DNA from: Turicibacter sanguinis
GTDB taxonomy: Bacteria; Bacillota_I; Bacilli_A; MOL361; Turicibacteraceae
Direction of reading: 5' to 3'
Length of the DNA stretch: 64,000 bases
NCBI RefSeq assembly: GCF_013046825.1
Contig: NZ_CP053187.1
Coordinates: 403,501-467,500, forward strand
The notes beneath the pieces were generated by a model, which saw nothing but the letters and a program-made list of their open reading frames with translations, was not told the DNA's origin and searched no databases. Position 1 is the first letter of the stretch. Every line of letters begins with the position of its first letter. Of the stretch, positions 1 to 64,000 are shown piece after piece. A program made the position numbers and the translations under genes.

Positions 1-128
1 TCTCTTAATTGAACCATGGTCACACCACCTTTAAGTCCTGCTTCAACTTGTTCAACTAATGATTGATCTTTAGTCCAATGTCGGTCAGTCACTAAATATA
101 GACTTAAATCTTGCTTATTTAGTTTCAA
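1..128 (-). CDS. thiE: Thiamine-phosphate synthase, N-terminal part (runs off window)
   Basis: Only the first 42 codons are in the window. The frame reads K-L-N-K-Q-D-L-S-L-Y-L-V-T-D-R-H-W and then a stretch ending GGVTMVQLR, the typical N-terminus of ThiE, which joins hydroxymethylpyrimidine-PP and thiazole-P to give thiamine phosphate in the cytoplasm. The start appears to be TTG at 128..126 because GGAGG lies seven bases upstream and no ATG is available in this frame. It overlaps the last codons of thiM, so the two are probably translationally coupled and share the upstream TPP riboswitch. Family knowledge supports thiM-thiE adjacency in salvage operons. Confidence 0.85.
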   Translation of the reverse strand, partial: MKLNKQDLSLYLVTDRHWTKDQSLVEQVEAGLKGGVTMVQLR

Positions 129-927
129 TCTTCATTCCTCCTTCAAGAATGGTTTCATTTAATGTGCTCATTGCATCAATTAAATGCATTTTAAAACTTG
201 AAGTTCCTTCACATTTGGTTGCTGCGATTTCTCCACATAATCCCATTGCACAAATTGCAGTAACTGTTGCCTCTATTACCTGATTTGGATTAGCTCCACA
301 ATATGCTCCAATCACCGCAGTTAACATACAGCCTGCCCCTGTAATTTTAGACATTAACGGATGCCCATTTCGAATCATAAAAACTTGGTTTATATCTACT
401 ACTAAATCAATAACACCACTGATGGCAATCACAGCACCTGTTTTTTCACTTAATGTTCTCGCCATTTCGATTACTGAATCTATGTTTTTATCAGTGACTA
501 AATCGGCTGCACTAGCATCTACCCCAAGTGTCTGACCTGTTCCAGCCGCTAACGTCTTAATCTCAGAAATATTCCCACGAATAACTGAGAACTTCACCTC
601 TTTAATCAATCGTTCGACTGTTTCAGTCCGAAGTGTCGATGCTCCAGCCCCAACTGGATCTAAAATAACCGGATGATTTAATTGATTTGCTTTTTTACCA
701 GCCGTAATCATTGCCTCAATTGTACGCGAATTTAAAGTTCCAATATTAATGACAAGACTTTGACAGATCGTCGTAATCTCTTCAACTTCAGTCATTTCAT
801 CTGCCATGATTGGAGATCCACCACAAGCTAAAATAATATTGGCACAGTCATTAACGGTCACATAATTCGTGATATTGTGTACAAGTGGTGTTTGGTTTTG
901 AACATTCTTTACGATTTTTTTTAACAT
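115..927 (-). CDS. thiM: Hydroxyethylthiazole kinase
   Basis: Phosphorylates the thiamine thiazole moiety (4-methyl-5-hydroxyethylthiazole) using ATP, in thiamine salvage. The 270-aa protein matches the usual ThiM length and shows the family segments TPLVHNITNYVTVNDCANI near residues 15-33, the GGSPIM stretch, VILDPVGAGAS, and the C-terminal ITGAGCMLTAVIGA nucleotide/substrate loop. I chose the ATG at 927 because a G-rich ribosome binding site lies directly upstream; the longer reading frame would begin inside the terminator hairpin of the riboswitch. It is followed by thiE, overlapping by a few codons, and lies downstream of a TPP riboswitch, so it should be off when thiamine pyrophosphate is plentiful. 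Confidence 0.93.
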   Translation of the reverse strand: MLKKIVKNVQNQTPLVHNITNYVTVNDCANIILACGGSPIMADEMTEVEEITTICQSLVINIGTLNSRTIEAMITAGKKANQLNHPVILDPVGAGASTLRTETVERLIKEVKFSVIRGNISEIKTLAAGTGQTLGVDASAADLVTDKNIDSVIEMARTLSEKTGAVIAISGVIDLVVDINQVFMIRNGHPLMSKITGAGCMLTAVIGAYCGANPNQVIEATVTAICAMGLCGEIAATKCEGTSSFKMHLIDAMSTLNETILEGGMKIETK

Positions 928-944
928 TAAAATTCCCCCCATCA

Positions 945-977
945 TCAAAAAAGGGATGGACCATAGGCCCATCCCTT
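945..977 (-). terminator. Intrinsic terminator forming the TPP riboswitch expression platform
   Basis: On the minus strand a 12-bp stem (AAGGGATGGGCC with its partner, one G-U pair, 3-base loop) is followed by a run of T. It sits between the TPP aptamer and thiM, as expected for a transcription-terminating thiamine switch. Confidence 0.85.
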
Positions 978-1008
978 ACATCAAAACGATATACGTTAAA
1001 ATTCCAGT

Positions 1009-1098
1009 ACATTCCCTACGTTGGCATTATCCAAATCAGGTTATAGGTCGACGCTCCATTTCGCATCCTCTCAGCCGGCTTGGGCCAGCTCCCTTTCC
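1009..1098 (-). promoter_or_regulatory. TPP (THI-box) riboswitch aptamer
   Basis: Read on the minus strand, the region contains CTGAGAGGA at 1074..1066 and then ACCTGAT followed by TGGATAATGCCAACGTAGGGA at about 1041..1012. These are the two conserved THI-box blocks, with the closing stem on either side. It lies between the unknown membrane gene and thiM; the terminator just downstream makes it an off-switch. A spurious plus-strand frame crosses this region and was ignored. Confidence 0.95.
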
Positions 1099-1102
1099 AT
1101 AT

Positions 1103-2065
1103 TTAATTATACTTAACTTTATCATACGACTTAAACTCCGTCAACAACATAACTCTAAAAATCAAAATGAGCATCAGGTTCAGTCCAATGGTGACTAAAA
1201 CGAACATACTATCCTTTGGCTCCGACGAATAAAATACAAGATATAAAAGAGGGAGTTGCAACACATATAAAGGAAGTGAAAGTTGCTTCACTAACTTAAA
1301 TACCTTTGATTTGAATTGAACCTTCATCAACACGACCATAATGCCTAGTACACTAGCAATCGGTAATAAAAAGTTCCAACTAATAGAAAGCAACAATAAA
1401 ATCCCACAAATTAAACTCAGATTTAATAAATGCTTTCTTAATATCATAAATACAACTTTTTGATAACGTGCAACCCACATCCCAACCATAACAAAGATCC
1501 CTGGCCACCCAGCTAACAAACCAAATAGACTCAAAATTTTTATATTTTGTGTGAATCCCATTAATAAATAAAACACAAACAACGTCACAATCAAAGACGC
1601 CTGACTTCCATCTAAAAACTGTCCCATTATCGTATGCTGTAAGATTTTAAACAACGAAACTTCCTCACCAAGATAAACCTGAACCAATCCCATTAAAACG
1701 TTACCTGATACAAACATCAAAAACAAGCGTATTGCCCTTTGAAATATTCTCTTTTTAATCAATCGATTTGCTTGAATTGAAAAATTCCTAAATTCTACCC
1801 CCACCAAAAACAAATAAACAGCTAAAGCGCCAGTTCCTAGGGTTTGAAGAAACTGAAGTATTAAATCAGGATGGCTCACTCGTTCAATCACTTGGTGAAA
1901 CAAAATTAAAATCAGACAGACGCCTTGAATACATTCAATATTCGATTTATTTAAAAATGCATAGCTTCCGCGGCCATAAAAATATGATTTATATGCCAAA
2001 AGCACTGGCATCAAAAATGCTACAAACATAACTAAAATCGTTGAGCTACTTATATTTAGAACCAT
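1103..2065 (-). CDS. Unknown polytopic membrane protein, acyltransferase-3-like
   Basis: A 320-aa very hydrophobic protein with about nine or ten predicted membrane segments. The segment IECIQGVCLILILFHQVIERV near residues 43-63 resembles the first helix of the acyltransferase-3 family (normally ending in a conserved His), and the positively charged loop RLIKKRIFQRAIRLFLMF near 100-117 also fits that fold. The catalytic His context is not a textbook match, so O-acyl transfer to a cell-surface polymer is only a suggestion. It ends a few bases before the TPP riboswitch and has its own ribosome binding site (GAGGTGG). It is separated from dut by a hairpin terminator. Confidence 0.55.
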   Translation of the reverse strand: MVLNISSSTILVMFVAFLMPVLLAYKSYFYGRGSYAFLNKSNIECIQGVCLILILFHQVIERVSHPDLILQFLQTLGTGALAVYLFLVGVEFRNFSIQANRLIKKRIFQRAIRLFLMFVSGNVLMGLVQVYLGEEVSLFKILQHTIMGQFLDGSQASLIVTLFVFYLLMGFTQNIKILSLFGLLAGWPGIFVMVGMWVARYQKVVFMILRKHLLNLSLICGILLLLSISWNFLLPIASVLGIMVVLMKVQFKSKVFKLVKQLSLPLYVLQLPLLYLVFYSSEPKDSMFVLVTIGLNLMLILIFRVMLLTEFKSYDKVKYN

Positions 2066-2146
2066 AATCCACCTCTTTTCTCACATTATATAACGAACAA
2101 AAATTATTGTAAAAACAATCTATCCGACAAAAATTATTCAAAACAA

Positions 2147-2172
2147 AAACCATGTCGAGCGACATGGTTTTA
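2147..2172 (-). terminator. Intrinsic terminator after dut (possibly bidirectional)
   Basis: A perfect 12-bp inverted repeat AAAACCATGTCG with a 2-base loop, followed by T-rich sequence on both strands. On the minus strand it ends the nrdG-dut-repeat transcript. Confidence 0.75.
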
Positions 2173-2204
2173 TTTTAATGTTGATAATATTAGTTATCCT
2201 TTAG

Positions 2205-2490
2205 GGTTATGCCTTGGTTTAGCGTCACTCTCAGCCTTTTATTTAATCCAGCTTCGAGCGACAATCTTTCTATAAAGTCTCCTAATGCTACTAAACTCAT
2301 AAACCGAGTTTTGAGCATTAGCTACGACTTTTACGCAAGATTACCCGTCACTCTCAGCTTTTTATTTAATCCAGCTTCGAGCGACAATCTTTCTATAAAG
2401 TCTCCTAATGCTACTAAACTCATAAACCGAGTTTTGAGCATTAGCTACGACTTTTACGCAAGATTACCCGTCACTCTCAGCCTTTTATTT
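2205..2490 (-). repeat. Family II palindromic repeat array after dut (2 units plus partial)
   Basis: Two nearly identical 123-bp tandem units (2245-2367 and 2368-2490) preceded by the end of a third (2205-2244). On the plus strand each begins AATCCAGCTTCGAGCGAC and ends GTCACTCTCAGCCTTTT. Each folds into one long hairpin: GAG.GAC with GTC.CTC, AATCTT with AAGATT, TAAAGTC with GACTTTTA, TAATGCT with AGCATTA, and AAACTC with GAGTTT. The array starts directly after the dut stop codon and points the same way relative to transcription as the other family II arrays. A plus-strand frame through the repeats is not considered a gene. Confidence 0.9.
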
Positions 2491-2970
2491 ACCTGATGAT
2501 CCGAGTGCTCCTGTTCCGCGTTCTGATTCGATTTTTAATAAGTCTTCGTAGCTGATTTCTTCAATCGCCATTTTCGGAACTTCAACCATCATACACTGTG
2601 CAATTGCTTTTTCATATGGATAAACGATGCAATCTTCAAAGTTTTGTGCGACACTTTCCTTTGCGATCACTAGACGTTTATTATTATGATTCGTCATCGG
2701 AACGAACCATTCTCCACGGTATCCAGAATCTACCACTCCGCAGCGCTGTCCGATTCCTTTTGTTCCTGTTGAGCCGCGTTCTTTTAAAATTGCCACATAA
2801 TCTGTTGAGAATGCTGATGCTAATCCTGTTGGGACTAACTTCGTTTCATGCGGTTCAAACGTGATAAAATCTTCTTCAAAGCACGCATACACATCAAACG
2901 CACCGTCTTCTAGGCGTTTTGATGGAATGATTGCGGATGGTTTTACCTTCGCAAAATTAATTTTTAACAT
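2485..2970 (-). CDS. dut: dUTP diphosphatase
   Basis: Hydrolyses dUTP to dUMP and pyrophosphate, keeping uracil out of DNA and feeding dTMP synthesis. The 161-aa protein carries the five trimeric dUTPase motifs in order: EDGAFDVYA (about 21-29), LKERGSTG (62-69), CGVVDSGYRGEW (77-88), YEKAIAQ (119-125) and the C-terminal ERGTGALGSSGK (150-161). The start has AGGAG nine bases upstream. It lies 12 bases after nrdG, so the two form a dNTP-balance unit. The stop codon directly abuts family II repeat DNA. Confidence 0.95.
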   Translation of the reverse strand: MLKINFAKVKPSAIIPSKRLEDGAFDVYACFEEDFITFEPHETKLVPTGLASAFSTDYVAILKERGSTGTKGIGQRCGVVDSGYRGEWFVPMTNHNNKRLVIAKESVAQNFEDCIVYPYEKAIAQCMMVEVPKMAIEEISYEDLLKIESERGTGALGSSGK

Positions 2971-2982
2971 GTAAATTCACTC

Positions 2983-3486
2983 CTAAAAATCTTCTAGCAA
3001 GCACACTTGCCCCTTTTCCAATGACTGTGCAACATTAATAATGCGTTGGTTGCTACTACCACGGAACCTAAGTTTTAAATTTTTCAACTCTTGAATAAAT
3101 GGACCATCGACTAAAACATCGCAATACATAAGGATTGCCTTTGTTTTAGGATGTGCCATAATTTCCTCAAATGTATATCCTGAATAAATCCAAATATTTT
3201 GATTTGTTTCAGATTTTATACGTTGAATTAAATGCAACAAATCATTATCGCGCACCTGATCCATCGGCTCTCCGCCTAAAATCGTCACACCCGCTACATT
3301 TGGATTTTTTAAATGCTTAATAAAATCATCCTCAACTTCTTTCGTCCAAGCATGACCATACTTAAAATGTTGATAATCTCTATTAAAACATCCCGGACAA
3401 CCATGAGTACACCCTGATACAAATAAACTCGAACGAATCCCTACACCGTTAGCTGTATCAAACTTTCGAATCTGTGCATAGTTCAT
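2983..3486 (-). CDS. nrdG: Anaerobic ribonucleoside-triphosphate reductase activating protein
   Basis: Radical-SAM enzyme that uses a [4Fe-4S] cluster and S-adenosylmethionine to make the glycyl radical on NrdD under anaerobic conditions. The cluster motif is visible as SGCTHGCPGCFN (about residues 24-35, CX3CX2C), followed by the SAM-binding ILGGEPMDQ. At 167 aa it is normal for NrdG. It is upstream of dut, while its partner nrdD lies about 7 kb away on the same strand rather than adjacent. The ribosome binding site is weak. Confidence 0.95.
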   Translation of the reverse strand: MNYAQIRKFDTANGVGIRSSLFVSGCTHGCPGCFNRDYQHFKYGHAWTKEVEDDFIKHLKNPNVAGVTILGGEPMDQVRDNDLLHLIQRIKSETNQNIWIYSGYTFEEIMAHPKTKAILMYCDVLVDGPFIQELKNLKLRFRGSSNQRIINVAQSLEKGQVCLLEDF

Positions 3487-3564
3487 TCAATTCACCACTT
3501 TTCAACAAAATTTAATCTGTTATTAGTGTATCACAATATTCATTATACTAATAATTATGTACTC

Positions 3565-3597
3565 TTAAAAGGGGATGCCTTCAAAAGACATCCCCTC
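3565..3597 (-). terminator. Intrinsic terminator of the fructose PTS operon
   Basis: A GGGGATG stem with an 11-base loop, followed on the minus strand by TTTT; located just after the EIIA stop codon. Confidence 0.8.
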
Positions 3598-3603
3598 TCA
3601 TTA

Positions 3604-4050
3604 TTATTCTTCACAAATTAACTCAAATATTTCTTCTTTTGAACTAGCATTTAATAATTTTTCTCTAAAGTCCTCGTGAATGAGTTTTCGCGAAAGAGCG
3701 GCTAGTGCCTGAAGATGTAAATCGGCTTCATGTCCTTCAATGGCTAGCATAAAGATTAAATGAACCTTTTCTCCATCAATCGCATCATAATCGATTCCCT
3801 GTTTCGATACTCCTATCCCAATGCAACACTGCTTCACATACTTTGATTTCGCATGAGGAATTCCGATTCCAAATCCAATGCCTGTATTTCCTTCAGATTC
3901 ACGTTTATATAAATCTTTTTTAAATTTTTTAACGTTTTTAATATAACCATTTTGATTTAATTGTGTTGCCATCTCTTCAAATAATTCATCTTTTGTTTGA
4001 GCCTGTAAATCCAAATTAATGTTCTCTAACTTAATTAACTCTGCTAGCAT
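3604..4050 (-). CDS. PTS fructose-type EIIA component
   Basis: Cytoplasmic phosphocarrier that takes phosphate from HPr and passes it to the IIB domain of the neighbouring IIBC transporter. The 148-aa protein is a stand-alone EIIA-Fru/Mtl domain. The phospho-accepting His is in GIGIPHAK (about residues 62-69), and the family segment LALSRKL-like LAALSRKLIHEDF is near 115-128. It starts 18 bases downstream of the IIBC gene with GGTGGAG as ribosome binding site, so it is the last gene of the fru operon. Confidence 0.9.
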   Translation of the reverse strand: MLAELIKLENINLDLQAQTKDELFEEMATQLNQNGYIKNVKKFKKDLYKRESEGNTGIGFGIGIPHAKSKYVKQCCIGIGVSKQGIDYDAIDGEKVHLIFMLAIEGHEADLHLQALAALSRKLIHEDFREKLLNASSKEEIFELICEE

Positions 4051-4068
4051 CGCTTTTCTCCACCCCTA

Positions 4069-5451
4069 TTATTTTTTTAACAATCGTTGACGATATCCTC
4101 CATAGATAATAGCTCCCACTAATGAACCAATAAAAATAGCTAATACCCATTGGAAAGCACCTGTTACGACTGGTAAAACTAAGAATCCACCATGAGGAGC
4201 TGGAACTTGTACTTTCATTAAATAAGTTAAAACAGCTGAGATAGCAGAACCAAACATTAACATTGGAATCACACGTAATGGATCTTTGGCTGCAAACGGA
4301 ATGGCACCTTCTGTAATATGAGTAAATCCTAGAATATAGTTAACGAGTCCAGCTGCTCTTTCTTCTTCATCAAATGCATTTTTAAATAAGGTTGTTGCTA
4401 AAGCAATCACAAGTGGTGGTGTAATACAAGCAGCCGAAACACCCGCCATAAAGTAATAATTTCCTTGGGCTAAAAGCATGGTTCCTGTTACATAAGCCGC
4501 TTTATTAACAGGTCCTCCAAAGTCAAAAGCACACATACATCCAATTACAATTCCTAAAAGAATGGCATTACTATCTTGAAGATCTGCCAACCAACTCATA
4601 ACAGCATTATTAATTGCTGCGACTGGTTCCCCTAAGAAAAGCATTAACATTCCCGTTAACAATACCCCAATAATCGGTAAAATAAAAATGGATTTTAAGC
4701 CTTCAAATTGGCGTGGAAGACCTTTTAATAAATGGATTAAACCAAGAACTAAATACCCAGCAAAAAACCCAGCCACGATTCCTCCAATGAATCCGGCACC
4801 CGTATCATTTGCAATCATCCCACCAACAAACCCAGCAATTAACCCTGGGCGCCCAGAAATTGAAGACGCAATATACGCTGTAAAGACTGGCACAATAAAT
4901 CCAAACGCAACGCCCCCAATTTGTTTTAGCATCGCCGCGAACTGGTTATACGTTTCATGAGTTGGATCCGCAGAATGGATTCCCCACAAGAATGAAATAG
5001 CAATTAAAACACCACCTGCTACAACAAGTGGTAGCATATGAGAAACCCCGTTCATCAAATGTTTATAAATACTGTGTCCAACGCCTTGCTTTGCAACAGG
5101 TTCTTCTTTACTTGAATGAGTTGGTTTACTTCCACCTTTAATCGGAGCAGTTTCCGCTAAAATTTGTTCAACTAAATATTTCGCTTTATGAACTCCATCT
5201 TTTACAGATACTTCGATGACACGTTTTCCAACAAAACGATCAACTCTCGCATCCTTATCACAAGCAATAATAACGCCAACTGCTTCTTCGATATCTTGAG
5301 GTGTTAACTCATTTTCAACGCCAACTGCTCCATTTGTTTCAACCTTAATTTCTACTCCTAATTCTTTTGCTGCCTTTTTCAACGCTTCTTCCGCCATATA
5401 AGTATGCGCAATTCCCGTTGGACATCCTGTAACAGCTACAATTTTCTTCAT
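4069..5451 (-). CDS. PTS fructose-specific EIIBC component
   Basis: Membrane transporter importing fructose as fructose 1-phosphate. The 460-aa protein has an N-terminal IIB domain with the phosphorylatable Cys in VTGCPTGIAHTYMAEEAL (residues 7-24), a charged linker around residues 105-125, and a C-terminal IIC domain with about eight to ten membrane segments and the conserved GFTHITEGAIPFAAKDP near residues 365-381. The IIA domain is a separate downstream gene. The product of transport is the substrate of FruK, encoded just upstream, which supports fructose specificity. A GGAGGGG ribosome binding site precedes the ATG. Confidence 0.93.
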   Translation of the reverse strand: MKKIVAVTGCPTGIAHTYMAEEALKKAAKELGVEIKVETNGAVGVENELTPQDIEEAVGVIIACDKDARVDRFVGKRVIEVSVKDGVHKAKYLVEQILAETAPIKGGSKPTHSSKEEPVAKQGVGHSIYKHLMNGVSHMLPLVVAGGVLIAISFLWGIHSADPTHETYNQFAAMLKQIGGVAFGFIVPVFTAYIASSISGRPGLIAGFVGGMIANDTGAGFIGGIVAGFFAGYLVLGLIHLLKGLPRQFEGLKSIFILPIIGVLLTGMLMLFLGEPVAAINNAVMSWLADLQDSNAILLGIVIGCMCAFDFGGPVNKAAYVTGTMLLAQGNYYFMAGVSAACITPPLVIALATTLFKNAFDEEERAAGLVNYILGFTHITEGAIPFAAKDPLRVIPMLMFGSAISAVLTYLMKVQVPAPHGGFLVLPVVTGAFQWVLAIFIGSLVGAIIYGGYRQRLLKK

Positions 5452-5565
5452 ACACGTACCCCTCCGTATTTTAGATTTATATTTTAATAGAGACTCCTTT
5501 TCACAACGATTAAACTTTGTGAGATTATCTCTAAGTAATGCCTTGACTCAGTAAAACGAATTTTT

Positions 5566-5723
5566 CCCCACTAGAGGAGAATAGCTAAGAGCCTTTTGGC
5601 TACTTAGCATGGGGGCCCGCCCCATTAAAGGATGATAACTAAGAGCCTTTCGGCTACTTAGCATGGGGGCCCGCCCCATTAAAGGATGATAGCTAAGAGC
5701 CTTTCGGCTACTTAGCATGGGGG
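5566..5723 (-). repeat. Family I GC-rich hairpin array after fruK (3 tandem units, 54-bp period)
   Basis: Three units at 5566-5615, 5620-5669 and 5674-5723, period 54 bp, in an AT-rich genome. On the plus strand each has CCCC, two variable bases, an AGGAGAAT/AAGGATGAT segment, the stem-loop CTAAGAGCC...GGCTACTTAG and closing GGGG(G). Thus the outer C4/G4 stem encloses an inner stem-loop with an unpaired purine-rich bulge on one side. The array lies between fruK and the EIIBC gene, and the last codons and stop of fruK are inside its first unit as read by transcription. Confidence 0.9.
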
Positions 5724-6641
5724 CCCCACTAGTATCTGCGTAACATTTATTTCTTTCATGTAAGCTTTATATTCATTAAAATCACCTAGTCCGTAAGACT
5801 GTGCAACATTCGCTCCTACGGCCGATCCTTTTTTCAAAGCAAGCTCAACATTCGTCTTCCACTCACTCAAAAACGCCGCCAAACAGGCATCTCCTGCACA
5901 CGCCGAGCTCACAAGTTTTACCGGTTTTGCTTCACAGAAATACATTTTTTCACCATTGAAAAAATACATCCCCCTCTCACCAAGCGTCAGTAAAATATTT
6001 TGAGCCCCTTCTTGGTATAAAAACGTCAAAGCTTCTTTTATATCGTTTTCCGTCTCAAGCGTTAATCCAAAAATATCTGCTAACTCTTCATCATTTGGCT
6101 TAATCAACTTAGGTCGATACTTCAGTAAATCTTTTAACTTCTTAGAACTGATATCGAGTACGACCTCAATATCTTGAGCCTGACAAAACTTTATAATCTC
6201 ATCATAATAACTTTCATCAATACTTGGTGGTAAACTACCACTAATCACAAGCGTCTCGCAATCTATTGCATATCTAAGTTCCTCTAACAACTCCTGTTGG
6301 ACACCCAAATTAATAAAAGGCCCCTTATTCACAAACTTATACTCTCCATCAGGCACTGTAATAAACGTATTAATTCTTGTATTTTCTTCAATCCAACACG
6401 GTCGAACTACAATCTCTCTTTTCTTTAATTCATCCACAATATAACGTCCTGTAAACCCTCCGAAGAAACCTAAAACAGTACTATCAATGCCAAAATACTT
6501 TAAAGTCAAACTGACATTAATGCCTTTTCCATTCGGTGAATATACAATATCAGATGTGCGATTCACTTTATTTAAATCCGATGTCTGCGATAAAAAATTC
6601 ATATCAATAGCTGGATTCGCAGTCAATGTATAGAGCATCAT
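5712..6641 (-). CDS. fruK: 1-phosphofructokinase (PfkB family)
   Basis: Converts fructose 1-phosphate to fructose 1,6-bisphosphate with ATP. The 309-aa PfkB-type kinase has the N-terminal TLTANPAIDMNF signature of FruK/LacC, the substrate loop NGKGINVSLTLKYFG (about 38-52), and the C-terminal anion-hole/catalytic motif SACAGDACLAAFL near residues 248-260 with the base Asp kept. Tagatose-6-phosphate kinase is the alternative, but the fru PTS next door argues for FruK. The last residues VGPPC and the TAA stop are written by the family I repeat, so the native C-terminus was probably altered by the repeat. A cre-like box and its own promoter region lie upstream after the regulator's terminator. 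Confidence 0.9.
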   Translation of the reverse strand: MMLYTLTANPAIDMNFLSQTSDLNKVNRTSDIVYSPNGKGINVSLTLKYFGIDSTVLGFFGGFTGRYIVDELKKREIVVRPCWIEENTRINTFITVPDGEYKFVNKGPFINLGVQQELLEELRYAIDCETLVISGSLPPSIDESYYDEIIKFCQAQDIEVVLDISSKKLKDLLKYRPKLIKPNDEELADIFGLTLETENDIKEALTFLYQEGAQNILLTLGERGMYFFNGEKMYFCEAKPVKLVSSACAGDACLAAFLSEWKTNVELALKKGSAVGANVAQSYGLGDFNEYKAYMKEINVTQILVGPPC

Positions 6642-6720
6642 TCATCCCCCTTTTTTTAAATCTTACCTTCTCTCTTACACTTTCATTGTACGCCAAACTC
6701 TCACGAAAATGTTTTCTTTA

Positions 6721-6736
6721 TTTAGCGCTTACAAAC
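6721..6736 (-). promoter_or_regulatory. Candidate cre (CcpA) box upstream of fruK
   Basis: Minus-strand TTTGTAAGCGCTAAA closely matches the Gram-positive catabolite-responsive element (TGTAAGCGNTWACA type). It lies about 80 bases before the fruK start, in the intergenic region that begins with the regulator's terminator. Confidence 0.6.
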
Positions 6737-6782
6737 TTAAATCTTTCTGATATAACCACGCTTTTTAGATTTTCAATATTTT

Positions 6783-6816
6783 CAAAAAAATAGCTACCTC
6801 TTCGAGATAGCTATTT
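6783..6816 (-). terminator. Intrinsic terminator downstream of the RpiR regulator
   Basis: AAATAGCTA stem, 11-base spacer/loop, TAGCTATTT, then a T run on the minus strand. It separates regulator and repeat array from the fruK promoter region. Confidence 0.8.
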
Positions 6817-6864
6817 CTTAATAATCCTTATTTCTCTAATAATTAGAGATTGTGCTTCATATCG

Positions 6865-7080
6865 CCCCACTAAAGGAGGATAGCTAAGAGCCTAACGGCT
6901 ACTTACCGCGGGGGCACACCCCACCAAAGGAGAATAGCTAAGAGCCTAGCGGCTACTTAACGCGGGGGCACACCCCACCAAAGGAGAATAGCTAAGAGCC
7001 TAGCGGCTACTTAACGCGGGGGCCTGCCCCAACAATTGAGGATTTCTAAGAGCTCTTTTCATTCGCTACTTAGGTTGGGG
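6865..7080 (-). repeat. Family I GC-rich hairpin array after the RpiR regulator (4 units)
   Basis: Units at 6865-6914, 6919-6968, 6973-7022 (54-bp period) and a diverged unit at 7027-7080. The first three carry CTAAGAGCC...GGCTACTTA inner stems; the fourth has CTAAGAGCT...AGCTACTTAG-like pairing with a longer loop, a TTGAGGATT bulge segment and CCCCAAC/GTTGGGG outer stem. The fourth unit overlaps the end of the regulator gene, supplying its last codons. Tandem copies are almost identical while the gene-proximal one is diverged, suggesting local amplification. Confidence 0.88.
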
Positions 7081-7832
7081 TCCCCATATTCAATTAAATA
7101 ATCTATGATGACTCGCGAGATGACTTGGAGTGGGATTCTTGAGGTGACCTCGAATTCTTTAATTGAAATATCGCGATGCTTCTCTCCAACAATCATGATA
7201 TCTGCTAATGAATTTAGGGTACTATTTTTTTCACAACAACATCCTACTACCTTGACGCCATTTTCTTTAGCATTTTTAACAGCGTCTATAATCGATTCTG
7301 TTTCTCCCCTTAATGAAAAAACGATCACTAATTCATTATACTTAATGTTCTTAGCCAGCTTCACCATAATATTTGGGTCATTAATTAAAAAAGCATTATA
7401 TCCCATTAACTTAATTTTTGCATCAAATTCCTGTGCTACTAATTCACTTAATCCACGCGCAAATAGATAAATACGTTTCGCTCGATCAATGGAATTCACA
7501 ACTTCTACTATATCTCGTAACGAAATGTTTTCAATCGTTCGGCTAACTTCAATCAACGATTTTTCTAAAATTCGGTTCACGCCTTGATAAGCCATGATTT
7601 CTGTATCTTGCTTATTTTGATTTAATAACCGATATCTTAATTCAGTAAATCCATTCATCCCAATTTTTCGAATCGTACGACTCACCGTCGCAGGTGAAGT
7701 AAAGGTTAAATCTGCAATATCGACAATGGACATATTCATTAGCTTTGATTCATTGTCATTTAGAAAATCAACAATAATTTTTTCACTTGTCGTCAATTTT
7801 TCTTCTACCTCTTTTACTAGTTCAATTAACAC
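7059..7832 (-). CDS. RpiR/MurR-family transcriptional regulator (fru locus)
   Basis: Sugar-phosphate-responsive repressor or activator. The 257-aa protein has an N-terminal HTH (residues 1-77, with IVDIADLTFTSPATVSRTIRKIG as recognition region) and a C-terminal SIS domain (about 105-240) with VIVFSLRGETESIIDAV as the sugar-phosphate loop. The start is GTG with GGGGGCG upstream. Placed before fruK and the fructose PTS, it probably controls that operon. Its own promoter carries a TATAAT box overlapping a cre-like site at 7861-7876. The C-terminal residues GDPNLSSE and stop codon are encoded by a family I repeat, an oddity shared with fruK. Confidence 0.88.
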   Translation of the reverse strand: MLIELVKEVEEKLTTSEKIIVDFLNDNESKLMNMSIVDIADLTFTSPATVSRTIRKIGMNGFTELRYRLLNQNKQDTEIMAYQGVNRILEKSLIEVSRTIENISLRDIVEVVNSIDRAKRIYLFARGLSELVAQEFDAKIKLMGYNAFLINDPNIMVKLAKNIKYNELVIVFSLRGETESIIDAVKNAKENGVKVVGCCCEKNSTLNSLADIMIVGEKHRDISIKEFEVTSRIPLQVISRVIIDYLIEYGDPNLSSE

Positions 7833-7860
7833 CGAAATCGCCCCCTAGTCAAATATATGC

Positions 7861-7876
7861 TTAACGTTTACAAATT
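7861..7876 (-). promoter_or_regulatory. Candidate cre box just after the -10 of the RpiR regulator
   Basis: Minus-strand TTTGTAAACGTTAAGC matches the cre core TGNAANCG. A TATAAT hexamer is immediately upstream on the same strand, so CcpA binding here would block transcription of the regulator. Confidence 0.5.
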
Positions 7877-7899
7877 ATAAAAGTAGGAATGATATTTAA

Positions 7900-7911
7900 T
7901 CGTTCGAACGA
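7900..7911. promoter_or_regulatory. Perfect 12-bp palindrome in the divergent intergenic region
   Basis: TCGTTCGAACGA is a perfect palindrome placed between the divergent RpiR regulator and the J-domain gene, close to where promoter elements of both are expected. A protein-binding operator is plausible; the binding protein is unknown. Confidence 0.4.
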
Positions 7912-7951
7912 ATATATTGATAATAACTAGATATGAAACGAGGTGTTTATT

Positions 7952-8347
7952 ATTAATTGGCGAAATGTAAATTCAGTTAAAGAATTGAAAACTCTTGGAA
8001 GCTTTAAAGAAGTTAAAGAATGTATTAGATTGGATACTAAACAAAAAATTACTGCCCGTGGTTGGGATGATCTTTTCAAAAAAATAAAAGAAATCACCAC
8101 ACCATCAGAGCAATACTTTATCTCTCCGTCAATCGAATACATTTTCTACTTAGTTGAACTAGATGGCGAAATACGAATGAACAAGCTAAATATTACAAGT
8201 AAACTATTTAAAGACAAAAAAGAAGCTAAATCATGGCGAGATAAAATCTCAAAACTGATCCATCCAGACGTATGCCCTCATGCAAAATCTAGTGAGGCTA
8301 TGATGAAACTCAATGAACTTTATCAACAAATGACAGGAAGGGAGTAA
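7952..8347 (+). CDS. Small protein with C-terminal J-domain-like segment
   Basis: About 131 aa. The C-terminal 45 residues contain WRDKISKLIHPDVCPHAKS followed by MMKLNELYQQM, which matches helix II, the HPD loop and helix III of a DnaJ domain; the HPD tripeptide recruits and stimulates Hsp70 (DnaK). The first 85 residues are not recognised. There is no ATG at the 5' end: a GTG at 7943 lies inside the only ribosome binding site (GAGGTG, 7940-7945), so I favour an ATT start at 7952. It is followed after five bases by the HNH-like gene, in the same orientation, forming an isolated plus-strand pair in a minus-strand region. No full chaperone domains (G/F, Zn) are present. Confidence 0.6.
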   Translation: MNWRNVNSVKELKTLGSFKEVKECIRLDTKQKITARGWDDLFKKIKEITTPSEQYFISPSIEYIFYLVELDGEIRMNKLNITSKLFKDKKEAKSWRDKISKLIHPDVCPHAKSSEAMMKLNELYQQMTGRE

Positions 8348-8352
8348 TTCAT

Positions 8353-9063
8353 ATTAGTAATGATCTGATTCCTTATAAAACAGGAAAGGACTTAAACTAT
8401 AACGAGCCTGAACTATCAGATAAAGTCACCCCTAAAATGAAAACAGAAATCTCAAATGCTTGGAAAAATAGTGTCCTAATAGATGGAAAAGGATGGATAT
8501 GGGTTAAAAAGGAAAAGCTACATAGCATTTTAAGAACAACAAAGGATAACATCAACTTTATTGTGATGAAAATGCCTGATGAATACAAACGAACTTATGA
8601 TGGTAAACTTTACATCAGAGGATTTAAAGTTATGGAGCAAATTATTAAATCTGAAGAAGAAAATGGAACTGGAACTAAGGGAATTAACCTTCAAGCCTCT
8701 AAACAATATTACGAACAAATACACATGTGTGATACCGTTAAAATGTTACGGCTTGATTATGATAACCAGCTGAAAAGCGATCGCTCCAAACTTAAGAAAA
8801 AACGTCGTAGTACCTATAAAATTACGCACGACGAGCTAACTGGTGAAAAACTAAAAACAAATTATGAATTTTCTCATATTCGTAGTTATTCTATGTTTCG
8901 AGAAATTGCCAACAATATTGATAACGGTCTACTCGTTAACAAGGACATCCATCGCCAAATTACTGAGCGGGGAATTAATAACGAAGATCAACTATTAAAA
9001 TTCTGTGAAGAGCACGGCTACAAAACCGACTGGTATCTTCCCTATAAAAAACTATTTCCATAA
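8353..9063 (+). CDS. Unknown protein with HNH-nuclease-like C-terminal region
   Basis: About 236 aa when read from an ATT codon at 8353, eight bases after GGAG; the first ATG is only at 8437, but the intervening 28 codons read as good protein (ISNDLIPYKTGKDLNYNEPEL) and no ribosome binding site precedes that ATG. The C-terminal third has ELTGEKLKTNYEFSHIRS, then DNGLLVNKDIHRQIT. This His ... Asn-Gly ... Asn ... His spacing resembles an HNH endonuclease finger (beta-beta-alpha metal). A basic Lys/Arg-rich stretch (KLKKKRRSTYK) precedes it. Function is not known; partner of the J-domain gene. A strong terminator follows. Confidence 0.55.
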   Translation: MSNDLIPYKTGKDLNYNEPELSDKVTPKMKTEISNAWKNSVLIDGKGWIWVKKEKLHSILRTTKDNINFIVMKMPDEYKRTYDGKLYIRGFKVMEQIIKSEEENGTGTKGINLQASKQYYEQIHMCDTVKMLRLDYDNQLKSDRSKLKKKRRSTYKITHDELTGEKLKTNYEFSHIRSYSMFREIANNIDNGLLVNKDIHRQITERGINNEDQLLKFCEEHGYKTDWYLPYKKLFP

Positions 9064-9101
9064 AAAAAATGGCGAGGACTTACGTCCACGCCATTTTTTT
9101 T
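9064..9101 (+). terminator. Intrinsic terminator of the J-domain/HNH pair
   Basis: Stem AAAATGGCGAGGAC with GTCCACGCCATTTT, a TTAC loop and a T run on the plus strand, immediately after the stop codon. Confidence 0.9.
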
Positions 9102-9142
9102 ATTAACTTTTCAAAAACGTTTGATTTCGCCTTTTTTTACTC

Positions 9143-9505
9143 AATCTAGCTTCCTCATGCATCCTGGCTATCAAATTCGATAAATCTCTTTGAACAAAAA
9201 CGTTCAATTGGCTTTCTCTTCATTTGTACGCCAGGATAACCGCATGATTCAGCCTTTTATATTCAATCCAGCTTCCTCAAACAGAAGCCCTATAAAGTTT
9301 CTTTCCCCTAGATGACTAAAAAACAGCCATCTGTGAAAGTTCACTTTTACGGGCTTCTAAGCGTTTGATTCAGCCTTTTATATTCAATCTATCTTCATCA
9401 AACAGAAGCTCTATAAAGTTTCTTTCCCTAGATGACTAGAAAACTGTCATCTGTGAAAGTTCACTTTTACGGGCTTCTAAGCGTTTGATTCAGCCTTTTA
9501 TATTA
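9143..9505 (-). repeat. Family II palindromic repeat array after nrdD (3 units)
   Basis: Units at 9143-9264 (122 bp), 9265-9385 (121 bp) and 9386-9505 (120 bp). The first has stems CATGC/GCATG and ATCCTGGC/GCCAGGAT; the other two, nearly identical to each other, have CAAAC/GTTTG and AGAAGCCC/GGGCTTCT plus TATAAAGT/ACTTTTA. All share AATCYAGCTTC or a close variant at one end and GATTCAGCCTTTTA at the other. A remnant of another unit end (GTTTGATTTCGCC) is at about 9119-9131. The array begins within two bases of the nrdD stop codon. Confidence 0.9.
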
Positions 9506-10459
9506 AAGATGCATAACACGACATTTAATTTCCGCTGTTTTCCCTTTATTCCAGAAATTGTCTCCCAAATAACCACAGGTACGACGAATAACATTCATCT
9601 TCGCTTGATCCTTATTATGGCAATTCGGACATTCCCATGATAAGTCATCATTTAACGTAATTTCACCTTCAAAGTGACAAACATGACAGCAGTCAGACTT
9701 CGTGTTAAATTCAGCGTATTGAATATTATGATAAATATAATTTACTAATTGTTTTAATGCTTCTAAATTGTGTTGCATATTTGGAATCTCAATGTATGAA
9801 ATGCATCCACCTGTTGAAATCGGTTGGAATTGAGATTCAAATTGTAACTTACTGAACGCATCGATTTCCTCACGAACATCGACATGATAAGAATTTGTAT
9901 AATATCCTTTATCAGTAATATCCTCGATTTGACCAAATTTCTGTAAATCAATTTTTGCAAAACGATAGCACAATGATTCAGCCGGAGAACCGTATAATCC
10001 AAATCCAAGACCTGTTTCAGCCTTCCACTTCTTCGTTGTCTCTTCTAATCGTTTCATTACCTTAAGTGCAAACGCCTCACCTTTAGGATCAACGTGAGAA
10101 ACACCTGTCATTAACTTCGTCACTTCATATAACCCGATATATCCGAGTGAAATGGTTGAATATCCATCCATTAATAACTTATCAATCGTCTCACCTTGTG
10201 GTAAACGAGCAATGGCTCCATATTGCCAATGAATTGGAGATTCATCTGCTAACGTTCCTTTTAAGGCATTGTGACGGCACATAAGTGCTTCAAAACATAA
10301 GTCTAAACGATTATCTAGTAAATCCCAGAACTTCTCTTCATCTCCTGCCGCTACAATTCCGATTTGCGGTAAATTTAAGCTGACAACCCCTTGGTTGAAA
10401 CGTCCTTCAAATTTATACTCACCATTTTCATCTTTCCATGGTGATAAGAAACTTCTACA
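9503..10459 (-). CDS. nrdD: Anaerobic ribonucleoside-triphosphate reductase, exon 3
   Basis: Third exon, 318 codons plus stop, beginning with the Cys of the conserved M-G-C-R-S-F-L motif and ending with the glycyl-radical region RRTCGYLG...RVMHL. The four zinc-ligand Cys are visible as CCHVCHF and ECPNC just before it. NrdD reduces ribonucleoside triphosphates to dNTPs without oxygen, activated by NrdG. The exon begins at 10459, directly after the terminal G of a group I intron; the codon before is GGT from exon 2, so the reading frame is continuous after splicing. Reading it alone would give a protein starting at a non-canonical TTG, which is not realistic. Confidence 0.93.
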   Translation of the reverse strand, partial: CRSFLSPWKDENGEYKFEGRFNQGVVSLNLPQIGIVAAGDEEKFWDLLDNRLDLCFEALMCRHNALKGTLADESPIHWQYGAIARLPQGETIDKLLMDGYSTISLGYIGLYEVTKLMTGVSHVDPKGEAFALKVMKRLEETTKKWKAETGLGFGLYGSPAESLCYRFAKIDLQKFGQIEDITDKGYYTNSYHVDVREEIDAFSKLQFESQFQPISTGGCISYIEIPNMQHNLEALKQLVNYIYHNIQYAEFNTKSDCCHVCHFEGEITLNDDLSWECPNCHNKDQAKMNVIRRTCGYLGDNFWNKGKTAEIKCRVMHL

Positions 10460-11432
10460 CAAACGAGGGTATATTTCTATACTGGTTACTCGCTCTGACT
10501 ATATCTTCGCTCAGGACTCCCACATCCGTCTACGCGCCCTGCACTTCCAGTAGGTGCATCCCCTACTGTACTCTACTCGCTTCTTCACTCAATCACGTTG
10601 AGCTATGCTTTCGATAGTCGATTGACTTTCTATATAATCTTCATAATATTTAAAATAATAACCCCTATAATCTGATTTTGTTCTTCCTCTACATCGGTTA
10701 CTTACCATCCCTAGTGTTGTCACATTAAAATGATTTTTTAGCTCCAATAAAGTATCAAATATTGACACCTCGTTTGTGAGCTTAGATATTGCAACACATT
10801 TTCTAGCAGATGGAGTTTCTTTACCTCTTTTTCCAAACATTCCATTTCTTGAACCTCTTAAACCGCCGTTCCTTCTCATCGGATTTTTATCTCCGATTTT
10901 ACTCAGTCTAATCTTCTCTGAAATGGCAGTTTTATTAGGATGACTAGATAATGTATCGCCGCCGCATTTCCCTTTACTTGATTTTGTATTGTATCCCTTA
11001 TTTACAGCATCAAAATAATTAATCCAATACAGTTCCTTTTCATCAAGTTCTTCTTGAGTTACAGCAACATCAATTTGCTCAATACAAAATTTATCTGGCC
11101 CATATTTCCTTATTGCCCTATAAAATTTTGTATCATGCTCATCCTTTTGATATCCAATATGACGACTAAATCTCTTTTCAAGAGTTTCACTTGTTTGGCC
11201 AATATAAATTTTTTGATTTGAAGTACAAGTTATTTTATATATTATGATTTTTATCACTCCATTTTGATGGAGATTATATAGCTTAGCACTGGATTACCAT
11301 ATGCCATAGCACTTAGGCTTCCCAGTTAGCACACTCTCAAACAGTCATTTCCTACTGTTCCAAATAAAATTGTAGAATGCACACCTGTTACGCACATAAC
11401 AGTTCACAAGGTTTTACATGAGCCGAGAATTG
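10460..11432 (-). mobile_element. Group I intron 2 in nrdD, with GIY-YIG endonuclease
   Basis: A 973-nt insertion between exon codon GGT (last base T at 11433) and TGT (10459). The intron ends in G, and its last 130 bases contain GAAGATATAGTCAGAGCG, the usual P7 3' strand of group I introns (AAGATATAGTC). T before the 5' splice site and G at the 3' splice site are the group I rule. It interrupts the codons for M-G|C-R-S-F-L. An endonuclease reading frame occupies a peripheral loop (10589-11257). Confidence 0.9.
10589..11257 (-). CDS. Intron-encoded GIY-YIG homing endonuclease (intron 2)
   Basis: 222 aa. The N-terminus has the GIY-YIG signature as YKITCTSNQKIYIGQTSETL, then the catalytic Arg/Glu-type segment EKRFSRHIGY and a later NUMOD3-like DNA-binding repeat (ISEKIRLSKIGDKNPM) and a C-terminal segment (VSIFDTLLELKNHFNVT) with helix-turn-helix character. 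Such enzymes cut intronless alleles and spread the intron. Start is GTG at 11257 with only a weak ribosome binding site, typical for intron genes kept at low expression. Inside a peripheral loop of the nrdD intron 2, upstream of the P7 core. Confidence 0.9.
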   Translation of the reverse strand: MIKIIIYKITCTSNQKIYIGQTSETLEKRFSRHIGYQKDEHDTKFYRAIRKYGPDKFCIEQIDVAVTQEELDEKELYWINYFDAVNKGYNTKSSKGKCGGDTLSSHPNKTAISEKIRLSKIGDKNPMRRNGGLRGSRNGMFGKRGKETPSARKCVAISKLTNEVSIFDTLLELKNHFNVTTLGMVSNRCRGRTKSDYRGYYFKYYEDYIESQSTIESIAQRD

Positions 11433-11744
11433 ACCCATTGGGCTAAATACATTTCCTTCATAAATCTTACGCATTTCTTTAGCAGAAATATAATCCGGAT
11501 ATAAACGTTTAGAACTACATTCAACCGCTAACTCCGTAATATAATCATACTTACCACCCTCTAAACAGTTATGCTCATGTAACACATAAACTAATTTAGG
11601 GAACGTTGGCGTCGTATAAATACCTTTTTCATTCTTAATTCCTTGAATACGTTGTTTCAAGATTTCCTCGATAATTAAAGCAACCTCTTCAGCATACTCA
11701 TCATCTTCATTTAAATTTAAAAATAATGTAACAAATGGGCTCTG
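11433..11744 (-). CDS. nrdD: Anaerobic ribonucleoside-triphosphate reductase, exon 2
   Basis: Middle exon of exactly 104 codons (312 bases), reading QSPFVTLFLNLNEDDEY at the start and NVFSPMG at the end. It continues exon 1 (…INTLMTTNG) to give the well-known NrdD stretch TTNGQSPFVT and exon 3 to give SPMGCRSFL. Both borders follow the group I rule, T at the exon end and G at the intron end. The exon is unambiguous by conservation and length, and it cannot be a gene of its own. Confidence 0.92.
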
Positions 11745-11897
11745 CATTACCCTCCGCCTTATTTCTAAGGGGACTGACTATCTCTTCATCCGGTCTGGAT
11801 GGGTGGCGCTTCGGAAAAAGGACTTTCACCTTTAACCTACTCCCATTACGGGATAGTCGATACACCTTTCCTTGATCAAATAACATCACCTTTATTT

Positions 11898-12016
11898 AAT
11901 CTAGCTTTCCCATATATTACAACTATAAAATTAGATTAACCCAATATGAGTAAAAAACACTCATACCGGCTTTCTCTTCATTTTTACGTCGCAATATTCG
12001 CATGGTTCAACTTTTT
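11898..12016 (-). repeat. Family II palindromic unit inside nrdD intron 1
   Basis: A single diverged 119-bp unit: starts AATCTAGCTTT, ends GGTTCAACTTTTT on the plus strand. It shares the internal block GGCTTTCTCTTCATTT with the unit at 9143-9264 and keeps CCAT/ATGG and ATGAGT/ACTCAT pairing. It lies in a peripheral region, where it should not disturb splicing. Confidence 0.75.
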
Positions 12017-12040
12017 AGGACTTGGCACGATATTGGCATA

Positions 12041-12796
12041 TTACTCTATAACTTTAAAATAAACTCCTCTATAACAACACTCTGTTTTACCCTTCATACA
12101 TCGACATAAACTTCCATTAGATTTTCCATTTTTAGAAACTGAAATTTCTGCAAGTTTCATTGAGTCAAAAACCTCACCGGTATTTAAATTAATTATTTTT
12201 TTCACCTTTCTTTTTGAAGGTTTTTCTGGCTCGATAATATTATTATTCTCATCTAACCATCTAAAAACCAATCCCCCTGTACTCCCTCGTGTACCTCGAC
12301 ATACAGCGGAAATATGTGAAAAATTTAAATCAAGTATTTTAGAACACTCCATTGCAGACTCATAAATCTGATTATTAGTTAAACAAATAATTGGTTTAGA
12401 AGTAGGACTCAACTTTCCCGTCTTTCCATACGCATGATTCAACACACCTTTTTGAGACTCACCAATTTTACGTTTAGTTTCTTCTGAATGAGACCCTATA
12501 GAATCTCCTCCACCTTTAACATTGTATCCCCATCCACCTTCAATTAAAGAATTATATTTTTGAATATAACCTAATTCTTTTTGATTTAATTCTTCAACAG
12601 AACTAGCTATATCTATTAATTCTTTATCAAAGTTATCCCATCCATATTTTTTAATAGCTCTAGCAATAGGATAATCTTTAGTATGTTTAAAGTTTGGTGA
12701 GTTTTTATGAGCTAATAATCTTTTATTTAAATCTTTTAACGTTTGACCTATATAAACTTTATTATTTAATTTATTGGTAAGTTTATAGATATACAT
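12041..12796 (-). CDS. Intron-encoded GIY-YIG homing endonuclease (intron 1)
   Basis: 251 aa from the ATG at 12796 (MYIYKLTNKLNNKVYIGQT); the frame is open further upstream but the conserved GIY-YIG domain begins here. The catalytic region shows YIYKLTN and VYIGQT, followed by LNKRLLAHK and AIKKYGWDNFDKELI. A NUMOD3-type segment EETKRKIGESQKG is near residues 125-137, and a C-terminal region (SMKLAEISVSKNG) resembles HTH DNA-binding modules. It is related in layout to the second intron's enzyme, but the sequences are clearly different, so the two introns are probably independent invasions. Confidence 0.88.
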   Translation of the reverse strand: MYIYKLTNKLNNKVYIGQTLKDLNKRLLAHKNSPNFKHTKDYPIARAIKKYGWDNFDKELIDIASSVEELNQKELGYIQKYNSLIEGGWGYNVKGGGDSIGSHSEETKRKIGESQKGVLNHAYGKTGKLSPTSKPIICLTNNQIYESAMECSKILDLNFSHISAVCRGTRGSTGGLVFRWLDENNNIIEPEKPSKRKVKKIINLNTGEVFDSMKLAEISVSKNGKSNGSLCRCMKGKTECCYRGVYFKVIE

Positions 12797-12929
12797 TTGA
12801 ATATTCCTTAATGAGTTATTATAGAGTAACTTAGCGTTCATCGTTAGCATTTCTATACGAAACACACCCTACATTTGTAGGTTCACCACCTGTTCATCTT
12901 ATTATTCCTAATAAGCGCGGCCAATTTTA

Positions 12930-13784
12930 ACCGTTTGTTGTCATTAATGTATTAATTTGGTATTGAATTGTTTGTACTCCAGATGCGAGTTCTTTTTTCA
13001 TTAAAGCCTCTACCGTTTGGTCAAGCTCTACTTGTGATGAGATACACTCTTTTAACATATTATAATACTTCATCTTACTACGGCGCAGATACTTACCTAG
13101 ATGGCGAATATCAATTGACTGTCCACCATATTGACTGCTTGCTACTTGAGCAATAATCTGAGTCATTACTGTACAAGCGACTTGGAATGACTTAGGACTT
13201 TCAATCATACGCTTATTAATTACAGTTCCGTTATCTAACATATCTTTGATATCGATTAAACAGCAGTTAAAAATAGATTGCATGAAATAATCCATATCAT
13301 GGAAATGAAGAACTCCCTCATCGTGAGCTTGAACGATACGAGCCGGCAACTTCTTACGACGTGTAATATCTTTTGAAACTTCCCCTGCAATTAAATCACG
13401 TTGAGTTGAGGCCATCATTGGATTCTTATTCGAATTCTCATTCATAACCTCTTCGTTATCTAATTCAATTAAACTTAAAATACTATCATCCGTTGTATTT
13501 GTTTCGCGCTTAAATTGTTGAATCGCACGGTAACCTTCATATGCCTTAGCTGTTAACTCATGTCCATTTTCAATTAACTTTAAATAGACAAACGTTTCAA
13601 TCTGAAAAATCGTTGGAGTGGTATTTAATGTATCAAAAATTAAATTAATTTCATGGGCAATCTTCTGTGCTAATTCTTCATCAACTACCCCGCTTCCAAA
13701 CTTCATTGCTTTTAAAATGGCTTGATAAATTTTATTTTCATCAAACACTACATGACTTCCATCGCGCTTAATTACCTCACGCAT
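12930..13784 (-). CDS. nrdD: Anaerobic ribonucleoside-triphosphate reductase, exon 1
   Basis: First exon, 285 codons from ATG 13784 (MREVIKRDG), preceded by AGGAG eight bases upstream; ATG 13811 with GGAG six bases upstream is an alternative that adds nine residues. Residues 1-90 form an ATP-cone domain (VIKRDGSHVVFDENKIYQAI), the usual allosteric site. The catalytic barrel follows, with RDLIAGEVSKDI and ARIVQAHDEGVLHFHDMDY. It ends at GGT in TTNG. Spliced length with exons 2 and 3 is about 707 aa, close to the E. coli-type enzyme. The partner activase gene nrdG is at 2983-3486. Confidence 0.93.
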
Positions 13785-14031
13785 TAGACCATCTCCTATA
13801 CCATTAGACATAAAAATCTCCATCCCTTCGTTTGTCCAATATGCTCGAAAAAAACAAAAAGATGAAGATTTAATATCTCATATAATACTAGAAAAAAACA
13901 GATTATTCAAGCAAGATGTTTATGTAAATTCAGGACATTATTTTCATTAAATTTGAAAACATTTACTCCTTTACTTTTAAGAAATTCATGTTATAGAGCT
14001 AAAACAAATAGCTTAAATTTTATGTTTTTTT

Positions 14032-14996
14032 AATCTAGCTTCAAGTGGCAACATCCTGGCAAATTCTCGATAGTCACTTGTGCCTATGCCACTACGGACT
14101 CTCATCAAATTTCAGCGGATGTTAATCGCCTCTTTCAGCCTTTTTTTTGTAATCTAGCTTCAAGTGGCAACATCCTGGCAAATTCTCGATAGTCACTTGT
14201 GCCTATGCCACTACGGACTCTCATCAAATTTCAGCGGATGTTAATCGCCTCTTTCAGCCTTTTTTGTATAATCTAGCTTCCACAACCTAACGCTTGAGAA
14301 AAATCGAAAGCAACTTAGGTTTCACACATCGAAACCCTATTTACTTTCTTGCATTTTTTCAAGCATCAAAACGGTTGTCTCAGCTTTTTTTGTAATCCAG
14401 CTTCAAGTGGCAACATCCTGGCAAATTCTCGATAGTTACTTGTGCCTATGCCACTACGGACTCTCATCAAATTTCAGCGGATGTTAATCGCCTCTTTCAG
14501 CCTTTTTTGTATAATCTAGCTTCCACAACCTAACGCTTGAGAAAAATCGAAAGCAACTTAGGTTTCACACATCGAAACCCTATTTACTTTCTTGCATTTT
14601 TTCAAGCATCAAAACGGTTGTCTCAGCTTTTTTTGTAATCCAGCTTCAAGTGGCAACATCCTGGCAAATTCTCGATAGTCACTTGTGCCTATGCCACTAC
14701 GGACTCTCATCAAATTTCAGCGGATGTTAATCGCCTCTTTCAGCCTTTTTTGTAATCTAGCTTCAAGTGGCAACATCCTGGCAAATTCTCGATAGTCACT
14801 TGTGCCTATGCCACTACGGACTCTCATCAAATTTCAGCGGATGTTAATCGCCTCTTTCAGCCTTTTTTGTATAATCTAGCTTCCACAACCTGACGCTTGA
14901 GAAAAATCGAAAGCAACTTAGGTTTCACACATCGAAACCCTATTTACTTTCTTGCATTTTTTCAAGCATCAAAACGGTTGTCTCAGCTTTTTTTGT
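14032..14996 (-). repeat. Family II palindromic repeat array after the yedE pair (8 units, two types interleaved)
   Basis: Eight adjoining units. Type A (117-119 bp; stems GGC...AACATCC with GGATGTT...GCC) starts at 14032, 14151, 14394, 14637 and 14754. Type C (about 124 bp; stems CAACC/GGTTG and GCTTGAGAAAAAT/ATTTTTTCAAGC) starts at 14270, 14513 and 14873. The plus-strand order is A-A-C-A-C-A-A-C. Copies of one type are almost identical, but A and C share only their ends (AATCYAGCTTC, CAGCTTTTTT) and fold. The minus-strand gene upstream uses a TGA inside the last unit as its stop codon. This accounts for nearly all of the 1.2-kb gap before nrdD. Confidence 0.92.
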
Positions 14997-15549
14997 TAAA
15001 CGGATAAACTGGGATGAAAGTTGCTACTAAAATAAATACTACTCCAACCATAGCCAGTCCGATATATCCTATATTAAAAACGGCTGGATATTGTTCAGAC
15101 ACGCGAAATAGTGTTAATTTTCCTAAATTCATGATTTCAAAGAAACCTTGATTGGCTAACCATCCATAACTTATTGAAAATAAGAAAGCTCCAACTAGTC
15201 CACCTAGAATGGCACTGATTGCTTTTTTAAATCCACCGGTCATCGCACCTGCAACACAAGTTCCAGGACACGTTCCAACTGATCCAAATCCAAGCCCAAA
15301 AATTAAACCACCGATTACAACGCCTAAATGAAGTGGCTTAACACTTAAATGAGAAACATCAAACCATCCGAATCCATAAAAAATAGATAATAAAACACTC
15401 GCCAATCCAATTGCAAACACAATAATTTTCATCAAAGTTAAATTTTGAAAACTCAACATTGAAATTAGATTATCCATATTAGCTGCTCCCACTTTATATA
15501 ACGCAAATCCAAAAAATCCACCTAATAAAATAGCTAAGACAATCATCAT
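14983..15549 (-). CDS. YedE/YeeE-type sulfur transport membrane protein, second half
   Basis: 188 aa, about five membrane helices. The conserved signature GTCPGTCVAGAMTGG (about residues 93-107) is typical for the YeeE/YedE family, which imports thiosulfate or related reduced sulfur through Cys-lined pores. The gene starts one base after its partner's stop, and together the two equal one full-length YeeE. The last codons and TGA stop come from the palindromic repeat (the AAAAAAGCTGA end), so the C-terminus NKKS may have been reshaped by it. The adjacent CRP/FNR-type gene upstream may regulate the pair. Confidence 0.85.
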   Translation of the reverse strand: MMIVLAILLGGFFGFALYKVGAANMDNLISMLSFQNLTLMKIIVFAIGLASVLLSIFYGFGWFDVSHLSVKPLHLGVVIGGLIFGLGFGSVGTCPGTCVAGAMTGGFKKAISAILGGLVGAFLFSISYGWLANQGFFEIMNLGKLTLFRVSEQYPAVFNIGYIGLAMVGVVFILVATFIPVYPFNKKS

Positions 15550-15550
15550 C

Positions 15551-16078
15551 TTACAGGCTCTCCTTTCTTTGACGTAATCGAGTCACAATCAGTGCTGTCG
15601 GTATGGCAACCACAAATACTGAAGCCGCAAAAGCATAACCACTCACACTTCCTTGCATCATCCCACTCATCATATGACCACTCGTACAACCGCCTGCCAT
15701 ACGCGCTCCATATAACAATAAGATTCCACCAATAAACGGTAGCACATAAGTACGCCATACATTTTGCTTCACTGAACAAGAAGCGTCCTTTTTAATCTCA
15801 CGACGTTTTGAATCTAATCGATAACCTATATATCCTCCCACCGGAATCGCTAATACAAACACAAAATTATAGTTCCAGGGATGTTGAATTTCCTCTGCAA
15901 TCTTCCCATTGTCCTTTTGATAGTATGCATTTTCCTCTAAGGCGTCAGGATTAATCGCGGTATGAATGATTCCACTTAGTACACTAAACTGAGTTGAAAC
16001 CCCGACTGGCTTTACCAACCAAATCGCTAAGAAAAACGATAAAGCTAAAATTATAGCTGCCTTCATCCATTTTGGCAT
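15551..16078 (-). CDS. YedE/YeeE-type sulfur transport membrane protein, first half
   Basis: About 175 aa with an N-terminal membrane helix, a soluble stretch around residues 40-70, and three or four further helices. The second family signature ARMAGGCTSGHMMSGMMQ is near residues 128-145. Start is uncertain among GTG 16087, ATG 16084 and ATG 16078; AAAGGAG at 16094-16088 gives the best spacing for the last. Both halves are needed for a transport unit in this family. A sulfurtransferase is not next door, so the substrate is an inference. Confidence 0.82.
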   Translation of the reverse strand: MPKWMKAAIILALSFFLAIWLVKPVGVSTQFSVLSGIIHTAINPDALEENAYYQKDNGKIAEEIQHPWNYNFVFVLAIPVGGYIGYRLDSKRREIKKDASCSVKQNVWRTYVLPFIGGILLLYGARMAGGCTSGHMMSGMMQGSVSGYAFAASVFVVAIPTALIVTRLRQRKESL

Positions 16079-16111
16079 CTTCATCACTCCTTTATGAATC
16101 TAGTATATACA

Positions 16112-16148
16112 AAATAAAAAAAACATTCCGTGACAAAGTCACAGAATG
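16112..16148 (-). terminator. Intrinsic terminator at the end of the CRP/FNR-type gene
   Basis: CATTCTGTGAC paired with GTCACGGAATG around a 3-base loop, then eight T on the minus strand. The stop codon of the regulator lies inside the stem, so the yedE pair should have its own promoter or depend on read-through. Confidence 0.85.
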
Positions 16149-16792
16149 CTCTCCATCTCTAGTACCACAATTTTTCCACGCTCTAGTTGAATCAATCCTT
16201 TACGCTCCATCGCTTTTAACGTCCGACTCACGACCTCACGTGACGTCCCAATATCAAATGCAATCTGTTCATGCGTCTTATAAAACGTCACACGCCCCGA
16301 TTGCTTATGACTATTTTGCTTCAAATAACCAAGTACCCGTTCCTCAACGCTTGAAAAACTAATCTGCTCAAGTGTCGTGACCACACTCGTAAACTTGCCA
16401 TATAAATTTTGAAATAAAAACTGTAAATAAGTCGGATGATTCATTAAATACTTCTCAAAAATCGGCATTGGAATAATCGCCAACTCACAATCTTCCTCCA
16501 CCTTCACATACGCATATGTCTGTGATTTAGCTAACGCACAAATCACGGTCATAAAACAACTATCCCCTTTTTCTAAACGATAAAGCGTCACCTCACGCCC
16601 TTCCTCATTCAATCGATAGACACGAAGCTTCCCACTTAGGATAAATGAAAATCCCCAACAAGCCTGACTTCCATTGATTAACATCTCACCCGCTTTAAAT
16701 TGACGTCCGTTAAGATGTTTTTGAATTTGGTTTAGAGCCTCTTCATCTAATTTCTTTAAAAATGGATAATCCTTTTTTAACAACTCTAACAT
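16139..16792 (-). CDS. CRP/FNR-family transcriptional regulator
   Basis: 217 aa from ATG 16792, chosen for AGGAGGGG five bases upstream. The N-terminal cyclic-nucleotide-type barrel (residues 20-120) includes FKAGEMLINGSQACWGFSFILSGKLRVYR, and the C-terminal Crp-type HTH contains HEQIAFDIGTSREVVSRTL (about 170-188). No FNR-like N-terminal Cys cluster is visible, so it is not an obvious oxygen sensor, though Cys residues at about 45 and 85 could respond to redox or sulfur. It resembles regulators of the YeiL/ArcR/Fnr-like group. It precedes the yedE pair, suggesting it controls sulfur or anaerobic genes. Confidence 0.85.
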   Translation of the reverse strand: MLELLKKDYPFLKKLDEEALNQIQKHLNGRQFKAGEMLINGSQACWGFSFILSGKLRVYRLNEEGREVTLYRLEKGDSCFMTVICALAKSQTYAYVKVEEDCELAIIPMPIFEKYLMNHPTYLQFLFQNLYGKFTSVVTTLEQISFSSVEERVLGYLKQNSHKQSGRVTFYKTHEQIAFDIGTSREVVSRTLKAMERKGLIQLERGKIVVLEMESIL

Positions 16793-16810
16793 CTCGACCC
16801 CTCCTAAACA

Positions 16811-16839
16811 AAATAGGATTGCACCTTGCAATCCTATTA
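16811..16839 (-). terminator. Intrinsic terminator of the zinc island
   Basis: AATAGGATTGCA stem with a 3-base loop and T-rich tail on the minus strand, a few bases after the lipoprotein stop codon. Confidence 0.75.
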
Positions 16840-16847
16840 TATACCTT

Positions 16848-17342
16848 TTATTGATAAACTAACACTTCACCGACTTCATCTTTAACCGTTATACTGATGA
16901 CATCTAAATACAAATAATCCCTGTACTCTCCTTCCTCTATTCTTGGCGTTCCAATCACTTCAATCCAATCATCCACTGCTGGCCACTCTCCCTCATAATT
17001 TAAAAAGAAGCCACCCCAGCCATCATCCCCACAACAACCAGGTCCGAATCGATACACAACATGAAATTCTGGTTCATCACTATCATAATCAACACCATAA
17101 AGACCTTCTACCTTGACAACACGATCCTTATACAAATCAAAATTAAAGAAAATATCAGAAATCTGAAGTAAGAAATACTTTTCTCGAATCTCTAAAATTC
17201 CTTTTTCCTCAACCTCAGTTCCTAAAGTTAAAGAGTCAGCTTCTAATACTTCTGGCTCAACAAATTCAAGTGTCTCAGTTATATGACTACATCCTGAGCA
17301 ACTAATCATCGTCAACATTAAAAATAAAACCAATCGTTTCAT
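16848..17342 (-). CDS. Lipoprotein of the zinc-transport island, unknown function
   Basis: 164 aa. The N-terminus has a lipoprotein signal peptide with the lipobox ending SCSGC around residue 18, so it should be anchored on the outer face of the membrane. The mature part has the segment VVYRFGPGCCGDDGWGGFF, whose Cys pair and Gly/Asp content recall the C-terminal part of the YcgQ/DUF1980 family that often accompanies metal transporters. Its start codon overlaps the stop of the second ABC permease, so it belongs to the same transcript. A role in extracytoplasmic zinc or other metal binding is inference. Confidence 0.6.
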   Translation of the reverse strand: MKRLVLFLMLTMISCSGCSHITETLEFVEPEVLEADSLTLGTEVEEKGILEIREKYFLLQISDIFFNFDLYKDRVVKVEGLYGVDYDSDEPEFHVVYRFGPGCCGDDGWGGFFLNYEGEWPAVDDWIEVIGTPRIEEGEYRDYLYLDVISITVKDEVGEVLVYQ

Positions 17343-18169
17343 TACCTTTTCACCCCTTTACTCACAAAAGATAGTAACGAATAAATAAAGAACATCACAA
17401 TATTCATCGCAACTACACTAGCACCTGGCGGTGTTGCGGCTAAATAAGACATCACTAACCCTAAAAAGAAACAAATAAATGAAATAAAAATCGAATGAAT
17501 CATGACCCATTTAAATGAACGACATAATCGCATCGCTGTTAAGGCAGGAAATACAATTAAACTAGAAATCAACAAATTTCCCATCAAGCGCATCCCAAGC
17601 GTAATCGTTAATGCTGTTAACACAGCAAGTAACATTTTATAAAAGCCAACCCTAATCCCCGTTGCCTTCGCGAATGTTTCATCAAACGTAATCGCAAACA
17701 TTTTATGATAAAACAAAATAAATAAAAGTAAGACTAAAGCTGAAAGAACCATACTCAAATAGACGTCTGACTGTGTCATTGCTAAAATGCTTCCAAACAT
17801 ATAATTACACACGTCTAAATTCATCCCCGTCGTTAAAGACATCACCAAAACCCCAATAGATAATGAGCCTGTTGAAACTAATGCAATCGCAGCATCGCCT
17901 TTGATTAAGCTATTTTCATTCATTCGCAGCAAGAAAAATGCTGCCGCTACCACAACCGGAATCGCAAATGATAAGGGTGCCACATTTAAAACAGAGGCAA
18001 CAGCCAACGCCCCAAATCCAACATTCGATAATCCATCCCCAATCATCGAATAGCGTTTCAAAACTAAGCTTACTCCAAGCATCGCACAGCAAAGTGAAAC
18101 CAATAGACCGACAACCATCGCCCGTACTAAAAAGGGATACGAAAACATCTCAACTAAAATCTCAATCAT
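17342..18169 (-). CDS. Metal ABC transporter permease 2 (ZnuB-like)
   Basis: 275 aa with about eight membrane helices, of the ABC-3/ZnuB/MntB permease family. Typical segments are LGVSLVLKRYSMIGDGLSNVG (about 31-51, broken over several), GDAAIALVSTGSLSIGVL and ATGIRVGFY. It starts immediately after its ATPase stop and is followed by the lipoprotein. It is clearly related to the first permease (19200-20021), pointing to duplication of a permease/ATPase pair within one island. Confidence 0.88.
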   Translation of the reverse strand: MIEILVEMFSYPFLVRAMVVGLLVSLCCAMLGVSLVLKRYSMIGDGLSNVGFGALAVASVLNVAPLSFAIPVVVAAAFFLLRMNENSLIKGDAAIALVSTGSLSIGVLVMSLTTGMNLDVCNYMFGSILAMTQSDVYLSMVLSALVLLLFILFYHKMFAITFDETFAKATGIRVGFYKMLLAVLTALTITLGMRLMGNLLISSLIVFPALTAMRLCRSFKWVMIHSIFISFICFFLGLVMSYLAATPPGASVVAMNIVMFFIYSLLSFVSKGVKR

Positions 18170-18808
18170 TTAGAATTCCCCCTTTTTCAGATGAACGACC
18201 TGTGTTGCATGCTCTATTTTGTTTTCTATATCATGGGACACCATCACAATTGCAATCTTATTTTCTTGATTAATTCGATGCATTAAGCGATAAAAATCTT
18301 GCGTTGCCTTCGGATCTAAATTAGCTACCGGCTCATCTAAAATCAATAATTTCTTCGTTGCACATAACGCCCTTGCTAACAAGACACGTTGTTGTTGTCC
18401 GCCTGATAATTCACGATAACAACAATCACGCAACTCATAAATTCCTAACTCTTTCATCCACTTTACAGCTCGCTCTTTATCTGATTTCTTATACAGCGGT
18501 AGCCATCCACACTGATTCAAACATCCTGATAAAATAATCTCCCAAACACTAGCCGGAAACTCTTTTTGAATCACGGTTTGTTGAGGTAAATACCCTACTT
18601 CAGATTGTTTTAATGTCTCATTAAATATAATCTGCCCACTACTTGGTTTCTTTAAATTTAATAACCCCTTTATCAACGTACTTTTCCCTGTTCCATTTTC
18701 TCCAATCACCCACACATAGTCACCTTCATGAACTTTAAAACTAAGATTTTTAATGACTGTATACTGATCATATGAAAATGAAACACCTTCAACATGTAAT
18801 AATTCCAC
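18170..18808 (-). CDS. Metal ABC transporter ATPase 2 (ZnuC-like)
   Basis: 212 aa from GTG 18808, preceded by GGGAGG ten bases upstream; the longer ATG has no ribosome binding site. Walker A is GENGTGKSTL, signature LSGGQQQR, Walker B LLILDEPVANLD, and the switch His is in MVSHD. It couples ATP hydrolysis to the permease encoded next. It lacks a substrate-binding protein of its own and might use the ZnuA-like protein of the upstream set. Confidence 0.88.
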   Translation of the reverse strand: MELLHVEGVSFSYDQYTVIKNLSFKVHEGDYVWVIGENGTGKSTLIKGLLNLKKPSSGQIIFNETLKQSEVGYLPQQTVIQKEFPASVWEIILSGCLNQCGWLPLYKKSDKERAVKWMKELGIYELRDCCYRELSGGQQQRVLLARALCATKKLLILDEPVANLDPKATQDFYRLMHRINQENKIAIVMVSHDIENKIEHATQVVHLKKGEF

Positions 18809-18857
18809 GTGTCTAATACCTCCCTTTTTAATCACATTTATCAGTTTAAAATCATGC

Positions 18858-19148
18858 TCACTTTAGCATCTTGACTTTTAATGTAATAGGAGTAAAGACT
18901 TTGATAAGTTGGTTATCTATAGTCCCCCTCATCAGCAAGAAATAAACAATGAGTAGCGTAACCCTTAGAAGAGGATTTGGGGGCAGTAGCGATTCCATCT
19001 TATCTTTTGTTAAGGAGCAGACCACACAAGTGACTTCCTCACAGTGGTGATTTGGTTCAATAGACAGATGTAAACTCACCATTAGATAAGAAAACAAAAC
19101 AAAAAGACATATTAAAAACGCCCATCTGTCTTTATATTGTCTCATCAT
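18858..19148 (-). CDS. Small membrane protein with His/Cys metal-ligand-like motif
   Basis: 96 aa. One membrane helix near residues 9-29, then an exposed segment EPNHHCEEVTCVVCSL (about 33-48) with two His and three Cys that could bind a metal, and a second hydrophobic stretch near 62-76. I do not recognise the family. It lies after the terminator of the first zinc set and 50 bases before the second ATPase, with a strong GGGGGGAG ribosome binding site, so it is likely the first gene of the second metal-transport transcript. A metal sensor, chaperone or accessory transport subunit are possibilities. Confidence 0.6.
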   Translation of the reverse strand: MMRQYKDRWAFLICLFVLFSYLMVSLHLSIEPNHHCEEVTCVVCSLTKDKMESLLPPNPLLRVTLLIVYFLLMRGTIDNQLIKVFTPITLKVKMLK

Positions 19149-19166
19149 AAGCTCTCCCCCCCTTCA

Positions 19167-19201
19167 TAAAAAAAGGATTGCCCTTTAAGGGCAATCCTTT
19201 T
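19167..19201 (-). terminator. Intrinsic terminator of the first zinc ABC set
   Basis: AAAAGGATTGCCC with its exact partner around a 5-base loop, then a T run on the minus strand; the stop codon of the permease is at its edge. Similar hairpin to the one ending the second set (GGATTGC core). Confidence 0.85.
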
Positions 19202-20021
19202 ATATACGTTTTGTTACCCATCCTATCAATGAAAATAGAATAAATACAACGGCATTCACAATGACAACACTCGCTCCTGCTGGGAGTGAGTATAAAAATG
19301 ACAATGTCATTCCAATAAAGAAACAAACAACTGAAACAAATCCAGCAGAAATAATCACTGACTTAAAACTATTAAACACACGCATTGAAGTTAAAGCTGG
19401 GAAAATAATAAGCGAAGAAATCAACATTGTTCCCATAATACGCATGCCTAATACGATTGTAATAGCCGTTAAAAAAGCAATCAACATATTATAAAGTTCT
19501 ACCTTAACACCTGTTGCTTTAGCAAAGTTTTCATCAAATGTCGTTGCAAAAATACGATCATAAAATACCACAAACAAAATAAATACCACTGCCGATAACA
19601 CAATACTAATATTTACATCATTCTTCGTCATTGCCAAAATACTTCCGAACATATAGCTATTAATATCTGCATTCAAACCAGTTGTTAACGACGTTACCGT
19701 TACCCCAATCGCAATGGATGTACTCGAAATCAATGCAATGGCTGCATCCCCTTTAATCTTACTATTTTGACTAATACGAAGTAAGAAAAAGGCTGCCACG
19801 ACCACAACCGGTACTGCTATCTGAAGTGGCGCTAAATTCATCGCCATTGCGATGGATAAGGCTCCAAACCCAACATGCGATAATCCATCACCAATCATTG
19901 AATAACGCTTTAGCACCAAACTCACCCCAAGTAAAGCTGAGCATAGTGCCACCGCGCTCCCAACAATAATCGCACGAACCATAAAACTATACGAAAACAT
20001 TTCCTGCCAAATACTAATCAT
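19200..20021 (-). CDS. Zinc ABC transporter permease (ZnuB-like)
   Basis: 273 aa, eight predicted helices, ABC-3 family. It contains LGVSLVLKRYSMIGDGL near residues 30-46, GDAAIALISSTSIAIGV and a C-terminal VVIVNAVVFILFSLIGW. The ATG is eight bases inside the end of the ATPase gene with GGAGA upstream, so translation is coupled. With the following-gene ATPase and the His-rich binding protein it makes a complete zinc/manganese uptake system. Confidence 0.9.
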   Translation of the reverse strand: MISIWQEMFSYSFMVRAIIVGSAVALCSALLGVSLVLKRYSMIGDGLSHVGFGALSIAMAMNLAPLQIAVPVVVVAAFFLLRISQNSKIKGDAAIALISSTSIAIGVTVTSLTTGLNADINSYMFGSILAMTKNDVNISIVLSAVVFILFVVFYDRIFATTFDENFAKATGVKVELYNMLIAFLTAITIVLGMRIMGTMLISSLIIFPALTSMRVFNSFKSVIISAGFVSVVCFFIGMTLSFLYSLPAGASVVIVNAVVFILFSLIGWVTKRI

Positions 20022-20724
20022 GCTTAATATCTCCTACATGACGGCACGCATTCGTGTGACACAAATACTCTGCCGGCGTCCCATAAAATAATACTTCTTT
20101 TTTCAATTGTAAAATCTTTGTTGCATGATTAAGTCCACTATTCATATCATGTGTGACCATAATAATACTCATGCCATACTCTTTATTCAATTCCTCAATC
20201 AATTGATACAAATTCGCGGTGGTGATTGGATCAAGTCCCGTCACCGGTTCATCAAGTAATAACACTTTCTCAGAAGCACAAAGCGCCCTTGCAATTAAAA
20301 CACGTTGCTGTTGACCTCCTGATAAATCGCGGTAACACTTATTCTTTAAATTTTCAATCTTCAATTTCTTTAAATTCTCCATCGCGCGTTGCTTATCTGC
20401 TTTTGAATAGAAGGGACGCCATCCGCGCTTATTTAAACAACCTGATAACACGACTTCATAAACTGATGCAGGAAAATCACGTTGTACAATCGTCTGTTGT
20501 GGAAGATATCCAATTTCATTTTGCTTTAACGAAGAACTAAACTCAATACTTCCTGACTTAGGAGAAACCAATCCTAAAATTGATTTCATTAACGTACTTT
20601 TACCAGACCCGTTATCCCCAACAATACAGAGATAATCCCCTTCATTTAATTCAAAACTGACATCTTTTAAAGCTTGTGTTTGATCATACGAAACATTAAG
20701 CTCTTTACAGGTTAAAATACTCAT
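20014..20724 (-). CDS. Zinc ABC transporter ATPase (ZnuC-like)
   Basis: 236 aa from ATG 20724. Walker A is GDNGSGKSTLMKSI, the signature [13 protein letters not shown], Walker B VLLLDEPVTGLDP, H-loop MVTHD. The C-terminal tail contains CHTNACRHVGDIKHD, with Cys and His that are not part of the ABC core and could bind zinc as a regulatory site. The start follows the end of the binding-protein gene by one base. Energises metal uptake. Confidence 0.9.
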   Translation of the reverse strand: MSILTCKELNVSYDQTQALKDVSFELNEGDYLCIVGDNGSGKSTLMKSILGLVSPKSGSIEFSSSLKQNEIGYLPQQTIVQRDFPASVYEVVLSGCLNKRGWRPFYSKADKQRAMENLKKLKIENLKNKCYRDLSGGQQQRVLIARALCASEKVLLLDEPVTGLDPITTANLYQLIEELNKEYGMSIIMVTHDMNSGLNHATKILQLKKEVLFYGTPAEYLCHTNACRHVGDIKHD

Positions 20725-20725
20725 C

Positions 20726-21700
20726 TTAATCAAGTCCTACTTTTAAATTTTCAATATTTTGTTGCATTAATGAGACATACGTTACCCCATTATTAAAATC
20801 TTCTTTTGAAACATTATGCGTAGAATGAAGTAATAACAACTGCGCACCTGTTTCTTCACTAATCATCTGACCAATCTTTGGATCAATTAATTCTTCATAA
20901 TAAATAGCCGGAATATTATTAGCTTTAATCTCACTAATCATCTGAGCTACTAATGCTGCACTTGGTTCTGCTTCAAATGGAGCTGATACATAATCAATTC
21001 CATAGTCTTTCATTAAATACTGCAGGGCAAATCGTCCTGAATGATAAATCGTTGTACGTTTAGCATTCGCTACTACATCTTGTAACTCCTGGTCTAATTT
21101 ATCTAATTGTAATTGATAAGCCTCTGCATTTGTTTCATAATAATCTGCATTCTCTGGATCAATCTCACATAAAGCTTCTAAAATATTATTTGCCATCACT
21201 TTTGCATTCTTAGGACTTGTCCAGATATGTGGATCATACGTATGATTATGTCCATCATTTGCCGTATGTTCTTCTTCCTCGTGATCGTGATCTTCTGCTT
21301 CATGGTCATGATCATCTTCTTCCTCAATTCCTGTTCCAAGTAAAGTCACACCTTGTGAAACATCTAAAACATAAACATCCTGACTGTCAATACTTTCAAC
21401 AATTTTATGAGCCCATGTCTCCATCGATTCCCCTGTATAAATAAATAAATCTGCCTTATTGATTTTAATAATATCCGCCGGTGTCGGTTCATAAGAATGG
21501 GACTCCATCCCTGGAGGTAATAATAATGTTACCTCTGCTTTATCACCCGCAATTTGACGCGCAAAATCGTACTGTGGAAATAACGTCGTGACAATTTGTA
21601 ATTGATCAGTATCTGATGTTGACGTGGTTTTAGACTCTCCACTACATCCGACTAAAATTAAACTCATCATGATAGACATCATATATATCAATTTCTTCAA
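20726..21700 (-). CDS. Zinc-binding lipoprotein (ZnuA/AdcA-like)
   Basis: 324 aa from TTG 21700, chosen because AGGAGG lies nine bases upstream and it puts the signal peptide at the right place; lipobox LVGC at about residue 18. A family A-1 metal-binding protein: ligands in the FPQYDFARQI and MESHSYEPTP regions, a His/Asp/Glu-rich loop of about 28 residues (around 125-153, e.g. DDHDHEAEDHDHEEEEH) that collects zinc, and DPHIWTSPKNAK. The acidic His loop is typical of zinc rather than manganese proteins. The upstream region has a TATAAT box at 21749..21754 and an imperfect palindrome TCATTTGAATGA that could be a Zur-type operator. Confidence 0.92.
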   Translation of the reverse strand: MKKLIYMMSIMMSLILVGCSGESKTTSTSDTDQLQIVTTLFPQYDFARQIAGDKAEVTLLLPPGMESHSYEPTPADIIKINKADLFIYTGESMETWAHKIVESIDSQDVYVLDVSQGVTLLGTGIEEEDDHDHEAEDHDHEEEEHTANDGHNHTYDPHIWTSPKNAKVMANNILEALCEIDPENADYYETNAEAYQLQLDKLDQELQDVVANAKRTTIYHSGRFALQYLMKDYGIDYVSAPFEAEPSAALVAQMISEIKANNIPAIYYEELIDPKIGQMISEETGAQLLLLHSTHNVSKEDFNNGVTYVSLMQQNIENLKVGLD

Positions 21701-21763
21701 CTTTAAATACCTCCTAAAAAAAGTCATACTCTCTATGTTATGTCTATTATAGCATAACTTCAT

Positions 21764-21775
21764 TCAAATGATAGA
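21764..21775 (-). promoter_or_regulatory. Candidate metal-responsive operator/promoter of the zinc island
   Basis: Minus-strand TCATTTGAATGA is a perfect inverted repeat a few bases upstream of TATAAT in the zinc operon promoter region. The position and form suggest a repressor site such as Zur or AdcR, but it does not match a consensus I can state with certainty. Confidence 0.35.
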
Positions 21776-21820
21776 CATTATCAATTAAATGAATATATGT
21801 GCAATCACTCATACAACGTC

Positions 21821-21850
21821 AAAAAAACTAGGAAATTAGCTTCCTAGTTT
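21821..21850 (-). terminator. Intrinsic terminator after the zinc-ribbon membrane gene
   Basis: AAACTAGGAA stem with its partner around a short loop, then seven T on the minus strand. Confidence 0.75.
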
Positions 21851-21936
21851 GAAACAGAAATATTTTTTTACCGATGAAATAGATAAGTCGCGTTAATTTT
21901 TCAAAGTGTCCAAAACTAATCTGGGCTTATATCATT

Positions 21937-22329
21937 TTAAGTTTTCTTAATAAAAGAATGATGACATTTTGGACAAGTAATCTCAATTTTTCCTTTTCCT
22001 TTTGGAACACGTAATTCTTGTCCGCATTCCTTGCATTTATAATATCGATACTGACGCTTTGTTTTAAATTGGCGGTATTTATTTATCATTTTCGTCTGAA
22101 TCGGATACCAATATCTTAAAAACAAGATATTTTCTTGATGTCTCTTCATTTTATTTTTAGATAACATACGGTAATAACAATAAACTAATGGAATCCAAGC
22201 TAAGATGATTAGCCATTTCCATCCTAATAATTGACCAATTAATGTGATAAAAATACTTAAAAACAGTAGTCCAATCGAGAAATGATCAACCCCTGTTCGT
22301 CCTTCCATAAATCGTTTAAACCACTCCAC
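21937..22329 (-). CDS. Membrane protein with C-terminal zinc ribbon
   Basis: 130 aa from GTG 22329 (GAGGTG upstream). Two adjacent membrane helices at about residues 17-33 and 37-53, then a basic region and a C-terminal zinc ribbon with CKECGQELRVPKGKGK followed by ITCPKCHHSF (CX2C...CX2C). The function is not known; similar small proteins exist in many Firmicutes. It is a single gene between the zinc island and the glucosidase. Confidence 0.7.
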   Translation of the reverse strand: MEWFKRFMEGRTGVDHFSIGLLFLSIFITLIGQLLGWKWLIILAWIPLVYCYYRMLSKNKMKRHQENILFLRYWYPIQTKMINKYRQFKTKRQYRYYKCKECGQELRVPKGKGKIEITCPKCHHSFIKKT

Positions 22330-22377
22330 AATAACACCTCACTTTATTCACTTAAAATCATTATACACCTATCATGT

Positions 22378-22407
22378 TAAAAAAACCGCGATTTTTTTCG
22401 CGGTTTT
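22378..22407 (-). terminator. Intrinsic terminator of the beta-glucosidase gene
   Basis: AAAACCGCGA paired with TCGCGGTTTT around an A-rich loop, then T on the minus strand. Confidence 0.8.
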
Positions 22408-22412
22408 AATTT

Positions 22413-23867
<1,455 letters not shown>

Positions 23868-23960
23868 TCACACCCAATTCCTTCGTTTCAATAGATGTCA
23901 AAAGACCTGGTTGAATGATTCAAAATCATCAACTAAATAGGATTTAAAACTGAAACAGTG

Positions 23961-24827
23961 TTACAAAAACTTTTTGTATAAATCGTGATATTCATTAATC
24001 TCTTCGTATCTTTTATTTTGTCTGATACTATTTTCAAAATTTTGCGAAAAAAGAATCGCAAATAATAACTCAAAAATATATTCAGCTGACGTTTGAAAAA
24101 GTAAAGTTCCCATATCTGAAAAACGGTGAACGTTATACACATAAAGGTGTTCAGTGCTTAAACCCGCTAATGTTGAATTTTTAGATTCTGTTATCATGAT
24201 GATTGGGATATTCTTTTCTTGAAGAAGTTTTGCTATCCGAGCGAGCATGACGTTTTCTCCAGTCCGACTGATCATCATGGCAACATGACCTTCACTTGAC
24301 ACCATAGCCTGCATGAACTGAGCGTTACTTCCGTCTTGAATCGCGCTATTTTTCCCTGCATAAAGAAAATTGGCAGCTGCATATTTTGCTAGATGCAAGT
24401 TGTTATCAAAAGCATAAAGGTCGATAAAAGTTGAGTGATTTAAAAGTTTAGCCACTCGTGTCAATTGATCAAGGTCAATTCCTTTTTTGGTTTCTTCGAT
24501 AGCGGTCATTTTTAAGGCGGCTACTTTGTTTAAAATAGTATGAATGGACTCATTTGAGGTAATTGGATTTTCTCGATTAATGTGTCTTGGGGTTTGACTA
24601 ATTTCTTGAAGGTATTTTAATTTAAATTCCCCATAACCACTCATGCCGACTTTTTGACAAACTCGAACAACGGTTGCAGCTGAGGTATGCGTTAAAGTGG
24701 CTAATTGACGTGATGATAGTTTAGCAATTTCTTGTGGATAGTCAAGGAGGTAATCGACCACTTGAATTTCGGAGTTCGTTAGTTTGTTGAGTTGCTTTAG
24801 TTCTTTTAATTCCGTTACTAGCTTCAT
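23961..24827 (-). CDS. RpiR/MurR-family transcriptional regulator (beta-glucoside locus)
   Basis: 288 aa. N-terminal HTH (residues 1-80, SSRQLATLTHTSAATVVRVCQK as recognition region) and C-terminal SIS domain (about 120-260, with MISRTGENVMLARIAKLL as sugar-phosphate loop). It is transcribed in the same direction as the glucosidase, 130 bases upstream. By family it should sense a phosphosugar; control of the glucosidase gene is inference. Confidence 0.85.
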   Translation of the reverse strand: MKLVTELKELKQLNKLTNSEIQVVDYLLDYPQEIAKLSSRQLATLTHTSAATVVRVCQKVGMSGYGEFKLKYLQEISQTPRHINRENPITSNESIHTILNKVAALKMTAIEETKKGIDLDQLTRVAKLLNHSTFIDLYAFDNNLHLAKYAAANFLYAGKNSAIQDGSNAQFMQAMVSSEGHVAMMISRTGENVMLARIAKLLQEKNIPIIMITESKNSTLAGLSTEHLYVYNVHRFSDMGTLLFQTSAEYIFELLFAILFSQNFENSIRQNKRYEEINEYHDLYKKFL

Positions 24828-24905
24828 GATTTCACCCGTTTCTTTTCTCTCTTTATTTTAACTGAAATGATGACTGGCTGACAACGTTATCTCATCTGAT
24901 ATCTG

Positions 24906-24934
24906 TTTACGGGAGTCTTAAGTTTTGCTATAAT
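24906..24934 (+). promoter_or_regulatory. Sigma-70-type promoter of cls
   Basis: TTTACG and TATAAT hexamers with a 17-base spacer (906-911 and 929-934), about 60 bases before the cls start. Confidence 0.65.
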
Positions 24935-24993
24935 ATCTTTCCATAAGGTGTTAATTTTCAATAGTTTCAACCAATTAAAGAGGAGTTGAATGA

Positions 24994-26529
24994 ATGAGAA
25001 AAACATTAAGAATATTACTTGGACGTGTTGGCTTTTGTGGGATGCTGATCGCCCTACAAGCCTTAATCTTAATCGTTGTGATTTGGCGGTTCCAAGAATA
25101 CTTTGTTTACTTTTATGCTTTTTGTGTCTTACTGAGTGTAGTCGTTGTGATGGGAATCTTAAATAATCGTTTAAATCCAGCTTACAAAATTGCTTGGATT
25201 ATTCCAATTATGCTGGTTCCGATTTTTGGGGGATTATTTTATATTCTCTTTAGTAGTGATCAAACTCGTAAAAAGTTTTTAAATGAAATGAAGCCTATCA
25301 ATGAGAAGATGAGAGAATGTTTAATACAGGATGCTGACATTACTGAAAAACTTAAAACTCTTGATAAGCGGGCCTTTAATCAATCCAGATATATTTTGGA
25401 TTATGCACAGGGGCCTATTTATGAAAACACCACAACTGAGTACCTTACACCCGGAGAAAAAAAGTTTGAACGTTTACTTGAAGAATTAAAAAAAGCAAAA
25501 CATTATATCTTCCTAGAATACTTCATCATTGATGAAGGGATGATGTGGGATACGATTTTAGAGATTTTAAAAGAAAAAGCGGCGCAAGGGGTTGATGTAC
25601 GCGTCGTTTATGATGATTTCGGTTGTTTATTTTTACTTCCTTCTGGCTATGATAAAAAGCTTGAAGCAATGGGAATTAAGTGTTGCGTATTTAATCCATT
25701 CGTTCCGTTTTTAACACTTCGTATGAATAATCGTAATCACCGTAAAATTGCGATTATTGATGGACATACTGCTTTTACAGGCGGCATTAATATTGGAGAT
25801 GAGTATATTAACGGCTATGAAAAACATGGGCATTGGAAAGATGCTTCGATTATGATTAAGGGCGATGCGGTTTGGAGTTTTACCGTCATGTTTTTAACGA
25901 TGTGGGATTTCCTTCGTAAAACGAATGAAGATTACGAACCTTTCCGTCCTCATATTCATCACAAAGAATCGTTTGAAAGTGATGGATTTGTTCAGCCGTT
26001 TACGGATAGTCCACTAGATAATGAATCGGTTGGGGAGACCGTTTATTTAAATTTAATTAATTCGGCTAAAGATTATGTTTATATCAATACGCCTTATCTG
26101 ATTTTAGATAATGAAATGATTACGGCTTTATCACAAGCCGCTAAACGTGGAGTCGATGTCAGAATTGTGACTCCGCATATTGGTGATAAATGGTTTGTTC
26201 ACGCCGTAACTCGTGCTAACTATGCTTTCTTAATTGAAGATGGTGTGAAGATTTATGAATATACACCTGGATTCATTCATTCTAAAACATTTGTGGTAGA
26301 TGGCGAGTATGCCGTTGTTGGAACGATTAATCTTGATTACCGCAGTTTATACTTACATTATGAGTGCGGAGCTTGGTTATATAAAAATAGTAGTATTAAA
26401 ACCATTTACGATGATTATGTTGAGACCTTGAAAGTCTGCCAATTAATCACGTTACAAGATTGCCATAATATTAAATGGTACAAAAAGTTCATTTATGCTT
26501 TCTTACGAATTTTTGCCCCATTAATGTAG
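24994..26529 (+). CDS. cls: Cardiolipin synthase
   Basis: Makes cardiolipin from two phosphatidylglycerols at the membrane. The 511-aa protein has two or three N-terminal membrane helices (residues 12-32, 38-55, 67-85) and two phospholipase-D HKD motifs: NHRKIAIIDGHTAFTGGINIGD (about 249-270, cited in pieces) and HSKTFVVDGEYAVVGTINLD (429-448). Length is usual for ClsA/YwnE-type. GAGGAGT lies before the start and a recognisable promoter upstream; a single-gene unit ending in a strong terminator. Confidence 0.93.
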   Translation: MRKTLRILLGRVGFCGMLIALQALILIVVIWRFQEYFVYFYAFCVLLSVVVVMGILNNRLNPAYKIAWIIPIMLVPIFGGLFYILFSSDQTRKKFLNEMKPINEKMRECLIQDADITEKLKTLDKRAFNQSRYILDYAQGPIYENTTTEYLTPGEKKFERLLEELKKAKHYIFLEYFIIDEGMMWDTILEILKEKAAQGVDVRVVYDDFGCLFLLPSGYDKKLEAMGIKCCVFNPFVPFLTLRMNNRNHRKIAIIDGHTAFTGGINIGDEYINGYEKHGHWKDASIMIKGDAVWSFTVMFLTMWDFLRKTNEDYEPFRPHIHHKESFESDGFVQPFTDSPLDNESVGETVYLNLINSAKDYVYINTPYLILDNEMITALSQAAKRGVDVRIVTPHIGDKWFVHAVTRANYAFLIEDGVKIYEYTPGFIHSKTFVVDGEYAVVGTINLDYRSLYLHYECGAWLYKNSSIKTIYDDYVETLKVCQLITLQDCHNIKWYKKFIYAFLRIFAPLM

Positions 26530-26530
26530 G

Positions 26531-26562
26531 AAAAGGAGTTCCGATTTGGAACTCCTTTTTTT
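26531..26562 (+). terminator. Intrinsic terminator of cls
   Basis: AAAAGGAGTTCC stem, 5-base loop, GGAACTCCTTTT and T run, directly after the stop. Confidence 0.9.
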
Positions 26563-26573
26563 ATGAATCCTCT

Positions 26574-27062
26574 TTAGATATATTTTAAGATTTCTTGGTA
26601 TTGTGTTTTAAGTTCTTCATCTTTTATTCTGCGATTAGCAGGGCTTGGAGATGGGAGCACGATACAAGGAATGTTTGTTTTAGGGTAACAAAATTTTGTA
26701 TAGAATTCGGCTGCTTTTTTTCCGGTTGTAAAGACGGCGTGAATAGGCGCTTGTTTTAGGATCATGCTTAAATCATTTGGAATTGGATTTTTAATGCTAG
26801 CATCAGAGGCTCCTTCTATGTCACAACTTTTTAATACGTCCCAAAGGGCAATATGGTGACGATGTAGGAAAGCTAGTCTATCTTCATTGGTAAGTGGTAA
26901 TTCTTCATGAAAGATGTCTGCTAGGACAGGCCAAAATCGATTTTGGGGATGACCATAGTAAAACCCATTTTTTCTAGACTTTGGAGAGGGCATGGTCCCT
27001 AGTATTAAGACTCTTGAATTTTCATCATACACTGGCTTAAAGATATGTTCGACGACTGCCAT
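26574..27062 (-). CDS. Hypoxanthine/deoxyinosine-DNA glycosylase-like (UDG superfamily)
   Basis: 162 aa. The segments VLILGTMPSPKSRKNGFYYG followed by HPQNRFWPVL (residues 17-46) match the UDG family 6 type that removes deaminated bases such as hypoxanthine from DNA; the C-terminal PSPSPANRR matches the second active-site loop. A G:T/U mismatch glycosylase is the next alternative, but the SPKSRKNGFYYGHPQN block favours the deoxyinosine type. Overlaps the end of the upstream CmpB-like gene by 26 bases, hence probably co-transcribed. Confidence 0.82.
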   Translation of the reverse strand: MAVVEHIFKPVYDENSRVLILGTMPSPKSRKNGFYYGHPQNRFWPVLADIFHEELPLTNEDRLAFLHRHHIALWDVLKSCDIEGASDASIKNPIPNDLSMILKQAPIHAVFTTGKKAAEFYTKFCYPKTNIPCIVLPSPSPANRRIKDEELKTQYQEILKYI

Positions 27063-27612
27063 CTAGTTCACCTTCTTCATTAGAAATTTCTTTTATTATA
27101 GCATGTTTTCTAATGAATTTTTTTAAGGTTAAGGCTTCATCTATCATGAAGGCACCGCAAATGAAAGGACAGATGACGAACCACGAAGAAAAGTGTTGAT
27201 TGATAAATGGATCGACGAGCATTGGTTGAAAATAGTTAACTCCGATAAATGTGAGAATCATCCAACAGATTGAAAATTGAGGGCAGATTAGTCCTTGTAA
27301 ATTGAATTTTAGCATAGAGTAATCCCAGTAGTCCTGATGAAAAATATGACGCGTCAGAAGTCCTGATAAATATTCAACCGTTGTTGGTACGATAAGGCAC
27401 AGTATTAAAATGGAAATTGGCGATAGTAAAAACGTATCTTTCATTAAGATGAGCAAAGCCATTGCGATTGCATACATCGGTTTGAAAGGTCCATATAAAA
27501 AGCCATCTTTTTTCATTTGTCCTGTTAGCATATAAGAATAAAATTGTTCGATCATCCATCCAATGACACCATATAAAAAGAAGTTAAATAAAAAGTACCA
27601 TGCGTAATACAT
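27037..27612 (-). CDS. CmpB-like membrane protein (PF06541-type)
   Basis: 191 aa from ATG 27612 (AGGTGG upstream; the longer frame begins at GTG). About five helices; the family block FFLYGVIGWMIEQFY near the N-terminus and DGFLYGPFKPMYAIAMALL, then LTRHIFHQDYWDYSMLKFNLQG match the group named putative ABC transporter permease (CmpB). Molecular role is unknown. A second, distant member is at 44746-45408. Confidence 0.75.
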   Translation of the reverse strand: MYYAWYFLFNFFLYGVIGWMIEQFYSYMLTGQMKKDGFLYGPFKPMYAIAMALLILMKDTFLLSPISILILCLIVPTTVEYLSGLLTRHIFHQDYWDYSMLKFNLQGLICPQFSICWMILTFIGVNYFQPMLVDPFINQHFSSWFVICPFICGAFMIDEALTLKKFIRKHAIIKEISNEEGELDGSRRTYL

Positions 27613-27791
27613 ACTAGACACCACCTGTTTTTAGTGATAGTTTGTTCCCTCTCCCCTAAATTCATACTCCACCTCTTTTTATTTTTTCCTTTTATCGTTA
27701 AACTATAAATAAATTGGAATTTTATTGTAACAAATAGTTTTTTCCACTCATTAAAAAGAATGGAAGAAGGTTAACAAATATGGTGATTAAT

Positions 27792-27832
27792 AAAAAAAAC
27801 ATCTATTCAAGTCACCTTGATAGATGTTTTTT
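27792..27832 (-). terminator. Intrinsic terminator of the alcohol dehydrogenase gene
   Basis: AAAACATCTATC... with GATAGATGTTTT pairing around a loop; eight T on the minus strand. Confidence 0.8.
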
Positions 27833-27855
27833 AGTGTGTGTGCTTATGTTTTAAA

Positions 27856-29004
27856 TTAGATTAATGATCTATATAACCCAATAATATCTTCAAGGCTTGC
27901 CTCTTTTGGATTTCCAGGAGCACAAGCATCAGCTACTGCTGATTCAGCTAAGAACTGAATATCTTCTTCTTTCACGATTTCTTTTAAATCGGCTGGAATA
28001 TTGATATCTGCTGATAATTGACGAACAGCATCAACTGCAGCTTGGCGATACTCATCTTGTGTCATATGATCAACACCCTCTACTCCCATTGCACGTGCAA
28101 TTTCACGGTATTTTTCACCTGTTGCATCTGCATTAAATTCCATAACTGTTGGTAATAAAATTGCATTTGCAATCCCATGAGGTGTATCATAAACAGCTCC
28201 CAATGCGTGAGCCATTGAATGAACAATTCCAAGACCTACGTTTGAGAATCCCATTCCTGCAATATATTGTCCAAGTGCCATTCCTTCGCGACCTTCTTTT
28301 GTATTAGCAACTGCTCCACGTAATGATTTAGCAATGATTTCGATGGCTTTTAAATGGAACATATCCGTCATCTCCCAGGCTGCCTTTGTAATATATCCTT
28401 CAATCGCATGTGTTAAGGCATCCATTCCTGTTGCTGCCGTTAAACCTGCTGGCATTGAAGACATCATTTCAGAATCAACAATTGCAATGACTGGAATATC
28501 ATGTGTATCGACACATACAAATTTACGCTTTTTCTCAACATCTGTGATAACGTAATTGATGGTCACTTCAGCCGCTGTTCCAGCAGTGGTTGGAACGGAA
28601 ATAATTGGGACACTTGGATTTTTAGTTGGGCTGACACCTTCTAAACTACGAACATCCAAAAACTCTGGATTATTAATAATAATTCCAACTGCTTTGGCTG
28701 TATCCATTGATGATCCTCCACCAATCGCGATGATATAATCAGCTCCTGATGCCTGATACGCTGCTACTCCATGTTGAACATTTTCAATTGTTGGATTTGC
28801 TTTAATATCTGAATAAATTTCATAAGGTAATCCTGCCTCATCTAGAACAGCTGTGACTTTACCTGCTACCCCAAACTTAATTAAATCTGGATCGGTACAA
28901 ACAAATGCCTTTTTAAATCCACGGCGTAACACTTCATCTTTAATCACTTGAATAGATCCTGCCCCATGGTAAGATGTTTCATTCAAAACAATACGATTTG
29001 CCAT
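27856..29004 (-). CDS. Iron-containing alcohol dehydrogenase (1,3-propanediol/lactaldehyde reductase type)
   Basis: 382 aa, normal length for group III Fe-ADH. The NAD(P) GGGSSMDTAKAVG motif (about 96-108) and iron-binding region with GLGIVHSMAHALGAVYDTPHG (split; residues about 257-277, with His ligands) are clear. It reduces aldehydes to alcohols to regenerate NAD+ in fermentation, closest in pattern to FucO/DhaT (lactaldehyde or 3-hydroxypropionaldehyde), but the substrate cannot be fixed by sequence. A monocistronic gene between terminators. Confidence 0.9.
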   Translation of the reverse strand: MANRIVLNETSYHGAGSIQVIKDEVLRRGFKKAFVCTDPDLIKFGVAGKVTAVLDEAGLPYEIYSDIKANPTIENVQHGVAAYQASGADYIIAIGGGSSMDTAKAVGIIINNPEFLDVRSLEGVSPTKNPSVPIISVPTTAGTAAEVTINYVITDVEKKRKFVCVDTHDIPVIAIVDSEMMSSMPAGLTAATGMDALTHAIEGYITKAAWEMTDMFHLKAIEIIAKSLRGAVANTKEGREGMALGQYIAGMGFSNVGLGIVHSMAHALGAVYDTPHGIANAILLPTVMEFNADATGEKYREIARAMGVEGVDHMTQDEYRQAAVDAVRQLSADINIPADLKEIVKEEDIQFLAESAVADACAPGNPKEASLEDIIGLYRSLI

Positions 29005-29401
29005 TTTCCAATTCCCCTTTTCTCATCAGTAGCCTCTCGCTACTTAAAATAATACTTAGCAACTTCATTATGCTTTAATTCTATCACTAAGATAAAGTTA
29101 TCCCTTCTTTTTAGTTAATAAAGTCCATATTCAAGTCATCAAAATCTATCACCTTATCAACTAAAAGCAAGACTATTATAATGCTTTCTCAGTAAAGAAA
29201 ATCGTCAAAAAATAAAGGAAACATCCGACTTTATTATTTTAATCTCTTTTTAAATGAATCAAATTGGAAAGGTTAAGAAATGAACCTGTCATTCATTTAG
29301 ACGTATCGCTCTTCGAGTGAATTAAATTAATAGAACCTACGTACTCAGTCTTTCTCGGATAAAGCCTAGATTAGAAAATATATCAAGAAAATTAAGCTAA
29401 T
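29005..29401. other. Long intergenic region between Fe-ADH and ktrB, no gene seen
   Basis: About 400 bases, AT-rich, no convincing frame. It would contain the promoter of the dehydrogenase (a TATAAT occurs on the minus strand near 29178) and no repeat family member or riboswitch I can recognise. Confidence 0.5.
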
Positions 29402-29434
29402 AAAAATCCTAGTCACAAAGCGACTAGGATTTTT
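29402..29434 (-). terminator. Intrinsic terminator after ktrB
   Basis: AAAAATCCTAGTC paired with GACTAGGATTTTT around a 7-base loop; T-rich on both sides, placed after the ktrB stop. Confidence 0.8.
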
Positions 29435-29471
29435 ATTTAATTGGAATCACTTATTGGATTTTAAAATTTAA

Positions 29472-30767
29472 TTAACCTATCGTTATTTGTTCTTCGGGAT
29501 AATTAAATCTTGGTGCTGCTGTTTGATAAGCCCATAAGCAGGCAATACTAAATGGACCTAAACGCCCAATAAACATGATGATACACAAGATGAGTTTGTT
29601 CGCTATATTTAAGCTCGGTATAATTCCAGTTGATAATCCGACTGTTCCTGTTGCGGCAATCACTTCAAATAAAATACTCTGAAGTGATAACTCAGGTTGA
29701 ATCAATAAAATAAAAAACGTTCCAACAAATACAACTGAGATTGCTAGTAAAAAAACACTAAATGCCTTAATAATACTTTCAGCTGGAATTCGGCGATAAA
29801 AGGCTGTAACAGGACGATTAGTGGCAAAAGATTTAATAGTTTTTATAATGGTAAATAACGTCGTTGTTTTAATTCCACCACCGGTCGAACCAGGAGATGC
29901 CCCAATAAACATTAAGACCATTAAAATAAGAAGTCCAGCTTGTGAAAAATCATCAATAGGAATGGTAGAAAAACCAGCTGTACGTGCCGAAATACTATGG
30001 AAGAAGGCATCAAACCAACTAAAGCCTTCTGATAATTTTAACAAAATGGTTCCGATGATTAATAAAGAGGCTGTTGTTACCATGACAATCTTTGTATTCA
30101 TACTACATTTTTTGAAATTTCTTTTATGATAGATATCAAGCATGGTGACGAATCCAATCCCTCCTAACCCAATTAGAGTAGCTGTTGTCAATAGCAACAC
30201 ATAATGATGTCGGTATGGAATTAAATTCTGTCCTCCACCTAAAATATCAAATCCCGCGTTATTAAAGGAAGCAATCGCATGAAAGGCACTGATTCCTAAA
30301 GCTTCCCAAAACGGATAATGTTGAATGAATGTAAAAAAACTAAGAATCATGCCTACTAACTCAATCACCAGAGTTAATTGTAAGACCGATTTAACTAATC
30401 GAACCACTCCACTCAACGAATTAAAATTCAGCCCTTCCATCAATAATAATCGATGATAAACTCCAAATTTCCTTTGCATCACTAAGATAAAAATAGCACC
30501 TACTGAGGTTACCCCTAACCCACCTATTTGAATCAGTAATGCAATGACTAGACGACCAAAAGCATTAAACTGTTCAGCTGTTTCAATGGCAATCAAACCG
30601 GTCACGGTAACTGCACTGGCTGAGGTAAATAAAGCATCGATATAACTGACATAAGTCCCTGGCATATGCGCAATTGGCAAGGCAAGTAAAACAGATCCTA
30701 TTAGAATAACTGACATAAAACCTAAAGCAACATATTGAGTCGGTCCTAAACGTTTAGTCCGTAACAC
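29472..30767 (-). CDS. KtrB/TrkH-type potassium uptake protein
   Basis: 431 aa from GTG 30767 (GGAGGGAAGATTT upstream; the TTG 15 bases earlier is inside the ribosome binding site). The four pore-loop selectivity segments are visible: SASAVTVTGL, FNNAGFD, SARTAGFST and TGTVGLS, each with the central Gly. Potassium import driven by Na+ or membrane potential, normally with a KtrA RCK regulator; no KtrA is nearby, so it is encoded elsewhere. Confidence 0.9.
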   Translation of the reverse strand: MLRTKRLGPTQYVALGFMSVILIGSVLLALPIAHMPGTYVSYIDALFTSASAVTVTGLIAIETAEQFNAFGRLVIALLIQIGGLGVTSVGAIFILVMQRKFGVYHRLLLMEGLNFNSLSGVVRLVKSVLQLTLVIELVGMILSFFTFIQHYPFWEALGISAFHAIASFNNAGFDILGGGQNLIPYRHHYVLLLTTATLIGLGGIGFVTMLDIYHKRNFKKCSMNTKIVMVTTASLLIIGTILLKLSEGFSWFDAFFHSISARTAGFSTIPIDDFSQAGLLILMVLMFIGASPGSTGGGIKTTTLFTIIKTIKSFATNRPVTAFYRRIPAESIIKAFSVFLLAISVVFVGTFFILLIQPELSLQSILFEVIAATGTVGLSTGIIPSLNIANKLILCIIMFIGRLGPFSIACLWAYQTAAPRFNYPEEQITIG

Positions 30768-30893
30768 AAATCTTCCCTCCAACTTATACTCTCTTCTCTT
30801 TTATGATAATATGACACTATTATAACTCTGACAAATGTCGAAAATAACCAAATTTTTACTAAATTCATTTTTTGTTATCATATCATGGACCTA

Positions 30894-30925
30894 TAAAAAA
30901 AGCTAGAATGTATACCTCTAGCCTT
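30894..30925 (-). terminator. Intrinsic terminator after the GntR regulator
   Basis: GGCTAGA paired with TCTAGCT and a seven-T run on the minus strand. Confidence 0.75.
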
Positions 30926-30965
30926 TGAAAAATTTTATAAATAGTTAACTGAGTTTTATCTTTTA

Positions 30966-31673
30966 CTATCTTCTCGCGAAATCAACAAAAATAAATTTAT
31001 CCGGTCGATGGCGAGATTCAGTATATTGGAACAAGCTTGTATCCACTAAATAGGTATAACTTCTAACAACCGCCACCATATCAAAGTTTTTTAAATCTAA
31101 GTACTTTCGATCCTCATCGGTTGCCATTTGAACTGTGATTTCTTTATTAGCATATGCCACTTTCAAACCAAGTTCACCTTCAATATATTCATATAATGAA
31201 TCTTGACAGGCTTCCTCTGTTAAATGATCAACATATTTGCAAACCACATAATCTTTATCTAAAATAACCTTTTCGCCATCAATGGTTCTAGAACGGACAA
31301 TTTTCCACACAGGTTCTTCAGCATTTAATTCCAAGTTTTTACGAATCGATTCTCGTGGAATTTGTTTCTCTAAAAGTTCAACAGTTGTCTTTGCATTACG
31401 ACCTGAGCGCTCGGTAATTTCTTTAAAACTGACAACTCCCGAAACTGGGAAATTTAATTTATTTATATCAAGTACAAAAGACCCTTTTCCTTTTGTCTTT
31501 TGTATATATCCATGTTGTTCTAACATACTTAACGCTTTACGGACGGTATCTCTTGAGACTTGATAGTGGTTAATTAAGTTTTTCTCAGAAGGTAACATAC
31601 TTGTTGGCTCATAAATACCACTTTCAATTTGACTTACAATGTCATTATAGACTCTTAAATATTTTTTATCCAT
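30966..31673 (-). CDS. treR: Trehalose operon repressor (GntR family)
   Basis: 235 aa from ATG 31673 (MDKKYLRVYND). N-terminal winged helix (residues 1-70; MLPSEKNLINHYQVSRDTVRKAL) and a C-terminal UTRA ligand domain (85-235). In Gram-positives TreR represses treP/treC and is induced by trehalose 6-phosphate. It is the third gene of the tre locus, separated from treC by a hairpin. The paired operator candidates upstream of treP are the probable targets. Confidence 0.88.
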   Translation of the reverse strand: MDKKYLRVYNDIVSQIESGIYEPTSMLPSEKNLINHYQVSRDTVRKALSMLEQHGYIQKTKGKGSFVLDINKLNFPVSGVVSFKEITERSGRNAKTTVELLEKQIPRESIRKNLELNAEEPVWKIVRSRTIDGEKVILDKDYVVCKYVDHLTEEACQDSLYEYIEGELGLKVAYANKEITVQMATDEDRKYLDLKNFDMVAVVRSYTYLVDTSLFQYTESRHRPDKFIFVDFARR

Positions 31674-31712
31674 CGTCATCACCGTAAAACATTTTAACAC
31701 ATATACGGATAA

Positions 31713-31760
31713 GATAAAAAGCAGTAAAACTTTTTCAAAGAAAAAATTTACTGCTTTTTG
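31713..31760 (-). terminator. Hairpin terminator between treC and treR
   Basis: AAAAAGCAGTAAA paired with TTTACTGCTTTTT, with a long loop; T run on both strands. treR is probably expressed partly by read-through or by its own promoter. Confidence 0.7.
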
Positions 31761-31818
31761 TGGGATAACTCATTGTTTCTTATTAAAATTCTATCGAAAT
31801 GACTTATTATTTTTCTAA

Positions 31819-33474
31819 TTAGTTTTCAATATAGTAAGCAATTGATTCATATGGACGAAGTGTGATTTTTTCTGCTAACTGCTGGCTATCTTTGTAGTTT
31901 GAAATTAAAATTTTAGCATCACTCACTAACTCAGCTGGCATTTCAACTTCTGTTTCTTTTCCATAGTAATTATTTAAAACAATTAATTTTTGATTATCTA
32001 AGGTACGCATATAGGCTAATACTTGTGGATGATCCATTAACATCATTTCAATATTACCATCTGAGATAATGTCATACTCTTTACGTAAAGTAATTAATTT
32101 TTTGTAATGATAGAAGACTGAATCTTGATCTTTTAAAGCTGCTTCTGCATTGACTTCTTCGTATGATGCACCCACTGGAATCCAAGGTGTTCCACTTGTA
32201 AATCCAGCATTCTCTGTCGCATCCCATTGAACCGGCGTACGAGAATTATCACGTGATTTAGCACGTAAGATTTCTAAAATTTCTTCTTCTTCAATTCCTT
32301 GCTCTTTTAAAATATTGAAGTAATTAATGGCTTCGACATCACGGTATTGTTCAATTGTTGTGAAATAAGGATTTTTCATTCCGAATTCTTCACCTTGATA
32401 AATGTATGGTGTTCCACGCATTAAGTGAATCGTTGATGCTAACATCTTAGCACTTTCCTTATGATAATTCACGTCGTCTCCAAATCGTGAAATCGCACGT
32501 GGTTGATCGTGGTTACACCAGAAGACTGCACTCCATCCATTTCCAGCTTGCATACCTTCTTGCCACTCTTTGAAGATATCTTTTAACATGGCAAAATCAA
32601 AGTCCATTAATGTCCACTTATCTCCATCTTTATAATCCACTTTTAAGTGGTGGAAATTAAACACCATTGATAATTCTTTTTCATCTGGATTTGAATATCT
32701 TATACAATTATCAACAGATGTTGAAGACATTTCCCCTACTGTAATCACATCAGGATGTTTACCAAATGAGTTTTCGTTTAATTCTTTTAAGTACTCATGA
32801 ATTTTAGGTCCGTCTGTATAGAAACGACGTCCATCTCCGATTGTATCATCTTCAAAAACTTCAGGTTTTGAGATTAAGTTAATAACATCTAAACGGAATC
32901 CTTTAACCCCTTTTTCTAACCAGAAGTTAACTACTTTATAAATTTCTTGGCGTACTGCTTCGTTTTCCCAGTTTAAATCACCTTGTGTGACATCGAATAA
33001 ATGTAAATAGTATTGATCAAATTCTTCAACGTATTGCCAAGCAGATCCACCAAATTTAGAAATCCAGTTTGTCGGAGCTTGCCCCTCTTTTCCGTCTTTG
33101 AAAATATAGAAGTTTTTATAAGTTTCATCACCTGACATCGCCTTTTTAAACCATTGATGCTCAGTTGAGGTATGGTTAAATACCATATCAAGCATAATCT
33201 CAATTCCACGAGCTTGTGCTTGTTCCACTAATAATTCGAAATCTTCCATCGTTCCAAAACGTGGATCAATGTTGTAATAATCAGCTACGTCATATCCGTT
33301 ATCTTTTTGTGGCGAGATATAGAATGGAGTTAACCAAATGTAATCGACTCCAAGTTCTTTTAAATAATCTAATTTCTCTACTACCCCAATTAAATCCCCG
33401 AGTCCATCTCCATTCGAATCATTAAATGATTTTGGATAGATTTGATAAACAACGCTTTGTTTAAAGTTTTTCAT
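31819..33474 (-). CDS. treC: Trehalose-6-phosphate hydrolase (GH13)
   Basis: 551 aa from ATG 33474 with AGGAGGG upstream. Splits trehalose 6-phosphate into glucose and glucose 6-phosphate. GH13 motifs: DMVFNHTSTEH (region I), GFRLDVINL with nucleophile Asp (II), TVGEMSS with acid Glu (III), FWCNHDQPR (IV). Early VVYQIYPKSFNDSNGDG matches oligo-1,6-glucosidase-type members, and operon context (treP upstream, treR downstream) decides for TreC. Confidence 0.92.
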   Translation of the reverse strand: MKNFKQSVVYQIYPKSFNDSNGDGLGDLIGVVEKLDYLKELGVDYIWLTPFYISPQKDNGYDVADYYNIDPRFGTMEDFELLVEQAQARGIEIMLDMVFNHTSTEHQWFKKAMSGDETYKNFYIFKDGKEGQAPTNWISKFGGSAWQYVEEFDQYYLHLFDVTQGDLNWENEAVRQEIYKVVNFWLEKGVKGFRLDVINLISKPEVFEDDTIGDGRRFYTDGPKIHEYLKELNENSFGKHPDVITVGEMSSTSVDNCIRYSNPDEKELSMVFNFHHLKVDYKDGDKWTLMDFDFAMLKDIFKEWQEGMQAGNGWSAVFWCNHDQPRAISRFGDDVNYHKESAKMLASTIHLMRGTPYIYQGEEFGMKNPYFTTIEQYRDVEAINYFNILKEQGIEEEEILEILRAKSRDNSRTPVQWDATENAGFTSGTPWIPVGASYEEVNAEAALKDQDSVFYHYKKLITLRKEYDIISDGNIEMMLMDHPQVLAYMRTLDNQKLIVLNNYYGKETEVEMPAELVSDAKILISNYKDSQQLAEKITLRPYESIAYYIEN

Positions 33475-33510
33475 GATGTAAGCCCTCCTATTTTTCATGA
33501 GAATGCGAGA

Positions 33511-33543
33511 AAAGGGAACAACTTCTTAAAGAAGTGAACCCTA
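33511..33543 (-). terminator. Weak hairpin between treP and treC
   Basis: ACTTCTT/AAGAAGT core extended by an imperfect AGGG/CCCT stem, then TTTT on the minus strand. Could tune treC expression relative to treP. Confidence 0.4.
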
Positions 33544-33635
33544 AACCCAAAATTATTTTCTTATAATATTATTTCATACCCGAGTATTTCCTAGCTAGTA
33601 AGGATTGTACCTTTCCATATCAAGAGACTCGATTT

Positions 33636-35045
33636 TTATTTTTTTAATTTACGTTTTGCTAGTACAACAGTTAAGATGAATGGAACAACAATCGCAACCA
33701 CCATTGCTACTGCAAACATTAACATGTGTGCTGGTTGAATTGATAAGATACCAGGTAATCCACCAATACCTACCGAGTTAGCCATAACACCTGTTGCAAC
33801 TGAGATAACTGCTGCAATTCCCGAACCGATCATTCCGGCAATGAATGGGAATCCGTATTTCATATTGATACCGAAGATAGCTGGTTCAGTTACCCCTAAG
33901 TAAGCTGAGATACAAGCAGGAACTGAAACTTGTTTTTCTTCTTCATTTTTGCGATTTACATAAATCATACCAAGAACAGCTGAACCTTGAGCAATATTTG
34001 ATAAAGCGATCATTGGCCATAACATTGTTCCACCAAACTCAGCAACTAACTGTAAGTCGATTGCGTTTGTCATATGGTGTAATCCTGTAATAACTAATGG
34101 TGCATAAGCAAATCCAAAAACTCCAGCAAATAACCATGAGAATGATGATGTTAATCCAGCATATACAACACCTGAAATCCAAGAACCAATTGCCCATCCA
34201 ATAGGACCAAGTACTGTGTGTGCTAATAATACAGTTGGTACTAATGAGAAGAATGGAACAATAATCATTGAGATTGAATTTGGTGTAATTTTTTTGAAGA
34301 ATCGCTCTAAGTAAACTAAAGTAAATCCGGCTAACATGGCTGGGATAACTTGTGCTTGATATCCAATCATATTAACTTGAGCAAATCCAAAATCCCAAAC
34401 TGGAGCGACTGCATCTCCACCAACTGCGTAAGCATTTAATAACTGTGGTGAAACTAATGTAATCCCTAGAACAATACCAAGAATTTGTGTCGTTCCCATT
34501 TTCTTAGTTACAGCCCATGTAATTCCGACCGGTAAGAAGTGGAAGATTGCTTCCCCAATTAACCATAAGAAGCTATGAACACCTGACCAGAATTGTGAGA
34601 TTTCAACTAATGTCTTTGTTCCATCTTCGAACATTTTAATGTCACCAATGACATTTCTAAATCCTAAAATTAACCCACCAATGATGATAGCTGGAATTAA
34701 TGGTGAGAAAATTTCAGCTAAGTTAGCCATTAAACGTTGAATCCAACTCATATTTGATTTAGCAGCTTCTTTTACATCTTCTTTACTTGCATCTTGAATA
34801 CCTGCTACAGATTTGAATTCATTATAAAATACGGCAACGTCATTTCCAATAATAACTTGGAATTGTCCTGCTTGTGTAAATGTTCCTTTTACGCATGGTA
34901 AAGCTTCAATTTTTTCTACTTCAGCTTTTTTTGGATCATTTAAAACAAATCGCATACGTGTCATACAGTGTGTGACAACGGCAACGTTTTCTTTTCCACC
35001 AACAAATTGTAAGAGTTGTTGAGCCTCTTGAGTAAATTTCCCCAT
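33636..35045 (-). CDS. treP: PTS trehalose-specific EIIBC component
   Basis: 469 aa from ATG 35045, AGGAGG six bases upstream. Imports trehalose as the 6-phosphate. IIB domain at the N-terminus with active Cys in VAVVTHCMTRMRFVL (residues about 22-36), then a IIC domain of about ten helices with GITEPAIFG-like GVTEPAIFGINMKYGF. No IIA domain, so a glucose-type EIIA must be provided elsewhere. First gene of the tre operon. Confidence 0.92.
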   Translation of the reverse strand: MGKFTQEAQQLLQFVGGKENVAVVTHCMTRMRFVLNDPKKAEVEKIEALPCVKGTFTQAGQFQVIIGNDVAVFYNEFKSVAGIQDASKEDVKEAAKSNMSWIQRLMANLAEIFSPLIPAIIIGGLILGFRNVIGDIKMFEDGTKTLVEISQFWSGVHSFLWLIGEAIFHFLPVGITWAVTKKMGTTQILGIVLGITLVSPQLLNAYAVGGDAVAPVWDFGFAQVNMIGYQAQVIPAMLAGFTLVYLERFFKKITPNSISMIIVPFFSLVPTVLLAHTVLGPIGWAIGSWISGVVYAGLTSSFSWLFAGVFGFAYAPLVITGLHHMTNAIDLQLVAEFGGTMLWPMIALSNIAQGSAVLGMIYVNRKNEEEKQVSVPACISAYLGVTEPAIFGINMKYGFPFIAGMIGSGIAAVISVATGVMANSVGIGGLPGILSIQPAHMLMFAVAMVVAIVVPFILTVVLAKRKLKK

Positions 35046-35096
35046 AATGTACCTCCTTAAATTTTTTATTATGAATCGTTCATGTCCTTCATCCCC

Positions 35097-35116
35097 AAAC
35101 ATGTACGTATATGTTT
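35097..35116 (-). promoter_or_regulatory. Candidate TreR operator, downstream copy
   Basis: Minus-strand AAACATATACGTACATGTTT, an imperfect palindrome; the same core AAACATATACGTACA occurs 38 bases upstream within the promoter. Two copies, one downstream of the -10, fit repression of treP. Confidence 0.6.
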
Positions 35117-35130
35117 GTTGCTACACACTT

Positions 35131-35159
35131 ATTCTAACCTGTACGTATATGTTTGTCAA
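35131..35159 (-). promoter_or_regulatory. treP promoter with operator in the spacer
   Basis: Minus strand: TTGACA (35159..35154), exactly 17 bases, TAGAAT (35136..35131). The spacer contains ACATATACGTACAGG, a copy of the putative TreR operator. A cre-like TGTAAACGGTGTAA lies just upstream at 35168-35181. Confidence 0.75.
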
Positions 35160-35167
35160 CACACTTT

Positions 35168-35181
35168 TTACACCGTTTACA
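35168..35181 (-). promoter_or_regulatory. Candidate cre box upstream of the treP promoter
   Basis: Minus-strand TGTAAACGGTGTAA matches the first half of the cre consensus well and the second half less well. Confidence 0.4.
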
Positions 35182-35302
35182 TTTTTTATGTATACATTTT
35201 CAAAAAAAAACTCCTTCGACAAAACACGACAAAACCATTGATATTATCACGCTTTCATCATCTTTATTTTTATTATTTTTCCCTAAAAATTTTTTTAAAA
35301 AA

Positions 35303-35335
35303 TAAAAAAATCATCAGCATAAACTGATGATTTTA
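35303..35335 (-). terminator. Intrinsic terminator between tre operon and esterase
   Basis: TCATCAG paired with CTGATGA inside A/T-rich arms; T run on the minus strand. Located directly after the esterase stop codon. Confidence 0.75.
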
Positions 35336-35336
35336 A

Positions 35337-36386
35337 CTATAATTTTTTTAAATCTTTCGCTATCTCATTCATACAATCTTCTGCTTGCGGATAAACGCCA
35401 CACTTATCTAAAAAGGCATGATCCATCCCCTTATACTGAATATACCTAACTTCAACTCCGGCTGCGTTTAAACGATTAACGTATGCCTCATCCTGTAAAC
35501 GTAAAAAATCATACTCTGCACTCACAATCAAAGTTTTTGGAAATTGACTCAAATCCTCTACCATTAATGGAGATAATTCTGGATGAACAAGTGGTATTTC
35601 ATCACGAACATATAACTCATTGATTAACGGCATGCAATTTTTTATACTATGAATCGTACGCTTAACTAATTCATCATCAGACTCAAATGTATACTGATCT
35701 AAACTAAATTGATAACCTTCTTCTGATAATGAAACAACTGGATATAATAAAGCCATATACTTAATTCTTCTTAAACTTTTGACATCTCTTAATACACAAC
35801 CTGCAGCCAAATTACCACCTGCACTATCACCCGAAATTCCAACACGATTGGAATCAATTCCTAAATCATTAGCATGATTAAAAATATAATTTACAACAGT
35901 GTCACAATCATTTAATCCATGTGGAAAAGGAGCCTCAGGAGATAAACGATAATCAATTGAAACAACGACTACGTGCGCTTTTTGAGCCATTGCTTTACAT
36001 GGATTTTCAACTACATTTAAGTCTCCACCATAAAATCCCCCACCATGAATAAAAATAAGCGCTGGTAATAACCCTTTATGATTGATAGGATAATAAATTC
36101 GAACTGGGACACCATCTAAGATTTCATGTTTTACGATAATTCCTTCACTGATATCCAAGTTATCAAATCCCATTCCCTGTCTGATACGACCAATTTCAAT
36201 TCCTTCAAATACCGTATCATCAACTTTTGAGAATTCTACTTTTGGTTTTAATCGCTGAATCTTTACACGTGGGTCAAGTCCCTTCGTTAATTCCGGTACT
36301 TCTTTTATTTGTGTTGGTACGCCATTAATCGTAATCATTTTAATTTTCGATAATTTGTCTAAGCATTGTTGATAATTTAAAATCAT
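35337..36386 (-). CDS. Alpha/beta hydrolase, hormone-sensitive-lipase-type esterase
   Basis: 349 aa. Oxyanion-hole motif FIHGGGFYGG (about residues 109-118), nucleophile elbow GISGDSAGGNLAAG (about 180-193), then catalytic Asp in SAEYDFLRLQDEAY and His in YKGMDHAFLD. This is the carboxylesterase/lipase family IV. Substrate unknown. AGGAGG precedes the ATG; monocistronic by terminators on both sides. Confidence 0.9.
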   Translation of the reverse strand: MILNYQQCLDKLSKIKMITINGVPTQIKEVPELTKGLDPRVKIQRLKPKVEFSKVDDTVFEGIEIGRIRQGMGFDNLDISEGIIVKHEILDGVPVRIYYPINHKGLLPALIFIHGGGFYGGDLNVVENPCKAMAQKAHVVVVSIDYRLSPEAPFPHGLNDCDTVVNYIFNHANDLGIDSNRVGISGDSAGGNLAAGCVLRDVKSLRRIKYMALLYPVVSLSEEGYQFSLDQYTFESDDELVKRTIHSIKNCMPLINELYVRDEIPLVHPELSPLMVEDLSQFPKTLIVSAEYDFLRLQDEAYVNRLNAAGVEVRYIQYKGMDHAFLDKCGVYPQAEDCMNEIAKDLKKL

Positions 36387-36477
36387 GATGGCCTCCTAAA
36401 AATAATCATCTATAATGTATACCTATCTTTATATTTCCGTTAGTCTAACATGTAGATAATTAATTGTCAACGATTTC

Positions 36478-36506
36478 AAAAAAGGAGCTATTTCTAGCTC
36501 CTTTTA
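36478..36506 (-). terminator. Intrinsic terminator after the acyl-CoA dehydratase activase gene
   Basis: AAAAGGAGCTA paired with TAGCTCCTTTT around a short loop, then T on the minus strand. Confidence 0.85.
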
Positions 36507-39500
36507 CTATGTCGTAACTAAATCTTTTAACTGACTTATCTCCTGAGATGCATTTGGCTGGTTAGCAAAATTTGAAGTTTCCTTAAGATTCTCAAAAGCA
36601 GTTGAAATCATTAGTTTGATACGATTCAGTTGATTGACCTCACTCGCACCAGGATCATAATCGATAGCCACAATATTAGTTCCTGGATACAGTCGTTTAA
36701 GTTCTTTAATCATTCCTTTCCCCGTCACATGATTTGGTAAACAGGCAAAAGGCTGCATACAAATAATATTTTTTACATCCATTTCAATCAGTTCAATCAT
36801 TTCCCCTGTTAATAGCCAACCTTCTCCTGTTTTATGACCTAAAGAAACAACAGATTCAGCACCTTGTGCTATTTCTTTAATGGTTTTAGGTGGTTCAATC
36901 AAGTGACTATTTTTAAGAGCCTCTTTCATTAGACGTCGGTACTTCTCAATGACCTGAATGACTGATTGTCCCAAGAGCTTAGACCATTTTGATTTCAATA
37001 ATAATTTATCTTCTTTGGAATAGGAACAATATAATAAGAAATCAATGAGTCCTGGGACTACAGCTTCTGCTCCTTCAGCCTCAACCAATTCTACAACATT
37101 ATTATTAGCCGTTGGATGAAACTTTACTAAGATTTCTCCTACTAATCCAACACGTGGCTTTCTAATACGACGAATTGGTAAAGCTTCAAAATCTTTAATC
37201 ATATCCTCAATATTTTCTTTATATTGTGTTTGATTAGGTGCCATTAAAGCCGTACTACAAATCTGTTCCCACTTTATATATAGTTGATTAGCTGACCCCT
37301 TAACGATTTCATACGGACGTGTTCGATATAATAAACTCATTAATAAATCACCGTAAACTAACGCCATTAAAGCACGGTTAATCAGTGGCCAACTTATTTT
37401 AAATCCTTCATTTTTTTCAAATCCTTGGGCACTTAATGAAATAACTGGAACTTGTTCAAAACCTGCATCCTGAAGTGCCTTTCTTAAAAATCCAATATAG
37501 TTCGTTGCGCGACATCCTCCACCTGTTTGCGTAATTAATAAAGATGTCTCATTTGGGTTATACTTACCAGATTTTAAGGCGTGAATCATTTGGCCAACAA
37601 CTAAAATAGCGGGATAACAGGCATCATTATTTACATATTTTAACCCCTCATCAACCGCTTCATGGTCAAGAGATGGAAGAACTTCTACTTGATACCCTGA
37701 TGCTTGAAAAGCAGCTTGTAAGAGGCCAAAATGAATCGGTGACATCTGAGGAGCTAAAATAGTATGTGTTTTTTTCATTTCTGTTGTAAATTCAATCGGA
37801 TGATAAGTATTATCCACTTTAAGACGTTTAAAATGATTTTTTTCTCTCTCAAGCATCGTTGCTTTTAAAGAGCGTAATCGAATTCTTGCAGCCCCTAAAT
37901 TATGGCCTTCATCAATTTTTAATGTCGTGTAAACTTTTGAATGAGCAGCTAAAATATCATGTACCTGATCTGTTGTCACAGCATCAAGTCCACATCCGAA
38001 AGAATTTAATTGTACCAATTCTAAATCATCTCTAGTTGCAACATAACTTGCGGCATTATATAAGCGAGTATGGTAAGTCCACTGATCCATTACACGAAGT
38101 GGTCGCTCTACTTCACCTAAATGAGAAATTGAATCCTCTGTCAATACAGCCATTCCAAGTGAATTAATCATCTCAGGAATTCCATGATTAATATGCGGAT
38201 CAACATGATAAGGACGACCTGCCAATACAATCCCTTTCATGTTATGGTCCTCTAAATAGGCCAGTGTTAATTGACCATTTTCACGAATATCTCGTTTAAA
38301 ATTCTCAAACTCTTTCCATCCCTTATCAACACTTTCACGAATTTCTTTCCAGGGGATATTAAAATCTTTAAAAACTTCGTGCAATCGTTTAGCTAATTTA
38401 TCTTTTTGATCAAATGGCAGAAAAGGTTTAAGGTATAAGATATCTTTTTCACGTAAGACGTCTAAATTATTTTTAATCACTTCTGGATATGAAATAACAA
38501 TTGGGCAGTTGTAGTGATTATCTGCCTTTTTATCTTCTTGTTTAGAATAAGTTAACGATGGATAAAAGATAAAATCCACCTTTTTTTCAACGAGGTTCAT
38601 GATATGACCATGCACGAGTTTTCCAGGATAACAAACCGATTCAGATGGAATGGTCTCCATCCCTTTCTCATAAAGCTGATTAGAAGAAGGATCGGATAAA
38701 ATCACACTAAAGTTTAAATTTGTAAAAAAGGTGACCCAGAATGGATAGTTTTCATACATATTTAAAACACGTGGAATTCCAACAGTTCCTCGTTTCGCAA
38801 CCGATGGTTCAATGGTTTTGTAATTAAATAAACGATTATATTTATAACGAACTAAGTTAGGAATAGGACGTACTTCTGCCATTTTACCGGCCCCTCGTTC
38901 ACATCGATTTCCCATCGTAAAACGTTCGCCATCTTTAAATTTATGAATAGTCAGTAAACAGTTATTTGAACATAATCCACATCTTGCACTTCGACTAGTT
39001 AACTCAAAATGTTCTAATGATGCTTGATTAATTAACGTTGAGACTTCCCCTTCTACATAACGCTCTTTTGCAATTAAAGCAGCTCCAAAAGCACCCATAA
39101 TTCCTGAAATATCCGGTCGAATAGCTTGACGATTTGATAACTTTTCAAAAGCTTTTAAAACAGCATCATTATAAAAAGTTCCACCTTGAACCACAATTTT
39201 TTGTCCCAATTCTTCAGGATTTCTAAGTTTAATCACTTTAAATAGAGCATTTTTAATAACTGAATATGAAAGCCCTGCAGAAATATCCCCTACTTTGGCA
39301 CCTTCTTTTTGTGACTGCTTGACTCTTGAGTTCATAAAAACCGTACATCGCGATCCTAAATCAACCGGATTCGAAGCATTGATAGCAGAATTCGCAAAGT
39401 CTTCGATGCTCAAATTCATTGATTTTGCAAAAGTATCTAAAAAAGACCCACAACCTGAAGAACAAGCTTCATTTAATAGGATACTTTCAATATTTCCATT

Positions 39501-40799
39501 TTTAATTTTTAAACATTTCATATCCTGTCCACCAATATCTAAAATACAATCGACACCCGGACAAAAGAAATCTGCCGCCTTATAATGGGCAATCGTTTCA
39601 ATTTCACCAATATCCACTTTTAAGGCAGCTTTTAATAAGGCCTCTCCATATCCTGTAACAGTAGCTTTAACAATATGAGCCTCTAAAGGGAGTTGGTCAT
39701 ACAATGTTTTTAAAACACTAATCGTTGATTGCAAAGGACTGCCTTCATTACTTCCATAATAAGAAAAACAAAGGTTCCCGTCTTCATCAATGAGGGCAAC
39801 TTTTGTTGTCGTGGACCCAGCATCAATTCCTAAAAAACAGTTGCCCGTTAAAGTAGATAACTCTCGTCGTCCTACTTTGGCCATTTGATGACGTTTTATA
39901 AAAGAATCATACTCATCATCTGATTCAAATAACGGTGTTAATCGAACCGATTCAGACGTGTGAACCTCTTTAATCGTTTGTAAAGAGTTCATAAACTGAG
40001 AAAAAGAGATCACTTTAGAATCCATTGAGGATAAGGCAGCTCCTTTTGCTACATATAGTTGAGAATCATTAGGAAGAATGACCTCCTCAGGCTTTAATTC
40101 CAGAGTTTCAATAAATCGATTTCTTAATTCTGATAAGAAGTATAAAGGTCCCCCTAAAAAGGCAACATTTCCACGAATTGGACGTCCACAGGCAAGCCCA
40201 CTAATCGTTTGAATGACAACAGCTTGCAAAACTGAAACAGCAATATCTTCTTTTGCGACTCCTTCATTGATGAGAGGTTGCACATCGGTTTTAGCAAACA
40301 CCCCACAACGGGCAGCAATAGGATGAATGACTTTATAATGTTTTGCAAGTTCATTTAACCCAAGGGTATCAACTTGTAATAACGATGCCATTTGATCAAT
40401 AAATGCGCCGGTTCCACCTGCGCAAGTTCCATTCATGCGTTGTTCAATTCCATCTTTAAAATATGTGATTTTAGCATCCTCTCCCCCAAGTTCAATTGCA
40501 ACATCAATTTGAGGATAGTAACGTTTTGTCACTTTTGTTGAAGCCACAACTTCTTGAATGAACGGAATATTTAGATGTTTAGCTATTGCAATTCCACCAG
40601 AACCTGTCATATTCACCGTAATATTATAATCTTTAAACTGTTCATACGCCTGTTTTAAAACAACGGTTAATGTTTTTAAGATGTCAGCAAAATGACGCTC
40701 ATATGAACTAAATAGAAGCTCTTCTTTTTCATTTAAGATAACGGCTTTTACCGTTGTTGATCCCACATCAACCCCAATATGAATAAGTTTTTGTGTCAT
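36507..40799 (-). CDS. Giant 2-hydroxyacyl-CoA dehydratase activase-related protein
   Basis: 1430 aa. Two tandem BcrA/BadF/BadG/HgdC-type ATPase domains: the first from [19 protein letters not shown] with [15 protein letters not shown]; the second around residues 317-580 with [20 protein letters not shown] (split) and [16 protein letters not shown] Cys-rich segment [17 protein letters not shown] (about 607-623) may hold a [4Fe-4S] cluster. The rest (about 640-1400) is HgdB/DUF2229-like with [23 protein letters not shown] and [12 protein letters not shown]. Members activate radical dehydratases by ATP-driven electron transfer, but this large stand-alone type has no firm function. The ribosome binding site is 20 bases from the ATG, unusually far. 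Confidence 0.85.
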
Positions 40800-40918
40800 A
40801 CTTACGCAGCTAACCTGCTCCCCTCCTTTATTGATACAACTTTTCCTTAACTCCTTTTTATCAATTTTCGATTCATATTTTCCATTTACAGTATATGGAT
40901 GGTTTTTTCAATTTAGAC

Positions 40919-40956
40919 TAAAAAAAGCTAACTCAAGATTTGAGTTAGCTTTTTTA
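40919..40956 (-). terminator. Intrinsic terminator after the flavin reductase gene
   Basis: AAAAAAGCTAACTCAA paired with TTGAGTTAGCTTTTTT around a short loop. Confidence 0.9.
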
Positions 40957-41011
40957 TATTTTTACTATAGGGTATTTTTAGACATGTTTTTTTGTAAAGT
41001 TTAAAACTATA

Positions 41012-42925
41012 TTATTTGTTTTGAATATATTGTGCAGCATTTTCTCCTGCAATACGTCCTGAAGTATAAGCAAATCCACATGCTAATCCTTCATATGGAG
41101 GATAACTTCCGTTTGAATAATATCCACCTGCTGAAGAACCAACCACATATAATCCTGGAATAGCATTATAATCTAAATCAATGACTTCTAATTTTTCATT
41201 GACTTTAACTCCACCTACTGTTCCCAAATAAACAGCACGTGCTTCAAACGCATAGTAATTTCCTTCAGATACTTCATAAACTAATGAATCTGCTGATTTA
41301 CCGTAGTCAGTATCTTTTTTATTTTGAACCATTGTATTATAGCGTGCAACAGTTTCTTCTAATTCTTCAACTTTCATTCCAGTTGAAGCTGCTAATTCTT
41401 CTAATGTACTTCCTTTGAATGCTGAACCAGCTTCTACAGCTGCATCTGCCATAGCAACGAAGTCTCCCGTTCCTGCTGTATATCCAGGTCCTGCGTCAGA
41501 TAATTTAATGTTTGCTCCATTTGAGAAATCTTCTAATGTTGCTTCATCGACAATGATGTAGTAACGTCCACCTGCTGAATAGGCAACATTTGACCAGAAT
41601 ACTGTATCATAGATAGCATCTTCATTTCCGATACGTGTTCCTGAGGCATCAACCCATAATAATGGTGCCATTAAAACTTGTGTTAATAAGTCTTCAGAAT
41701 GTCCTTGAGCTCCTGTTGAAGAGTTTGCCAATTGAGCGGCATGTAATAAAGCAGTTGATGAATCCCAAGGAATTCCTCCTGCTTCAATTGCAGCATCAAT
41801 TCCTTCACCAAAGTTGGCAACACCTAATGAATAAACTAAATCTGTATGTAAGTTTTCATATACTTTTTCAGTATTTGCTCCATATCCACCAGTTGCAATA
41901 ATAACAGCATCCGCATTAACAGTTAAAATTCCACCATCTTCTTTAGTTGCTGTGATTCCTGTTACAGTTCCATCTTCAGCTTGTAAAATTTCATTTAAGC
42001 TTGTATTCGTACGAACTTCAGCTCCCATTTCTTCTAAATGAGTATAGAAATTCTCAAATCCTGCTTGTGAATCAACAAACTTGTGATAAGCTTTCCATTT
42101 GTATAAGTTATCTTCATGCGCTGCTTGAGTTGTTGTTGACGGTAAATAGAACTCCATTCCATATGACTCTAACCAATCAACTGTTGAAGCAGATTTTTCA
42201 ACAATAGCACGTGTTAATGGTCCATTTGATAAATATTGATTAAATTCTAAAAGTTGAGAAACAGCTTCATCAACCGTTAAGTTTAATCCTTCTTCTTTTT
42301 GTAAAGTTGACTCAACCGCAAACATTCCTGATGCTAACATTGAGTTTCCACCAACTGAGTTAGTCATTTCAATAATTAAAACATCAGTTCCAGCCTCCGC
42401 AGCAGCTAAAGCAGCAGCGGTTCCAGAACCACCTGCTCCAACAACAACTAACTCAACTGTTACTTCTTCATCAACACCTGTTTTTGTTACTTTACGATTT
42501 TTCATTAATTCTACATCAAAACCAGCTTGTCCTAACGCATCTTCTACTGCAGTTAAAACACTGTTACTCGTTCCAGTGGCACCTGAAATCGTATCAACTG
42601 CAAGACTTTGATGTTCAACGATCGATGCTGCTAATTTAGGTGCAGCTGCTCCCCCAATCGTTGGTGTTTCTCCTGATGCATCAACGTCAATTGAAAGAAT
42701 TGTTCCTTCATCGTCAACCTCAACTGTTGCGACAACATCTCCTCCAAACCCTGCTGCCGTTCCAGTGTATGTTCCTGCAATCACATTAGCTGTTGTTGCA
42801 CCTGTTGTAGCATCATTCTGTTGCTCTTCCGTTACATTATTTGACTGACATCCAAATAAAACTGATGCCGCTAACATGATAGACATCAAGCTAAATGTCG
42901 TCTTTTTGAAAGCTTTGTTCATCAT
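41012..42925 (-). CDS. Secreted FMN/FAD reductase lipoprotein (fumarate reductase-like)
   Basis: 637 aa from ATG 42925 (GGGGG nine bases upstream). Signal peptide with lipobox SVLFGC. An FMN-binding domain follows, with the flavinylation site as DTISGATGTSNSV (about residues 110-122), where ApbE attaches FMN to the Thr. Then a flavocytochrome-c-type FAD domain (VVGAGGSGTAAALAAAEAG) and its substrate part with YYIIVDEATLEDF, ending SNGSYPPYEGLACGFAYTSG. It should reduce an unsaturated acid such as fumarate or urocanate on the cell surface with electrons from the membrane. The divergent AraC gene suggests induction by the substrate. Confidence 0.88.
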   Translation of the reverse strand: MMNKAFKKTTFSLMSIMLAASVLFGCQSNNVTEEQQNDATTGATTANVIAGTYTGTAAGFGGDVVATVEVDDEGTILSIDVDASGETPTIGGAAAPKLAASIVEHQSLAVDTISGATGTSNSVLTAVEDALGQAGFDVELMKNRKVTKTGVDEEVTVELVVVGAGGSGTAAALAAAEAGTDVLIIEMTNSVGGNSMLASGMFAVESTLQKEEGLNLTVDEAVSQLLEFNQYLSNGPLTRAIVEKSASTVDWLESYGMEFYLPSTTTQAAHEDNLYKWKAYHKFVDSQAGFENFYTHLEEMGAEVRTNTSLNEILQAEDGTVTGITATKEDGGILTVNADAVIIATGGYGANTEKVYENLHTDLVYSLGVANFGEGIDAAIEAGGIPWDSSTALLHAAQLANSSTGAQGHSEDLLTQVLMAPLLWVDASGTRIGNEDAIYDTVFWSNVAYSAGGRYYIIVDEATLEDFSNGANIKLSDAGPGYTAGTGDFVAMADAAVEAGSAFKGSTLEELAASTGMKVEELEETVARYNTMVQNKKDTDYGKSADSLVYEVSEGNYYAFEARAVYLGTVGGVKVNEKLEVIDLDYNAIPGLYVVGSSAGGYYSNGSYPPYEGLACGFAYTSGRIAGENAAQYIQNK

Positions 42926-43053
42926 TAAGACGAACCCCCTTAAATATGTTATTTTTTTCACGATTTACACAGATATTATAACAAAATTTCACAATGTGGT
43001 AAGTTGAGTCTAATAAGTAAAAAAGTGGTTTATTTTAAGAAATGTTGTTTAAT

Positions 43054-43072
43054 TTAGTTTGATATTGTAGAA
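43054..43072 (+). promoter_or_regulatory. Probable promoter of the AraC-type gene
   Basis: TTGTTT near 43044-43049 and TAGAAT at 43067-43072, 17 bases apart. If correct, transcription starts just downstream, excluding an ATG at 43072 as start codon. Confidence 0.4.
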
Positions 43073-43098
43073 TGAGGGGGCGAAAGGATGAGATTGAT

Positions 43099-44070
43099 TT
43101 GATCATTAACAACGAGACTTTTATACCATTTCATAAAGCATTACAAATAAAAAACCATCAAGGTTTTACTTTCAATGAATCAAAAAATATTTATACCAAA
43201 AAGAATTCATTTAATAAGTTATTTCATTATCAAATCTGCACGATACCTGATGATATCTCATCAATTATAGCTAAATCATCCTGTTTTACCATGTTGATAT
43301 TTTTCAATAAATGTAAACTTATAATTGGTAATGAAACCATTATTTGCATGCCTTATTCCATTATGTTTATAAAAAAAGGATGCCATTATAAACTTCAAAA
43401 AAAACAGTCAACTGACGTGGTTTTTATCTTTGACTGTCATGAAGATTTTTTTGATAACTTCATTGTTTCACAAATTGCAGACTGCCCTATTTTTTACGAT
43501 TTATTAAATTTAACAGATGCAAAAAATGAGTATCTATTATTTGATTATCAAAAAGATTCATCCATTCTCTCAACCCTTCATTTGTTCTTAACTGAATTGA
43601 CACAATATAAACAGGCTGTGCATTCCGCTAAAAACTATAAACTGTTGTTAGTGATTCTAATGTCACAACTCGATCGAAATCATATTCCCTACCTCGTTAT
43701 TCATGACTCCAGTATGATGCAATGCTATGATGAAGGGAAAATTTTAAAATATTTAAGTGATAATTTTTGCACCGCAACGCTATCTTCAACAGCTGAATAT
43801 TTCAATTTTCATCCGGCCTATTTTTCAACATTATTTAAAAAGCTTTTCCACCAGTCCTTTTCGAAAAAACTTCTCTCACTTAAACTTGAGCATGCTAAAC
43901 GGTTATTAATAACCACTAATTTAACAACAACTGAAATCATGCATTGTGTTGGCTTTAATGATAAAAGTTATTTCTTTAAATCCTTTAAAACTTACTATCA
44001 AATCACGCCTTTACAGTATCGAAAAACGTATTCTTCTTTATATCAAAACAAAAAAAATCCTACTGAGTAG
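43099..44070 (+). CDS. AraC-family transcriptional regulator
   Basis: 323 aa from TTG 43099. The frame extends to an ATG at 43072, but that codon overlaps the likely -10 box and the only ribosome binding sequence (GAGGGGGCGAAAGG) lies after it. N-terminal cupin-like ligand domain (about residues 20-200) and C-terminal double HTH: LSSTAEYFNFHPAYFSTLFKK and TEIMHCVGFNDKSYFFKSFKK-like segment (shown in part). Divergent from the flavin reductase gene, probably its substrate-responsive activator. Confidence 0.85.
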   Translation: MIINNETFIPFHKALQIKNHQGFTFNESKNIYTKKNSFNKLFHYQICTIPDDISSIIAKSSCFTMLIFFNKCKLIIGNETIICMPYSIMFIKKGCHYKLQKKQSTDVVFIFDCHEDFFDNFIVSQIADCPIFYDLLNLTDAKNEYLLFDYQKDSSILSTLHLFLTELTQYKQAVHSAKNYKLLLVILMSQLDRNHIPYLVIHDSSMMQCYDEGKILKYLSDNFCTATLSSTAEYFNFHPAYFSTLFKKLFHQSFSKKLLSLKLEHAKRLLITTNLTTTEIMHCVGFNDKSYFFKSFKTYYQITPLQYRKTYSSLYQNKKNPTE

Positions 44071-44082
44071 GATTTTTTTTAT
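44050..44082 (+). terminator. Intrinsic terminator of the AraC-type gene
   Basis: AAAAAATCCTACT with AGTAGGATTTTTTTT and a 2-base loop. Confidence 0.9.
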
Positions 44083-44122
44083 TCATCAAAATAATTAAGA
44101 TACTTATAACCACTAAAGCAAC

Positions 44123-44611
44123 TTATCGTTTTAATGCCTGTAACACATTAGCGTAATTCGGTTCTTCTGTGACTTCTTCACAGTACTCTACATAAGTAAT
44201 CGTATCAGTTTCATCTACAACAAAAACAGCACGAGTTAACAGTCCTAATTCTTTAATATACGTTCCAAACTTCATACCAAAGTCATGTTTTTTATAATCA
44301 GATAAAACTTGTATGTTATCAATTCCAGCCGCTCCACACCATCTAGCTTGTGCAAAGGGAAGATCCATTGAAATGACATAAACACTTACATTATCAAGCG
44401 CTGCTGCTTCTTGATTAAACCGACGAACCTCTGTATCACAAACGGGTGTATCAATGGATGGAACACTAACATAAACCTTCTTACCTGTAAAATTTTTAGA
44501 TTCAACCGCATTTAATTCTTGATCAGTCACAACAAATTTCGGAGAAGGGTGTCCTACTTTAACATGAGTTCCTTCAAGTGTCACATAATTTCCTTTAAAT
44601 TTAACATTCAT
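44123..44611 (-). CDS. tpx: Thiol peroxidase (Tpx, atypical 2-Cys peroxiredoxin)
   Basis: 162 aa. Reduces H2O2 and alkyl peroxides with thioredoxin. The peroxidatic Cys is in SIDTPVCDTEVRRF (about Cys-58) and the resolving Cys in QARWCGAAG (about Cys-91). AGGAG seven bases upstream. A single gene that adds oxidant defence in an anaerobic setting. Confidence 0.95.
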   Translation of the reverse strand: MNVKFKGNYVTLEGTHVKVGHPSPKFVVTDQELNAVESKNFTGKKVYVSVPSIDTPVCDTEVRRFNQEAAALDNVSVYVISMDLPFAQARWCGAAGIDNIQVLSDYKKHDFGMKFGTYIKELGLLTRAVFVVDETDTITYVEYCEEVTEEPNYANVLQALKR

Positions 44612-44745
44612 ACAACTACTCCTTTATTTAAACTTATCTATCTTAATATGGCTAAAAAAACTGTTTTTAATGTTACCTTTTTTTATTCTTTGTATATTTT
44701 ATTAAGAGATACGTTAGGACAATGTCCTGTAGGAGGCGATCTATC

Positions 44746-45408
44746 ATGGTGACTTCACATCATCCTTCATCATTTGCTAAAGGATTAAACTTTTATAAGC
44801 TTTTTTGGCTTTTTTTTGTCGCATCCTTCTTAGGAGTCGTCATTGAAACGATATGGTGTATGATAACCCGTGGTGTTATTGAGAGTCGAACTGGCTTAAT
44901 TCTTGGGCCTTTTAATCTAGTTTACGGATTAGGTGCTTTATGCATGACCGCTGGCCTCTATCCTTTAAGAGAAAAACCAGACCGAATCATCTTAGCAGGA
45001 GGATTTGTGATTGGAAGTATTTTTGAATATATTTGTAGCTATTTTCAAGAGCAATGTTTTGGGACTATATCTTGGGACTATAGTAATTTTTGGTTCAATT
45101 TAAATGGTCGAGTTAATTTACTTTACTCATTATTTTGGGGATTATTAGCCATTGCTTGGATTCGATATATTTTCCCGAAAGCTTCTATCTTAATCGAAAA
45201 AATCCCAAATCATATTGGTATTCCATTAACTTGGATATTGGTTTTCTTTATGGTGTTCAATACATCGGCATCTGCTATGGCTCTTTACCGTCAATCTGAA
45301 AGAAGATTAGAAATACCTCCAAGCAATAGAATTGAAGCATTTTTTGATGATTATTATCCTGACGAAGTCATGGAAAAAATTTATCCTAATATGGTTTATA
45401 TTGAATAA
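44746..45408 (+). CDS. CmpB-like membrane protein (PF06541-type), second copy
   Basis: 220 aa from ATG 44746, nine bases after AGGAGG; the longer frame (44722) has the binding site inside it. About six helices, with FLGVVIETIWCMITRG, GLILGPFNLVYGLGAL and CFGTISWDYSNFWFNLNGRV typical for this family of putative ABC transporter permeases; C-terminal cytoplasmic tail. Distantly similar to 27037-27612. Convergent with the DUF1275 gene. Confidence 0.75.
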   Translation: MVTSHHPSSFAKGLNFYKLFWLFFVASFLGVVIETIWCMITRGVIESRTGLILGPFNLVYGLGALCMTAGLYPLREKPDRIILAGGFVIGSIFEYICSYFQEQCFGTISWDYSNFWFNLNGRVNLLYSLFWGLLAIAWIRYIFPKASILIEKIPNHIGIPLTWILVFFMVFNTSASAMALYRQSERRLEIPPSNRIEAFFDDYYPDEVMEKIYPNMVYIE

Positions 45409-45438
45409 AAAAATGCTCTATAAAAGAGCATTTTTTTA
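45407..45438 (+). terminator. Intrinsic terminator between convergent genes
   Basis: AAAAAATGCTCT with AGAGCATTTTTTT; serves both directions. Confidence 0.9.
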
Positions 45439-45463
45439 TTAGATACGTCAGACTAAGACCTAT

Positions 45464-46198
45464 TTAACAGTCAAAATAATTTTGGAAATTAGACATTTGA
45501 TCATCTCCATCTGATTCTATTTCATGTTTTTTATGATGTGCACGTGATAAAACTTTCAAGACAATAAATAAAAGAAAACAGCAAAGTAAAATAGAATATT
45601 TTGAAACGAGATGAACTAGAAATGTCCCGCAAAATGCACCTATACAAAATGATCCGATAATCGCATAGTATCGCCCACTAATTCGACCGGATTCCTTATC
45701 CTTCGTGGATAAATACTGAAATAAATGGCGTGTAGCCGAACGAAGATTTCCGGTACAGGTCATTGTCACATAAGATTGTCCAACTAAGTTTTTAAAGGTG
45801 CATCCCTGCATAGCAGAAATAAATGAAATTGAAACATTAATGATACTTGATGGAAATAAATCAGCAGTAAAAGCAATGATTGCTAGTAATATGATTTCAA
45901 TGGTTAACATGCGCATACGCCAAATCCCTGGACCGATTGCCTTATAGTGTTTTCGAATCGCTTCGGTAACTAAAATTCCAATAAAATATGATAAAATCGG
46001 TGCTAGATAATATAAGGCATCTAACCAAAGTCCTTCTGCTAAAAGTATACATAAAAGGACGATATTTCCAGTCTGGGCATTCGCAAATACATGCCCCTCC
46101 AAAAGATAGGTATAAGCATCTAAAAATCCCCCAACAACAGCTAGCATCATGCCTACTTTTAATGTTTGATGAATAGGGATATACACTTTTTCTTCCAT
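45464..46198 (-). CDS. YoaK/DUF1275-family membrane protein, copy 1
   Basis: 244 aa, six or so helices. Family block VGGFLDAYTYLLEGHVFANAQTGN (cited in part: FLDAYTYLLEGHVFANAQTG) near residues 20-42 and VTMTCTGNLRSATRHLFQYL near 163-182. Function not established; these proteins are small transporters of unknown substrate. It is a paralogue of the gene at 50478-51176; both have a similar GACTCATTTAWAAW sequence upstream. GGAGGGGAGGGCG precedes the ATG. Confidence 0.8.
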   Translation of the reverse strand: MEEKVYIPIHQTLKVGMMLAVVGGFLDAYTYLLEGHVFANAQTGNIVLLCILLAEGLWLDALYYLAPILSYFIGILVTEAIRKHYKAIGPGIWRMRMLTIEIILLAIIAFTADLFPSSIINVSISFISAMQGCTFKNLVGQSYVTMTCTGNLRSATRHLFQYLSTKDKESGRISGRYYAIIGSFCIGAFCGTFLVHLVSKYSILLCCFLLFIVLKVLSRAHHKKHEIESDGDDQMSNFQNYFDC

Positions 46199-46395
46199 CG
46201 CCCTCCCCTCCTTTTATTAGATAAATCCAAATATTTTTAAATGAGTCTTAGCAGTTCAATCTTGTTGATGAAGATCATAATTGTCCTCAACCTAAAAGTT
46301 TTTATACAGATAAATTCTTTCTAGACTCATCTATATATTCTTGTTTTATCATATGCTGAAGTAAGAGACTAAAAGCATTATAAATCGCTAGAAAA

Positions 46396-46435
46396 ATAAA
46401 AAAAGGAGCTATCTTTTTTCAAGATAACTCCTAAA
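46396..46435 (-). terminator. Intrinsic terminator after the DUF6512 gene
   Basis: AGGAGNTATCTT-type stem with AAGATAACTCCT partner (one mismatch), followed by T run on the minus strand. Confidence 0.75.
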
Positions 46436-46484
46436 AATAACAATATCCAAACTCAATTTTTTAAATAAATCCAAACATTTTTTA

Positions 46485-47033
46485 TCAACTTATTCCATAT
46501 AGACCCGTCGTTGGATCTTGAAATAGTGGGATATGAATCGGATTAAAAGTGAACCAAATAAAAAGTATCACAATGACTGCAATCAAAAACAAAGCAATCA
46601 TTTCATGAATTCCTTTTCCATATTTATAATTTCGATATCCAACGTACTGTCCAACTAGAAAAGCTAAAAAGACGATAAAGATATCAATTGCCATATTTTC
46701 AATACCAAAGGCACCAGTATAAAAGTAATACATAACCGGAACAGCAAGTATTGCAACGACTAAAGAGATAAATTGGCTCGTAAACCATTTCGCAGCATCA
46801 ATTCGATACGTATGACGTTTTACAAAATAATAAATGGTCCACCACAAAATAGTCGGCCATAAAATAACCTTACAATGCTCCCATGTACTTTCATTCACTG
46901 GTGAGAAGATTCCCGCTACCATATTTTGTCCTGTTAAATCATAGATAAAATGAAATCCAACTGCTAAAACAAATAGCCCGATAATCCCTTTTAAAATCCA
47001 TTTTTGAGGGGGGACAGTATCAAAGTATGACAT
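46485..47033 (-). CDS. DUF6512-type membrane protein
   Basis: 182 aa, five or six helices. The block GIFSPVNESTWEHCKVILWPTI near residues 40-61 is characteristic of a small family of membrane proteins (in my recollection DUF6512). Function unknown. It follows the siroheme reductase gene by 15 bases, so co-expression is likely. Confidence 0.65.
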   Translation of the reverse strand: MSYFDTVPPQKWILKGIIGLFVLAVGFHFIYDLTGQNMVAGIFSPVNESTWEHCKVILWPTILWWTIYYFVKRHTYRIDAAKWFTSQFISLVVAILAVPVMYYFYTGAFGIENMAIDIFIVFLAFLVGQYVGYRNYKYGKGIHEMIALFLIAVIVILFIWFTFNPIHIPLFQDPTTGLYGIS

Positions 47034-47048
47034 GAAATCACGACTCCT

Positions 47049-48599
47049 TTAAACAAGGTATTTTTGAGTAATTTCTTTTAATTGTTCTTCATTTTGCTTA
47101 ATATAACTTTCAAAGTCTAGTCCTGACTCTTCAACTAAAAGAGCTAGTTCATATAAAAATTCTGGAATACGTGTTTTTTGAATTTCACCAAAGACTTCAC
47201 CAAGACGAGTTTTTCCTACTTCATATTTACCACCAATCCATAATGTGAAGCATTCTTCTACAGTAGCACCAACCTTTTTCTTTTTACCCGTAAATCCGAT
47301 TCCACTAATTTGATGTACTCCACAAGAATTTCCACACCCTGAAAAATGAACAGCGGGAAGTAATTCTGTTTTACATTGTTTTTCCTTAAAATATTCCATT
47401 GTCTGTTTTAATACACCTTGACTATTACATAATCCAATTTGACAAGTTGGAATTCCGATACAAGCAACACTATGCTCAAACGGAGTGTCTCCTCCCATCG
47501 ATTCAGTTAATTCTAACAATCCTTTTGCTTCTTTACCCGTTAAGTTTCTAAAATAAACACCTTCGGTCATAGCCAAACGAATGTCTACCCCTTCAATATT
47601 AGCTAAATAATCTAAGATTTTTTTCAAATCTGCTACTTCGAATTGTCCACCAATCGGGTGAAGATAAACACTATATAACCCTTCTTGTTTTTGTGCAAAA
47701 AGGCGTTTTGATTCTACGTCACACTCACAACCAATTTTATGAATTTCTTGTGGTGTAATATTTAATTCTAAACCACCTTTATTTTTTGCCTCATCTAAAT
47801 GCTTTTGATAAGCTTCAATAAAAGCTTCTTCACCCATTCGTTCTACGATATATCGAACACGGGCCTTATTACGATTTTCATAATCACCTTCAGCTTTAAA
47901 TAAATTAACCATTGCTTCTAAATGATAAAGAACATCATTTGGATTAATTAACGTTGGATATTTAACTGCTAGTCTAGGATTTTGTCCAAGACCCCCACCT
48001 AAATAAACTTCAAAATAATGCTGACCTTCCTGAGTTACCGCTAAGAAACCTAAATCTTGTACGGTACAATGTCCCTCATCCGCATTACTGCTTGAAAAAG
48101 AGACTTTTAATTTACGAGGTAAATGATACGTATAAATTTGTTTTAAGAAGTAATCACCTGCGGCCCATGCATACGGTGTCACATCAAAAGCCTCAAGTGG
48201 ATTTACACCAGAGAGTGGAGAAATAGCAACATTTCGTGGAAAGTTTCCACCAGCACCTCGTGTGTAAATATCATGGTCAAGTGCTTCTTCCATTAAATCA
48301 CATACTTCATCAATTGATAAACCATGCAGTTGAATGGCTTGACGTGTTGTTAAATGAATTCGTTCCATATGATATTTTGTAGCCAGATTATAAACTGTAT
48401 TCAACTGATCAAATGTTAACATCCCAGAAGGAATACGAAGTCGAATCATGAATTCTTTTCCACCTTTATGGGCATAGACCCCAAATCCTCCTGAGACATG
48501 TTTAAATTGCATCATATTTAGTTCACCATTAACAAATTGATGCCCCTTCTCACGAAAAACCTTCATTTCGTTACGAAGCACTTCTTTTAACTGACTCAT
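47049..48599 (-). CDS. Ferredoxin-type nitrite/sulfite reductase (siroheme, [4Fe-4S])
   Basis: 516 aa with the duplicated ferredoxin-like plus siroheme domain layout. The cluster/siroheme Cys are in VACIGIPTCQIGL (CX5C) and FSGCGNSCGVHQ (CX3C), near residues 381-393 and 419-430. It makes ammonium from nitrite or sulfide from sulfite. No CysJ or ferredoxin-type partner is adjacent, so the electron donor and substrate are undecided; the short length (NirA/Sir-type) and lack of a C-terminal iron-sulfur extension suggest a small assimilatory type. Confidence 0.85.
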   Translation of the reverse strand: MSQLKEVLRNEMKVFREKGHQFVNGELNMMQFKHVSGGFGVYAHKGGKEFMIRLRIPSGMLTFDQLNTVYNLATKYHMERIHLTTRQAIQLHGLSIDEVCDLMEEALDHDIYTRGAGGNFPRNVAISPLSGVNPLEAFDVTPYAWAAGDYFLKQIYTYHLPRKLKVSFSSSNADEGHCTVQDLGFLAVTQEGQHYFEVYLGGGLGQNPRLAVKYPTLINPNDVLYHLEAMVNLFKAEGDYENRNKARVRYIVERMGEEAFIEAYQKHLDEAKNKGGLELNITPQEIHKIGCECDVESKRLFAQKQEGLYSVYLHPIGGQFEVADLKKILDYLANIEGVDIRLAMTEGVYFRNLTGKEAKGLLELTESMGGDTPFEHSVACIGIPTCQIGLCNSQGVLKQTMEYFKEKQCKTELLPAVHFSGCGNSCGVHQISGIGFTGKKKKVGATVEECFTLWIGGKYEVGKTRLGEVFGEIQKTRIPEFLYELALLVEESGLDFESYIKQNEEQLKEITQKYLV

Positions 48600-48674
48600 T
48601 CTACTACCACCTTATTTTTTTATAATCTACTTTTAATTTGTCTCAATAGAGGAATTTTATTCCTAGCACGTTGA

Positions 48675-48698
48675 GAAAAAAGCACCTTATCAGGTGCT
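48675..48698 (-). terminator. Intrinsic terminator after the ABC-2 exporter
   Basis: AGCACCT paired with AGGTGCT around a 4-base loop, then six T on the minus strand. Confidence 0.85.
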
Positions 48699-49497
48699 AG
48701 ACAGGTAAATCTCTTTTCGTAAATAGATATCCCCCTAATGCATATAGAGCCAGTGCAATCATCAACAAGATGCACATAAAACCATATGCACTTTTTTCAC
48801 CTGATGCTATTTGACTAGAAGGGTATAAACTAAAAATCGTAAAATATTTAAAGATTTCTAACTTTTCTCCAACATTAGATAACATCTGGATTAAGAAAAA
48901 TAAAATAGGCACACCGGCTCCTATTGAATAGGATAATTTAATTTCATTGCTGATGCAAGAGGCAAAAAAACAAATTCCGCTAATAGCTAAATGTAGGACG
49001 TATAAACCAATATTCATCCTAAAAAGAATCATCATATCTAACTCTCCTGGGAACATCAACTGTGCAAAACCTATCTCACCAAGTGTTATTAACATAATTA
49101 AAGCACCTAGACTTGTCCACATCACAGTTGCTTGAGTTAAGATAATTTTTCCTCTCGTGAGAGGAGAGGCTAATAAATAAGCCATTGATCCTTGATCAAC
49201 ATAACGCGCAACCAAACGATTGGCCAAAATGATTTCAAAAATCATGGGGAAAACGAGAAACAAAAATCCATAAAGGTACGAAGCTAGAAATTCAATTAAC
49301 GTTGTTCCAGGATTCGTCATTCCAAAGGCACTCATTAACTCTGGCATTACCTGTGTAAATTGTTCTAGCACTTCTCCAAGTTTTGGATCAAACATTCCTG
49401 TAATAATCCCTGTATACATCATTAAGACAGCAAAAATAATAAGAAAAACTTTGTAGCTAGCTTTAAGTTCTCGTTTAAACAAGGTCAAATTTATCAC
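48697..49497 (-). CDS. ABC-2 type exporter permease
   Basis: 266 aa with six helices, of the ABC-2 permease kind (VARYVDQGSMAYLLASPLTR in the usual loop after helix 2). GTG start with GGGGATAG upstream. Adjacent to the ATPase below; exported substrate unknown, perhaps a drug or peptide. Confidence 0.78.
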   Translation of the reverse strand: MINLTLFKRELKASYKVFLIIFAVLMMYTGIITGMFDPKLGEVLEQFTQVMPELMSAFGMTNPGTTLIEFLASYLYGFLFLVFPMIFEIILANRLVARYVDQGSMAYLLASPLTRGKIILTQATVMWTSLGALIMLITLGEIGFAQLMFPGELDMMILFRMNIGLYVLHLAISGICFFASCISNEIKLSYSIGAGVPILFFLIQMLSNVGEKLEIFKYFTIFSLYPSSQIASGEKSAYGFMCILLMIALALYALGGYLFTKRDLPV

Positions 49498-49500
49498 GTT

Positions 49501-50382
49501 CTATCCCCTCCCATAAAAATGTAAAAACAATTCTTCTAGTGTTGGTGTTGTTGTATCTAAGTCCATAATTTTATACTCTGAGATGAGTTTTAAAAATGGA
49601 GGTAGCGTCCCCTGATAATGAACCTTAACTTTTATAGGCGAGATAAGCTTTGCATCTGTCACGTCAGTTGTGAATCTGCTAGCCTCTTCTTCTGTTGCAA
49701 ATGTTAAGACATAGGATTTATGCTTTGATGCCTTAATTGAATTCACATCCTCAACCGCAATCAGATGTCCATCTTTAATCATTGCCGTTCGATCACATGT
49801 TCTTTCTATTTCTTCAAAAATATGTGATGACATAAAAATTGTTTTCCCTCTTTCTTTCTCTGACAAAATAAGTTCAATAAAACGATTTTGCATAAGAGGG
49901 TCTAGACCACTCGTCGGTTCATCTAAAATTAAAATTTCTGGATCATGCATAAAAGCACAAACAATCCCAACTTTTTGTTTCATTCCTTTAGACATCTTTT
50001 TAATTTTTCCACTCGCATTAAGCTCAAACATTTCCATTAATTCATAGGCTCGGCTTAAATCTTTCATTCCCCGTACACTAGCCGCAAATTTAATAAAGGC
50101 GATTCCTGTCATATCATCCATAAAAGCAATTTCCCCCGGAAGGTATCCCAACTTTTTTTGAATACGTGATCGATCTTCCATACAGTCTAATCCATTAATT
50201 TTACAACTCCCTGAATTACCATGAATAAAACCCATTAAGTGACGAATAGTCGTCGATTTACCAGCTCCATTTGGTCCTAAAAAACCAAAGACCTCACCCT
50301 TAGATACTGATAATGACACATTGAAGATCCCACGTCCTCCCCCGTAATCTTTCGTTAATTGATTAATTTCAATGACACTCAT
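49501..50382 (-). CDS. ABC-2 type exporter ATPase
   Basis: 293 aa. Walker A GPNGAGKSTTIRHLMGF, Q-loop near GYLPGEIAFM, signature MSKGMKQKVGIVCAF, Walker B LILDEPTSGLDP, H-loop MSSHIFEE. C-terminal extension (about 215-293) as in CcmA-type drug exporters. The next gene starts three bases downstream; the pair forms one exporter. Confidence 0.88.
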   Translation of the reverse strand: MSVIEINQLTKDYGGGRGIFNVSLSVSKGEVFGFLGPNGAGKSTTIRHLMGFIHGNSGSCKINGLDCMEDRSRIQKKLGYLPGEIAFMDDMTGIAFIKFAASVRGMKDLSRAYELMEMFELNASGKIKKMSKGMKQKVGIVCAFMHDPEILILDEPTSGLDPLMQNRFIELILSEKERGKTIFMSSHIFEEIERTCDRTAMIKDGHLIAVEDVNSIKASKHKSYVLTFATEEEASRFTTDVTDAKLISPIKVKVHYQGTLPPFLKLISEYKIMDLDTTTPTLEELFLHFYGRG

Positions 50383-50477
50383 GTTCTTCCCCTCCTGATA
50401 AAAATCACCTTCTTAATTGCCTTTTATTCCTAAGGAAATTATATCCTCCTTAAATAGACTGGTCAACCTTATCACAG

Positions 50478-51176
50478 TCATTTAGACTCTATCTTCTCAC
50501 TTTTAAAAAAATTATTAATCATCAAAAAATCAGCCAAATTGTCTTTGATTAAGATTACTAACACAAGACTTAAAACACCACTACAAATCCAGACTGCATA
50601 AATACTTAAATAACTAATCAAAGTTGAACCCATAATAGCACCAAAACAAAAAGAACCAATAATAATGATATAACTCAAACATTTTATTTTAGATTCTTGA
50701 TGATGGTGCAAACAGTAAGCTGTCAAATTTTCCGCTGCCGAACGAAGATTCCCCGTACAAACCGTTGTCGCATAAGCAAAACCATGAAGTTTCTTAAAAC
50801 TACTAATTTGCATCGCACAAATAAAAGATACCATTGAATTAACAATGATTGGAGGATAACTTAACGGATATAAGCCAACGCCAAATAACAGAATAATCTC
50901 AATCACTAAAACATATTCATGCCAATAATCATGCTTCTTTACAATTTCTGTTACAACTGCTCCCATAAAAAAAGCAATAATTGGGACAAGATAATAAAGA
51001 GCTTGAACAAAATGTCCCTGAGAAATTTGTAAGGTCAATAAAACCATGTTCCCTGTCTGAGCATTAGCAAAAACGCCCCCTCTTAATAAATAAGTATACA
51101 CATCCAAAAAACCTCCAACAAAAGCTAATAAAATTCCAACTCGCATTGTTTCATGCATTTTTACTTCCTGATTCAT
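50478..51176 (-). CDS. YoaK/DUF1275-family membrane protein, copy 2
   Basis: 232 aa, similar to copy 1 in FVGGFLDVYTYLLRGGVFAN and YATTVCTGNLRSAAENLTAY. AGGAGGGGG before ATG. Upstream is TATAAT (51225..51220 on the minus strand) and, further up, a perfect 21-bp inverted repeat. The duplication brackets the siroheme reductase and exporter genes. Confidence 0.8.
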   Translation of the reverse strand: MNQEVKMHETMRVGILLAFVGGFLDVYTYLLRGGVFANAQTGNMVLLTLQISQGHFVQALYYLVPIIAFFMGAVVTEIVKKHDYWHEYVLVIEIILLFGVGLYPLSYPPIIVNSMVSFICAMQISSFKKLHGFAYATTVCTGNLRSAAENLTAYCLHHHQESKIKCLSYIIIIGSFCFGAIMGSTLISYLSIYAVWICSGVLSLVLVILIKDNLADFLMINNFFKSEKIESK

Positions 51177-51271
51177 AAATCCCCCTCCTACCTATATACA
51201 AACAGAAATGTATTTCACTATTATAAATGAGTCTCAATATTGAAGTCTTTTTGATCCTTAGGCGTCACTAT

Positions 51272-51317
51272 AGTCCAGTTAAAAGTTTTTCAAGTGTGAA
51301 AAACTTTTAACTGGACT
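51272..51317. repeat. Perfect 21-bp inverted repeat upstream of DUF1275 copy 2
   Basis: AGTCCAGTTAAAAGTTTTTC-A, then AGTG, then the exact complement, 46 bases in all. No T run follows on the minus strand, so it is not an obvious terminator. It is about 95-140 bases upstream of the gene start. Confidence 0.8.
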
Positions 51318-51375
51318 TATATATATAAGTTATGAGACAATATACATCAATTTTCTCAGAACACGTTTTCAATAA

Positions 51376-51414
51376 CAAAAAAGAGGATGACTTTTAACAA
51401 AGTCTCCTCTTTTT
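51376..51414 (-). terminator. Intrinsic terminator after the DUF1653 tandem array
   Basis: AAAAAGAGGA..ACTTT with AAAGT.TCCTCTTTTT around a short loop; followed by T-rich sequence on the minus strand. Confidence 0.8.
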
Positions 51415-51418
51415 ATTC

Positions 51419-51874
51419 TTATTCTTCTATCTTTTCAAATCGTTTAAACCTTTGACCATCCCTTGTAATAGTCTCAGTCCACATGGGGCCCCCTGCCTTT
51501 GCGAACAGCAAAGGTATCCTCAATTACTGGGGTTATTCTTCTATCTTTTCAAATCGTTTAAACCTTTGACCATCCCTTGTAACAGTCTCAGTCCACATGG
51601 GGCCCCCTGCCTTTGCGAATAGCAAAGGTATCCTCAATTACTGGGGTTATTCTTCTATCTTTTCAAATCGTTTAAACCTTTGGCCATCCTTTGTAACAGT
51701 CTCAGTCCACATGGGGCCCCCTGCCTTTGCGAATAGCAAAGGTATCCTCAATTACTGGGGTTATTCTTCTATCTTTTCAAATCGTTTAAACCTTTGGCCA
51801 TCCTTTGTAACAGTCTCAGTCCACATGGGGCCCCCTGCCTTTGCGAATAGCAAAGGTATCCTCAATTACTGGGG
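51419..51874 (-). repeat. Four 114-bp tandem copies of DUF1653 3' end plus family I hairpin
   Basis: Starts at 51419, 51533, 51647 and 51761, exactly 114 bp apart. Each copy has about 66 bp nearly identical to the real gene's last 66 bp (21 codons from ATG-TGG-ACT to TAA) and about 48 bp with a family I unit (51488-51532, 51602-51646, 51716-51760, 51830-51874: CCCC..CCTTTGC...GCAAAGG.ATCCTCAATT..TGGGG on the plus strand). Copies differ at a few bases, including amino-acid changing ones. The hairpin is reversed relative to the gene compared with other family I loci. Each copy could read as a 21-codon peptide after GGGGG. Confidence 0.92.
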
Positions 51875-52093
51875 TTATTCTTCTATCTTTTCAAATCGTT
51901 TAAACGTTTGACCATCCCTTGTAATAGTCTCAGTCCACATACTAGCCGGACGTACCCAAGTACCAAATTCACCATATAAGGCTTTATACACAACCATTTC
52001 TTCAAGAGTTTCTGAATGTTTAGCAATAGCTAATACTTCATACTCCTGCCCTTTAAAATGTCTATACTTTCCTAATTGAATTGTCTGTGACAT
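51875..52093 (-). CDS. DUF1653 family protein
   Basis: 72 aa, matching the DUF1653 pattern: G.YRHFKGQEYEVLAIAKHSETLEEMVVY followed by LYGEFGTWVRPASMW (motifs cited in pieces). Small cytoplasmic protein with no established role. GGAGG is before the ATG. Its last 21 codons are repeated four times downstream with hairpins between (51419-51874). Confidence 0.85.
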   Translation of the reverse strand: MSQTIQLGKYRHFKGQEYEVLAIAKHSETLEEMVVYKALYGEFGTWVRPASMWTETITRDGQTFKRFEKIEE

Positions 52094-52316
52094 CTCTATG
52101 CCTCCTAATACATTTATATTTCTAATAATTTTTCAGCAAACTTATTCATAAACCATCGAATACCTGACCCTACAACTACTTATAAACGAGAAACTCCCCT
52201 AGTCGTAAAGAATTTTTAAAAACTACATTCATTTTTCTTTAATATCATTTCAGGCCTTCATTTTTTATTGCCCCTCTATTGTGGATACATAGCCTCTCTA
52301 GGATGGGGCTATGAAG

Positions 52317-52364
52317 CCCTAGCTATTGAGGATTGCTAAGAGCTAACGCTTCTTAGTCTAGGGG
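52317..52364 (-). repeat. Single family I hairpin after the DUF2164 gene
   Basis: Plus strand: CCCTAGCTATTGAGGATT, inner stem GCTAAGAGC...GCTTCTTAG with a short loop, CTAGGGG. Same layout and GAGGAT bulge as the arrays at the fru locus but with different outer-stem bases that still pair (CCCTAG/CTAGGG). Confidence 0.8.
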
Positions 52365-52366
52365 AT

Positions 52367-52588
52367 TCACTTTTGTAAATCTAGTAATTCATCTACGCGT
52401 TCGATCATATATCGCTGCGCATCTTCTAACCCTTTATTATAAAAATGTGGCCCCATTGTATCAATCAAAAAATCGAGCATTAATTCTGCCGATAAGTGTC
52501 CTAACTCCTCATCACGTTCTTTTAAAAAATAGGTTTGAAGCTTTGAAATCATTTCCTCTTTTTGTTTCTTACTTATACAGTCCTTCAT
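52367..52588 (-). CDS. DUF2164 family protein
   Basis: 73 aa from ATG 52588 (GGGAGG, then seven T). The pattern LKERDEELGHLSAELMLDF and GPHFYNKGLEDAQRY matches DUF2164, a small, mostly helical protein of unknown role. The stop codon lies two bases before the family I hairpin. Confidence 0.8.
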   Translation of the reverse strand: MKDCISKKQKEEMISKLQTYFLKERDEELGHLSAELMLDFLIDTMGPHFYNKGLEDAQRYMIERVDELLDLQK

Positions 52589-52879
52589 AAAAAAACCTCC
52601 CTTATCACACTCTAACCAATAGTATATACCCAATCAACCTTATCCTTTTAAATCATTTCATCTTAAATCTTCAACTTTCTTATTCTATTTATATCATAAA
52701 GTATTCATCAATTACCAGTTCTACTTTTGACAGGGCCTTTGCTCCCCTCTAAAGCTCAAGTTTATAAAGAAGGTAAAAATCATAAAGAATTCGCCGATAA
52801 TCGGTATAAAAGTCACGATAACTGACAACTATCAATTAGCATAAGAATACACTATCATTAACAAAGGAGGGTCAGTACA

Positions 52880-53380
52880 ATGAAAAAAGCCTATACTTTT
52901 ATTTTAATTGGAATGGTCTTCATTTATCTTAATCTACCATTGGTTGGATGGCTTGTTAACATAGCAGGTTACTTATTAATCGTGACTGGAACCCATCTCT
53001 TGACTCAACATAAACAAAATAAAGGTCTTGAACTGTCTAAATATCTCTGTATCGGACTAGCCTGCTTTGAACTGTTACAACAAGGATTTTATAATTTAAT
53101 TGGAAACAACTCTACATACGCTTATATACTGATTATCGCTCTACTACTCATTCAATTTTTTATCTTCTACCTGATTATAAAAGCAGCAGCTGATGAAACT
53201 GAATCGCTCGATATTCAAACATACCAACAAGTTTACTTAATCATAGCAATCGTTGGGCTTATCTTATATATTCTCACTTGTTTCTTCTCAGGATTTTTTG
53301 CCTTACTCATGGGATTACAAGTCATTGAATTTTGTTTTCTCTGTTATGTCTTCCAATATTTCCGAACACACATCAAATAA
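52880..53380 (+). CDS. Unknown four- or five-helix membrane protein
   Basis: 166 aa, no domain recognised. Predicted helices at about residues 8-24, 26-42, 52-70, 75-97, 112-130 and 135-155. Good AAAGGAGGG ribosome binding site seven bases before ATG. Convergent with the MacAB-like operon through a shared terminator. Confidence 0.65.
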   Translation: MKKAYTFILIGMVFIYLNLPLVGWLVNIAGYLLIVTGTHLLTQHKQNKGLELSKYLCIGLACFELLQQGFYNLIGNNSTYAYILIIALLLIQFFIFYLIIKAAADETESLDIQTYQQVYLIIAIVGLILYILTCFFSGFFALLMGLQVIEFCFLCYVFQYFRTHIK

Positions 53381-53410
53381 AAAATCAACCAGTAACTGGT
53401 TGATTTTTTA
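53378..53410. terminator. Bidirectional terminator between convergent genes
   Basis: AAAATCAACCAGT with ACTGGTTGATTTTT, T-rich on both strands. Confidence 0.85.
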
Positions 53411-53413
53411 TAT

Positions 53414-54631
53414 CTAGTTATAAATTGCTTTAATTGGTTCTAAATTTGCAGCTTTACGGGCTGGAACAATTCCAAATATAATTCCGATAATAATCGAAGT
53501 TGAAGAAGCCCCAACAAAGGCAGATAGTGATAAAATTGGAGTAAATGGTAAGAATAATCCAACGATCTGAGATAATACAAAACCAGTTAAAATCCCGATA
53601 ATCCCACCGATTAATGTCACAAACATTGCTTCAAATAGAAATTGTAACAGAATAGAATTTGGAGTTGCTCCAATGGCACGACGAATTCCAATTTCTCGTC
53701 TACGTTCTGTTACCGAAACGTACATGATATTCATGACACCAATTCCACCTACAAGTAATGAAATCGCCGAAATAAAAGCAATAAACAGGGTAATCGCTGA
53801 AATCATCTCATTCATTTCTTTAACCATATCACCTGGATTCCAAGATTCATAGCTTCCATTAATTCCTTCATGCGCTTCTTCAAGTGACTTAATAACCTCA
53901 CTGATTACGGCATCGTAGTCAAAACCATTTTCGATATAGATATAGGCACTTCTAGGCGCAAACTCTGTCTCATCCACTAAAGTAACAGGGGTTCGATCAA
54001 GTGAAGCCTGTTGAACTAAATCATAACTCCAATCAAAGATACTAGCTGGTTTAGCTTGTACACCGATAATCTCATACATAGTTGAATTTATATCGATAGC
54101 GACTCCAATAGCCTCTTCTGGACTACTAAATAAACTTAATGCATTTTGATAAGTAATGACGATAACATCATTTAAAACATCACTACTCTCAAAATATCTT
54201 CCTGCCGCAAGTTCTGGCTCTGGATAATTTTCATATGCTTCGGCAAAAATCGATGTACTTTGTCCAAAGATACTAGCCGATCCTGATAGGTAAGTAGGAG
54301 AACTATCTGAAGAAGATTCTCCATAAAAATCTTTATTAATTTCAGCTTTGCTAACACCTTTAATTTCTTCAATCATAAGGATATCATCATCTGTGATTGG
54401 CTTTATCGTTGCCAAATCGTCATAATTATTCGGATAAAAACTGACTTCAATTTTATTTCCCCCAAGTTCAGATGTCGTCTCAGCAAAGTAGGCCTTTACC
54501 CCATCACCAATTGCTAAAATAACAACAACAGAACTAATCCCAATAATAATTCCAATCATCGTCAAGAATACGCGGACTTTATTCGCCTTAATATTAATCA
54601 AAGCTCCTTGAATAATATTAATTAAATTCAT
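53414..54631 (-). CDS. MacB-type ABC transporter permease
   Basis: 405 aa. N-terminal helix (residues 20-40), large extracytoplasmic MacB periplasmic-core-like domain (50-270), then three C-terminal helices and the FtsX motif VTERRREIGIRRAIGATP. Overlaps the ATPase gene end by four bases. Works with the membrane fusion protein and ATPase, exporting peptides or lipophilic compounds. Confidence 0.88.
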   Translation of the reverse strand: MNLINIIQGALINIKANKVRVFLTMIGIIIGISSVVVILAIGDGVKAYFAETTSELGGNKIEVSFYPNNYDDLATIKPITDDDILMIEEIKGVSKAEINKDFYGESSSDSSPTYLSGSASIFGQSTSIFAEAYENYPEPELAAGRYFESSDVLNDVIVITYQNALSLFSSPEEAIGVAIDINSTMYEIIGVQAKPASIFDWSYDLVQQASLDRTPVTLVDETEFAPRSAYIYIENGFDYDAVISEVIKSLEEAHEGINGSYESWNPGDMVKEMNEMISAITLFIAFISAISLLVGGIGVMNIMYVSVTERRREIGIRRAIGATPNSILLQFLFEAMFVTLIGGIIGILTGFVLSQIVGLFLPFTPILSLSAFVGASSTSIIIGIIFGIVPARKAANLEPIKAIYN

Positions 54632-55314
54632 GACATCACCTCTTCATTGAATACCCCATCACGCAGGTAAATGACTTTAGAGGCATACTTCACTAAATCA
54701 GGGTCATGTGTCACCATGACGATTGTTTTTCCTGCTTGATTTAAATTATATAAAATGTTCATAATTTCATTACTTGTATTTGTATCTAAAGCCCCTGTTG
54801 GTTCATCTGCAAAAATTAGTTGTGGTTCATTAATTAGGGCACGAGCAATCGAAATACGTTGTTGCTGTCCCCCCGATAATTCATGTGGATACTGATTTAT
54901 TTTTTCTAAAAGGCCGACCATTTGAAGTTGGTGTTTTACTCTCTCAAGTCGCTCTTTTTTTCCAAGTCTGTTGTCGTACTGAAGCGGTAATTCGATATTT
55001 TGTCCAATTGTTAACGTTCCAATTAAATGAAACTGTTGAAAGATAAATCCAATATTTCGATTTCTAAAATGAGATCGTTCAACTTCAGTTAAATGCGTGA
55101 CATCTTTACCATCAAAGATATACTCACCTTCCTCAAATCGATCTAAAAGACCAAGGACATTTAATAACGTCGACTTCCCACCTCCTGATTTCCCCATAAT
55201 GACAACAAAATCACCTGTTTCAATGTTCAAATTCACTGACTTTAAAACATGTAGCTTATCTTTTCCCACATCATAATACTTTTGAATATTTCTTAATTCA
55301 ATTAAATTACTCAC
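54628..55314 (-). CDS. MacB/LolD-type ABC transporter ATPase
   Basis: 228 aa from GTG 55314, eight bases inside the end of the fusion-protein gene. Walker [13 protein letters not shown], signature [15 protein letters not shown], Walker [14 protein letters not shown]-loop [10 protein letters not shown]. Second gene of a three-gene exporter unit. Confidence 0.9.
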
Positions 55315-56599
55315 TAGTTTCACCTTCACTTGGGTTGATTAAAATCTCATCCTTCTCTTTTAATCCAGATTTAACTTTTGTATAGCCTTGTTCTTCTCCT
55401 GCAACCTCAATCTTTTGTTTGGCAAACTCTCCCCCATTTTCTACATAAACATAATGACTATCACCCTCAACTACAATCGCCTCGGTTGGAATACTAATTA
55501 ATTGATCGGCTAATTTGATAGAAACTTGAGCTTGATACCCATTCACGAGTTCAGATTGATCATCTAAACTAACTTTTACAAGATACGTCGATGATGTTGA
55601 AGTACCTGAAGTATTTGTCGCTTGAAGTGGATCTTCATCAATAAAGGTAATTTTGCCACTCACCGTTTTATTCGTCGCAATTAATAAGGTCTCAGCTTCC
55701 ATTCCAACACTGATCTTCGCATAATCCTTTTCTCCAACTGATGCTGTGACATAAAAATCAGGGCTCTTTAACTTTAAAACAACTGGATTTTCTGAACTTG
55801 AATCTTCAACAAGTGAAACAACACCACTAAATGGAGCAACTTCTTTGATATATTCTTTTTCTTCAAGTTTTGTTTTTTCTTTAACTAGCGTGTTAATTTG
55901 CTCGTCTAAATTATTAAATGTTTCTTGATCTTCATCACTTAGCTGACTTCTTAAATCACTAATCTGTGTATCAAATTCTGCTACCTGTCCGGGTAAATTA
56001 TATTCTAATTCATTCTTTTGAACATAGCAGCTTTCAATTTGAGCGTCAAGGTCTGCCACTAATGCGGCATCATTCTCATCATCTGGGTTTAACTCATTTT
56101 TTTGTTTTACTAATTCATCAAGTTTCTTTAAAATCTGATTCACTTGAGATTTAGTTTCTTGTTGTAATTTTGACTTTTGGTCCTCAATCGATTTAATTTG
56201 TTTATTCACCGACTTTGCTGCAGGTGTCCCTTCACTCGATAATTTTGCTTTCTTAGCATTCAATGTCGCAATCTGTTCATTTAAATCATTAATTTGACTC
56301 GTGATTTCAGCATTATGATAAGTGATTAACACATCACCAACTTGAACTGAATCTCCATGACTCACATTAATCGTCATTTCTTCACCTTTCGTCACATCCT
56401 TTGTGAACGTCGTATATTGTGATGGAATCACACTTCCTGATAAAATAACTTTCTTTTGATTTGGAACAACATATGTATTTTGAAATTGCATTTGCGGTTC
56501 CACTTCTGGTTGTGAATTAAATTTCATAACGCCTACTATTAGCATGAGTGTAAGAAGACTAGCTCCCACCCCAATAACGATTTTTTTCTTCTTCAACAT
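55307..56599 (-). CDS. Membrane fusion (HlyD/MacA-like) protein of the exporter
   Basis: 430 aa from ATG 56599 with GGAGG five bases upstream. N-terminal membrane anchor (about residues 7-26), a biotinyl-lipoyl-like half (NVSHGDSVQVGDVLITY), long coiled coil at about 95-240 rich in Q, N, K and D, then the second half and beta-barrel region. Gram-positive MacA-like part. First gene of the operon. Confidence 0.88.
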   Translation of the reverse strand: MLKKKKIVIGVGASLLTLMLIVGVMKFNSQPEVEPQMQFQNTYVVPNQKKVILSGSVIPSQYTTFTKDVTKGEEMTINVSHGDSVQVGDVLITYHNAEITSQINDLNEQIATLNAKKAKLSSEGTPAAKSVNKQIKSIEDQKSKLQQETKSQVNQILKKLDELVKQKNELNPDDENDAALVADLDAQIESCYVQKNELEYNLPGQVAEFDTQISDLRSQLSDEDQETFNNLDEQINTLVKEKTKLEEKEYIKEVAPFSGVVSLVEDSSSENPVVLKLKSPDFYVTASVGEKDYAKISVGMEAETLLIATNKTVSGKITFIDEDPLQATNTSGTSTSSTYLVKVSLDDQSELVNGYQAQVSIKLADQLISIPTEAIVVEGDSHYVYVENGGEFAKQKIEVAGEEQGYTKVKSGLKEKDEILINPSEGETSE

Positions 56600-56722
56600 C
56601 ATAACCTCCACTTTATTCTCTAATTAACTTCGAAAGTAATTCTTACTTTTTTTGTACCTTTATCTTAACAAAATAATCTTAAGATATTACCTAAGAAGTT
56701 CTTAAGATTATTGTATTTTCTA

Positions 56723-56776
56723 CAAAAAAATCCTCTAGTCGCAATGCCACCTATCATTGCTTAACTAGAGGATTTT
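56723..56776 (-). terminator. Intrinsic terminator after the Cof-type phosphatase
   Basis: AAAATCCTCTAGT with ACTAGAGGATTTT; loop holds a further GCAATG/CATTGC stem. Seven T on the minus strand. Confidence 0.85.
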
Positions 56777-56779
56777 AAC

Positions 56780-57571
56780 TTATTCCATCATTGAAAGTAA
56801 TTCTTCAATCTTTTCGACAACACCATTCTCATCATTACTTTTCGCCATGAATCTTGAAACTTGTTTTAACTGTTCGTGAGCATTTGCCATCGCAAAACTA
56901 TGGTAAACACTTTGCATCATCTCTAAATCATTCAAGTAATCCCCAAAGGCGGCCGTTTGTTCATGCTCTAACTTAAATAATTTTTTAACGTGTTCAATCG
57001 CATATCCTTTATTAGCACCTTTAGCAGTAATATCTAACCAGATTTCGCCCGATACCGACACCTGTTGGGTTTCATAATAATCTTTATAATATGGATACGC
57101 ATTTTTTTCTGAGCCTGAGAAGTCGCAAATCGTTACTTTTAAAATATCATCGTCCACTTCATCAAAACTCTTCACGACTTGACGACTTTCATAATATTTT
57201 TGAACTTGTTCCACAAATCTTTCATCTGTATTCTCAATATAGGCTGCCTTTTTTCCGCAGACAATAATATAAGCATTATCAATTTGACGTCCCACTTCAA
57301 TTAATTCTTTGGCGACTTGTTTGTCTAAAGCGTTAATTAATACCTCTTCACCTTTATACATCACAAACGTTCCATTCTCTGCGATAAACATTAAATCATC
57401 CTTTAATTCTTCAAAACGTTTGGCTAGGTTATAGTATTGGCGTCCACTTGCAATCGCAAAAATAATATCTTTTTCCTTTAACTTTTTAAATGTTTCATAA
57501 AATGATGGGTGAATTTCATTTTGACTATTTAATAAAGTCCCATCCATATCAGTCGCAATAAATTTAATCAT
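56780..57571 (-). CDS. Cof-type HAD phosphatase
   Basis: 263 aa from ATG 57571 (GAGAGGG upstream). HAD motifs: FIATDMDGTLLNSQ with nucleophile Asp (about 5-18), IASGRQYYN, Lys in ITAKGANKGYAIEHV, and GDYLNDLEMM. Dephosphorylates sugar phosphates or other small phosphates; exact substrate unknown. Start is inside the preceding DeoR gene end region. Confidence 0.88.
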   Translation of the reverse strand: MIKFIATDMDGTLLNSQNEIHPSFYETFKKLKEKDIIFAIASGRQYYNLAKRFEELKDDLMFIAENGTFVMYKGEEVLINALDKQVAKELIEVGRQIDNAYIIVCGKKAAYIENTDERFVEQVQKYYESRQVVKSFDEVDDDILKVTICDFSGSEKNAYPYYKDYYETQQVSVSGEIWLDITAKGANKGYAIEHVKKLFKLEHEQTAAFGDYLNDLEMMQSVYHSFAMANAHEQLKQVSRFMAKSNDENGVVEKIEELLSMME

Positions 57572-57581
57572 AATCCCTCTC

Positions 57582-58349
57582 CTATTCACAGCTAATGTTA
57601 AGACCTGTTTGTTCTAACTTTTCTTTAATACGCCCTTCTAACTTAGCATCCGTCATGAGATGCGTAATATCTTGTAACGTGGCAAATTGATAAGATCCAT
57701 CACGGTTAAACTTTTCATTTTCTATTAGGACGAAAACTTCCTTAGATGATTTAATAATGGTTTTCTTCGTTATCGATTCTTCCGCATTAAAATTGCTAAT
57801 AAAGTTCTCATCCACATTAATTCCACCAACACCGATAAAGCTTTTATCGAATTTACACATCGCAATTTGCTCATTGGCAAGGGCCCCAATCATCCCACCA
57901 AGTGTCGCATTATATTGACCACCAACCATAATAACTTCAACAAATATGTTAGCTGAAAATAAAGGGGGGATTTCAATCATATTTGTCACAATCGTTAAAC
58001 GTTTATTTAATTTAGATAATTGTTTAGCGAGAGCAAAGTTTGTACTTGAAATATCTAAAAAAATAACTTCTCCTTCATTAATAAATGGAATCGCACGTTT
58101 AGCAATTAGCTCTTTTTTATCTAAATCATGATGCATTCGAGTATTAACTCCCTGATCGTGAACGAGTGGACGGATGCTAATAGCACCTCCGTATGTTCGC
58201 TTTAAACGCCCCTGTTTTTCAAGCATTTGCAAATCTTTTCGAATCATGCTTTCTGAAACCTTAAATTGTTCACTTAAATCTCGAACTAAAACTTTTCCCT
58301 CAATCAATAATAGTTCCTCAATTTTATCTAATCGCTCTTGTAAAAACAC
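57582..58349 (-). CDS. DeoR-family transcriptional regulator
   Basis: 255 aa from GTG 58349, giving the typical DeoR start FLQERLDKIEELL; GGGTGAG precedes it. HTH in the first 55 residues (LSEQFKVSESMIRKDLQML), then sugar-phosphate effector domain with DISSTNFALAKQL. Co-transcribed with the Cof phosphatase, so it may control phosphosugar turnover. Confidence 0.85.
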   Translation of the reverse strand: MFLQERLDKIEELLLIEGKVLVRDLSEQFKVSESMIRKDLQMLEKQGRLKRTYGGAISIRPLVHDQGVNTRMHHDLDKKELIAKRAIPFINEGEVIFLDISSTNFALAKQLSKLNKRLTIVTNMIEIPPLFSANIFVEVIMVGGQYNATLGGMIGALANEQIAMCKFDKSFIGVGGINVDENFISNFNAEESITKKTIIKSSKEVFVLIENEKFNRDGSYQFATLQDITHLMTDAKLEGRIKEKLEQTGLNISCE

Positions 58350-58566
58350 TATCTCACCCGCTTTCATTCCCATTTCATATCATTTATTATCGATTATTAT
58401 TATAAAATATCTTATCTGTTGATACAAGTCCTAATATTGAAAATAAATTTAATAATATCAACCTATTTATTTAGTAATATTACGAATTTATTTTAGTAGA
58501 TAAACTTAGCTATATATGGTAAATTAAAGATGATAGCGTTTTTAAAATGTAAGAGGGGGAAATCAA

Positions 58567-60534
58567 GTGTACTTACTAAATAAGAGTAAAAAAGTAATGC
58601 TAGCTGCAATCTGTAGTACATCTATTTTTGGTATAACAGCCTTAGCAGAAAATGATTTAGTTAGCAATTCAAGCTTCAATGATGCTTTGAACAACTGGCA
58701 AATCGAGGGGGATTCTACGGCTGCTAGTATTAGCAACGCATGGGGATACAACGACTCATCAAGTCTAAATTATTTCTCAAATCAGGATTATGAAGTTCGC
58801 ACCGAACAAACAATCACTGGACTTGAAAATGGATTTTATCGTTTAGAACTTTATTCTTCAAGTAGTGGTGGTCAAGAAGAACACTATGTTTACGCCAATA
58901 ATGGTGCAAGAACAAGCATTCCTGTCTCTGATGACTTTATTAAAGTTATATTAGATTTTGAAGTTTTAAATAATGAAGCAACCATTGGAATTTACTCAAA
59001 TGGTCTACCAGGCACTTGGTCAAACTATGATGAGGTATCCCTACAGAAAAAGGATACTGAGTATCGCATGTTAAAAGGCGGAGACCTGACAATGGTTAAC
59101 TTTATTGAAGATCTCGGAGGAGAATACTTTGATGAAGATGGAAATGCACGGGATGTTTTTCATATTTTAGCTGAGAATGGATTTAACTTCGCCAGGCTCC
59201 GTACTCATAATAATGTCGGACGTGATTTTTTATCACAATCAAGTCCTAGATACTATCTACCAGATGGGTATCAAAATACTGAAGATTTATTAAAAAGTGC
59301 AAAACGTGCAAAAGACGTTGGTATGGCAATTGAAGTGACATTAAATTACAGTGACTGGTGGCCAAATGCTGCAAATCAAGAAATTCCTGCCGATTGGCGT
59401 GAAGCGATTGAAGGAATGTCAGATAAAGAAGCGGTTGATAAATTAGAGACGTTAGTTTATGACTATACAAAAGAAGTGATGCAAGCGTTAGCGGATCAAG
59501 GGACGACGCCTGAATATATTTCACTTGGAAATGAGATGCAATATGGAATTTTATATCCGTATGGGAATGTTGTTAATTTTCAAAATCTAGCGCGCTTTCT
59601 AAATGCCGGCTATAAAGCTGTTAAAGAAGTCTCGACAAATACACAAGTCATTCTCCACTTAGACGAGGCAGGAGATGACGATCGCTATTTTTATTTCTTT
59701 GATGAGTGTGAAAAATATGGGGTGAACTATGATATTATTGGTTCATCATACTACCCATTTTGGTCAGAGGTAACGGTTGAAGATGTGATGCCTTGGTTTG
59801 AGATGCTCGGTGAAAAGTATCAAAAGAAAATTGTGATTATGGAGACAGGATATAAATGGTACCCTGTTACGGCCGATAAAAAACCAGGACAATTAATTAC
59901 AAATGGGCCTGAAAGTCATGATGCCTCACCACAAGGACAAAAAGAATTTTTAGATGAATTATTTAATGGAATTCGAAACATTGAAAATAACTGGGTGATT
60001 GGAGATTTATACTGGGACCCAGTGATGATTAATCATGAGGGTGTTGGCTGGGCAATGATTCGCGGTGCCGCAGAAGATGGAAGCCAGGACATGTCTTTAA
60101 ACAACGTTGTTTCAAACACGACTTTATTTGATTTTGAAGGAAAAGCACTGCCTGCTCTAAAATCATTTAAGGATACATCTGAAGGAAGTACAGAAGGGAT
60201 GATTTCAGGTATTGTCTATGATGAAGAAGGCAATATTTTAACGGATGCGACCGTTATCCTAACCGTTGGAAAAGAGAAAGTCACTCGCTCAACTGACAAG
60301 TATGGACGCTTCTTCTTAACAAATGTAGAAGCTTCAACAACTTCAGAAGTAAAAGTAAGTAAATCTGGATTCAAGTCCGTCATTACAGCAGTTGATGTCC
60401 TCCCAAGTGAAACAACAACGATTGAGTTATCGCTTGAAGCATCGTCAGGAATTATTCCAATTGTGATTGGCGGTATCGTTTTAGTTCTTGCTGTTTTAGG
60501 GACGATTTTCGTTCAATTAAAAAAGAAAAAATAA
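58567..60534 (+). CDS. Cell-anchored arabinogalactan endo-beta-1,4-galactanase (GH53)
   Basis: 655 aa from GTG 58567 with GAGGGGG seven bases upstream. Signal peptide about residues 1-28, a beta-sandwich carbohydrate-binding module (about 29-160), the GH53 barrel (170-540; acid/base Glu in YISLGNEMQYG, nucleophile Glu in IVIMETGYKW), a carboxypeptidase-regulatory-like beta domain (about 548-625, ISGIVYDEEGNILTDATVIL), and a C-terminal helix plus KKKK (630-655). Degrades pectic galactan at the surface. Convergent with the YesMN pair, which may sense its sugars. Confidence 0.9.
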   Translation: MYLLNKSKKVMLAAICSTSIFGITALAENDLVSNSSFNDALNNWQIEGDSTAASISNAWGYNDSSSLNYFSNQDYEVRTEQTITGLENGFYRLELYSSSSGGQEEHYVYANNGARTSIPVSDDFIKVILDFEVLNNEATIGIYSNGLPGTWSNYDEVSLQKKDTEYRMLKGGDLTMVNFIEDLGGEYFDEDGNARDVFHILAENGFNFARLRTHNNVGRDFLSQSSPRYYLPDGYQNTEDLLKSAKRAKDVGMAIEVTLNYSDWWPNAANQEIPADWREAIEGMSDKEAVDKLETLVYDYTKEVMQALADQGTTPEYISLGNEMQYGILYPYGNVVNFQNLARFLNAGYKAVKEVSTNTQVILHLDEAGDDDRYFYFFDECEKYGVNYDIIGSSYYPFWSEVTVEDVMPWFEMLGEKYQKKIVIMETGYKWYPVTADKKPGQLITNGPESHDASPQGQKEFLDELFNGIRNIENNWVIGDLYWDPVMINHEGVGWAMIRGAAEDGSQDMSLNNVVSNTTLFDFEGKALPALKSFKDTSEGSTEGMISGIVYDEEGNILTDATVILTVGKEKVTRSTDKYGRFFLTNVEASTTSEVKVSKSGFKSVITAVDVLPSETTTIELSLEASSGIIPIVIGGIVLVLAVLGTIFVQLKKKK

Positions 60535-60544
60535 CTAATTCTTC

Positions 60545-60593
60545 AAAAAAATGAAACCCACCAAATTTTAAGTTTGGTGGGTTTCATTTTTTT
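60545..60593. terminator. Bidirectional terminator between galactanase and histidine kinase
   Basis: AAATGAAACCCACCAAA with TTTGGTGGGTTTCATTT, T runs both ways; the stop of the kinase gene lies inside it. Confidence 0.92.
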
Positions 60594-62334
60594 GAATTGA
60601 CGGAAGATTTATCAAAATGCTTGTCCCTATTCCAACTTCGCTTTGAATTTTAATTCCAAAGTCATCCCCATATAACAATTTAATTCTTTCATCGACATTA
60701 TTGATTCCAATACCAGTAAAATGATATTTTTTTCGTCCCATCACCGTATCTGAGCATTCCATCCCAATTCCATTATCAATAATTTCAATATTCAATACTC
60801 CATTATACTGATTAATATATACCGTTATTGTCCCACTGTCTAAACCAGCAAAGCCATGGAAAAAGGAATTTTCAATAAACGGCTGAATAATTAATTTAGG
60901 AATCATAAATTCTTTACAGTCCTCTGAAATTTGGTAATTAACCTTAATGCCATCCCCATATCGAACTTGATTAATATAAACAAAATACCCTAAATTTTTG
61001 ATTTCATCGCGAACCGTTGTCATCTCATCAGCTGTTCCAATCACATTTTGTAAGATAGAAATGAGTGAATGAATGGTTTCATCAACCTCGTCGATTCGTT
61101 GCTGCTTCGCTAAATATTTAATTGAACTCAATGTATTATATAAAAAATGAGGATTAATTTGCATTTGCAATGCGGTTAATTCAGCTTTACGACGCTGTTC
61201 TTGCTCTGAGATGAGATTCGTTACATGTTTATTAATATTATCTAACATCGTATTATATGCTTCTGTAATGAGCTGAATTTCCTCACTTCCTTTATTATCT
61301 AAAATATAGCTCTTAAAATCATGTGTTTCAGTAAAAGTCATGTGTTTAGCTAAATGTCGCAACGGATTCGTAATATATCTAGAAAAAATAAAAACAAAAA
61401 TTCCAGTCAAAATTAATGTTATAAAAATAATTAAAATAATATAATCTCTCAAATATTCTAATGATGAAAATACAATTTCAGGATATATTTCTCCAATTAA
61501 ATAAGCATCATAAAATGGAAGATACAAACCAATGATTGTCTTATCTACGGTTTTCAATAACTTAATAGGACTTGTTTCAGTTTCATCGATCTCATCTATG
61601 GTTTCAAATAGCTCTAATTTATTCAAATATAATTGCGACTTATCACTGCTCGAGAGAACAACTCCACCTTGTGTAATTAAAGAAATTGTCATTCCATCTG
61701 TTACATAATCTTCATAGGTTGATGCCACATATGCTTCATCAACAATAACAACTATATAACCTATCAACTGATCTTTTGGATTATACAATGGTTTGGTAAC
61801 CATTATATTATTCAAATATGGGGATGACTCTTCAAATAACCCCTTTTGCGAATGATAAACTATCTGATTAATAACTTTTCCGTCTTTCATTAGATATTTT
61901 TCAAAAAAATGATTAGGAATCGTATCCCATTTTGATGGATTGCTCGTATAATAACGCCCCTCGTTACCCAATGCACTCGACACAATATAATAAGATGATT
62001 CTGGTGTTATATACTCCTCATAATCATCTCTAAAATGTCCTATATCCGTCACTAAATTAAATGACTCTAACGTAGATGGTTCGGATGCTAAGATATAATT
62101 TTTAAATTCATTACTACTTGAAATTTTACTAATTGCTATCGCAATCTTTGAGTTATAATCTAATAAACCTTTTTGAGCTTGTGTAAAATTCCGCTTAGCG
62201 ATACTAATGACTTCATCTAACAAGACATGTTTTGAAATAAATAAACAACTAAACCCAATTGTAATTAGAGATACAAAAATAGCAGGTAGCATAATACATA
62301 GAATTCTTAAAAAAATCGTGTTATACTTTTTCAT
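60568..62334 (-). CDS. YesM-type sensor histidine kinase
   Basis: 588 aa. Two membrane helices (about residues 12-32 and 291-313) around a dCache-like extracytoplasmic domain, HAMP, His-kinase (QMQINPHFLYNTLSSIKYLA with the phospho-His) and ATPase (IEIIDNGIGM, GIGINNVDERIKLLYG). The start overlaps the response regulator end. Belongs to systems sensing carbohydrates. Confidence 0.9.
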   Translation of the reverse strand: MKKYNTIFLRILCIMLPAIFVSLITIGFSCLFISKHVLLDEVISIAKRNFTQAQKGLLDYNSKIAIAISKISSSNEFKNYILASEPSTLESFNLVTDIGHFRDDYEEYITPESSYYIVSSALGNEGRYYTSNPSKWDTIPNHFFEKYLMKDGKVINQIVYHSQKGLFEESSPYLNNIMVTKPLYNPKDQLIGYIVVIVDEAYVASTYEDYVTDGMTISLITQGGVVLSSSDKSQLYLNKLELFETIDEIDETETSPIKLLKTVDKTIIGLYLPFYDAYLIGEIYPEIVFSSLEYLRDYIILIIFITLILTGIFVFIFSRYITNPLRHLAKHMTFTETHDFKSYILDNKGSEEIQLITEAYNTMLDNINKHVTNLISEQEQRRKAELTALQMQINPHFLYNTLSSIKYLAKQQRIDEVDETIHSLISILQNVIGTADEMTTVRDEIKNLGYFVYINQVRYGDGIKVNYQISEDCKEFMIPKLIIQPFIENSFFHGFAGLDSGTITVYINQYNGVLNIEIIDNGIGMECSDTVMGRKKYHFTGIGINNVDERIKLLYGDDFGIKIQSEVGIGTSILINLPSIQKNETHQT

Positions 62335-63884
62335 TTTTTAAACCAACCTAATTCTTTTCTACGATACATCGATGGGGTCATGCCGACATGCTTTTTAAAT
62401 ACCTTTGAAAAGTAATTATGATCTGAAAATCCAACAATTTTACTAATTTCTGCAATCGTATCTTGGCTATCTCTTAAAAGTTTCTGAGCTTTCTCAATTT
62501 TAATTCGGTTAATATAAGTCGTTAGATTTTCACTTGTTTGATTTTTAAAATAGGTGGATAAATAATAATAATTGATATGTAATTTATCTGCAATATCAGA
62601 TAAGGTAATATCCTCGTTGTAATGTTCTTCGACATACTGGATAACTTTTTCTAAAATAATAGAATTTTTTCTTTCAATTTGCTGATTCATCAGGTCTGAT
62701 ATTTCATTTAATAAAACATTAATTTTATTTAGGATGTTATTAACATCGTGACATTGATCAATTTCTTTAAATAATTTAATTTTTCCCCTATTAATGTGAC
62801 TAACATCAAACCCTAATGTACTGCTTGTGTTGATAATATTATAAATAATATTTTGAACTAATCGTTTAAAATCATATTCATCGTATAATCTTCTAAATTT
62901 AATATTCTCAAAATAATATTCAATATATTTCTTCGCCTCATCCATATGAAATCCTTTAATTAATTTGATGAGTTGTGACATATCAAATTCAAATTCTCCC
63001 TGAATACCATCGTTAATTTTAACCGTTTTTTCAAAAACAACAGATTCATTCCAAAAATAAAATAATCGTCCTATTTTACTAGTCAGTTGTTCATTTATTT
63101 TTTCTAATTCCTGAACTGTTTTAAACGTTGAACTCACAATAAATTTAATTGAATTTAACTCCTTGTTAAGGGCATCATTTAATATGCTAAGTGAAGCATA
63201 AAGATCATCTTCTACAGTGGGTGAGATATTAACTAATAGATAGTATTCACGATCACTACAAACCTCAATATACTGATACCTATTTAAATGAGCCTCCACT
63301 ATCTTCGATAACTTATCTTTAACATTTTCTTTTTCTTGCTGTGGGATATTTTGTAGTGAACTCTTTATCAATATAAAGATAGATTGATCCATATAACTTG
63401 ATAACTCTTCAAGATCCCCATGCGAGTTGTTTTTATCAATCAAAATAGATTTCAACAATTGTGATGGATTAAATGGAAGTCGTTGGGAAAAATCATGTTC
63501 TCTTAATTCAGTACTAATTTTCGTTAATAAATTAATCAACTGTTCACTTTTTAACTGAGGCTTTAACAAATAGTCTACTGCACCATATTTAAAAGCTTCT
63601 CTGACGTAATCAAATTCACTGAAACTACTTAAAATAATGACTTTAATGTGCGGATATCGCTCCTGTACCACTTTCGTAAAATCTATTCCATTCATGAGTG
63701 GCATCACAATATCCACAATCACAATATGAGGATTTAATTCTTCAATTAGCACCAAAGCTTCTTCCCCATTAGCTGCTTCCCCTACTATATTAAAACCATA
63801 GCTGTTCCAATCACATAAATATTTAAATCCATTTCTTAAAATCAATTCATCATCGACAATAAGCAATTTGAACAAATCTTTCAT
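62331..63884 (-). CDS. YesN-type AraC response regulator
   Basis: 517 aa from ATG 63884. Receiver domain (residues 1-120; DDE, phospho-Asp in IVIVDIVMPLMNGID, Lys in YLLKPQ), a central region of about 290 residues with a GGDEF-like or linker character, and an AraC HTH in the last 100 residues (LSDIADKLHINYYYLSTYFK and EISKIVGFSDHNYFSKVFKK). First gene of the pair with the YesM kinase; likely controls the galactanase or related transporters. Strong GAGGTGGGGG site upstream. Confidence 0.9.
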   Translation of the reverse strand: MKDLFKLLIVDDELILRNGFKYLCDWNSYGFNIVGEAANGEEALVLIEELNPHIVIVDIVMPLMNGIDFTKVVQERYPHIKVIILSSFSEFDYVREAFKYGAVDYLLKPQLKSEQLINLLTKISTELREHDFSQRLPFNPSQLLKSILIDKNNSHGDLEELSSYMDQSIFILIKSSLQNIPQQEKENVKDKLSKIVEAHLNRYQYIEVCSDREYYLLVNISPTVEDDLYASLSILNDALNKELNSIKFIVSSTFKTVQELEKINEQLTSKIGRLFYFWNESVVFEKTVKINDGIQGEFEFDMSQLIKLIKGFHMDEAKKYIEYYFENIKFRRLYDEYDFKRLVQNIIYNIINTSSTLGFDVSHINRGKIKLFKEIDQCHDVNNILNKINVLLNEISDLMNQQIERKNSIILEKVIQYVEEHYNEDITLSDIADKLHINYYYLSTYFKNQTSENLTTYINRIKIEKAQKLLRDSQDTIAEISKIVGFSDHNYFSKVFKKHVGMTPSMYRRKELGWFKK

Positions 63885-63890
63885 TGTCAT

Positions 63891-64000
63891 CCCCCACCTC
63901 TATTTATTAAAATTGCATCTAATCACTAATATTTTATACTTTATAAAATTATTACTCTATTTCTAATTCTATCAGAAATCGCTTCCAAATATAATCCTAT
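63891..64000. other. Right edge of the window, no gene seen
   Basis: 110 AT-rich bases upstream of the response regulator; probable promoter region, no further coding sequence seen. Confidence 0.4.

Follow-up and report, generated by a model that had tools for sequence, protein, structure and literature searches.

Intergenic palindromes that lie near gene ends, both dispersed and clustered, are known as REP or BIME sequences and REPINs, and the strand-polar REP/REPIN hairpin is thought to move as single-stranded DNA. Integron attC sites of the VCR type are folded single-strand sites with R-box motifs, cassettes, and an integrase. Enterococcus faecalis carries Efa-1 and EFAR, which we take to be the same element. 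A REP is defined as a 20- to 40-bp palindrome with a GTAG or CGTC tag (PMC3733652), and Efa-1/EFAR repeats of enterococci are intergenic, structured, and located preferentially near gene 3' ends (PMC1590033, PMC2267715, PMC3733652). BOX and RUP of Streptococcus pneumoniae and bcr1 of Bacillus cereus are small nonautonomous structured repeats of Bacillota (PMC3049150, PMC2267715).

Here, we analyzed a family of hairpin repeats, starting from an array in a window (the whole stretch of 64,000 nucleotides under study, bases 403501 to 467500) of the Turicibacter sanguinis chromosome. The units share with REP/BIME sequences and REPINs an intergenic, dispersed and clustered occurrence near gene ends and a strand-polar hairpin, but they are 117 to 127 nt long, begin with TAAAARGCTGA, end with GAAGCTRGATT, and have a conserved series of bulges and loops, which places them outside the REP definition. 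Like Efa-1/EFAR, they are structured intergenic repeats present in enterococci; by description alone, Efa-1 differs in having 163 bp and two adjacent stem-loops, whereas a unit is a single hairpin of ~120 nt. BOX, RUP, and bcr1 resemble the units as small nonautonomous structured repeats in Bacillota and differ in size and modules; in the literature consulted, no placement at coding edges and no codon signature is described for them. Sites of the attC type are similar in length, fold as single strands, and follow genes, but the units lack R-box motifs and cassettes, and no integrase was seen.

An eight-unit array between yedE and nrdD

The array occupies minus-strand positions 14029 to 14996 of the window, where it separates the 3' end of yedE from nrdD. 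Its eight units are ordered C-A-A'-C-A'-C-A-A in the direction of yedE transcription, or A-A-C-A-C-A-A-C when the plus strand is read. The features of the window are listed below; gene names throughout were read from protein sequences, not taken from a family search.

2242..2490, minus strand: two-unit array, the second in the window, immediately behind a dut-like gene
9140..9503, minus strand: three-unit array, the third in the window, immediately behind the last piece of nrdD
11895..12020, minus strand: lone unit, with a GIY-YIG reading frame on one side and the second piece of nrdD on the other
12927..13823, minus strand: nrdD, first piece, located downstream of the array and identified from its sequence
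14029..14148, minus strand: unit 8, type A, last in the array
14148..14267, minus strand: unit 7, type A
14267..14393, minus strand: unit 6, type C, identical to unit 4
14391..14510, minus strand: unit 5, type A', first half of dimer 2
14510..14636, minus strand: unit 4, type C, second half of dimer 1
14634..14753, minus strand: unit 3, type A' (GCTGG variant), first half of dimer 1
14751..14870, minus strand: unit 2, type A
14870..14996, minus strand: unit 1, type C, whose AAAAAGCTGA box gives the yedE stop codon
14983..15549, minus strand: yedE-like gene, with its last codons and stop inside unit 1

Type A units are 117 nt and type C units 126 nt long. Copies of type A differ from each other by 0 to 4 bases and those of type C by 0 to 1, whereas A and C differ at 53 to 54 of 116 aligned sites, with a further 9 to 11 gap columns, and have their ends and architecture in common. 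Compared with dinucleotide shuffles, both types fold on the minus strand (z = -4.0 for A and -6.1 for C), and each unit of the array matches the family covariance model at E <= 1e-14 in a whole-genome search, types A and C being among the 21 units used to build that model.

A sequence-only reading of this locus had described eight palindromes of two interleaved types, each nearly identical internally and unlike the other, and this description agrees with what we found. It had also proposed that A-C pairs were duplicated or that gene conversion acted within each type. The two A' units, each directly before a C unit, indeed form a tandem 243-bp A'C dimer (units 3-4 and 5-6); the host genome is a single contig of 2.9997 Mb at 100% completeness, and the exact count of identical dimers rests on its assembly. 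Homogeneity within a type reaches beyond the locus, to a six-copy type A array 285 kb away (C1:703102-703799), behind a deoxynucleoside-kinase-like gene, that is 91 to 97% identical; a pyrR-like gene is followed by a relative of type C (77%). The predicted turnover is supported between species, as the yedE of congener G001 ends without any unit, and the argument that slippage of one unit would not suffice is upheld by the interleaving of two unrelated interiors. What the reading missed is the size and dispersal of the family, in which A and C are just two of many interiors; the "alternating types" are thus mostly units of different origin that accumulated in one array. An effect of the array on the 3' end of the yedE transcript, also suggested there, would be plausible, given that the TGA of the first unit's box is the yedE stop codon and that the 300 nt following the array yielded no intrinsic terminator.

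Two GIY-YIG reading frames interrupt the neighboring nrdD (window 9503-13823), leaving it in three pieces; no known intron family matched. In a congener (L141), the first nrdD gap has a unit, apparently without a GIY-YIG frame.

A dispersed family with a strand-polar fold

A search with the shared ends recovered many more interiors built on the same plan, at a unit size of about 117 to 127 bp. From the foot upward, the fold comprises a 4-bp AGCT foot, a G-A internal loop, a 6- to 7-bp stem, a 4-nt one-sided bulge (GNUU), another 6- to 7-bp stem, a small internal loop, a 5-bp stem, and a variable tip. A MITE would have terminal inverted repeats in common with an insertion sequence; the unit ends pair only via the AGCT foot plus G-A mismatches, and no parent insertion sequence came to light. 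The consensus from 21 units, aligned with MAFFT without the use of structure, has 22 pairs, 14 of which show compensatory double changes. Across these units, 95.0% of cells pair, compared to 70.8% in shuffles, and 115 cells carry double changes, compared to 32.1 (0 of 500 shuffles reach either value); sliding the partner by one to three columns lowers pairing to 33 to 47%. Among 28 units of Enterococcus ureasiticus, in an alignment fitted to the model, 96.6% of cells pair and double changes number 83 versus 23.

The strand on which the fold is conserved can be read from G.U pairs. In Turicibacter, where units are mostly sense, G.U cells outnumber A.C cells by 24 to 7 on the unit-sense strand, half of the G.U cells being contributed by one foot pair. 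In E. ureasiticus, where units are mostly antisense to the neighboring mRNA, the ratio on the unit-sense strand is 28 to 3, an excess that may be somewhat inflated by the fitting of that alignment to the unit-sense model. If units acted as part of a neighbor's mRNA, wobble pairs would be expected to favor the mRNA strand; since the excess instead follows the unit-sense strand in Turicibacter and in E. ureasiticus alike, the fold under conservation is that of the element and not of the neighboring mRNA. We read this polarity as a probable constraint on the propagating form, which would be single-stranded DNA or an RNA of its own.

In this genome, the covariance model finds at least 50 units at about 18 to 20 places, a lower bound with 150 of 3,018 first-look candidates scored. 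One genome was compared per species. The other seven Turicibacteraceae genomes contain 12, 24, 1, 5, 3, 1, and 0 units, the first two counts being from congeners, and whole-genome counts in six Enterococcus genomes are 113, 89, 85, 72, 70, and 50; further counts are 22 in Fictibacillus, 13 in Bacillus MUM 116, 12 in a Streptococcaceae MAG, and 0 in one Streptococcus. With stricter filters, Turicibacteraceae was the sole matching family among 296 genomes of the class and 392 of Bacillota. A pattern for the unit-to-unit junction, run against 84,980 species genomes, matched Enterococcus species, the Streptococcaceae MAG, a few Bacillaceae, and scattered others, many of them confirmed by family models; no E. 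faecalis record in that set matched. The units had no Rfam match at a family's gathering score, and no relevant report of a family with these features was found in the literature. Judged by these searches, the family appears not to have been catalogued previously, being absent from Rfam. Phages were rejected as the main route of spread (0 junction matches and one unit in IMG/VR), as was carriage on plasmids (no match).

Several observations concern the settings of the units. In this genome, the arrays found are confined to about one third of the chromosome (C1:315752-1295148), plus an isolated place at C1:2858391-2858673; a separate pattern search repeated this clustering, and dnaA is not at the start of the contig. 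In three congeners, units within prophage-like regions stand beside a gene with an HxH (HUH-like) motif, and a related IMG/VR region has a unit behind another small gene (L145 5532-6679, L137, L143, and L186). In genome G002 (L087, L149, and L184), units, some of them weak, lie directly behind an apparent 5S rRNA, there being about a dozen near-identical copies across the genome. Enterococcus arrays behind an oppF-like gene adjoin a TnpB-like gene, as read from the sequence (L102 and L094), and frames of the same size stand beside arrays behind the oppF-like gene at L109 and L113.

Coding edges, missing terminators, and silent codons

Units stand at the edges of genes. In 25 of 42 Turicibacteraceae arrays, the foot of a unit lies within 15 nt of a same-strand stop codon, compared to 6.6% expected for random intergenic positions on a random strand (p = 2e-19); the genes in this test are long open reading frames, not calls of an annotation pipeline, and some arrays are at loci orthologous between species, so that not every array counts as independent. 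Of the 22 E. ureasiticus units, 16 start right at the Shine-Dalgarno sequence of a gene on the opposite strand, a complementary CCTCC-type flank being found at 15 of 22 units versus 0.5% of random positions, and two units follow a same-strand stop. Three Turicibacter units abut an opposite-strand Shine-Dalgarno sequence in the E. ureasiticus manner. Both arrangements leave the coding body on the 5' side of the unit.

Many arrays border genes whose proteins read as nucleotide metabolism: dut, nrdD, deoxynucleoside kinase, tdk, mazG, purL, purB, and pyrR. Such neighbors are found at window positions 2242-2490, 9140-9503, and 14029-14996 and at L121, L122, L123, L125, and L127.

Comparison with orthologues bears on gain and loss. 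At dut, pyrR, the S4-domain gene, tdk, and mazG, units or remnants are present in this genome and absent from the congeners in which orthologues were found. At ahpC, yaaT, purL, and purB, a unit is present in two or three species with diverged sequence, which also fits a long-term host function and counts against mobility. In at least one congener, the unit-free dut, pyrR, and S4-domain orthologues have a terminator-like hairpin directly after the stop codon (read by eye); these hairpins were not found in the 500 nt after the corresponding arrays of this genome. Unrelated strong terminators lie further downstream at several unit loci. A sense-direction hairpin followed by a U tract occurs in 1 of 23 arrays (lacI of G004, inside the hairpin), and a role of the units as sense intrinsic terminators is not supported.

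In Turicibacter genes that directly precede a unit, the silent sites of the last ~25 to 30 codons are depleted of U and G, a signature that was first noticed while reading gene ends and tested afterwards. Across all unit genes of this genome, C occupies the third position of the last 20 codons at a frequency of 0.243, compared to 0.101 in 118 other genes (p = 3e-6), and the signature is still present when all 13 usable unit genes are pooled. In four species, NNY codons among the last 30 end in C at 0.66 versus 0.25 (p = 5e-23) and NNR codons end in A at 0.96 versus 0.74 (p = 8e-11); this set leaves out nrdD, yedE, and tdk, and its p-values are therefore optimistic. The signature fades by ~40 codons and is present in congeners too, in one of them by a single gene. 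Orthologues that have no unit lack it. It is also absent from nrdD, yedE, and tdk, which have units; after the fact, we read these units as possibly young insertions. Gene starts beside E. ureasiticus units show no comparable signature.

Several sources of this composition were tried and rejected. Plain codon optimality fails on leucine codons, as CTA makes up 0 of 74 TTA plus CTA codons in the ATP-synthase alpha and beta genes versus 17 of 35 at unit-adjacent ends. Under a pure transitional mutation bias, the change at four-fold sites would not be mainly to A instead of C, as it is. Protection of the unit's own fold is not indicated either, the native upstream sequence shifting unit pairing by -0.02 on average relative to recoded versions. 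The native upstream RNA is itself modestly less paired than recoded versions (mean z of 1.5). The targets of B. subtilis RNase Y are AU-rich and weakly structured, with a preference for a GA dinucleotide and, in many cases, structured RNA downstream (PMC11780869). From these preferences and the downstream structure, our favored explanation, at the level of a guess, is that the signature may reflect avoidance of RNase Y-type cleavage beside a strong hairpin.

Explanations for the family

The explanation we consider best, with somewhat better than even confidence, is a nonautonomous mobile family of hairpin repeats that replaces gene flanks. We infer single-strand-hairpin mobility, one-ended flank replacement, unequal recombination, and RNase avoidance as its parts. 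The conserved object would be one strand folded into a long interrupted hairpin, and new units would be copied to new sites with the 5' (TAAAARGCTGA) end against a coding edge. Tandem multiplication by unequal recombination could then give mixed-type arrays such as C-A-A'-C-A'-C-A-A. Sense units behind a Turicibacter gene would replace its native 3' flank, including the terminator at dut, pyrR, and the S4-domain gene, and genes with a replaced flank would lose silent-site U and G from their last ~25 codons: with a strong hairpin at the stop codon, the preceding mRNA may become a substrate for a factor that recognizes U/G-containing single strands, with RNase Y as the candidate. Against mobility, the family has been tied to no transposase or recombinase, and neither an established target-site duplication nor, with one genome per species, an empty site within a species was seen. 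Short repeats, as might mark such a duplication, border some arrays, e.g., ACACAAA at the deoxynucleoside-kinase (dGK) array. A tentative proposal, which we think more probably wrong than right, goes further: the units would constitute, in Bacillota, a new class of transposable repeats of the single-strand hairpin type, combining one-sided insertion at coding edges (a stop codon on the unit's own strand or a Shine-Dalgarno sequence on the opposite one), terminator replacement, and selection for U/G-free silent codons over the last ~25 codons of the host gene.

The sense orientation of units directly behind stop codons, the signature in the preceding 25 codons, the persistence of units beside certain genes across two or three species, and strong terminators further downstream at several loci would all suit a host cis-acting RNA element of the 3' untranslated region (UTR), which stabilizes, processes, or insulates the mRNA end and includes the A/C-rich coding end. 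We nevertheless find such an element unlikely: E. ureasiticus units are mostly antisense before genes and yet keep the unit-sense polarity without a comparable codon signature, nrdD, yedE, and tdk lack the signature, and further units are seen within prophage-like regions and downstream of 5S rRNA. A U/G-poor coding end could alternatively be a rut site, with the unit protecting the 3' end left by Rho, and the C-rich, weakly structured upstream RNA and the lost intrinsic terminators would agree with Rho-dependent termination. Rho, however, is absent from five Turicibacter genomes, in which the best TIGR00767 match scores 38 bits against a cutoff of 509 and consists of two neighboring frames that are both ATP-synthase subunits, and U, which Rho tolerates, is the most depleted base; for Turicibacter, we regard this reading as already refuted by the absence of Rho.

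Folded single-strand sites for a tyrosine recombinase, like integron attC sites and accumulated without cassettes, would account for an imperfect hairpin of attC-like size, its strand polarity, and tandem arrays behind genes, but R boxes (RYYYAAC/GTTRRRY) are absent among the conserved columns of the 21-unit alignment, the arrays contain no gene cassettes, and an unsystematic look noticed no integrase near them, and we hold this to be quite improbable. An ordinary slippage repeat or an assembly artefact, to which the near-identity of copies might point, is more improbable still, against two unrelated interiors that are interleaved with 53/116 differences and a family that recurs at about 18 to 20 places and in other genomes.

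If the mobile, flank-replacing family is real, the last ~25 codons of a host gene would carry a codon-level footprint of a mobile element. The composition of silent sites at coding ends varies with whether a repeat is present, a comparison for which unit-free orthologues serve as controls, and the cost to an mRNA of a hairpin behind its stop codon becomes directly testable in bacteria without Rho. The family adds a large structured repeat that is missing from Rfam, with more than 100 copies in at least one Enterococcus genome, and a case in which the folding strand of a repeat can be separated from the mRNA strand.

Variant units and adjoining elements were seen at several loci. Behind nrdD of G001 (L152), AAAAGGCTAGTATAAATTAGAT is consistent with an internally deleted unit, and behind mazG (L122 3669-3720), a 5' box joined to a 3' half resembles a deleted-unit remnant, the codon signature being kept. 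Enterococcus MMGLQ5-1 has double-length units of ~250 nt whose ends are those of ordinary units (L099 6105-6358, L105 2589-2840, L105 3088-3339, and L111 5015-5265). A second palindromic family (TTCCCTGCGCTACGTAGC..GCTATCCTC..GCAGGG) adjoins units in congeners (L138, L142, L145, and L146) and is perhaps also present in the window near position 5711.
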